Assembly: GCA_943354575.1 (NCBI GenBank)
Contig: CALRCL010000005.1
Span: 1-38,147 of the forward strand
DNA length: 38,147 bases
Reading direction: 5' to 3'
Source: Patescibacteria group bacterium UBA4664
GTDB taxonomy: Bacteria > Patescibacteriota > Saccharimonadia > CAILAD01 > BJGX01
Below the pieces are notes generated by a model, which was not told the origin of the DNA, made no database searches, and worked only from the letters and a program-made list of their open reading frames with translations. The translations under genes were made by a program, and so were the position numbers. This document shows, piece after piece, positions 1-38,147 of the stretch (position 1 is the first letter of the stretch; each line of letters opens with the position of its first letter).

Positions 1-63
1 ACGCTCTTCGTAGCAATATTCTTACTAAAAGACAAAAACAAAAAAACCGATCACGAAAGCTAG
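1..63 (+). CDS. C-terminal end of a CDS truncated by the window edge (...TLFVAIFLLKDKNKKTDHES*), likely a membrane protein
   Basis: Open frame 1 from base 1 to TAG at 61-63; hydrophobic stretch then basic tail. Confidence 0.5.
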   Translation, partial: TLFVAIFLLKDKNKKTDHES

Positions 64-172
64 GCTAACTTCCTAAAAAATAACCCGCCGCGTGGTAAAA
101 TAATAAGCGTAAGAAGCAACACCGTTCATCTATAGTGTTGATTGCCAATTAAAAATATAAGCCACAATATAT

Positions 173-1036
173 ATGAGCATAAAAACACGCAAAATTTTAC
201 CAGTCATTGGCCTCGCACTTTTTGCTTTGGTATTTTTACTACACCCAGGCATTGCATCGGCTCACCAACCTCGCATCGTGGAAGATCGCCTAACGGTAGT
301 AACGGAGCCGGAGATCTCGAAAGCCTACTACGGCAAGCTCGAAGGGGCACCAGATATCTACACCATTAGCTCTAGCCAAGACTTTGACCTTTATGTTGGT
401 ATTTTGGTTCCGGATATTGCAGGCCAAAAGAAAGACATAACTGTCGTAGTATTAAAAGACGGCAACCAAATTACCATTCTGGATAGTAATGCATTTGAAT
501 GGACACAGCTTTATGAGCCATTTGGTGCCGACAGGTACTGGAAGGGAGGCGAGTACAGGGCAGCTGCCGGGCCAGGCAATTATGAGATCCGCGTATCGAG
601 CACTAACAACGACAGCAAATACGCACTTGTTGTAGGAGAGTTAGAAAAGTTCGGCTTTAACGAAAGCAGGAGCGCAGTCAATTTGATACCTCAGATCAAA
701 AAAGGATTCTTTAACCAGTCTCCAATCGGCTTCGTGCTTTCGCCACTAGGATTAGGGCTAATCGCAATCATGTATATCTTGGCGTTTATATTTGGATTTG
801 CTTACCATGCGTTACTAAAAAAGTTTGCCAAGGGCACTACTCGTGGAGCTGTCAGAAATATCGGTACCCCCGACCGCTTGCTGCGTGTAGCTATTGGCGT
901 GGGGCTGCTATTGTGGGCAATTACGACCTCTTGGAGCCCGGTTCTACTCTTCTTTTCAGGCTTCGCATTTTTTGAAGCTATATTTAGCTGGTGTGGCTTT
1001 TATGCCGCTCTTGGCAAAAAAACTTGCCCTGCTTAA
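173..1036 (+). CDS. Exported/membrane protein: signal peptide, soluble domain, C-terminal DUF2892/YgaP-like TM domain
   Basis: 287 aa ORF; signal-like N-terminus; C-terminal RNIGTPDRLLRVAIGVGLLL...CGFYAALGKKTC resembles DUF2892. Confidence 0.75.
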   Translation: MSIKTRKILPVIGLALFALVFLLHPGIASAHQPRIVEDRLTVVTEPEISKAYYGKLEGAPDIYTISSSQDFDLYVGILVPDIAGQKKDITVVVLKDGNQITILDSNAFEWTQLYEPFGADRYWKGGEYRAAAGPGNYEIRVSSTNNDSKYALVVGELEKFGFNESRSAVNLIPQIKKGFFNQSPIGFVLSPLGLGLIAIMYILAFIFGFAYHALLKKFAKGTTRGAVRNIGTPDRLLRVAIGVGLLLWAITTSWSPVLLFFSGFAFFEAIFSWCGFYAALGKKTCPA

Positions 1037-1116
1037 GTAGCTGGGCCAGCGAGTAACCGCAACAATGCAGCGATAGGTGTTAAGATACCCGTATAAATCA
1101 TAAGGAGGATAGACTA

Positions 1117-1473
1117 GTGAACGACCCGAAAGCAAATGCAGACAACAACCACGACCACCCAGCCAGTACAGACCCAACAGTCTGCGACCCTGATAAATAC
1201 AAAATGATTTTTGAAAACGATAGAGTTAGGGTGCTGGAGTACAAAGACAAGCCAGGCGAAAAAACAACCCGCCACCACCACCCAGACACCGTGACCTTTA
1301 CGCTGTCGGCTTTTGACAGAAAGCTGTATGTCAACGGCGAAGAGAAGGTGGTAAACAAAAAAGCCCACGAGGCCGGCTGGCAAGACGAGCAGTTTCATAT
1401 TGGAGAGAACATCGGCACAACAGACACGCACACTATACTGGTAGAGCTCAAAGAACCGCGACCTTCAGTATAG
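1117..1473 (+). CDS. Small cupin-like protein
   Basis: 118 aa ORF, GTG start, AAGGAGG-type SD upstream; GEKTTRHHHPDTVTFTLSAF resembles a cupin metal site. Confidence 0.6.
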   Translation: MNDPKANADNNHDHPASTDPTVCDPDKYKMIFENDRVRVLEYKDKPGEKTTRHHHPDTVTFTLSAFDRKLYVNGEEKVVNKKAHEAGWQDEQFHIGENIGTTDTHTILVELKEPRPSV

Positions 1474-1509
1474 GTACCAGAATAATAATTTGTTGATTAT
1501 GGCTATGCT

Positions 1510-1932
1510 ATGGTATACAATATGGTTATGAAAACAACACTCATCGCCTTTGCAGCAGTTATTGTAACCATGGCCATTATCGATGGCGCCTGGCTAGCCA
1601 CGATGTCGAAAAGCTTTTACGGCGTTCAGCTCAAGCATTTGATGGCGGCCAGCCCCAACTTGCTACCAGCCATTATATTTTATTTGATATATGCCATAGC
1701 CTTGGCAGTAATTATAGTTGTGCCGGCCACTAAAGGTACCGTAGACTACCGCAATGTATTTTTGCTCGGTATGCTTTTTGGCCTGGCTGCCTATGGCACC
1801 TACGACCTCACCAACCAAGCCACACTCAAGCAGTGGCCAACACTCGTGACTATTGTTGATCTGACATGGGGATCGCTACTTACAGGTACTGTCTCGGCAG
1901 TGGCAGTTTATGTAACTAGGTACTTCGTCTAA
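1510..1932 (+). CDS. DUF2177-like integral membrane protein
   Basis: 140 aa, about 4 TM; conserved-looking DGAWL and YGTYDLTNQATLKQWP; ATG at 1528 may be the true start. Confidence 0.7.
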   Translation: MVYNMVMKTTLIAFAAVIVTMAIIDGAWLATMSKSFYGVQLKHLMAASPNLLPAIIFYLIYAIALAVIIVVPATKGTVDYRNVFLLGMLFGLAAYGTYDLTNQATLKQWPTLVTIVDLTWGSLLTGTVSAVAVYVTRYFV

Positions 1933-1941
1933 CAAATAACG

Positions 1942-2748
1942 ATGGGGGCAGATTCGATACAACCACTTCTGCAAAACTATATTTTGCTGGCAGCAGTGGT
2001 TTTTATTTATGTGACGCTGTGTTTTGGCCTGGCAGTTATTAAAAAGCGCAATGACATTGCCGATATTGCCTGGGGCTTGGGCTTTTTGCTAGTTGCAGCT
2101 ACCTCCTATTGGCTCGGTGGTGTGAAGCTCGACCTCGCACTACTAGTAACGATTTTGGTGGCTATATGGTCGCTCAGGCTGGCTGGGCACATATACTTGC
2201 GCCACCGCGGACGTGGCGAAGACGCGCGTTATGCGATCTGGCGAACTGAGTGGGGTAAATGGTTTTATATTAGATCTTACCTGCAGGTTTTCTTGCTACA
2301 AGGCTTTTTATTACTGTTGGTAGTTAGCCCGGTGGTTGTCATAAATACCTACCGGTATTTTGATACTAATTCGATGGCGGCGGCGAGTATTGCTATCGGC
2401 TTGATTATTTGGCTTGTGGGTTTTGGTTTCGAATCGATTGGCGACTGGCAGCTTAGTAAATTTATAAAACTGCCATCTAGCAAGGGCCATCTGATGCGCT
2501 CTGGGCTGTGGCGATATACAAGGCACCCCAACTATTTTGGTGAGGTTTCGCAGTGGTGGGGCTTATGGATTGTGGCGCTGGCGGTGCCATTTGGTTGGTT
2601 GGCAGTGGTGGGGCCACTAACGATTAGCATACTAATACTAAAAGTTTCTGGCGTGCCGATGCTCGAAAAGCTGATGTCTAAAAACCCAGATTTTCAAGAC
2701 TACAAAAAGCACACCAGCATGTTTGTGCCGATGCCATTCAAGAAATAG
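1942..2748 (+). CDS. DUF1295 / steroid 5-alpha-reductase-like membrane protein
   Basis: 268 aa; GLWRYTRHPNYFGEVSQWWGLW motif typical of DUF1295. Confidence 0.85.
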   Translation: MGADSIQPLLQNYILLAAVVFIYVTLCFGLAVIKKRNDIADIAWGLGFLLVAATSYWLGGVKLDLALLVTILVAIWSLRLAGHIYLRHRGRGEDARYAIWRTEWGKWFYIRSYLQVFLLQGFLLLLVVSPVVVINTYRYFDTNSMAAASIAIGLIIWLVGFGFESIGDWQLSKFIKLPSSKGHLMRSGLWRYTRHPNYFGEVSQWWGLWIVALAVPFGWLAVVGPLTISILILKVSGVPMLEKLMSKNPDFQDYKKHTSMFVPMPFKK

Positions 2749-2780
2749 TTTTTTTGTTGCAGAAATTATAATTTATAAAA

Positions 2781-2809
2781 TTGACGCTAGCTAGTACTGG
2801 GACTACAAT
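2781..2809 (+). promoter_or_regulatory. Sigma70-type promoter TTGACG-N17-TACAAT upstream of the GGDEF gene
   Basis: TTGACG 2781-2786, TACAAT 2804-2809. Confidence 0.55.
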
Positions 2810-2821
2810 TGGAATAACCAT

Positions 2822-2840
2822 AAAAGGTTGCTCCTTTTTA
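2822..2840 (+). terminator. Small hairpin AAAAGG-TTGCT-CCTTTT with U-rich 3' side
   Basis: Perfect 6-bp stem followed by T-rich sequence, just after the predicted TSS. Confidence 0.4.
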
Positions 2841-2901
2841 TTTAAAGCATCAAAGCCAATTTTACATTCGAAAATACACCGACTGAAGAGAGGTGAGAAG
2901 A

Positions 2902-3609
2902 ATGAGAAAGCGTTTCGCGATACATAAAAGTAAGCCAGAACCAGATATTGAGTCGGGCTACGGTTGCCCGATAATAAATACTGCACTTTGTGGTAGCTAT
3001 TGTGTTACTGGTAGGCTGCTTTGCCAAGAGTCTAGCGACCCTGGCCTACTACGAAGGGTAGTAACCCATTTGCAAGCACTCAGCGACGAGCAGAGCTACC
3101 TAGCCAAACACGATTCATTGACTGGGCTATGGAACAGATATGAGTGGGAAAGGCTGGCCAATAGGCGTATAGCTTGGGCTGAGAAGGAAAACAGCACAGT
3201 AGGACTACTGTTTATAGACCTTACCAACTTCAAGACAATTAACGACACCCTAGGCCATTCCGTAGGCGATCAACTATTAAAAAGCCTTGCGCTATTGATG
3301 GTCGATACCTTAAGGGAGTCTGATATAGGCAGGTCTGGTGGCGATGAGTTTATAATACTTGTCGATTTGTACCCCAGGATAGACGAGAGCCTAACACCAG
3401 CTCAGCGGCTTAACGAGGTTATATCGAGATTATCTCAAAAGTTTGAGGTATTCTTTGAATCACTATCTGATCTTGGTGCAACTGCAGCGATTGGCAGTAG
3501 TTTGTGGCAATCAGGTATGAGCCTTGATGAATTAGTTGATTTGGCCGACGAGGACATGCGCCTCATCAAAAGTGTACAGCACCTCAAGTGTGGCAAGCAT
3601 CGAGATTAG
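2902..3609 (+). CDS. GGDEF-domain protein (candidate diguanylate cyclase) with N-terminal Cys cluster
   Basis: RSGGDEFIILV, LFIDLTNFKTINDTLGHSVGDQLL and DSLTGLWNRYEW motifs; ATG at 2902 preferred over GTG at 2893. Confidence 0.85.
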   Translation: MRKRFAIHKSKPEPDIESGYGCPIINTALCGSYCVTGRLLCQESSDPGLLRRVVTHLQALSDEQSYLAKHDSLTGLWNRYEWERLANRRIAWAEKENSTVGLLFIDLTNFKTINDTLGHSVGDQLLKSLALLMVDTLRESDIGRSGGDEFIILVDLYPRIDESLTPAQRLNEVISRLSQKFEVFFESLSDLGATAAIGSSLWQSGMSLDELVDLADEDMRLIKSVQHLKCGKHRD

Positions 3610-3645
3610 GAGCTGCATTGGTATCCAAATCGACAAAGGAGCTAT

Positions 3646-3876
3646 ATGCCAAAAAAGCCAACCAAAACTAGACGCAAGGGCACAAGGCATCCGGTAGATC
3701 CGACCAATGAGTTTATTGGCAGATACACCGGTTACACCGACGACGAGCTAGTGGCAGCTAACACCAGGGCCCGAACTGGGGATGGGTGGGTGGCTGCTAG
3801 AGGTCGTTGTATAGGTGCTATCGCCGAAGAGTTTTATGCTCGTGGTATCGAGCGGCGAATCGAGGAACGGCCGTGA
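3646..3876 (+). CDS. Hypothetical small basic protein
   Basis: 76 aa ORF, AAAGGAGC SD upstream, no recognised domain. Confidence 0.5.
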   Translation: MPKKPTKTRRKGTRHPVDPTNEFIGRYTGYTDDELVAANTRARTGDGWVAARGRCIGAIAEEFYARGIERRIEERP

Positions 3877-3930
3877 TGTTTATCGCTTCTAATGCTACCG
3901 ATACTGCTAATATCACTAAAAGCAATTTTA

Positions 3931-3991
3931 TACGCCTCCCCGGCAAATACTGGGGAGGCGTAACTATGCCTGAACCATTAAGGTAGTTTTT
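3931..3991 (+). terminator. Tandem hairpins: GC-rich 11-bp stem without U-tract, then imperfect stem with U-tract
   Basis: TACGCCTCCCC/GGGGAGGCGTA (3931-3941/3952-3962); AACTA..CCT/AGG..TAGTT then TTT (3962-3991). Confidence 0.5.
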
Positions 3992-4044
3992 GCTAGTTTA
4001 GCTGTAATCTGCGTTTTTATTATTAAGGCTGTATAATACTGATT

Positions 4045-4779
4045 ATGAGTATCAAACAGCCAAACCGACCCTATGCCGTCTTTGACCTTGATGGCACGCT
4101 TATTAGGTGGCAACTATTTCATGCCATTGTTGATAAATTTGCAAAGAGCGGGCGACTATCTACGGCACAGTATCAGTCCGTTAAAGATGCCCGAAAAGTC
4201 TGGAAAAACCGCACATCTGACAAGAGCTTTGATGACTATCAAACCGAGCTAATAACGGCCTACCAAATAATCGTAAAAGATTTGTCGACTAAAGAATTTG
4301 AAAATGTTGCTAGGGCTGTTTTTGAAATTCACAAAGACCAAGTCTATGTCTATACGCGCGAACTTATGCGCGAGCTAAAAACAAAAGGCTACCTATTATT
4401 TGCTGTGTCAGGATCTTTTAGCCACATAGTAGAGCTAGTGGCCAACTACTATGGCTTCGACGACTCGGCCGGCTCAATACAAGCTGTAGCTGAGGGCAAG
4501 TTTACTGGCGAGAGGGACATTATTCAATTCGACAGAAAGGTCGATAAAATAAAAGAGCTGGCCCTAAAACACGATGCAACTAACAAGGGCAGTGTCGCCA
4601 TTGGTGACTCGATGGGCGATTTGGCAATGCTCGAATACGTGGAGCAGGCGATTGCTTTTAACCCTTCCCGCGAGCTATTTGAATACGCCAAAGCTCAGGG
4701 CTGGAAGATTGTGGTGGAACGAAAAAACACCATCTATCAGCTCACTAAGCAGGGCGACGAGTATGCGCTTGGGGCGTAA
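4045..4779 (+). CDS. HAD-IB family hydrolase (SerB-like phosphatase)
   Basis: VFDLDGTLIRW, AVSGSF and AIGDSMGDLAMLE HAD motifs. Confidence 0.88.
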   Translation: MSIKQPNRPYAVFDLDGTLIRWQLFHAIVDKFAKSGRLSTAQYQSVKDARKVWKNRTSDKSFDDYQTELITAYQIIVKDLSTKEFENVARAVFEIHKDQVYVYTRELMRELKTKGYLLFAVSGSFSHIVELVANYYGFDDSAGSIQAVAEGKFTGERDIIQFDRKVDKIKELALKHDATNKGSVAIGDSMGDLAMLEYVEQAIAFNPSRELFEYAKAQGWKIVVERKNTIYQLTKQGDEYALGA

Positions 4780-4819
4780 TTATAATTAACTTATTAAAAG
4801 GTAGCGTATAATACAAACT

Positions 4820-6415
4820 ATGAGTAAGCCGATGCTTTTATCGAAATCCGAATACATGATGTACTTAAAACACCCGGCCTGGCTGTGGCTCAAAAAGCAT
4901 GACAAGAACAAGCTACCAGAAGTAAGTGCCGACTTGCAGGCCATGTTTGATGCCGGGCACGACTTCGAGGCTTATGCCGAGGCGCATTTTCCCGACGGCG
5001 TACAGCTAGGCTTTGATAGCTACTTTGAGTACCTGAGCTTGCCAGCCCGTACAGCCCAAGCTCTCGATGGTGGTGCCAAGACGATCTTTCAGGGCCGTTT
5101 TGAACACCAAAAAACTACTTTTATATGCGATGTACTGCGAGTGGTGGGTGATAATGAGCTGGATTTATACGAGATCAAATCGAGTACGAGCGTTAAGTAT
5201 GACCATATTGTTGATTTGGCTTTTCAGGTAACTGTGCTGGAGGGATGTGGTTACCGCGTGCGCAGCGTTTATGTGATGCACGTCGACAATAGCTATACGC
5301 GTAATGGCGAAGTCGATAGCAAACAAATTGTGGCTACCGAGGATGTCACCGAAGACGTTAAGGGGGAGCTGCCACAGACTCAACGCAATATCAAGGGCGC
5401 AATAGAAGTCATGGAAGGTGCTAAAATGCCCGACCCTTCGCCAAGCCTAGCTCAGCTTGGTAGCCTAGAAGAATGGCTAGAAGTATATAAAAATATCGTC
5501 ACTGTACCCGATGGCAGCATCTATGAGCTGTGCCGCCTCAACACCGACACCCTGCAGCTACTTGAGGCCGAGGGCATCACCAAGCTTGCCGATATTCCGC
5601 TGGAGCTAGTGAGCGTCAAGCAACAGCGATGGCAATTAGAAGCGCTTAAAAAAGGGGAGCCAATTTATGACACTACAAGGCTCAGCAAATTTCTGGCAGA
5701 GCTAGAGTACCCGTTGTACTTTTTTGATTACGAAACGCTTAGTAGTACGGTGCCTTACTTTGATGGCACTAGGCCGTACCAACAAGTGCCATTTCAGTAC
5801 TCGCTACATGTGATTGATACCCCAGGCGGTGAGCTCAAACACATGGGTTATTTGCATAGTGATAATACCAACCCCGCCAAACCCTTGAGCGCAGCACTAA
5901 AGAGCCAGATAGGCGAAAAGGGTACTATAATAACCTGGAATATGAGCTTTGAGAAAAGCTGTAATACATTACTCGGCAACATGCTACCAGAATATAAAGA
6001 ATTTTATGCAAGTCTAAATAAACGCATTAATGATTTGATGTTGCCATTTAAAAATGGCCTTTATGTTGATGCCAAATTTGGTGGCAGCGCGAGCATTAAA
6101 AAAGTCCTACCGGCACTGGTGCCAGAGCTTAGCTACAAAAACCTCGGCATCCAAGAGGGCGGATCGGCTCAGAGGTCGTGGATGGATGCCGTATTATATG
6201 GCACTAGGGCTGGCGAGAAAGACCAAGTACTAAAAGACTTAGAAGAGTACTGCGCGCTCGATACACTAGCGATGGTTGAGATATACAAGTTTTTGGTGGC
6301 TACGGCTGGCGGAAAAACCCCCGACAAAACCACTACCGAGGCCAAAAACAGCGAAGACTCAGTGCCAGAGTCAAGGCAGACCGAGCCCGAACAACTTTCG
6401 ATAGATCTCCAATAA
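4820..6415 (+). CDS. DUF2779 family protein: PD-(D/E)XK-like nuclease plus C-terminal RNase H-like exonuclease
   Basis: 531 aa; ELDLYEIKSSTSVK, YFFDYETLSS and GTIITWNMSFEKSC motifs. Confidence 0.75.
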   Translation: MSKPMLLSKSEYMMYLKHPAWLWLKKHDKNKLPEVSADLQAMFDAGHDFEAYAEAHFPDGVQLGFDSYFEYLSLPARTAQALDGGAKTIFQGRFEHQKTTFICDVLRVVGDNELDLYEIKSSTSVKYDHIVDLAFQVTVLEGCGYRVRSVYVMHVDNSYTRNGEVDSKQIVATEDVTEDVKGELPQTQRNIKGAIEVMEGAKMPDPSPSLAQLGSLEEWLEVYKNIVTVPDGSIYELCRLNTDTLQLLEAEGITKLADIPLELVSVKQQRWQLEALKKGEPIYDTTRLSKFLAELEYPLYFFDYETLSSTVPYFDGTRPYQQVPFQYSLHVIDTPGGELKHMGYLHSDNTNPAKPLSAALKSQIGEKGTIITWNMSFEKSCNTLLGNMLPEYKEFYASLNKRINDLMLPFKNGLYVDAKFGGSASIKKVLPALVPELSYKNLGIQEGGSAQRSWMDAVLYGTRAGEKDQVLKDLEEYCALDTLAMVEIYKFLVATAGGKTPDKTTTEAKNSEDSVPESRQTEPEQLSIDLQ

Positions 6416-6428
6416 ATATTACTTAATG

Positions 6429-6461
6429 AATAAAAAAAGGGGCCTCTACTAAAGGCCCCTT
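6429..6461 (-). terminator. Intrinsic terminator, best for minus strand
   Basis: AAGGGGCCT/AGGCCCCTT stem preceded by an A-run on + (T-run on -). Confidence 0.65.
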
Positions 6462-6522
6462 ATATCATGCACTTCTGGATTGAGGTGCAAGATATATGTT
6501 TGATTTTATGTGTTAGCCGCTT

Positions 6523-6873
6523 CTAGTGGCTTAAGACGAGTTCTGGATATAGTCCTTCGTCGAAGTTATCTATGAAGCTGCCCATTGGTACCGGCACCGG
6601 TACGCCATACTGATAACTAGTGGTGTGCTTCCAAATAACTAATTCGTAGTTGTATTCGAATGATTCGGCAATGATTTTGGCGAACTCTTTATTGTCAGTA
6701 AAGATGCCTTCTTTAAACACCATTACGGTTGGGTCGATGTCGTGAAGAGCCCTGGCTATAACGCAGTTTCCAGGTGTTCGTTGGTCGCCACTTGGCAACT
6801 CGTTGAGGGGTTGATGCCCCGCACTATTTCGTAGGCGGTTGACCCGCTCGAGTGTGAACTGTTCTTCGTTCAT
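6523..6873 (-). CDS. Hypothetical protein (MNEEQFTLERVNRLRNSAGHQPLNELPSGDQRTPGNC...)
   Basis: ORF 6523-6927; internal ATG at 6873 preceded by GGGGGAAT is the more likely start. Confidence 0.5.
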   Translation of the reverse strand: MNEEQFTLERVNRLRNSAGHQPLNELPSGDQRTPGNCVIARALHDIDPTVMVFKEGIFTDNKEFAKIIAESFEYNYELVIWKHTTSYQYGVPVPVPMGSFIDNFDEGLYPELVLSH

Positions 6874-6995
6874 TATTCCCCCTATGCACTTGTACTCACC
6901 ACGGATGATGCAGATTATATTATACACCTTTTTTTTTAAAACACATCATGAAACTAAATCAGCTATGCCAATAACTTGATGGTATTTTTACTAGT

Positions 6996-7031
6996 TTGAC
7001 ATAACCGATATAATATGACATTATATTGGTT
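6996..7031 (+). promoter_or_regulatory. Candidate promoter (TTGACA) with dyad AACCGATATAAT-N5-ATTATATTGGTT
   Basis: TTGACA 6996-7001; dyad arms 7003-7014 and 7020-7031 with one mismatch. Confidence 0.55.
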
Positions 7032-7072
7032 ATTCGGCGTTCGCCGATGTACCCCAAAGATAAGGATTCAAA

Positions 7073-7480
7073 ATGGCTACGATTGTGGTTATAGGAGACA
7101 TTAGTATTGAGGAGTTTGCGCCGCTATACGCGTCGCTAACTGACCGAGATGTAGTGCCGGTGGTGTACTTTCCCAACTGGGGAGAAATGCTCGGAATACT
7201 AAACGGTAAGATCTACGACAGCATAACTCAAGTAGCTGTCGAGCATTGCCGAAACGAGTACCCGCGTGAATATATTCGGATGAGTGTATCTAGGTGTATC
7301 CAAAGGTACATGCGAGAACGATTGCCACATTTGTCACCTGGAAGAATCAATGCAACCGTATATCGGTCGTCGCAGATATCCTCTGGACAAGGCAATGACT
7401 TGGTCAAGATTTTGTACAATTATTGGTACGGATACTTCTTTGACCTAGATGACCAAAACCCTTTTGGGATGCTAGATTGA
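7073..7480 (+). CDS. Hypothetical protein, possible paralogue of the downstream ORF
   Basis: 135 aa; N-terminus TIVVIGDISIEEFAPLYASLTDRDVVPVVYF resembles the next ORF. Confidence 0.65.
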   Translation: MATIVVIGDISIEEFAPLYASLTDRDVVPVVYFPNWGEMLGILNGKIYDSITQVAVEHCRNEYPREYIRMSVSRCIQRYMRERLPHLSPGRINATVYRSSQISSGQGNDLVKILYNYWYGYFFDLDDQNPFGMLD

Positions 7481-8001
7481 AAAATACAATTGTAGTTTGC
7501 GGAGAAATATCTGACAAAACCTACAAGCCAATAACTCTAGGCTTTCGTAAGCGTGGTATTGAGCCAAAAGTAATTAAGCTAAAAAGCCATTACTTCCCAC
7601 GAGACGAAGAGTGCTTTGAGCTTTTTTACCTAACCATGGGTATATCTTCGGCCGATATGGCTACCATCTGCCGCAACCACGGAGCTACCGACCAGCAGAT
7701 GCATGGCTACCTTCGTGATACTGAAGGCTCAAATGAGCTTGATCCATACCATTATGCTCGGCTAGCGATACTCGAGGATAATGACATCGACCTAGAAAGT
7801 GTCGGAGCAGTTGTTTTTGACCACGAGCTGGGCTGGAGCCCAAACGATATCGCAAAGTTATTTTTCGCAAAAATCGATATTTATAGTGCAACCAGCGCCA
7901 TGGCCGTAGTCATTAATAGAAAGCTAGTTTACGCTCACACCAAAGAGTTTGATATGACATACAACTTTTTTATTCGTGAGCACAATATACACCCCTTGTA
8001 A
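7477..8001 (+). CDS. Hypothetical protein, possible paralogue of the upstream ORF
   Basis: 174 aa; TTG start overlaps upstream stop (TTGA); N-terminus TIVVCGEISDKTYKPITLGFRKRGIEPKVIKL. Confidence 0.65.
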   Translation: MKNTIVVCGEISDKTYKPITLGFRKRGIEPKVIKLKSHYFPRDEECFELFYLTMGISSADMATICRNHGATDQQMHGYLRDTEGSNELDPYHYARLAILEDNDIDLESVGAVVFDHELGWSPNDIAKLFFAKIDIYSATSAMAVVINRKLVYAHTKEFDMTYNFFIREHNIHPL

Positions 8002-8022
8002 TGAGGGGTGTTTTTTATTTTT
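7989..8022 (+). terminator. Intrinsic terminator with the ORF stop codon in its loop
   Basis: ACACCCC/GGGGTGT stem (7989-7995/8005-8011) then TTTTTATTTTTT. Confidence 0.8.
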
Positions 8023-9190
8023 TGCTAGCTTTTGAGTTAGATTTGCGCTTTGGTCCGTGTGCCATGACGCTATTACCAATAGTGCCAACTAATGCACCAG
8101 AGCCGAATAGCGCGACTGCCAGGGCGACGAAGATATTAATAATCGGTACACCATAGAGACCAAGCACCACGACCGAGCCAACAAGCATGGTACGAAATGG
8201 CTTGTATTTGTGCTTGGTGAGTTTGGCGCCTACGTAATAGGCTGCTATTGGGCCACTCAGCATTAGTGACATAACCCAAGCGGTGAGTATCAATCCGCCC
8301 AGTGGAGCACCGATGATGGTAATAATCAGTAACAAGCAGAGTAGTGGGGCGACGAGCAGGTTTAGCCCGCCGAGTAGCAAGGATTTGCCGAAATGACCGC
8401 TCAGCTGTTTTTCGGTAGTGATGTAGAACCTTGGGAAGAGCAAAACAGTAAGTAATGAGACAACCAGCAGCGATACAACAAAGAGCAAGAAGCCAACTAT
8501 TAGCGCCATAAAGCCAGAGGTTGCGCTACTGCCAGAACCGGTATTGGTAGTGGCCGTTTTGGTGATTGTGCCTTGGGTTTTCGATGAGCCGTCGCGGGTT
8601 AGCTCGCTAGTACTGGTGTAATCGATTTTGCCCCTGACATCGGCTGACGAGCCGAGCTTTAGGGTACTGAAGTTGCCCGAAAGATTACGACCAATGATGC
8701 CGTCTATCGTAGCATTACTAGCATTGATATTGGCGTCTCTGGAGATGATACCGCGGGTGGTGACGTTGCTGCCAACAAGCATTACATCGCGTCTGACTCG
8801 AGCGGTAGAATCGAAAGTGATGTTTTGAGCCAGTAGTGTGATACTACCATCGACTGAGCCCGAAAGATTAAAATCTTGTGCGAAACTTATGATATCGCCG
8901 TTGATTCGCCCAGAAACTGTCATCGACTGTACGGCACAATAAACGCTGCCGTTGACACGCCCAGAAATAGTGACGTTGCCGCCAGTACAAAAAACGTCGC
9001 CGTCGACATCGCCTTGAATATCAATGGTGTCGCCACTAGTTGTCAGCGAGGAGTCGATGAGCTGGTCTTTGGCGATTATTACATTGGTGCCGGTGCGCGA
9101 TTCTTGGGCTTGAGCCGAACCAGAAAGTGTTACTACCGCTAGTACAAAAACGGCTACAAAAGAAATTAGGTACTTTATTTTTGACTTCAT
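8015..9190 (-). CDS. Exported polymer-forming (bactofilin-like beta-helix) protein with C-terminal TM segments
   Basis: 391 aa; signal peptide; repeated GDVDGDVFCTGGNVTISGRVNGSVYC-type rungs; hydrophobic C-terminal third. Confidence 0.75.
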   Translation of the reverse strand: MKSKIKYLISFVAVFVLAVVTLSGSAQAQESRTGTNVIIAKDQLIDSSLTTSGDTIDIQGDVDGDVFCTGGNVTISGRVNGSVYCAVQSMTVSGRINGDIISFAQDFNLSGSVDGSITLLAQNITFDSTARVRRDVMLVGSNVTTRGIISRDANINASNATIDGIIGRNLSGNFSTLKLGSSADVRGKIDYTSTSELTRDGSSKTQGTITKTATTNTGSGSSATSGFMALIVGFLLFVVSLLVVSLLTVLLFPRFYITTEKQLSGHFGKSLLLGGLNLLVAPLLCLLLIITIIGAPLGGLILTAWVMSLMLSGPIAAYYVGAKLTKHKYKPFRTMLVGSVVVLGLYGVPIINIFVALAVALFGSGALVGTIGNSVMAHGPKRKSNSKASKK

Positions 9191-9358
9191 ATCATGACCT
9201 CCGTTATTTAATAGATTTGTCTCTTATTATAACAGCTATGTTTTTTTTGTCTAAACTCTTATGCTAGGTACCTAGTTTTCTAGCGGCCTTACTTGCTTAA
9301 GTTTGTTTCGTATCGTAGGCGATACATAATAATCAAATAACTTGCTATAATAATAGCT

Positions 9359-10063
9359 ATGATAAAAGTTAATGATGTATCAAAAACCTACGGCAAGGGC
9401 GACAACCTCTTTACGGCATTGTATAAAATAAGCCTTGAGGTGCCAGAAGGTTCGACGGTGGCAATAATAGGCAAATCGGGCTCCGGCAAATCGACCCTGA
9501 TGCACATTATGAGCGGGCTCGACCACGCCTCTAGCGGCGAGGTGGTCATAGGAGGCAAGACGCTAACCGAGATGAAAGCTAAGCAGATTGATGCCTTTAG
9601 GGCCTCGGAAATGAGTTTTATATTTCAGGCATTTTTTGTAGAGGCTAATCAAACTTGTTTCCAAAATGTGATGCTGCCATTAGAGATTGCTAAATCGCCA
9701 AGAAGCCAACGCAAAAAACGAGTCGAGGCGGCCCTTAAGGCAGTTGGTCTAGAAGAAAAAGTCGATGCCTTGGCCTCGACACTCTCAGGTGGCCAAAAGC
9801 AGCGCCTAGCGATAGCCAGAGCGATTGTTAATAAGCCGAAGATTATATTTGCTGATGAGCCTACCGGCAACCTCGATAGTGCTACCGGCGAGCTAGTTAT
9901 AGATTTGCTTTTTGAGCTTAATAAAAAACTAAAGTGTACGCTGGTGGTGGTGACCCACGATGGAGAGCTAGCTGATAAGTGCGGTATTCGAATCGAAATG
10001 AAAGACGGCGAAATAATATCGGCTTCAAATTCTAAAACTAAAAAAGTGGTTAGGCGAGTATGA
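9359..10063 (+). CDS. ABC transporter ATP-binding protein (LolD/MacB type)
   Basis: Walker A GKSGSGKS, signature LSGGQKQR, Walker B IIFADEPTGNLD. Confidence 0.93.
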   Translation: MIKVNDVSKTYGKGDNLFTALYKISLEVPEGSTVAIIGKSGSGKSTLMHIMSGLDHASSGEVVIGGKTLTEMKAKQIDAFRASEMSFIFQAFFVEANQTCFQNVMLPLEIAKSPRSQRKKRVEAALKAVGLEEKVDALASTLSGGQKQRLAIARAIVNKPKIIFADEPTGNLDSATGELVIDLLFELNKKLKCTLVVVTHDGELADKCGIRIEMKDGEIISASNSKTKKVVRRV

Positions 10064-11436
10064 CAACTCGCGATATCATACGGCGCTCTGGTCGAAGCCT
10101 AAAAAGTGCCAAGGGCCGAACAATACTGACCGCGCTGGCGATTGCTGTCGGTACATTTGCCCTGACTCTGACACTAGCAGCCAGCAATGGAGCAACTGCT
10201 TATGTAAATAAAATAATCAACGATAACTTTGACCCCAGTGAGCTAATAGTAGCAGCCGACCCGTCGATTTTTGGGCAGGCCAGTACATCTGGCCCTAAGG
10301 AATACGACCCGAGCTTTGGGACTGGCGTATCGAACTCCGGTGCCACCACGCAGATAAGGAAGATTACCCAGGCCGATATCGATACCATTGCTAAGGTTGA
10401 TGGTGTGGCATCGGTCCGTGAGGATATCACCGTCAACGCCCGATACATCACCAGAGAAGGCCAAAAAAAGTATGTCACTACCATTGCATCCTATAACCCA
10501 GCTCAAAAACCAGATTTGCTCGCGGGCGGATTGGGAGCTGACTTTAATGGCGCCAAGCTTATTTTGCCAGAAGGCTTTTTGCAATCGTTGGGCTTTAGTA
10601 GTGCCGAGAATGCCATTGGGAAATCGGTGGTTGTCTCGATTCCTAAAAACTTCTCACCCGATCAGCTCAGAGCTCAACTAATGGCCGGATCATTTGCCCA
10701 AACGCCGGAACAACTCGCAAAATCGATTCAGGATAACGCCGATAACGTTGTTTTCACCGTGGCGGCGGTCTCTAAAAAACCAGCTACATCACGCCCCGGT
10801 ACTGAGCTGTATGTATATACCTCGCTCGACGAAGCTCGCGTGCTCAACGATATATCAACTAGCGGCAGTACTGATTTCCGTAAATATAACACGGTATTCG
10901 TGAAGGTCACGGACGGCAATAAGGCTAGCAACCTCGACGCCGCTGCCGGCAAAATCCGTGATCTCGGCTTCCAGGTGCGAACCGTCAAAGAAACCCAAGA
11001 GTTTCTGACAAATATCATAGGTGTACTTCGTGGCATAGTGGCGGGCTTTGGGCTGATTGCAATTATTGCCTCAGTCTTTGGGATTATCAACACCATGTAT
11101 ATTTCGGTACTCCAAAGGACGCGCGAGATTGGTCTCATGAAAGCTCTAGGTATGCGGCGACGCGATATTGGACGACTCTTTAGGTTCGAAGCCGCCTGGA
11201 TTGGCTTTTTGGGTGGTGCCATCGGCTCGATCTCGGCAGTGGTTTTGGGGATTGCATTAAACCCCTGGATCACTAAGCAGCTTAATTTGAGCGCCGGGAC
11301 GAAGCTCTTGATATTTGTGCCTCTGCAGATTTTTACGTTAATTGCGATATTGATGGCAATATCAATAATGGCTGGATGGCTGCCATCGCGTAAGGCCGCC
11401 AAGCTCGACCCAATTGAAGCACTAAGGGTCGAATAA
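10060..11436 (+). CDS. ABC transporter permease (FtsX/MacB family)
   Basis: 458 aa; N-terminal TM, large extracytoplasmic domain, C-terminal ISVLQRTREIGLMKALGMRRRDI. Confidence 0.92.
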   Translation: MTTRDIIRRSGRSLKSAKGRTILTALAIAVGTFALTLTLAASNGATAYVNKIINDNFDPSELIVAADPSIFGQASTSGPKEYDPSFGTGVSNSGATTQIRKITQADIDTIAKVDGVASVREDITVNARYITREGQKKYVTTIASYNPAQKPDLLAGGLGADFNGAKLILPEGFLQSLGFSSAENAIGKSVVVSIPKNFSPDQLRAQLMAGSFAQTPEQLAKSIQDNADNVVFTVAAVSKKPATSRPGTELYVYTSLDEARVLNDISTSGSTDFRKYNTVFVKVTDGNKASNLDAAAGKIRDLGFQVRTVKETQEFLTNIIGVLRGIVAGFGLIAIIASVFGIINTMYISVLQRTREIGLMKALGMRRRDIGRLFRFEAAWIGFLGGAIGSISAVVLGIALNPWITKQLNLSAGTKLLIFVPLQIFTLIAILMAISIMAGWLPSRKAAKLDPIEALRVE

Positions 11437-11509
11437 AAATTTTATCGGCTTTACTTGCTTTAGGTGGCTCTATGGCTATAAAACCTTTTTCGATATAAAA
11501 TAAATACTT

Positions 11510-11566
11510 ATGAAATACGCATTTGAACTAAAAAACTTTAAAACAAATATGGTCAATAATGTCTAG
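11510..11566 (+). pseudogene. Duplicated 5' fragment of the ABC ATPase gene at 12413 (MKYAFELKNFKTN... then stop)
   Basis: ATGAAATACGCATTTGAACTAAAAAACTTTAAAAC vs ATGAAATACGCATTCGAACTAAAAAACGTTAAAAA at 12413. Confidence 0.7.
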
Positions 11567-12173
11567 CAAAAGCACTGAGAGTAAAAATCCGTCGATAAAA
11601 TCCGGACCCCTAAGTCGTGCGTCACGGTTTTTCTACACGAAGTCAAACCTGGTCACCGCGCTGCTGGCCACCTCCGTCTTTGCCGGCTACCTTGTCTTTT
11701 TACTAATGGGACAGGGCAAGGCTTTTGAAGTTGCCAACAGCAGTGTCAGATCACTAGGTACTTCTTTGGGCTTTGGCCAGGCAGAGATCCTTGCCTTCCT
11801 TGCAGAACGTTCTAATCAGCAGATTAATGCCTACATTAGCTTCAATCTGGTTTGGGACTCTCTATTTGGTTTGATCTACGGAGTGATGTATGTGTTCTGG
11901 GTATCGTTATTGTTTAAACCATATTCGCAAAAGTTTGGGGTTTTGAATCTGCTACCATTTGGTCAAGTTGTATTTGATTGGTTGGAGAACTTTGGCTTAG
12001 CTACACTGTCAAAGCAGTACCTTGCAGACGGCACGATTTCTTCGACGACCGCTCAATTTGCCTCAACTTCCTCAACTATTAAGTGGGCATTTTCCCTACT
12101 GGTCTATGGAGTGATATTGGTTGGCATTGTCATCCGAATAGTAGGGGCACTGAAGAGGCGGAGCCAGCACTAG
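11559..12173 (+). CDS. Hypothetical membrane protein (about 4 TM)
   Basis: 204 aa with several hydrophobic segments; lies between the two repeats of the ABC gene start. Confidence 0.7.
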   Translation: MSSKSTESKNPSIKSGPLSRASRFFYTKSNLVTALLATSVFAGYLVFLLMGQGKAFEVANSSVRSLGTSLGFGQAEILAFLAERSNQQINAYISFNLVWDSLFGLIYGVMYVFWVSLLFKPYSQKFGVLNLLPFGQVVFDWLENFGLATLSKQYLADGTISSTTAQFASTSSTIKWAFSLLVYGVILVGIVIRIVGALKRRSQH

Positions 12174-12412
12174 AACCGAATTGGAACAGAGCAAGAGCCA
12201 CTTTATTGGCTGTAAGTTTTGATGGTACAAGTATTAAGCAGTAGGGCAATATAAGCAAAGGTGCTGAAATTATTGGACGAAGCTAGCGAGACAAAGATTC
12301 ATACATAGAAATCTGCGTAATTATATAAAAACTAAAATAAATCAACAGTAATAATTGTTATGCATAAGCTCTCTGGTACGAATGACGACTAAATAGTATA
12401 ATTATAAATAAT

Positions 12413-13387
12413 ATGAAATACGCATTCGAACTAAAAAACGTTAAAAAACATTATGGCAAAGTAGTTGCCCTAGACGGCGTGACTCTGCGCGCCGAAGAAG
12501 GCAAGGTCTATGGAATGCTAGGCCCCAACGGTGCTGGCAAAACAACAATCGTAAAAATACTCAGTACTCTGATTGAGCCCGACAAAGGGGTTGCGACAGT
12601 GGCCGGTATAGATATTAGCCTAGACCCAACTAGTGTTCGAAAGACAATCGGACTGGCCGGGCAGTTTGCAGCCATCGACGAATTTTTAACTGGGCGCGAA
12701 AATATATACATGGTGGGGCTTTTGTACGGCCTGAAAGCCAAGGAATCAAAAACGCGCACCACAGATATTTTGGAGCGGCTTAACCTAACGGACGCGGCCG
12801 ATCGTCAGGTCAAGACCTACTCGGGCGGAATGCGTCGGCGCCTAGACCTTGGGGCTAGTTTAGTGGGGCACCCTAAGATTTTATTCCTAGACGAGCCGAC
12901 CACCGGCCTAGACCCTCGCACCCGTAAAGAACTCTGGGAGATTATTCGCGACCTAGCAAAAGATGGTACTAGCATCCTATTAACAACCCAGTACCTAGAA
13001 GAGGCCGATGAGCTGGCCGATAAGATTGCCGTGATTGATTATGGCAAGGTAATAGCCGAAGGCACTAGCGCGCAGCTAAAAGCCAAACTCGGCGGCGACA
13101 TGGTGGAGTTTGAAATGACCAACGAGGCTGATTACCGCAAGGCACTGGAAGCCACCAAAGGTATCAGCAAGGGCATTAAGGGTGATGACTTTGAGCTAAC
13201 TATTAAGATACCCGTCAAGCATAGTGCGACTGATTTATTGAAAATTACTCAAATTGTAGACCGAGCTGGCGTTAAACCACAAAATATTTCATTACACAAA
13301 CCAACTCTCGATGATGTTTTCTTGGCAATCACTGGCAAAAAACCAAAGCACCAGCTTCCTAAAAAGCCTAAAGGGGGGAAGCAATAA
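12413..13387 (+). CDS. ABC transporter ATP-binding protein (DrrA-like)
   Basis: Walker A GPNGAGKTT, YSGGMRRRLDLG, ILFLDEPTTGLDPRTR, DrrA-like C-terminus. Confidence 0.93.
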   Translation: MKYAFELKNVKKHYGKVVALDGVTLRAEEGKVYGMLGPNGAGKTTIVKILSTLIEPDKGVATVAGIDISLDPTSVRKTIGLAGQFAAIDEFLTGRENIYMVGLLYGLKAKESKTRTTDILERLNLTDAADRQVKTYSGGMRRRLDLGASLVGHPKILFLDEPTTGLDPRTRKELWEIIRDLAKDGTSILLTTQYLEEADELADKIAVIDYGKVIAEGTSAQLKAKLGGDMVEFEMTNEADYRKALEATKGISKGIKGDDFELTIKIPVKHSATDLLKITQIVDRAGVKPQNISLHKPTLDDVFLAITGKKPKHQLPKKPKGGKQ

Positions 13388-14163
13388 TGACAACAGTACT
13401 AGCGGGCTTCAGGGACGGATGGATTGTAACAAGGCGTAATCTCTTACGCTATATGCGATTGCCGCAGCTAGTGGTGATTTCGTCGATACAGCCAATAATG
13501 TTCTTGACGCTGTTTAATTTTGTATTTGGTGGTGCCATTGGTGCGACTGTAGCTGGTAGTGGCCCTTATATCAATTACCTCTTGCCAGGAATTTTGGTGC
13601 AGACTATTTTATTTGGATCACTGCAAACTGGTGTTGGGCTATCACGCGACCTAAATGCCGGTATTATAGATAGATTTCGCAGCTTACCGATGAGTCGCAG
13701 CGCAGTACTGACTGGCAGGACATCGGCCGATATTATTCGTAGCTCGCTAGTCGCAATGATACTTCTAGGTATGGGCTATGTGTATGGTTTTAGATTCCAA
13801 AATGGTGCGGGCGACGCAGTCATGATGATTGCCCTAATACTAGCCTTTGGGTACGCTTTTTCATGGATTGCGGCCTTTGTGGGGCTGGCAGTAAAAGACG
13901 AAGAAACCGCTCAGCTAGCAGGATTTTTATTTATATTCCCGCTAACATTTGCTAGTGCTACCTTTGTACCTACCGCTACAATGCCGCACTGGCTACAAGT
14001 TTTTGCCAATAACCAGCCAGTTACTTTTGCAGTCACGGCAGCAAGGCATTTTGCCCTCGGCACACCTTCGGGCGGAGCAGAGTGGAAATTGCTCGCCTGG
14101 ATAGTAGGTATCCTCTTGGTATTTATTCCGCTTTCGATATACTCATATAAAAAACGCAGCTAG
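13387..14163 (+). CDS. ABC-2 type permease (DrrB-like)
   Basis: 258 aa multi-TM; GIIDRFRSLPMSRSAVLTGR motif. Confidence 0.92.
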   Translation: MTTVLAGFRDGWIVTRRNLLRYMRLPQLVVISSIQPIMFLTLFNFVFGGAIGATVAGSGPYINYLLPGILVQTILFGSLQTGVGLSRDLNAGIIDRFRSLPMSRSAVLTGRTSADIIRSSLVAMILLGMGYVYGFRFQNGAGDAVMMIALILAFGYAFSWIAAFVGLAVKDEETAQLAGFLFIFPLTFASATFVPTATMPHWLQVFANNQPVTFAVTAARHFALGTPSGGAEWKLLAWIVGILLVFIPLSIYSYKKRS

Positions 14164-14255
14164 CTCTTTGGCTGACCAGCGACAGAGCGTAAAGCACTGC
14201 TGTATATCAGTAGCTGTGTTGTTGGCTTAATTGCTTCTTGTGCCTTGATTTAGTA

Positions 14256-14284
14256 TTGATTTATAGATGATTTTATGTTATTCT
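14256..14284 (+). promoter_or_regulatory. Promoter TTGATT-N17-TATTCT for the microprotein/RNA unit
   Basis: -35 14256-14261, -10 14279-14284. Confidence 0.5.
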
Positions 14285-14314
14285 AAGCGCCAGTACCTAC
14301 AAAGGAGGCTTCAG

Positions 14315-14425
14315 ATGAAGCTCAAAAGTAAAATTGCCTTGTTTGTCGCGGGGCTTTTGGTCGGATGGGCTTTGGCCCCCCGACTCAATAGCGCGGCAAG
14401 CCTTCTTGCAGAGGAGCTCATGTGA
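14315..14425 (+). CDS. 36-aa single-TM microprotein MKLKSKIALFVAGLLVGWALAPRLNSAASLLAEELM
   Basis: AAAGGAGG SD at 14301-14308, 6 nt before ATG; below the ORF-track size cut-off. Confidence 0.6.
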   Translation: MKLKSKIALFVAGLLVGWALAPRLNSAASLLAEELM

Positions 14426-14514
14426 AGCTCTTTCGCAAATACAAATTCAGCTCGGGACTAACTATCGCTACACTACTAGCGGTAGTGGGTATCTGGATCA
14501 TCAAGAAGAAATAA
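14422..14514 (+). CDS. 30-aa single-TM microprotein VKLFRKYKFSSGLTIATLLAVVGIWIIKKK
   Basis: GTG start overlaps the preceding stop (ATGTGA); GAGGAGC SD inside the upstream ORF. Confidence 0.55.
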   Translation: MKLFRKYKFSSGLTIATLLAVVGIWIIKKK

Positions 14515-14527
14515 AATTGATGAAGCC

Positions 14528-14740
14528 AGTACCACTGCAGGAGTGGTAATTGCTACCTTTGAGGTAGCAATGGAATACTCGTACTACGACTGTGGCTTAC
14601 AGAGCCCCAGCAGAACGATACGAGACGGGTTTGAAAACCCCAAAAAGGCAGACAGCAGGCAAGCTGTAGTGGGCTTTATGATGTCATTTAGCTTGTAGTG
14701 CAATGGTGCCCTAGTCTTATTTTAGACTAGGGCACATTTT
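14528..14740 (+). ncRNA. Candidate structured RNA / 3' UTR element of unknown family
   Basis: Stems TACCACT/AGTGGTA, ATTGCTACC/GGTAGCAAT, CTCGTA/TACGAG, CTGT/ACAG, GGGTT/AACCC, ACAGC/GCTGT, ending in a terminator. Confidence 0.5.
14706..14740 (+). terminator. Intrinsic terminator
   Basis: GTGCCCTAGTCT/AGACTAGGGCAC perfect 12-bp stem followed by ATTTTATT. Confidence 0.85.
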
Positions 14741-14817
14741 ATTATTGAAATATTTTTGTAGCAATAAAGTTAGTGTATTGTTATTTGTTAAATTATAAGT
14801 ATGTTCCGTTTGCTGAT

Positions 14818-15861
14818 TTAAAGATCGGCTTTTTTGGGTAGCTTTAGCTCGATATTGCCTTCGAGCTGTTTGTCGGGGGTATCGTCGATGCAAGCTTCGA
14901 GCTCTTTTTTGATTAAACCCTTGTCGATGTCTTGGCCAATAAAAACAATTTCTGTGAGGGGCTTTTGGTCCCAGTTTTCCCAAACTATCTCGGGCCGTAC
15001 GCCAACGAGCTGAAATATATACTTGCGACTATGGCCCTTCAGGCCGAAGTCGATAATGCCCTTGGCTCGGTAAACATTAGTGGGCAACTTGCGGTTAACA
15101 AAATCCTGAAACTTCATAGGGTGTAAGGGCTCGGGGCTGGTCCAAGAATAACTAGTGTATTTTTCGTGTAGATGATCGGAATGGTCGATGGGGTGATTGT
15201 CGTGGTCGTCAATGCTTGCATCATTACTGGGCAGGGCGCGCGATTTGTAGAGGTCTTGGTCGAGTAGTAGCCTAATATCGATTCGGCCTTTGGTCGACTC
15301 TAACACTCTGACTCTGGGGTTGAAGCTAGTTATCATTTGGCGGATGTCTTGGATTTTGTCTGGCTTTACGAGGTCGACTTTATTGATTACCACAAAATCA
15401 CAAAACAAAATTTGGTCGCGGGCGATATCGTGCTCGGAAGCGTTTTTTTCGATATTCTCGGCATCGATGACAGTCACGATACCATCTAGCCTGACCTTTT
15501 GGCCTAGGGTTGTACGCAGGGTCAGAGCCAAGTCGCGTGGCTCCGCTAAACCCGAAGCCTCGATAATAATATAATCGATGTTGCTGCCCTTAAAAACAAA
15601 CTGGTCGATGGCTTCCTGGAGGTCGAGTGTCTTGAGACTGCAGCAAATACAGCCACTGGTCAGCTCGAGCTGCTTGTCGCTTTGGCTTTTGATTAATTTG
15701 CTATCGATATTGATATCGCCGAAGTCATTGACCACAACACCGATGTTCATCCCTTCGTTGTGAGTCAGGATATAATTGAGCATGGTTGTTTTGCCGGACC
15801 CTAAGAAGCCCTGCAAAACGGTGATTGGTATCTTATTGAATTCTATTTTTGGTTTAGTCAT
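14818..15861 (-). CDS. CobW/YjiA-family GTPase, putative metallochaperone
   Basis: GFLGSGKTTML, LTSGCICCSL (CxCC), INKVDLV, His-rich DDHDNHPIDHSDHLH; ATG at 15861 preferred. Confidence 0.92.
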   Translation of the reverse strand: MTKPKIEFNKIPITVLQGFLGSGKTTMLNYILTHNEGMNIGVVVNDFGDINIDSKLIKSQSDKQLELTSGCICCSLKTLDLQEAIDQFVFKGSNIDYIIIEASGLAEPRDLALTLRTTLGQKVRLDGIVTVIDAENIEKNASEHDIARDQILFCDFVVINKVDLVKPDKIQDIRQMITSFNPRVRVLESTKGRIDIRLLLDQDLYKSRALPSNDASIDDHDNHPIDHSDHLHEKYTSYSWTSPEPLHPMKFQDFVNRKLPTNVYRAKGIIDFGLKGHSRKYIFQLVGVRPEIVWENWDQKPLTEIVFIGQDIDKGLIKKELEACIDDTPDKQLEGNIELKLPKKADL

Positions 15862-15895
15862 ATGGTGTATACTTAGAATTATACAGGAGGCAACC

Positions 15896-16630
15896 ATGAA
15901 ACTAAAATTTATTCACAAAGAAAAAATAGCCCGCGATAGCTGGGAGCTGATGTTTGAAAAGCCCGACGGCTTTGTTTATGAACCAGGCCAGTATCTAGAG
16001 ATCAATCTTAAACACCCCAAAGTCGATTCGCGAGGTATTAAGCGTTGGTTTACAATGTCGAGCTCACCGACAGAAGGCGACATAATACTAACTACGCGCT
16101 TTGTCGATAAGCACTCGAGCTTCAAGCAGGCATTGATTGATTTGGAGCCGGCTGATGAGGTAGAAGCGATTGGGCCGCAGGGCAATTTTTTGTTGCCAAG
16201 CGACACCGATAAGCCGATTGTTTGGATAGCAGGTGGAATTGGTATTACTCCGTTTAGGTCGCAGCTAAAATTTTTGTTAGACAACCAACAGATCGATCGC
16301 GATATTACACTGATATATTCTAACCGTACCGAGCAAGATATATGCTTTGGCGATTTGTGGTCGAGTGCAGTCAAGCAAATGCCGAAGTTTAATTTGGTGA
16401 TGACACTGGTTGATGATATTCCAAAAGACTGGACCGGCGAAACAGGGCTGGTAGATGAAGCGATGATAATGCGAGCATCCAAAATGGTTGCTGGTAAACA
16501 ATTTTATATTTCTGGCCCCGAACCAATGGTCGAGGCCTTTGCTCCGAAGCTCGTTGCGATGGGCGTAGTTAAAGCAGATATCAAACAAGACTGGTTCCCG
16601 AATTATACCGATGAGTTTTTTAAGATCTAG
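15896..16630 (+). CDS. Ferredoxin-NADP reductase-like FAD/NAD(P) oxidoreductase
   Basis: RWFTMSSSP, GPQGNF, AGGIGITPFRS, YISGPEPMVE; ATG 15896 after ACAGGAGGC. Confidence 0.88.
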   Translation: MKLKFIHKEKIARDSWELMFEKPDGFVYEPGQYLEINLKHPKVDSRGIKRWFTMSSSPTEGDIILTTRFVDKHSSFKQALIDLEPADEVEAIGPQGNFLLPSDTDKPIVWIAGGIGITPFRSQLKFLLDNQQIDRDITLIYSNRTEQDICFGDLWSSAVKQMPKFNLVMTLVDDIPKDWTGETGLVDEAMIMRASKMVAGKQFYISGPEPMVEAFAPKLVAMGVVKADIKQDWFPNYTDEFFKI

Positions 16631-16671
16631 CAGCTGCTAGATACGATAGTGCTTATGTTATAATTTTATTA

Positions 16672-18330
16672 GTGAAAAACTCAAAATCGCATAAATATAC
16701 TTACATCCAGCTAACCACAGTGACTACTGTCTTGCACTTGTTGGCAGGTTTATTCGTGGCCTCATTATATTTGTTTGAAATACAGACCTCCAACAATAAT
16801 CTGCTTAGTTATATTTTGGGTGGGCTGATCATTGTCGGACTAATATATAATTTGGCTTTTGCCAAGATTCTATCTAAGCGGCTTGAAACTTTCTCAAAAT
16901 ATTTGCAGCTACTTTTTGTGTTGGTCGAGCTACTCGCAATAGTTTATTTTACGGGCGGAATCTCGTCTATCTGGTACCCAGTGCTGTTAATTATGATTAT
17001 TGCTTGCTCGGTGCTGGGCTTTGGGGCTTTTTTTGCCAATGTAGCGCTAATAACGAGCGTATACGTCGGCAGCATAGTGCTTAGCCTGGCGCAAGGGCAG
17101 AGCTTGACGCAAAATTTTAATTTGTTTCCTGCTACTGTTGCTTGTTTGGTCATCTCGGCTGTCGTGGCCTATGCTAGCGACCTCTACGCCAAGGGCAATA
17201 AATCGCTTAAGCAAGCCTCCACTAGCCTCGACGAGGCTAATATATCGGAGCGTTTGATTTTGGGCTCAATCGCTGATGCCCTAATAGGCATCGATACAGC
17301 AGGCAAAATTATTTTGATGAACGAGGCGGCTCAGGCACTGACTGGGTGGGACATGCACGATGCACTTAATTTTAACTGCAGTCAGGTATTGAAGCTGAAA
17401 GGTGCCGACGACAAAGATCTTTCTGGTGCCGACGACCCGTTTTTGATGGTTTTGCACACTATGGAGCCTGTACGGTCTTCTCGTTACCACTTGCTTACGA
17501 AAGATAATCAGCGCCGAGACCTATCGGTGTCGATTGCACCTACCTTCAATAGTGCGGCCGAAATTAGCGGTGCCGTGGCGGTTATTGTAGACATCTCTGA
17601 GCAAAAAGCACTTGAGAGGCAAAAGGAAGAATTCGTATCGACTGCCAGCCATGAAATGCGTACCCCGGTAGCGGCGATTGAAGGTTATATTGCGATGGCT
17701 ACAAACCCGAAGCTGGCTCAGATAGACGATAAGGCTCGCGGATTTTTAGATAAAGCCCACGGCTCGTCAGTGCACCTCGGTAAGCTTTTCCAAGACCTCC
17801 TGAGTGTAAGCAAAATCGAAGACAAGGATTTGGCAGAAACCAAGGTGGTTGTTAATCTCAGCGATTTGGTACTAAAGATTGCTTCCGATATGCAAATTAT
17901 TGCCACTAACAAGGGCTTGCAGCTGACCACTCACATCGGTGGAGCAGGTATCAAGAACCAAACAGTGATCGCACCGACATACAATGTATTGGTGGATCCC
18001 GAAAAGATATCTGAGGTCGTGACGAATTTAGTCGACAATGCCATAAAGTACACTGCCCAGGGTAGCGTTGATATTGAAATCGAAGGCGACAAAGAGTCTG
18101 TCACGGTACGAGTCCGCGATACTGGCATCGGGATATCTTCTCAGGAGCAAAAGCACCTCTTTGAGAAGTTTTATCGAGTCAATAATACCATGACCCGTGA
18201 GCACTCTGGCACTGGCTTAGGGCTGTATATTGCCCGCAATCTAGTCGAGCTCTACGGTGGGCAAATATGGGTTGACTCCGTGCTGGGTAGGGGCTCAACT
18301 TTTGCTTTTAAATTGCCCCTAGCAAAATAA
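16672..18330 (+). CDS. Membrane sensor histidine kinase with PAS domain
   Basis: N-terminal TMs, PAS region, STASHEMRTPVAAIEGY H-box, HATPase N/G boxes. Confidence 0.93.
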   Translation: MKNSKSHKYTYIQLTTVTTVLHLLAGLFVASLYLFEIQTSNNNLLSYILGGLIIVGLIYNLAFAKILSKRLETFSKYLQLLFVLVELLAIVYFTGGISSIWYPVLLIMIIACSVLGFGAFFANVALITSVYVGSIVLSLAQGQSLTQNFNLFPATVACLVISAVVAYASDLYAKGNKSLKQASTSLDEANISERLILGSIADALIGIDTAGKIILMNEAAQALTGWDMHDALNFNCSQVLKLKGADDKDLSGADDPFLMVLHTMEPVRSSRYHLLTKDNQRRDLSVSIAPTFNSAAEISGAVAVIVDISEQKALERQKEEFVSTASHEMRTPVAAIEGYIAMATNPKLAQIDDKARGFLDKAHGSSVHLGKLFQDLLSVSKIEDKDLAETKVVVNLSDLVLKIASDMQIIATNKGLQLTTHIGGAGIKNQTVIAPTYNVLVDPEKISEVVTNLVDNAIKYTAQGSVDIEIEGDKESVTVRVRDTGIGISSQEQKHLFEKFYRVNNTMTREHSGTGLGLYIARNLVELYGGQIWVDSVLGRGSTFAFKLPLAK

Positions 18331-18384
18331 TAGTTGCATTATGAGCATAAAAAGTATTAAAATAGATTTAAGAAACGAGGGAAG

Positions 18385-18882
18385 ATGCCAAAAGTATTAC
18401 TAGTTGAAGATGATATTAGCCTAAGAGATGTATATTTTGCTCGCCTGCAGGCTGAAGGCTATGAGCTTTCGGTAGCCGGCAATGGCGAGGAGGCACTAGC
18501 TATGGCCGTTAAGGTTCGGCCTGATTTGATAATACTCGATGTAATGATGCCAAGAATATCTGGCTTTGATGTGTTGGATATTATCAGAACTACACCAGAA
18601 ATTGCTCATACCAAAGTGATCATGATGACCGCTCTGGGTAGTGCTGCCGATAAGGAACGAGGTGAGAAGCTAGGAGTCGATAAGTACCTTGTAAAATCTC
18701 AGGTGACACTTGAGGACGTAGTTACGAACATCAAGAAAGTACTCGACACCCCAACCTCTACAGCTAGCGAGCCAGTGGTAGGTCAGCCGCAGCCCGCACC
18801 CGGAGTAGTCCCTGGAGCCGCTGCTATCGACCCGAAGGCCGATGGCACAGCTACTACGCCGCCTGCTAATCCGACGGTATAA
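18385..18882 (+). CDS. Receiver-only response regulator with Ala/Pro-rich tail
   Basis: LLVEDDISLRDVY, LIILDVMMP, VIMMTALGS; no output domain. Confidence 0.92.
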   Translation: MPKVLLVEDDISLRDVYFARLQAEGYELSVAGNGEEALAMAVKVRPDLIILDVMMPRISGFDVLDIIRTTPEIAHTKVIMMTALGSAADKERGEKLGVDKYLVKSQVTLEDVVTNIKKVLDTPTSTASEPVVGQPQPAPGVVPGAAAIDPKADGTATTPPANPTV

Positions 18883-18940
18883 TCGATAAATAACCATTAG
18901 TTATTGAGCGAATCTGGCATTATGAGATATAATTGTATTT

Positions 18941-20347
18941 ATGAAAAATAGAACCATGATAAATCAGCTCGCTAACTTTGTTGGCGAGGACAAAACAATA
19001 GTCGGTTGGGTCCATATTAGACGCGACCACGGCAAGCTGGCTTTTTTTGAAATACGCGACGCCTCAGCATTAGTGCAGGCTGTCTATTTTCGAAAAGGCC
19101 AAGAGCTAGACGAAACAATCAGTGATTTGCGAAGCGAGTACGTGGTTGAGATGACCGGGACAGTTAAGGCTCGTCCTGAAAAGATGATTAATCCCGATCA
19201 TCCAACAGGGTCAATCGAGTTTGAAATCAAAGATCTAGTGGTATTAAGTAAGGCCGACACACCTCCGTTTGAAATTACCGACTCTAAGTCGAGGGTGCAC
19301 GAAGATATTCGAATGCGCTACCGCTACCTTGATTTGCGCCGTGCTGAAATGCAATCTAATATTCGTTTTCGGCACAAGTTTATTAAGGCCATTCGCAACT
19401 ATATGGACGATGCTGGCTTTGTGGAGATCGAAACCCCGATACTTACCAAATCGTCGCCCGAGGGTGCCCGAGACTTTCTGGTGCCCTCCAGGCTAAGCAA
19501 GGGCAAGTTTTATGCTTTGCCGCAAGCCCCGCAGCAATTTAAACAGCTACTGATGATTGCTGGCTTTGAAAAATATTACCAAATTGCGCGTTGCTTCAGA
19601 GATGAGGACCAGCGTGGTGACAGGCAGCCCGAATTTACCCAACTCGATATGGAAATGAGCTTCATGAGCCAAGAGGAAATATTGGATTTTAATGAGCAAA
19701 TGTTCAAGGAGATTATTTCTGAATTATTGCCCAGCAAGAAACTACCTACAAAATTTGAAGTTATAACTTATGCTGAATCTCTAAAAAAATATGGTACCGA
19801 TAAGCCAGACATTAGAGCCAACAAGGAAGATCCTGACGAAATGGCTTTTTGCTGGATTGTAGACTTTCCGGTTTTCGAGAAGACTGCCGAGGGGCATGTT
19901 ACCTTTGCCCACAACCCCTTTGCAAAACCGCTCGATGAGGATTTGAATTTATTAAACTCTGAGAATGTCGAAGACTTGTTAAAAATGCGTGCTCATTGTT
20001 ATGACTTGGTCTTAAACGGAGTCGAAATAAGTAGTGGTAGCTTACGCATCAGCGACCCTAACGTGCAGAAGGCTATTTTTGAACGGTTCGGCCTGAGCCA
20101 GGCAGAAGTAGACCTAAGATTTGGTGATTTCTTGGAAGCTTTTAAATATGGTGTGCCTCCGCATGGCGGATTTGCTCCGGGCCTCGATAGGCTGATAACC
20201 GAACTGCTCGGCGAGAGCTCAATCAGAGAAGTTATTGCATTCCCAAAAACTGGTGACGCCAGAGATTTGATGTTTAAAAGTCCTTCTGAGATAATGCCCG
20301 AACAACTCGCCGATCTTGGTGTAAGTATCAAAAAGCAAAAGGAGTAA
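18941..20347 (+). CDS. aspS: Aspartyl-tRNA synthetase, bacterial type lacking the GAD insertion
   Basis: OB fold, class II motifs FRDEDQRGDRQPEFTQLDMEMSF and GGFAPGLDRL; YGTDKPDIR runs almost directly into FCWIVDFPVFE. Confidence 0.9.
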   Translation: MKNRTMINQLANFVGEDKTIVGWVHIRRDHGKLAFFEIRDASALVQAVYFRKGQELDETISDLRSEYVVEMTGTVKARPEKMINPDHPTGSIEFEIKDLVVLSKADTPPFEITDSKSRVHEDIRMRYRYLDLRRAEMQSNIRFRHKFIKAIRNYMDDAGFVEIETPILTKSSPEGARDFLVPSRLSKGKFYALPQAPQQFKQLLMIAGFEKYYQIARCFRDEDQRGDRQPEFTQLDMEMSFMSQEEILDFNEQMFKEIISELLPSKKLPTKFEVITYAESLKKYGTDKPDIRANKEDPDEMAFCWIVDFPVFEKTAEGHVTFAHNPFAKPLDEDLNLLNSENVEDLLKMRAHCYDLVLNGVEISSGSLRISDPNVQKAIFERFGLSQAEVDLRFGDFLEAFKYGVPPHGGFAPGLDRLITELLGESSIREVIAFPKTGDARDLMFKSPSEIMPEQLADLGVSIKKQKE

Positions 20348-20351
20348 AGCG

Positions 20352-21011
20352 GTGGTTTTCGTTTTGGAACTCGAAAACTTTCAAGGCCCGTTTGATGTAC
20401 TGCTAGAACTACTTGGCAAACGCCAGCTCGATATCACCGATGTGTCGCTCGGTGAGGTTACTGCAGAGTTCTTGGACTATATATCTCAAATCGAGCTCTC
20501 TGTAGATGACATGCATTCATTTTTGTTTGTGGCGGCAAAGCTAGCCCTAGACAAAAGCCAGCTGGTTTTGCGGATCACACCAGAGCAAGATGAGGCTGAA
20601 ATCAATATCGCAGAGTCGCTCAGGGGCTACCAGCAGATAAAAAGCTTGGCGCTGGGCTTGGCGACTAGATCCAAGAGGCCTCTCTATAGCAATGTGTCTC
20701 GAGCTCCAAAGCGTAGTCGCACATTGATTGTGAGTAGAACCGAGCTAGATATTGTATTCAAGGGACTGATGAATTATTACCAAAAGCTACCCAAAACTAA
20801 AAATATCAAATCCGATAAACTCAGCGTTGAGAGTTTCAAGCGCCAGTTCTATGATCACATATCCAACATGCAGGAGTTTTCGGCTCAAAGCGTCATGGCT
20901 AAATCTTCGACCAGACATGAAGCGATTGTTTATTTTTTGACCCTACTGGAGCTTCTTAAGCAAGGCCGAATAAGTAATAGCAACCAAAAGTTTTTGCTGG
21001 AGGTTGTATAG
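20352..21011 (+). CDS. scpA: Segregation and condensation protein A
   Basis: FQGPFDVLLELLGKRQLDITDVSLGEVT motif; next to scpB. Confidence 0.93.
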   Translation: MVFVLELENFQGPFDVLLELLGKRQLDITDVSLGEVTAEFLDYISQIELSVDDMHSFLFVAAKLALDKSQLVLRITPEQDEAEINIAESLRGYQQIKSLALGLATRSKRPLYSNVSRAPKRSRTLIVSRTELDIVFKGLMNYYQKLPKTKNIKSDKLSVESFKRQFYDHISNMQEFSAQSVMAKSSTRHEAIVYFLTLLELLKQGRISNSNQKFLLEVV

Positions 21012-21013
21012 CT

Positions 21014-21493
21014 ATGGACCACCAAGCAAAACTCGTGTCGTTGCTGTTTTACTCAGCAGAGCCAATCGGTATAGGGCAAATCTTAAAAACTTTTGGAATT
21101 AGTAAAAACGAGCTTGAAAAACTTAAAGATTCTGCCAATAAATCTCTAGAAGCTGTGGGCTTGATGCTTATTAGCGATAGCGACACCATGCAACTAACCG
21201 TGCAGAGCGGCTACTCTGCGCTAATTGAAGAGTTTTATAAGACCACTCCACAAGAATTATCTCAGCCGGCACTTGAGGTCTTGAGCATCATTGCCTACAA
21301 GCAGCCGATTGGTAAAAGTGATATTGATGAAATTCGGGGTGTCTCTAGCGAGCAGTCGCTGCGGAATCTCTTAAACAAGTCTTTAATAAAAAAAGTTACT
21401 AAGGCCACTCAAATCAAGTTTGTTACAACGGCCGAATTTATGAAGGTAGTGGGTATCAGCTCGATTAATCAGCTAGAGGATAATAATGAATAG
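21014..21493 (+). CDS. scpB: Segregation and condensation protein B
   Basis: LSQPALEVLSIIAYKQPIGKSDIDEIRGV motif. Confidence 0.93.
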   Translation: MDHQAKLVSLLFYSAEPIGIGQILKTFGISKNELEKLKDSANKSLEAVGLMLISDSDTMQLTVQSGYSALIEEFYKTTPQELSQPALEVLSIIAYKQPIGKSDIDEIRGVSSEQSLRNLLNKSLIKKVTKATQIKFVTTAEFMKVVGISSINQLEDNNE

Positions 21494-22175
21494 CCTCAAC
21501 CCAAGACTAAACAAGTACCTTGTCGGTGTTGGTTTGGCTGAGAGCAGACGCAAGGCCGACGAGATAATTACGGCCGGTAGAGTTAGTATTAATGGTGTCG
21601 CCGAAACAAATCTTGCTACCAGAGTTATGGACACAGACCTAGTTGAGCTCGATGGCCAAAGTGGCAAAAAACGCAAAGACATTTATATCGCCTACAACAA
21701 ACCTAGGGGCTTGGTTTGCTCGCATATCAAACAGGGGAGTTCTAAAACAATTTTTGAAGAATTACCGATTGCATTTGCGAATCTAAAGATCGCCGGCCGA
21801 CTCGACAAAGATAGTGAAGGGCTGATGATACTCAGCTCAGATGGAGATTTTATTAACAAGATCACCCACCCCAGTAGCAGAAAAGATAAAACCTATCTGG
21901 TGTACACCAAGCAAGATATTGCCCAGACGATAGTTGAAAAACTAAATGCCGGGGTAAAGCTGGTCGATGGAGTAAGTAAATTAAAAACTACAATCATAGG
22001 CAAGAACGCTACCAAGGTCATAATTAGTGAGGGGCGTAATCGCCAGATCAGGCGTAGTTTTGAAACGCTCGGCTTAACAGTTATAAAGCTGCAAAGAGTA
22101 AGGATTGGGCTGTACTCGAATCGGCGTTTGGCCCCGAAAGAGTTTGTGTTTATAAAGCCCGAGGACGTTCTGTGA
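21486..22175 (+). CDS. Pseudouridine synthase RluB/RsuA family
   Basis: S4 domain, AGRLDKDSEGLMILSSDGDF, EGRNRQIRR. Confidence 0.92.
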   Translation: MNSLNPRLNKYLVGVGLAESRRKADEIITAGRVSINGVAETNLATRVMDTDLVELDGQSGKKRKDIYIAYNKPRGLVCSHIKQGSSKTIFEELPIAFANLKIAGRLDKDSEGLMILSSDGDFINKITHPSSRKDKTYLVYTKQDIAQTIVEKLNAGVKLVDGVSKLKTTIIGKNATKVIISEGRNRQIRRSFETLGLTVIKLQRVRIGLYSNRRLAPKEFVFIKPEDVL

Positions 22176-23080
22176 GCCCATTAGTTATTGGTGGCCTGGT
22201 GCTGAGCTTGCTGGTATTAAACGGGGCTAAGATGTTTGGACCACTCTCCGTAGTAACAAACGATAAGGTTAATGCCCAGAGTCTCAACCAGCCTTTCAAA
22301 AAATCCGCTCGCTTAGCTTATCCGACACCAATAGCTAACCCAAAACCAATCAGTGTCGGAGCCTCTTCGGCGATTATTTATGATATGGACTCCGGGGTTA
22401 AGCTTTTTGATAAGGCTGGCGACCAGCGACGCTCGATTGCATCAATCACAAAACTGATGACAGCACTGGTAATTATGGATGCTCATGAGCCCAGCGAGGT
22501 TGTAACCGTCGGAAATATTCCTGAGCTAGGTAACTATGACCAGAAAATTGGTATTACCTGGAGCGAAAAGTTTGAGCTAATCGATATGATGAAGGCTTTG
22601 CTGATATATTCGGCTAATGACGCGGCTAATGCGCTGGCCATCTATGACAGCGGCTCGATTGATGCTTTCGTTAGTAAAATGAATGCCAAAGCGAGCCAGT
22701 GGGGACTTAAAAATAGCAATTTCGTTAATCCGTCGGGCCTAGACCAGGGTGGTGAGTACAGTAGCGCCGATGATGTACTGGCACTGGGTGGGTTGCTTTA
22801 CAAAAACTCGATTTTTAAGACTATTGTCGGTACCTCATCGGATCAGATTTATAGCCTCCAGGGTAAGCCATATAGCCTAGTTACAACCAATAAGCTTTTG
22901 GGGCAATTTGGGGTAGTAGGAATGAAAACTGGCTACACGCTTGTATCTGGAGAGTGCCTCATTACGGTTGCCCAAAGAGACGGCCACAGCATCATGACGG
23001 TGGTCCTTGATAGCCCTGACCGTTTTCAAGAGAGCAAAAGTATGATAGACTGGTCGTTCAATAACTATATTTGGCAATAA
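22172..23080 (+). CDS. D-alanyl-D-alanine carboxypeptidase (PBP5-like)
   Basis: SIASITKLMTAL (SxxK), SANDAAN, KTGYT; GTG start overlaps upstream stop. Confidence 0.92.
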   Translation: MSPLVIGGLVLSLLVLNGAKMFGPLSVVTNDKVNAQSLNQPFKKSARLAYPTPIANPKPISVGASSAIIYDMDSGVKLFDKAGDQRRSIASITKLMTALVIMDAHEPSEVVTVGNIPELGNYDQKIGITWSEKFELIDMMKALLIYSANDAANALAIYDSGSIDAFVSKMNAKASQWGLKNSNFVNPSGLDQGGEYSSADDVLALGGLLYKNSIFKTIVGTSSDQIYSLQGKPYSLVTTNKLLGQFGVVGMKTGYTLVSGECLITVAQRDGHSIMTVVLDSPDRFQESKSMIDWSFNNYIWQ

Positions 23081-23081
23081 A

Positions 23082-24404
23082 ATGAAAGCATTATCAAGAG
23101 TAATAATCGTTGGCCAACCCAATGTTGGCAAAAGCGTACTGTTTAATCGTCTGACTCACAGTAATCAGGCGATCACTTCGCATGTCGCTCATACCACACG
23201 AGATCAGAATAGGGCTGTCGTCAAACACGACGAAGTCGCTTTTGAGCTGGTTGATAGCGCTGGCTTTGCCAAAACCACCGACGAGCTCAATAAGCTGGCG
23301 ATTTCGCTAATTGGTAGCGCTATCGAGCAAAGCGACCTAGTGCTGTTCGTGGTCGATGGTACTAGCGAACTCAATAATAACGACCTCAAACTTTCCAAAA
23401 TGGTTCTAAAGAGCAAGGTTAACACCATATTGCTCATAAATAAACTCGATAAAAAAGAATTTATGGACGACGAAAACTACTTCCGTAAGCTTGGGTTTGA
23501 AAACATCATGCGTGCCTCAGCCCAAAACGGACAGGGGATAAATGAGCTACTAGGTACAATAGTCAAGGTTATACCTCGTAAAAAAGCCATCAAGATAAAA
23601 GAGTCCATCAAGGTGGCACTACTTGGTCGACCTAATGTAGGCAAGAGTGCCTTATTAAATGCATTAGCCAACGAAGATGTCGCACTAGTAAGCGACGTGG
23701 CAGGCACCACCAGGGATGTAAATTCTGCCGAGCTTAGATACAAAGATACACTAATAGATTTATTTGACACTGCAGGTCTGAGGCGTCGCGGCAAGATATC
23801 GGCCGGAATTGAGTTTTTCTCGACTACCAGAACCAAAGCAGCTATCGAAAAAGCCGATGTCTGCCTGGTGCTAGTTGATGCCATCGAGGGATTATCAAAA
23901 CAAGATGAGCATATTATTGGTATGGTCAAAGAAGCCCAAAAAGCACTTATCGTGGTGGTTACTAAGTGGGATGCCGTTGAAGATAAGGAAGAAAACCTAA
24001 TGGCCTATATGGGCAACAAAATATCGGCCAATTTGCAATACGTCTGGTGGGCACCTCTGATATTTACATCGGCCAATGATAAACAGAACCTAGAAAAGCT
24101 CAAGCAGCTCTTGCTCGAGGTTAACGGCAGAATCAATACCAAGCTTGCTACCACCAAGCTCAATGAGATGCTGCGTGAGGCTGTCAATAAACAACCCCCA
24201 GTGACTACTAAGGGGTACCACGCTAAGCTCAACTACATCACCCAGACTGGTAATAACCCAATTGAATTTTCGATATTCGGCACACATCCAGATTTGATAC
24301 ATTTTAGCTACTCTCGCTACCTAGAAAATCAGATACGAAAAAACTTCGAACTGATCGGCGTGCCAATCAAATTGGTATTCAAAAGCAAGTACAAAGAGAA
24401 ATAG
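23082..24404 (+). CDS. der: Ribosome biogenesis GTPase Der
   Basis: Two G domains: GQPNVGKSVLFNRL and GRPNVGKSALLNAL; KH-like C-terminus. Confidence 0.95.
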   Translation: MKALSRVIIVGQPNVGKSVLFNRLTHSNQAITSHVAHTTRDQNRAVVKHDEVAFELVDSAGFAKTTDELNKLAISLIGSAIEQSDLVLFVVDGTSELNNNDLKLSKMVLKSKVNTILLINKLDKKEFMDDENYFRKLGFENIMRASAQNGQGINELLGTIVKVIPRKKAIKIKESIKVALLGRPNVGKSALLNALANEDVALVSDVAGTTRDVNSAELRYKDTLIDLFDTAGLRRRGKISAGIEFFSTTRTKAAIEKADVCLVLVDAIEGLSKQDEHIIGMVKEAQKALIVVVTKWDAVEDKEENLMAYMGNKISANLQYVWWAPLIFTSANDKQNLEKLKQLLLEVNGRINTKLATTKLNEMLREAVNKQPPVTTKGYHAKLNYITQTGNNPIEFSIFGTHPDLIHFSYSRYLENQIRKNFELIGVPIKLVFKSKYKEK

Positions 24405-24419
24405 TTTATAATAATAACT

Positions 24420-24971
24420 ATGAAACTTATTATTGGACTAGGCAATCCCGGACAAGAGTATCAAGATACCAGGCACAATCTTGGATTTATGGTTATCGAC
24501 GAGCTAGCCGCTAAGCTCAAGGTAGGGCTCAAATTTGATAAAAAACTCAAGTCTGAAGTATCGGTTACGATGTACGGCGAAACCATAATACTAGCTAAGC
24601 CTCAAACATTTATGAACCTCAGCGGCGATAGCGTTGCCAAGATTGCACATTTTTATAAAGTAAGTCTGTCTGATATCTGGGTTGTTTCTGATGATATTGA
24701 TCTTGATTTTGGAACTATCAGGGTGCGCGTTGGTGGAAGCAGCGGGGGACACAATGGCCTAAAAGATATAATCGCAAAAATTGGCGAGGGCTTTACGCGA
24801 TTTAGAGTCGGAATCAAAAATGAAACTTGTGCCAACTTACCTTCGGAGGCTTTTGTATTGCAAAAATTTGATGCCTCCGAACAAGCGAAGCTCGAAGATG
24901 TTACCTTGAAAGCGGCTGAAATGATAATTGGTTCGCTAAGTGAGGGAATCGAAGTAACATCTGTAGGTTAG
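24420..24971 (+). CDS. pth: Peptidyl-tRNA hydrolase
   Basis: IIGLGNPGQEYQDTRHNLGFMVID, KPQTFMNLSG, GGSSGGHNGLKDI. Confidence 0.95.
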   Translation: MKLIIGLGNPGQEYQDTRHNLGFMVIDELAAKLKVGLKFDKKLKSEVSVTMYGETIILAKPQTFMNLSGDSVAKIAHFYKVSLSDIWVVSDDIDLDFGTIRVRVGGSSGGHNGLKDIIAKIGEGFTRFRVGIKNETCANLPSEAFVLQKFDASEQAKLEDVTLKAAEMIIGSLSEGIEVTSVG

Positions 24972-25074
24972 TATCAGGAATTTTTACGGCTTTTATTCCG
25001 CTTCATGCTCGCAATAGTAATTATATCTTGATAAGGTAGTTTCAATAAAATAAAAATAATAATAAAATTTAAAA

Positions 25075-25113
25075 TAAAAAACAGACCAGCCGTATAAACT
25101 CGAACTGATCTGT
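25075..25113 (-). terminator. Intrinsic terminator of the minus-strand ncRNA
   Basis: Minus strand ACAGATCAG-N15-CTGGTCTGT then TTTTTATTTT. Confidence 0.8.
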
Positions 25114-25300
25114 TTATTATTCCCTTTAATGCCCCCGATAACGGGATTTTGGCGACCGTCACAAAATATATAAGTAGGCCGTGGCGTTAAAGGGAGTAAT
25201 CTGCTCGCGAGATCTAAAAGGAGGGTGATTTTTAGATTAAGCCCCGCAGAGCAGATTACTCCCTTGAAATATATGGGAAATATGTTGTTGTTAAAAGAAC
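25075..25300 (-). ncRNA. Unassigned structured ncRNA gene, pth-dprA intergenic
   Basis: Promoter 25335-25307, 17-bp perfect stem 25190-25206/25249-25265, alternative stem 25122-25133/25183-25194, terminator at 25113-25075. Confidence 0.75.
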
Positions 25301-25306
25301 GGTAGT

Positions 25307-25335
25307 ATACTATCACATAAGAAGTATCTTGTCAA
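25307..25335 (-). promoter_or_regulatory. Sigma70-type promoter TTGACA-N17-TAGTAT
   Basis: Plus-strand TGTCAA 25330-25335 and ATACTA 25307-25312. Confidence 0.75.
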
Positions 25336-25391
25336 TAGTTTTTACCACTTATGTTTATGGCTATTGAAATAATTACAGATAGAGCAAGAAA

Positions 25392-26243
25392 ATGAATATA
25401 CAACATATTAGATATAATGACAATAGTTTTCCGAGTTTACTGCGGGGTATTGCTAGCCCACCAAAAGAACTATATGTAGCCGGAGCATTGCCAGAGCTAC
25501 CGATGGTAGCGATTGTTGGAACCAGAAAGCCTACTAGCTATGGTGCTGAGGTAACTTACCGAATCGCTAGCGAGCTCGCTAGAGCTGGATTTTGTGTGGT
25601 TAGCGGCATGGCACTTGGCATTGATACCATCGTCCATAAGGCCGTTTTGGAGGCCGGTGGCTCAACTCTGGCAGTGCTTGGCTGTGGACTAGATAAGCCC
25701 TATCCCCGAGCCAACACGAGCTTGTTTGGAGCAATAATCAAATCTGGTGGGGCTGTAATTAGCGAGTATCCGGATGGCACTGAGCCACTGCGCTTTAACT
25801 TTCCGGCCCGCAATAGAATAATAGCTGGGCTCAGTATGGCTACGGTTGTAACAGAGGCCGACGCTAAATCTGGCAGTCTGATAACCGCTAATTTTGCTCT
25901 GCAGGCAAACCGCATGGTAATGGCTGTACCTGGCAACACCACTAGCCTGCGCTCGGCTGGGCCTAATAATCTTATAAAGAGCGGGGCGCAGTTGGTAACA
26001 GGCGCCTCAGACATCCTGGCGCTACTCGGGTTTTTAAGCCCCCAGCTCGTTCGAGCCAAGCCAAAAGCCGACAGCAAGCAGGAGGCCATGATAATGGACT
26101 TACTGGCATTCAAATCGTTGACTTCTCAGCAGTTAATTGAAGAGACCAAAATCGATGCTATAAGTCTAGCTTCGATTATGAGCCTAATGGAGATAACTGG
26201 GAAAATCAAAAACCTCGGTGCTGGCAGCTGGATACTTTCGTGA
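25392..26243 (+). CDS. dprA: DNA-processing protein DprA with C-terminal winged-helix region
   Basis: VGTRKPTSYG, VSGMALGIDTIVHKAVLEAGGSTLAVLGCGLD, FPARNRIIAGLS. Confidence 0.94.
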   Translation: MNIQHIRYNDNSFPSLLRGIASPPKELYVAGALPELPMVAIVGTRKPTSYGAEVTYRIASELARAGFCVVSGMALGIDTIVHKAVLEAGGSTLAVLGCGLDKPYPRANTSLFGAIIKSGGAVISEYPDGTEPLRFNFPARNRIIAGLSMATVVTEADAKSGSLITANFALQANRMVMAVPGNTTSLRSAGPNNLIKSGAQLVTGASDILALLGFLSPQLVRAKPKADSKQEAMIMDLLAFKSLTSQQLIEETKIDAISLASIMSLMEITGKIKNLGAGSWILS

Positions 26244-26245
26244 AG

Positions 26246-26274
26246 TTGATATTATTGAGATAATGTAGTATAAT
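26246..26274 (+). promoter_or_regulatory. Sigma70-type promoter TTGATA-N17-TATAAT
   Basis: -35 26246-26251, -10 26269-26274, exact 17-bp spacer. Confidence 0.85.
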
Positions 26275-26280
26275 ATATTT

Positions 26281-26676
26281 GCAATGTTCTTTGGACAACT
26301 TGCAGGTGAGGCTAAGGGAATTCACCTTTCACCCTTATGGCAGACCAGCCCAATGGGTTAAAGTCATAACCAGTTGAACTTCCTATAGCTTTAGGGGACA
26401 GCTGAATTTACGCTCCTGGCTTGACTATGGTAGGCTGCCTTACTGCAAGGCTAGAGATTGCTACTAAAAGCATCATCGGCAAACCTCTGCAACCAACCGC
26501 AGGGCGGAGATGTCGGTACGGTACGGGAGAATTTGCCTCTCCCCCCGACAGCTTTATTGCTATCTCTAGGGAGAGTCACTCCAAACATGACTGCTGCTTT
26601 TATTTTTTTACTAGCCAAGCAGCACATCCAAAGAACAGGGGCTCGGTGGTTTTAACCGCCGAGCCCCGTTTTCTTT
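26281..26676 (+). ncRNA. Unassigned large structured ncRNA gene (about 355 nt plus terminator)
   Basis: Promoter; 11-bp closing helix TGTTCTTTGGA/TCCAAAGAACA (26285-26295/26627-26637); multiple internal stems and pseudoknot potential; abutting terminator. Confidence 0.85.
26638..26676 (+). terminator. Strong intrinsic terminator
   Basis: GGGGCTCGGTGGTT-TT-AACCGCCGAGCCCC then GTTTTCTTT. Confidence 0.92.
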
Positions 26677-26835
26677 CATTGTTGACGTACTTCGTTAAGC
26701 TACTCTACGAAATGTTGAACCGCACAGCTGAGAGGCCGGACAGATTTAAATTTAGGCCCCTATTCTTGAACTTATTGCTTATGCTTATATAAAGTTCTAC
26801 AATAAATATATTATAAATATGGAGGCTATATAGTA

Positions 26836-27348
26836 GTGTCTCAAGCTAAAGATAAATCTAAAAGCAATATAGGTGAAATAATTTCAGGTCTTGTTTTGCC
26901 AGCTATGTTTGTAATGGCCTGGGTTTTGGCCCTAACTGGCTCGCGAGCGCCGCTGTCTGCCGGTGTTGAAGCTGCAGATATCAATACCATTCATTGGCTA
27001 TTATATTTTATAGGCTGGGTTTTCCTGTTCTCGTCTGTAATGCACTCATTATTCGCGAAGAAAATGGCCAAAAGTATTGGCTGGGTTACGAACGGCTTTC
27101 AGTACGAGATAGCTGCCGTCAGCTTGGGCCTCGGGTTGGCTTGTTTTTATGCCATTGGTGCTGGCATAGAAGCCTGTGTTGCCGTCGCCCTGCCAGTCAT
27201 TACTTTTTTGTTTTTCGCAGGACTCAACCACTTGTACGAAATAGTTCGTGACAAAAACTATGCACCCAATAATAGCCTGGTGCTAATCTATGACTTTGGC
27301 ATGTCAATATCACTTTTCGTGCTAATACTGCCTTTTATAAAAATCTAA
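26836..27348 (+). CDS. Small integral membrane protein (DUF6790-like, tentative)
   Basis: 170 aa, about 4 TM; GTG start with GGAGG upstream. Confidence 0.65.
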   Translation: MSQAKDKSKSNIGEIISGLVLPAMFVMAWVLALTGSRAPLSAGVEAADINTIHWLLYFIGWVFLFSSVMHSLFAKKMAKSIGWVTNGFQYEIAAVSLGLGLACFYAIGAGIEACVAVALPVITFLFFAGLNHLYEIVRDKNYAPNNSLVLIYDFGMSISLFVLILPFIKI

Positions 27349-27554
27349 AAAACAGTAATTCCACAAAGCTAAACTGCGGACTGGTATTGTACGTTTATAT
27401 TCTTTTTTTATGATCCTTGGCGCGATGCAAAAAAATAATTTCTATTTTGCTAAGGTTTGACAATATCGGGGTTTGTATTATATAGTTCTTTTCCTGTGCA
27501 GATTTGCATTAATAGCAATTAAACATTAGCATATTCAGGTACCCCATAAAATTC

Positions 27555-29870
27555 ATGCCTAAAAATCTAGTAATAGTAGAATCACCAGCCAAAGCCAAAA
27601 CTATCGAAAAATATCTCGGTAGTGATTTTGAAGTACTAAGCAGCATGGGACATATCCGTGCAATCGCCAAAAAAAATAAAGATGGCGGCGATGCGATTGA
27701 TGTTAAGGCTGGCTTCGCTACTAGCTATGAGGTAGATCCAGATAAAAGAAAGACCATCACGGCGCTCAAGAAAGCCGCTAGCGGCAAGGAGGTCTGGCTG
27801 GCTACCGATGAAGACCGCGAAGGAGAAGGAATTGCCTGGCACCTCTGTGAGGTATTAAAGCTCGACCCGACCACCACCAAGCGCATTGTATTTCATGAAA
27901 TAACCAAAGATGCGATTGAATCGGCTGTCAAAAATCCTCGAGTGCTTGATATGGATTTAGTACAGGCTCAGCAAGCCCGGCAGATACTTGATAGGATTGT
28001 GGGTTTTGAATTATCACCCGTAGTGTGGCAAAAAGTGCCAGGCGGAAAATCGGCAGGAAGAGTTCAGTCGCCAGCAGTCCGCCTGCTAGTAGAGCGCGAG
28101 CGCGAAATAGAAGCGTTCGAGGGCAGTACTTCGTATAAAGTAGTGGCTGTCTTTAGTATTGACGGGGCAGATGTAAAAGCTGAGCTTCCAAGCAAATTTG
28201 ATAGTGAGAGCAAAGCTCGAGCTTTTTTAGAAAGCCTGATTGGTGCAACATTTACCATCGCAGACGTTACAACTAGCCCGAGCACTCGCAACCCGGGGCC
28301 ACCATTCACAACCAGTACCTTGCAGCAAGAGGCCAACAGCCGATTGGGTTTTAGCACCAAGGCTACTATGTCGTCGGCTCAGAAGCTCTACCAGGAAGGT
28401 AAAATAACCTATATGAGAACTGATTCTGTTAATCTTAGCGGTCAAGCCTTGGGCCAAATGGAAAAATACATCAAATCCGAGTATGGGCCGAATTATCATC
28501 AGCAAAGAACTTTCAAAACTAAGTCGAGTGGTGCGCAAGAGGCACACGAGGCGATACGACCAACCGACTTTGCACAGCAAGTCGCCAGCGGAGATAGCTA
28601 CAACCAAAAGCTATATGAACTAATCCGCACTCGGGCGCTAGCTAGCCAAATGGCGCCAGCCAAACTCGAGAAGACGACCATCACTATTGAGATTTCAAAA
28701 CACGATGTGAAGCTAGTCGCCAAGGGGGAAATAATTGTATTTGATGGTTTCTTGAAAGTTTATGGTGCAAATAAAAAGGTTGATGCAATTTTGCCTGCCG
28801 TCAAAGCTGGCGATAAGCTGGCCCTCTCAACTGCCACCGCAAAGCAAATATTCACACGACCGCCGGCCCGCTACACTGAAGGTAGCCTAGTGAAAAAGCT
28901 CGAGGAGCTAGGCATTGGCCGGCCATCGACCTATGCCACAATCATTAATACTGTCCAAATTAGGGGCTATGCAATAAAGGGCGAAGGCGAGGGTACGCCA
29001 CGCGATGTAATTGTTTTGACTCTCCAAAATGACAAGCTCAGGCGGGACACCGAAGAAGAGAAGACTGGTTCTGATCGTGGCAAGCTTGTGCCAACCCCTA
29101 GCGGAGAAGTGGTCAGCGATTTTTTGACAGGCCATTTTGATAGAATTGTTGATTATGATTTTACTGCCAAGGCCGAACAAGAATTTGATTTGATCGCCGA
29201 TGGCAAGCTAGAACGTAACAAAATGCTAGAGGACTTCTATATACCTTTCCACGAATTAATTGAAAAATCTGGCGACATAAAAAGAAGCGATGTGGCGCAG
29301 TCCCGTGAGATTGGTGCCGACCCAAAGACAGGCAAGCCAATTATGGCGCGTTTCGGCCGTTACGGTCCAATGTTGCAGATGGGCCTAACAGAGGACGAGA
29401 CCGATAAACCCCGCTTCGCACCGATGCCAGCTGGGGCCAAGATCGAAACCGTGACTCTAGAACAAGCCCTTGAAATGTTTAAGCTTCCCAGGAATGTTGG
29501 AAAAACAAAGGATGGCCAGGATATAATGGCCAATCTTGGTCGCTTTGGACCTTACATTCAAGTCGACAAGCTATTTGTGTCTATTAAGCCACTTGACCCC
29601 CGAACCATCACCATCGAAGAAGCCTTGGAGTTGTACGATGCCAAGCTAATCCAGGAGGCTGAGAAAAACATTGCTGATTTTGGCGACGGAGTGAAGGTCT
29701 TAAATGGTCGCTATGGTCCTTATGTCACCGACGGCAAGAAGAATGCTAAGATACCAAAAGATACAGAGCCCAAAAATATTACGCACGAGCAAGCTATTAA
29801 AATGCTGGCAGATGCACCTGTAAAGGGCAAGAGAAGCTTTAAAAAACGCCAGCCAAAGAAAAAATCTTAG
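27555..29870 (+). CDS. topA: DNA topoisomerase I, C-terminal basic repeats
   Basis: IVESPAKAKTIEKYLG, DEDREGEGIAWHL, ITYMRTDSVNLS, three GR(Y/F)GP repeats. Confidence 0.96.
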   Translation: MPKNLVIVESPAKAKTIEKYLGSDFEVLSSMGHIRAIAKKNKDGGDAIDVKAGFATSYEVDPDKRKTITALKKAASGKEVWLATDEDREGEGIAWHLCEVLKLDPTTTKRIVFHEITKDAIESAVKNPRVLDMDLVQAQQARQILDRIVGFELSPVVWQKVPGGKSAGRVQSPAVRLLVEREREIEAFEGSTSYKVVAVFSIDGADVKAELPSKFDSESKARAFLESLIGATFTIADVTTSPSTRNPGPPFTTSTLQQEANSRLGFSTKATMSSAQKLYQEGKITYMRTDSVNLSGQALGQMEKYIKSEYGPNYHQQRTFKTKSSGAQEAHEAIRPTDFAQQVASGDSYNQKLYELIRTRALASQMAPAKLEKTTITIEISKHDVKLVAKGEIIVFDGFLKVYGANKKVDAILPAVKAGDKLALSTATAKQIFTRPPARYTEGSLVKKLEELGIGRPSTYATIINTVQIRGYAIKGEGEGTPRDVIVLTLQNDKLRRDTEEEKTGSDRGKLVPTPSGEVVSDFLTGHFDRIVDYDFTAKAEQEFDLIADGKLERNKMLEDFYIPFHELIEKSGDIKRSDVAQSREIGADPKTGKPIMARFGRYGPMLQMGLTEDETDKPRFAPMPAGAKIETVTLEQALEMFKLPRNVGKTKDGQDIMANLGRFGPYIQVDKLFVSIKPLDPRTITIEEALELYDAKLIQEAEKNIADFGDGVKVLNGRYGPYVTDGKKNAKIPKDTEPKNITHEQAIKMLADAPVKGKRSFKKRQPKKKS

Positions 29871-29901
29871 GATATTTAAAAGGCTCTGGCATACAATATA
29901 G

Positions 29902-29930
29902 TTGACCGTAAGCGAGTTCGATGTTATAAT
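29902..29930 (+). promoter_or_regulatory. Promoter TTGACC-N17-TATAAT
   Basis: TTGACC then 17 nt then TATAAT at 29925-29930. Confidence 0.7.
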
Positions 29931-29939
29931 GTTCTAGAT

Positions 29940-29969
29940 ATGAAACGGCCCACGATGGCCTTTTTGTGA
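29940..29969 (+). other. Candidate near-leaderless uORF MKRPTMAFL* containing a GGCC/GGCC hairpin plus T-tract
   Basis: ATGAAACGGCCCACGATGGCCTTTTTGTGA starting about 10 nt after the -10 box. Confidence 0.35.
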
Positions 29970-29986
29970 TTTTTTAAAAGCTAACT

Positions 29987-30997
29987 ATGAACGAATTTAC
30001 TAATCAACAGCTAAATAGTTTGGTTGACTCGGCGCTCGGAACCCTTAAAAAGGATCGCGACAAGGAAGTTTTGCGACGCAGGGGCGGTATTAATACTAAA
30101 GCTCAGACTCTCGAAGAGATTGGTAACGAGATGAGCATCACCAGAGAAAGAGTACGTCAAATTGAAAAAGCGGCGCTGACACGACTGCAGGGCAAGTCTG
30201 ACCCTAAAGACCCCTTTGCGGCAGCATTAACCGGGCTTATTGATAGTCGCGGTGGGTTACTAAGCCTAGAGAGTCTTGGGCAGGCCATAAAACTAGATGA
30301 CAGCCTGCGACCTCACGTTATATTTTTGGTTAAGATAAACCCCGAGATCCTTTTTGTTGATCGCAATGACCACCACAGCGCCATGATAGCCGATGCCTCA
30401 AGCTTTGGGACTGAAGCTATTAAGTCGATTCATGATGAGCTGGTAGGGGCGGTTCGAAATTCTGGCAAACCCGCAAAGTTTGCTAGTATCTATAAGCTAA
30501 TTGACGGACCACACAGCGAGGAGACTTTGCAAGAAATGGCTCAGGCATCGCGCTATTTATGTGAGCTCGACGGCAACTGGGGCCTGACTACTTGGCCCGA
30601 GGTTAACCCTAAAAGCATTCGTGATAAAATATATCTTGTTCTAAAAAAGACTGGTCGGCCGATACATTTTTCTGAAATCGCCGACAAAATATCAACCCTA
30701 GCGGCGAATCCTAAAAAGGTCACTACTCAGGCGGTGCATAACGAACTGATCAAGGATTCTCGCTTTGTACTTATTGGGCGGGGCATATACGCGCTCTCAG
30801 AGTGGGGTTATCGTTCTGGCACTGTCGCTGATATCATAGAGGAGATTTTAAAAGAAGAAAAGATGCCCATGAATAAAGATGAAATCATCCGACGAGTTCT
30901 GGCTCGCAGGCAGGTCAAAACCACGACTATTGTTCTGAACCTTCAGGAAAAACCGCAGTTTAAGAGGATAGAAAAGGGCGTCTACGGACTAGCCTAG
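29987..30997 (+). CDS. Sigma-70 region-4-like HTH fused to HARE-HTH domain(s)
   Basis: TLEEIGNEMSITRERVRQIEKAALTRLQG; HARE-like IRDKIYLVLKKTGRPIHFSEIADKI...GRGIYAL and a second ADIIEEILKEEKMPMNKDEII...GVYGL. Confidence 0.85.
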   Translation: MNEFTNQQLNSLVDSALGTLKKDRDKEVLRRRGGINTKAQTLEEIGNEMSITRERVRQIEKAALTRLQGKSDPKDPFAAALTGLIDSRGGLLSLESLGQAIKLDDSLRPHVIFLVKINPEILFVDRNDHHSAMIADASSFGTEAIKSIHDELVGAVRNSGKPAKFASIYKLIDGPHSEETLQEMAQASRYLCELDGNWGLTTWPEVNPKSIRDKIYLVLKKTGRPIHFSEIADKISTLAANPKKVTTQAVHNELIKDSRFVLIGRGIYALSEWGYRSGTVADIIEEILKEEKMPMNKDEIIRRVLARRQVKTTTIVLNLQEKPQFKRIEKGVYGLA

Positions 30998-31053
30998 AGC
31001 TCAAGCAGTTAGCTAAAAGAGCATAAATTCAGTACAATAAATAGATACACAAT

Positions 31054-33711
31054 ATGGAAATCTTAAGCACTATTATTATAACGTTCGCACAGGTATTGAA
31101 TACCGTCCTTTTTGAATTCTGGGGCTGGCTACTAATAGCTGGCTGGCTGGCCTACAAAATATGGAAAAACAACCAGAAGGTGGCCTACATAGAGCGCTCG
31201 GAGCATGTGCTACTGCAGATTATTGTCCCCAAGGACAATGAAAAGAAAGAACTATCTGCCGAACAGCTCTTTGCAAGTTTGCATGGCATCTTGAGACCGG
31301 TTGGGGACGACGGTAGTATTCAGGAGCATATCAGCTTCGAGATTGTGTCGCACGACCACCTAATTTATTTTTATGTCTGGTGCCCAAAGCATCTTAAGGA
31401 CTATATCGAAAGTCAAGTCTATGCCCAGTATCCACTTGTACAAATTACACAGATGGATTCGGATTACAGCAAAAAGGATTTGGAAGGAAGAGGTGCTTTT
31501 GCAACCGAGATAGTACTTACTAAAGACGAAATTTTTCCGATTAAGACCTTTTTGACTTTCGAGGTAGACCCCTTGGCTGGTTTGACAACTGTTTTGTCGA
31601 GCCTTGGTGGTGATGAAGAGATGTGGATTCAAATGCTACTAGAGCCTGTCAATGACAACTGGCACTCCAAATCTCTGCGCTACATCGATGAGGTGCGCAA
31701 TGGCAAGCAGTCTGGCATCTTTGACAACTGGCAGAGCAGGTCCCTGAATTCGCCCTTCAAATTTACTAGGCTTCTAGCAATGGCGGCCTTCACTCCTAGC
31801 GTCTACCAAGCGCAGACGGCACCGAAATCTAAGCCCGATAAAAAAGAGCTTTCGACTGGTCAAACTACACTACTGTCAGCTGTCGAGACCAAGGCTCAAA
31901 AGCTTGGTTATGCTGTCAAGATCCGAGTCTGCTACATCGGAATTAGTGAGCAAGCTGCCAAGCAGCGTTTGCAAGCTCTAGTTGGTGGCTTTAAGCAATT
32001 TAATACCATTAACCTCAACGGCTTCGGTGGCACCCCGATGGTTGAGGGACAGGCTGGCCTGGAGGCTTACCAGCACAGACTCTTCGATGACTCTGGCTAT
32101 ATCCTCAATATAGAAGAAGTCGCCAGTGTTTATCATTTGCCACACACTAGTGTTGAGACCCCAAATATTGCTTACACCTCGACTAAGGTAGGGGAGCCAC
32201 CAGCAGGACTGCCAACCCTAGCCAACACCAAGCCAGAGGACTTGAGCCTCTTTGGCAGCACGACTTTTAGGCAGGGCAATGTAAAATTCGGAATCAAACG
32301 TATTGATCGTGAGAGACACCTATATGTAATCGGCAAAAGTGGGGTGGGTAAGTCTTATATGCTTAACCTGCTGGCACTTTCTGATATTCACCAAAACGAA
32401 GGCTTTGCAATTGTTGACCCACACGGCGATTTGGCCCAAGACATTATGCGTTTTATACCAGAGCACCGTATCAAAGATGTGATATATATTAATCCTGACG
32501 ATGTCGATTTTCCGGTGGCTTTTAACCCAATGGAATACAGTGATGCGAACAGGCGTAATAACATTGCATCTGAGATTGTCGGCGTTCTAAAAAAGATGTT
32601 CGGAGACAGCTGGGGCCCAAGGCTAGAGCATATTTTGCGCTTTACACTATTGGCGCTACTAGAAACTCCAGGTACTACGATGCTCGGAATTACCCGCATG
32701 CTAACAGATAAAAACTACCGCAAGATGATAGTTGATAATGTTGCCGACCCGGTTGTGAAGGCTTTTTGGCTAACAGAGTTTGCCAGCTGGAATGATAAGT
32801 TTGCGGCCGAGGCCGTCCAGCCTGTCCTTAATAAGGTCGGAGCATTTACGGCCGTGCCGATAGTCCGAAATATTATTGGTCAGCCCAATAGTTCGTTCTC
32901 GATACGCAAGGCCATGGATGAAGGTAAAATTATCATTGTAAACCTTAGCCGTGGTCTGATTGGTGAAGACAATGCCGCTATTTTGGGCTCGCTAATTATT
33001 ACCAAGATCCAGCTCGATGCGATGAGCCGTTCGGACATTGCAGATATCACAGCTAGGCGACCATTTTACCTCTATGTAGACGAATTTCAGAACTTCGCGA
33101 CGGAATCTTTTGCGGTAATTTTATCTGAAGCTCGCAAGTACGGCCTAAGACTAACAGTTGCCAACCAGTACGTCTCACAGATGCCAGAAGAGGTCAGGGA
33201 TGCGGTTTTTGGTAATGTCGGGTCGATGGTAGCCTTCAGGGTAGGGGCCGATGACGCACAATATTTATCTAAGTATTTTGAGCCAACTTTTGAGCCAATC
33301 GACCTGGTGAATCTTGATAAACGCAATATTTATGTATCGATGAGTATTGAAGGTCAGACCTCTATTCCGTTTAGCGCTCAGAGCCTTAATATGCCGCCGC
33401 CTTCTGACGATCATACAGCCGCCATTATCGAACATTCTAGGCATCACTACTCCATACCTCGCTCAGATGTAGAGCAGATCATCGCAGAGTGGGCGGCGCC
33501 ACCAGACGCCAGAGACGCTGCCAATAGAAATGACGGAGCTAAACCTGCCTATGGCCAAGCGAACAGCCAGGCGGCCCCCAGACAGCCCCAGCCGACTCAA
33601 AATAAGCCAGAGCTCCACGGCGTTGAGCCCAAAAGATACAGCGATATGATAAAAAATAAAGACCATGGCTCTAATCAAAACAACCGCTACAAGAAGCACT
33701 ACAAAAAATAA
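31054..33711 (+). CDS. VirD4/TraG/HerA-like membrane ATPase
   Basis: N-terminal TM; Walker A VIGKSGVGKSYML; FYLYVDEFQNFATESF; LTVANQYVSQMPEEV. Confidence 0.85.
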   Translation: MEILSTIIITFAQVLNTVLFEFWGWLLIAGWLAYKIWKNNQKVAYIERSEHVLLQIIVPKDNEKKELSAEQLFASLHGILRPVGDDGSIQEHISFEIVSHDHLIYFYVWCPKHLKDYIESQVYAQYPLVQITQMDSDYSKKDLEGRGAFATEIVLTKDEIFPIKTFLTFEVDPLAGLTTVLSSLGGDEEMWIQMLLEPVNDNWHSKSLRYIDEVRNGKQSGIFDNWQSRSLNSPFKFTRLLAMAAFTPSVYQAQTAPKSKPDKKELSTGQTTLLSAVETKAQKLGYAVKIRVCYIGISEQAAKQRLQALVGGFKQFNTINLNGFGGTPMVEGQAGLEAYQHRLFDDSGYILNIEEVASVYHLPHTSVETPNIAYTSTKVGEPPAGLPTLANTKPEDLSLFGSTTFRQGNVKFGIKRIDRERHLYVIGKSGVGKSYMLNLLALSDIHQNEGFAIVDPHGDLAQDIMRFIPEHRIKDVIYINPDDVDFPVAFNPMEYSDANRRNNIASEIVGVLKKMFGDSWGPRLEHILRFTLLALLETPGTTMLGITRMLTDKNYRKMIVDNVADPVVKAFWLTEFASWNDKFAAEAVQPVLNKVGAFTAVPIVRNIIGQPNSSFSIRKAMDEGKIIIVNLSRGLIGEDNAAILGSLIITKIQLDAMSRSDIADITARRPFYLYVDEFQNFATESFAVILSEARKYGLRLTVANQYVSQMPEEVRDAVFGNVGSMVAFRVGADDAQYLSKYFEPTFEPIDLVNLDKRNIYVSMSIEGQTSIPFSAQSLNMPPPSDDHTAAIIEHSRHHYSIPRSDVEQIIAEWAAPPDARDAANRNDGAKPAYGQANSQAAPRQPQPTQNKPELHGVEPKRYSDMIKNKDHGSNQNNRYKKHYKK

Positions 33712-33793
33712 TGGACTAAGGCTTTATAGGCTAGTTTTACTTTTATAAAAGCAAAAAAGACATACCAATAGCCAGCTAAAAGAGAAATGTTAC

Positions 33794-33821
33794 ATGTCGC
33801 ACAATATATCTTTTGCGACAT
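33794..33821. repeat. Perfect 8-bp inverted repeat ATGTCGCA-N12-TGCGACAT
   Basis: Read directly in a 319-bp convergent intergenic region. Confidence 0.6.
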
Positions 33822-33969
33822 TATAACCGCCAAGGGCCATTTAAAGACTTAAATACCGTTTTGTATATTTTATTTGGCTTCCCCGTTTTTTTCGTTTTTT
33901 TCCTTTGGCACGCCGCATCATTAATCTCAATGCGGTTAGCTTGTATTGCTCTATAAAAAGACTAATAAA

Positions 33970-34008
33970 CAAAAACCGAACTAGAATAGGGGTTGCTGGC
34001 ATTCTAGT
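33970..34008 (-). terminator. Intrinsic terminator of the ftsQ-end minus operon
   Basis: Minus strand ACTAGAAT-N13-ATTCTAGT then TCGGTTTTTGTTT. Confidence 0.75.
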
Positions 34009-34030
34009 CTAATTGGGCTGTTTTATAGGC

Positions 34031-34858
34031 TTACTTGTAGAAGGCTCGGCCCGGCACTCGCAGATCGATATACTGAGTAGCTTGCTTCTTTTGTGAAGCC
34101 AACAAATCTAGTGTTGCCTGAAGTGATCTAAGTTGTGAGTCTGGTGTTTCTTCAGTGTTAAACTTGATTTCGTAACCGGCATTAGTCTTGACGAGTAGTT
34201 CTTTGGTAGTTTCGGTGATATATATCTGTTCTGGACCAAGAGACTTGGCTTTAATGTAATCACCAACTTTGATTGCAAAGCTAACAAAATCTCGTGAAAG
34301 TATTTTGTTACCAACATCCACCGGTAGACTGCTGCCATCAGTGAGTGTGCTTAGGTCGGATGAATTTTCACCCAAAAATTCACTCATAACACGGCCGTTA
34401 ATCGATACTATATATTTTTTGCTACCGGTTTTCCATATTATTGCCGCCTTTTGCTCATCCGTCTTGACTATCAATTTGTTAGGAAATTGCTTCTCTACCA
34501 CTATTGCCTCTTGGCCTGTGAAAGTTTTTTGCAGTCTTCCCTTCAGGCTGCTGGCGTCCAGAAAAAGCCAGTTCTTCCCTGCTAAGCTAGAGTTCAGGTA
34601 TTTTGATACTTCACTGCTCAGGCTCTGTGAAAGCTCGGTGTTCGGTCCCTGTACGTCCACCTTGTCGATTCGAAAAATACTAGAAAAAAACACCACTCCT
34701 ACTGCTATAGCCAGCAAAAGAATATAAGGAGATACTTTTATTATTAGCCTCCACCAATTAATTTGCACTGAATGCTTGGAGACACCAGCGCCAGACTTTG
34801 CGTCGGTTTGTTGGAGTGGTGTAAATTCGTAAGATCTTTTGACCTGTCGTTTGCTCAA
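34031..34858 (-). CDS. ftsQ: FtsQ/DivIB-type cell division protein (POTRA domain)
   Basis: Single N-terminal TM; FRIDKVDVQGPNTELSQSLSSEV; follows murG. Confidence 0.8.
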   Translation of the reverse strand: MSKRQVKRSYEFTPLQQTDAKSGAGVSKHSVQINWWRLIIKVSPYILLLAIAVGVVFFSSIFRIDKVDVQGPNTELSQSLSSEVSKYLNSSLAGKNWLFLDASSLKGRLQKTFTGQEAIVVEKQFPNKLIVKTDEQKAAIIWKTGSKKYIVSINGRVMSEFLGENSSDLSTLTDGSSLPVDVGNKILSRDFVSFAIKVGDYIKAKSLGPEQIYITETTKELLVKTNAGYEIKFNTEETPDSQLRSLQATLDLLASQKKQATQYIDLRVPGRAFYK

Positions 34859-36006
34859 TCTGCTGGCCTCTTATTTTTAGTGGCCAAGGCTATGATTATT
34901 TTGGCCAGCGAAATTGAAGCATCTGGATTAAAGAATTTGTGAATTGTATTGGCCAGATACTGCATTGAGCTCGGATCGCTAATGAGTTTGGATATCTCAT
35001 TAATTAGTCTGACCCCCTGAAGGTCTTCCTGTTGGAGTAATCGCACTGCTCCGTGCCTTGCTAGATACTGGGCGTTTTTAAGTTGGTGCTGGTTGGTTGA
35101 GCTTGGTAAAGGGACAATAATTGAGGGCTTTGACAATGCTGCTAGCTCAGATATGGAATTCATCCCGGCCCTTGCTACCACAATATCAGACCAGCGGTAT
35201 GCGGCTAGCATCTCGCCCGTCAAAAAACCGTGCGGGTCATAGCTGCGCTTATACTCTGTCAGTAGTCGGTGTTTGATTACGCGAGCGCGCTCAATTCCCT
35301 GTTTGCCTGCTATGTGCAAGATATTGAAGTTTTTAGTCAGAAGCTCGATGTTATTGAATACCAAATTATTGATAAATTCCGCACCCTGAGACCCAGCAAA
35401 AATCATAATGTTCGGTTTTTGTTCAGCAGGTTTTTTTTCTATTAAATTAGCCTCAATATAATACTCCGGACGCACAGGGTTGCCGGTGAAATAAAGCTTC
35501 GAAGTGTCCTCTACACTATAGGCTGACTTTGGAAAGCTAACTGCGATGGCTGAGGCCCGTTTGGCTAGGATGCTATTTGCCTTGCCCATCACGACATCGC
35601 TCTCGTGGATGACGTAAGGTATGTTGAGGTGCGCCGCTGCCAATCCGACTGGCAAACCAACATGACCTCCTTTAATGAAGACTACGTCGGGCCTAAACTG
35701 CTTAATTATTTTGCGGCTATACGAATACCCCTTGATAGTTTTTAAGATATCTGTGGCGTTTAGGGCTTGGGTTTTGAAGTCGGTAATTTCGCGAAATTTG
35801 CCACGGCCGTATCTTCTGAACTTGCCACTAGGGATTGACTTATAGTCAATACCGCTATGCTTGAGCAAGCTAGTTTCGTAATCATTTCCTGAGCAAACGA
35901 ATAATATTTCGCTGTCAGGATTAAGCTCGTGAAGTGACGCGATGACGGCGAGTACCGGCGATATGTGCCCGGCTGTTCCGCCCCCCGCTACTAGGATCTT
36001 CATCAT
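34855..36006 (-). CDS. murG: MurG glycosyltransferase
   Basis: MKILVAGGGTAGHISPVLAV, GGHVGLPVGLAA, VARAGMNSISELAALSKPSIIVPLP. Confidence 0.95.
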   Translation of the reverse strand: MMKILVAGGGTAGHISPVLAVIASLHELNPDSEILFVCSGNDYETSLLKHSGIDYKSIPSGKFRRYGRGKFREITDFKTQALNATDILKTIKGYSYSRKIIKQFRPDVVFIKGGHVGLPVGLAAAHLNIPYVIHESDVVMGKANSILAKRASAIAVSFPKSAYSVEDTSKLYFTGNPVRPEYYIEANLIEKKPAEQKPNIMIFAGSQGAEFINNLVFNNIELLTKNFNILHIAGKQGIERARVIKHRLLTEYKRSYDPHGFLTGEMLAAYRWSDIVVARAGMNSISELAALSKPSIIVPLPSSTNQHQLKNAQYLARHGAVRLLQQEDLQGVRLINEISKLISDPSSMQYLANTIHKFFNPDASISLAKIIIALATKNKRPAD

Positions 36007-37150
36007 AGACCTCCTTATAGGTGTATTTAGAAATGTTCTGCAATATTCCTACCGCTGTTAGCAGTGCCAGCATACTAGTGCCACCATAGCTAATAAACGG
36101 TAGTGTTATGCCAGTCAGTGGAATCAAATTTAGCATTGCCGAGATGTTTATCAGGGCCTGAGTAGTTATCCAGAATATAATACCACTCGCTAGTAGTCTA
36201 CCAAAATTGTCGGGCGCTGTCCTGGCAACCCTAGAACCCCTCCAAAAAAGTAGCCCGAATAATATGATCACAAATGAAGCACCAATTAATCCGGCTTCTT
36301 CACCAATGATTGCAAATATAGAATCGTTAGTTGCCTCTGGAAGATAGCCATAGGCCTGGAGGCTTTTGCCCAGCCCTCTGCCAAATATACCGCCGCTACC
36401 TATGGCGATTAGGGCTTGGTTGATATGATAGCCAGCTCCCGAGGAATCTTCGGTATGATTAAAAAATGTGGTCAGTCTGGCAATTCGATAAGGTGCCAGC
36501 AATGCCAATAGCCCTGCAACACCACCGAGTAATAGAGTGGCAAGCGTTGCGCTCCACCACTTAACTCCAGAGATGAAATACATCGCGAGCATTGTAGATA
36601 TTATGACCATCGCGCTACCCATATCTCTTTGTATTGCGACTGCCAAAACAGCAATTACAGCGATTATAAACATAAATGGTAGCAAGCCTTCGAGTGGCTT
36701 GGACAGGTTTTTTTTATTTTTTGTTAGCCAGGCGGCCATAAATATCACGGCCCCAATCTTGAAAAACTCGACCGGCTGAAAGCTAAAAAAAGCCAGCTTG
36801 ACCCAGCGAGTGGCTCCACCACTACTAATTGCCAGGCCTGGCACCAAAACCAAGAACATCAGTACGATTGTGCCGATAAAAATCGGTGTGGCGTATTTTT
36901 GCCAAAAATGATAGTCGATTTTGCTAGCTACTATCCAACCAGCAATACCCAGCAACATGCCGACGGATTGAGTAATAAAAAAACTATTTGTATCACTTGT
37001 ACCAGAAGTACGCTTTAGAACTGCAATCCATCCCGTGGAATATATCAAAATTAGTCCGATGCCGACCAAAAACAGAACTAAGATCGTTAGCATATAATCT
37101 GGTCGGTGCTTATAAAAGATTGCTTTTTTTTGTTTTTGGCGCTGCTCCAT
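35921..37150 (-). CDS. ftsW: FtsW/RodA/SpoVE-family SEDS protein
   Basis: Multi-TM; QRDMGSAMVIISTMLAMYF, LIPLTGITLPFISYGGTSML; MEQRQKQKK start at 37150 avoids overlap with mraY. Confidence 0.93.
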   Translation of the reverse strand: MEQRQKQKKAIFYKHRPDYMLTILVLFLVGIGLILIYSTGWIAVLKRTSGTSDTNSFFITQSVGMLLGIAGWIVASKIDYHFWQKYATPIFIGTIVLMFLVLVPGLAISSGGATRWVKLAFFSFQPVEFFKIGAVIFMAAWLTKNKKNLSKPLEGLLPFMFIIAVIAVLAVAIQRDMGSAMVIISTMLAMYFISGVKWWSATLATLLLGGVAGLLALLAPYRIARLTTFFNHTEDSSGAGYHINQALIAIGSGGIFGRGLGKSLQAYGYLPEATNDSIFAIIGEEAGLIGASFVIILFGLLFWRGSRVARTAPDNFGRLLASGIIFWITTQALINISAMLNLIPLTGITLPFISYGGTSMLALLTAVGILQNISKYTYKEVYDEDPSSGGRNSRAHIAGTRRHRVTSRA

Positions 37151-37154
37151 TTTG

Positions 37155-38147
37155 CTATCCTTTGCCAACCAGCGCAACCATGACACCTAGGCCGGCGCAA
37201 ATCCCCCCTATGATCCAAAGCCTCATCGTAACTTTTGTTTCAGGCCAACCTTTGGCTTCGAGGTGATGATGAAGTGGTGCGGAAATAAATATTTTGCGCT
37301 TAAAAATTTTCTTAGATAGAATCTGAATGACACTCGATCCAGCTTCGGCCACGAAGACTAGTCCGATGATCGGCAGTACAAAAACAGAATTAGTTAGCAT
37401 CGCTACAATACCGAGGGCGGTACCAAGGGCAAATGAGCCAACATCGCCCATAAAAAACCTTGCTGGATATATATTGAACCAAGTATACGCAAGTACTGCA
37501 CCTGCCGTTGCCATACAGAAGCCGGCTATTCCAATATTACCCTGGGCCAAGGCGATAATGGCAAAAGCGCCAAAAGACGTGGCCAAGAGCCCACCCGAGA
37601 GACCATCCAGACCATCGGTAATATTGACGGCATTAGCAGTTGAGACGATCACTAAAATAAATAGAGGTATATATAAAATTCCAATCTCGAAATCTCCTAC
37701 TGCAGGAATATGTATCATTCCGTAGCCTAGCTTGAAGTAAAAGTACAATGCCCCAGCTATGGCAATCATTAGTATTAGCGAGAACTTGATAATACTTTTT
37801 AAGCCCGCCACTCCTTTGCCTGAGCCTCGGATGTTGATTATGTCATCGAGCAGACCGATGGATCCTGCTGCCAACAGTCCAAAAAGTGGCAAATAGGTCT
37901 GTGATCTGGAAAGATTTAATGCTAGAGTCACAAGAGCCACAGCCACAATAACAATAATTCCGGCCATTGTTGGGATGTTACGTTTATGCTTCTCGGCGTG
38001 CAAACTAGCAAACACTGTGGCTTTTTCGCCCGTCGTGGTTGTTTCGCGTATTTTTTTCCAGAGCTTTAGTTTGAAAGCAAAATAAGTATAGATGGGCGTC
38101 AGGGCGATCGCTATACCAAAGCCCAGCGAGGCCTGAATAAAAATGAA
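37155..38147 (-). CDS. mraY: MraY (5' end beyond the window)
   Basis: Frame open to window edge; KHKRNIPTMAGI, NITDGLDGLSGG, APLHHHLEAKGWPETKV. Confidence 0.94.
   Translation of the reverse strand, partial: FIFIQASLGFGIAIALTPIYTYFAFKLKLWKKIRETTTTGEKATVFASLHAEKHKRNIPTMAGIIVIVAVALVTLALNLSRSQTYLPLFGLLAAGSIGLLDDIINIRGSGKGVAGLKSIIKFSLILMIAIAGALYFYFKLGYGMIHIPAVGDFEIGILYIPLFILVIVSTANAVNITDGLDGLSGGLLATSFGAFAIIALAQGNIGIAGFCMATAGAVLAYTWFNIYPARFFMGDVGSFALGTALGIVAMLTNSVFVLPIIGLVFVAEAGSSVIQILSKKIFKRKIFISAPLHHHLEAKGWPETKVTMRLWIIGGICAGLGVMVALVGKG

Follow-up and report, generated by a model that had tools for sequence, protein, structure and literature searches.

A previously unlisted small RNA gene with an anti-Shine-Dalgarno-like loop keeps its chromosomal position beside dprA in many tiny episymbiotic bacteria of one group

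The alpha-r14 small RNAs of alphaproteobacteria, which include NfeR1 and are also called 'cuckoo RNAs', are built of hairpins whose loops carry the ultraconserved anti-Shine-Dalgarno sequence CCUCCUCCC while their stems diverge, and NfeR1 represses ntrB by pairing at the ntrB translation start (PMC10746234, PMC3927594). In Gram-positive bacteria, C-rich small RNAs with UCCC motifs, for example the Rsa RNAs of Staphylococcus and the loops of RNAIII, use unpaired boxes to pair with the Shine-Dalgarno sequences of several mRNAs (PMC3861533). The RNA gene described here, from a member of the Patescibacteria, resembles both. As in alpha-r14, an anti-Shine-Dalgarno hairpin loop stays constant while the stems diverge; as in the Staphylococcus RNAs, there is a C-rich unpaired box, here predicted to pair with Shine-Dalgarno sequences. 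The loop gives a strong computational match to translation initiation regions, with which it may pair. However, where alpha-r14 RNAs have three hairpins with identical seed loops, each carrying CCUCCUCCC, our RNA has one main seed loop (ACCCUCC), and it differs further in its architecture, which includes a P2 domain, in its phylum and in its fixed pth/dprA locus. Unlike the Staphylococcus RNAs, none of which it matches in Rfam, it is conserved far more broadly at a single locus. We detected no sequence relationship to alpha-r14. The simplest reading is that the RNA would work like NfeR1 (PMC10746234) and the C-rich Staphylococcus small RNAs (PMC3861533), with homology detected to neither.

The gene lies within a window of 38,147 nucleotides, the whole stretch of DNA that was analysed, and its features are collected in Table 1. 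The initial annotation had recognised an orphan noncoding RNA gene with a promoter and a terminator, both of which are found where it placed them. With pth convergent, dprA divergent, and a promoter and terminator of its own, as expected of a trans-acting anti-Shine-Dalgarno small RNA, the gene is not the leader of a downstream gene. Sequence comparison of homologues reveals a preserved TTGACA with a -10 element of the GTGATA type, and promoter, hairpin and terminator are all conserved in relatives; such conservation, as read from aligned sequences, carries more weight than agreement with the consensus elements does. The claim that no open reading frame fits holds in substance but not to the letter. 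Two mechanical frames with GTG starts do overlap the gene, one of 107 aa at 24993-25316 and one of 62 aa at 24974-25162, but coding is not supported because homologues differ by 1-2 base indels in this region; as these are incompatible with a protein-coding reading of the locus, we set that reading aside. The start of dprA (window 25390-25392) has no clear Shine-Dalgarno sequence, and the RNA is therefore not expected to act on this neighbor.

Table 1. Features of the RNA gene and its neighbors in the window
Feature	Position	Strand	Details
Sigma-70-type promoter	25307..25335	minus	TTGACA 25335-25330, 17-base spacer, TAGTAT 25312-25307; from sequence
Predicted transcript, about 225-230 nt	25072..25300	minus	promoter-to-terminator span; start predicted
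Hairpin P1	25190..25265	minus	17-bp stem 25265-25249/25206-25190, inner stem ATCTAAAA/TTTTAGAT
P1 loop CACCCUCC, anti-Shine-Dalgarno-like seed	25220..25227	minus	ACCCUCC = 25226-25220
Domain P2	25122..25194	minus	CCCUUUAACGCC 25194-25183 / GGCAUUAAAGGG 25133-25122; class-wide covariation
Small stems closed by P2		minus	CGGCC 25181-25177/GGUCG 25157-25153; CCC 25145-25143/GGG 25136-25134
Intrinsic terminator	25071..25113	minus	ACAGATCAG 25113-25105 / CTGGTCTGT 25089-25081, then TTTTTATTTT
dprA	25392..26243	plus	divergent neighbor, syntenic marker
pth	24420..24971	plus	convergent neighbor, syntenic marker

BLASTN recovered homologues in all 16 of the same-order genomes sampled (Saccharibacteria), and at these loci the RNA adjoins dprA and/or pth, one locus (L010) showing pth only. 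The search was widened stepwise with covariance models R1, R2 and R3, the last of which found homologues in 94 of 393 genomes of the class (a lower bound, given strict filters) and in 7 genomes outside it, belonging to families f72, f83 and f133; these counts are approximate, since strict filters lose members and the weakest R3 matches may include a few false ones. Where the flanks can be read, the RNA stands nearly always beside dprA and/or pth, a synteny that holds across the class and at three loci outside it. In weak matches with readable DNA, inspected by eye, the promoter, P1 with a C-rich loop, P2 and the terminator are recognizable, and most of these loci likewise adjoin dprA and/or pth. 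An early weak match of R1, in G092, stands in a coding-like context and does not resemble a member. Family f7, which is better sampled than any other in the class, has homologues too, and a cultured representative may therefore be available.

Over 242 bases, the minus strand has a predicted folding energy of -81.2 kcal/mol. Its dinucleotide shuffles average -47.8 +/- 4.7 kcal/mol, and 0 of 200 are as stable (z -7.2), which places the fold far beyond chance. The perfect 17-bp stem of P1 and its inner 8-bp stem are present as first described. The 12-bp stem of P2 was also rightly positioned, but the wobble attributed to it is a G-T on the plus strand only and becomes a C-A mismatch in the minus-strand RNA. 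Both long stems do require 25190-25194. In an order-level MAFFT alignment of 17 sequences (A2), 12 pairs show compensatory changes against 5.0 +/- 1.5 in shuffles, with 0 of 500 shuffles as good, and the changes fall in the P1 core and in P2 with its inner stem. A class-wide alignment of 19 sequences (A6), which was fitted to the model structure and hence leans towards it, contains 28 pairs changed on both sides (112 cells; 0 of 500 shuffles). Conversely, the outer 6 bp of P1, which compete with P2, show breaks only and zero compensatory changes among the 17 sequences of A2. Of the two competing pairings, P2 is thus the one that covaries, a question raised by the initial annotation, and its idea of two states is borne out as to the overlap and the covariation of P2 and the P1 core but not as to the competing extension. 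On this comparative evidence, most of the order genuinely has the contested strand, CCCUUU, with P2 the supported pairing. The outer 6 bp are kept in family f1, largely kept in f3 and lost in f2 (L016); f8, f14 and f16 also lack this extension.

We considered, and rejected, a pseudoknot between the loop CACCCU and a 3' AGGGUG; judged by eye, only f8, f14 and part of f1 could form it, and it is absent in the window's genus, f2, f3, f16 and f7. In some lineages only, at L128-L133 (without L132) and L008-L014, the 3' strand of P2, AAGGGUGU, could instead pair with the loop CACCCU and so hide the seed.

The most informative feature of the RNA is its near-invariant ACCCUCC, which resembles the anti-Shine-Dalgarno sequence of 16S rRNA. 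It recurs in nearly every homologue read while the surrounding stems change (L176 has CCCCUCC in its place), and it is predicted to be exposed in either P1/P2 fold. The 16S tail, CACCUCC, is one C shorter. This loop had been overlooked initially, and ligand tests were for that reason proposed rather than mRNA targets. Family f7 has a second C-rich loop, GCCCACCC, within the terminator and a C-rich stretch within the leader; at its loci L175-L178, L317, L319 and L320, a conserved C-rich terminator loop GAUGCCCACCCUU and a ACCCCCUAUUCUAAC leader are possibly further seeds.

On balance, the gene probably encodes a stand-alone, trans-acting small RNA whose ACCCUCC loop blocks ribosome binding, with the mRNA of an HExxH zinc-ribbon protein as its best target in Saccharimonadia. 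Hairpin P1 would present the loop, the loop would pair with the Shine-Dalgarno region of an mRNA (GGAGGGU and close variants), and this pairing would keep the 30S subunit off the message. The best-supported candidate in Saccharimonadia would be the mRNA of a conserved protein combining HExxH and a zinc ribbon, weakly IrrE/M78-like, and lexA, dnaA and pyrG may be further targets. Gene anatomy, conservation, synteny, covarying structure, a preserved loop and a specific match between loop and ribosome-binding site were all computed; transcription, pairing in the cell, repression and any switching role for the contested P1/P2 junction are what we infer.

For the target ranking, a simple script called the genes, choosing starts partly by 16S pairing and so favoring Shine-Dalgarno-like sites, and start regions (-25 to +6) were scored against the loop of their own genome. 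Over genome stretches that were partial for all genomes but G000, and with the locus of the target gene added to the G005 set, the HExxH zinc-ribbon gene ranked 1 of 608 (G000), 8 of 322 (G005), 1 of 338 (G015), 2 of 436 (G026) and 1 of 298 (G032), an agreement inflated by shared ancestry. Among 184 ortholog groups the gene came first, with a mean log10 percentile of -2.35, a result equalled by 0 of 60 shuffled loops and by 0 of 120 that kept the CCUCC core (180 in all), and when scored with the 16S tail it reached percentiles of 3-41% only. In 19 of 20 genomes, its start pairs better with the own loop than with the 16S tail, the exception, G015, being a loop mis-extracted by the script. Because the gene was first picked from the G000 ranking, the other genomes constitute the test, with shared ancestry remaining. 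In the genome to which the window belongs, the gene lies outside the window, at C17:14501, and encodes a protein of ~150 aa in which HExxH is followed downstream by ME..AW and which also has a CxxC...CxxC ribbon; Peptidase_M78 (IrrE-like) matches 6 of 20 members weakly (best E 0.00065), and profile matches to IrrE structures are weak (E 0.07).

Covariation between loop and site is imperfect, as G020, G023 and G040 have the loop UGCACCC but the site GGGUGAG, and in G030 and G013 the HExxH gene has poor ribosome-binding sites. In f7 the gene keeps no loop-matching site, and outside the class, where it is also found, no exact GGAGGGTG occurs at its start. The genes pyrG, dnaA and lexA recur in the loop ranking and rank high with the 16S tail as well, the first two also with some shuffled loops; they are possible targets, weaker and less specific by this scoring. 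The ribosome-binding site of dnaA (loci L179-L206) reads GGGUGA(G) in most f1 and f4 genomes and not in f8. Counted together, G475, G581, G589, G431, G554 and G572 have 45 occurrences of GGAGGGTG ahead of a start codon against 16 of the reversed control, an excess to be expected of Shine-Dalgarno sequences and perhaps including targets; GGAGGGTGATG recurs in four genomes.

Several other readings of the locus deserve consideration. That the gene is a housekeeping RNA, whether 6S, SRP, RNase P or tmRNA, so diverged that Rfam overlooks it is very improbable, although Rfam at gathering scores detects none of 6S, SRP and RNase P RNA in the genome, which is 92% complete. Across the window RNA and ten homologous loci, no family of Rfam 15 reaches its gathering threshold, and the best sub-threshold matches of the window RNA are to eukaryotic microRNA models (E 0.05); the initial expectation that no known family would match, in which 6S had been singled out, is borne out for RF00013 too. 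6S RNA is of similar length and also a stand-alone gene, yet its model gives no match to the window RNA at gathering score, and one long rod with a central bubble is unlike a hairpin, a P2 domain and a terminator. The window RNA shows no SRP helix 8 motif, tmRNA is located on contig C9, and RNase P motifs lie on C9 as well; diverged RNase P is already known in CPR (PMC8172020). The RNase P RNA motifs, GAGGAAAGUCC and ACAAAAUUCGGCUUA, stand about 520 bases apart on the C9 minus strand at about 7220-7755 (reverse-complement coordinates), although across this genome every RNase P family stays below its Rfam gathering score. The RNA could alternatively be a structural switch, in which CCCUUU is contested by the 5' and the 3' AAAGGG, and the outcome, set by a ligand, by temperature or by a protein, exposes or hides the loop. 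The overlap of the stems, kept in most of the order, and a contest resembling the window's at three loci outside the class (by eye) are consistent with such a role for the P1/P2 junction. However, two exclusive helices that both covary, as in a riboswitch-like switch, were not found among the few sequences compared, the competing extension is absent in L016, f8, f14 and f16, and the loop would be exposed whichever fold forms; we hence regard a switch as quite improbable.

The loop is nearly invariant and resembles the 16S tail AUCACCUCCUUUC, which may also point to a protein partner. By mimicking the 16S 3' end, the RNA might bind a factor of ribosome assembly or initiation, or a C-rich RNA-binding protein of the KH type, as a decoy or scaffold, which would agree with the finding of no mRNA site conserved outside the class. 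Against this, the loop has one C more than the 16S tail, and it is to the loop and not to that tail that the target match is specific, making a decoy unlikely. Finally, the P1 arm and the 16S 3' trailer AGGGAGUAAUC-GCUC of this genome could form 15 pairs interrupted by one bulge, as though the RNA guided 16S 3' processing. This pairing, striking as it is here, is not followed in relatives, since the trailer beyond AGGGAG does not track the P1 arm in G005, G006, G009, G011-G014 or other orders, and a guide function can scarcely be credited. The 16S 3' trailer (C14 in this genome) begins CUAGGGAG in every class genome read, a conservation extending beyond the mature end.

Small RNAs that act in trans usually show narrow conservation. 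Many families share the RNA described here, at one locus and with hardly any change in its loop, and this offers a concrete starting point from which post-transcriptional control in the phylum can be tested. We found no characterized trans-acting small RNA of Patescibacteria in the open-access literature, and Rfam lists none here. It is tempting to speculate, though tentatively, that the gene encodes a core regulatory RNA of much of Patescibacteria, an anti-Shine-Dalgarno hairpin that different classes retain at the pth-dprA locus, whose targets vary by lineage and which in Saccharimonadia may repress an IrrE-like metallopeptidase and perhaps lexA and dnaA. If so, this RNA would represent a control point of replication or the stress response in episymbiotic bacteria.
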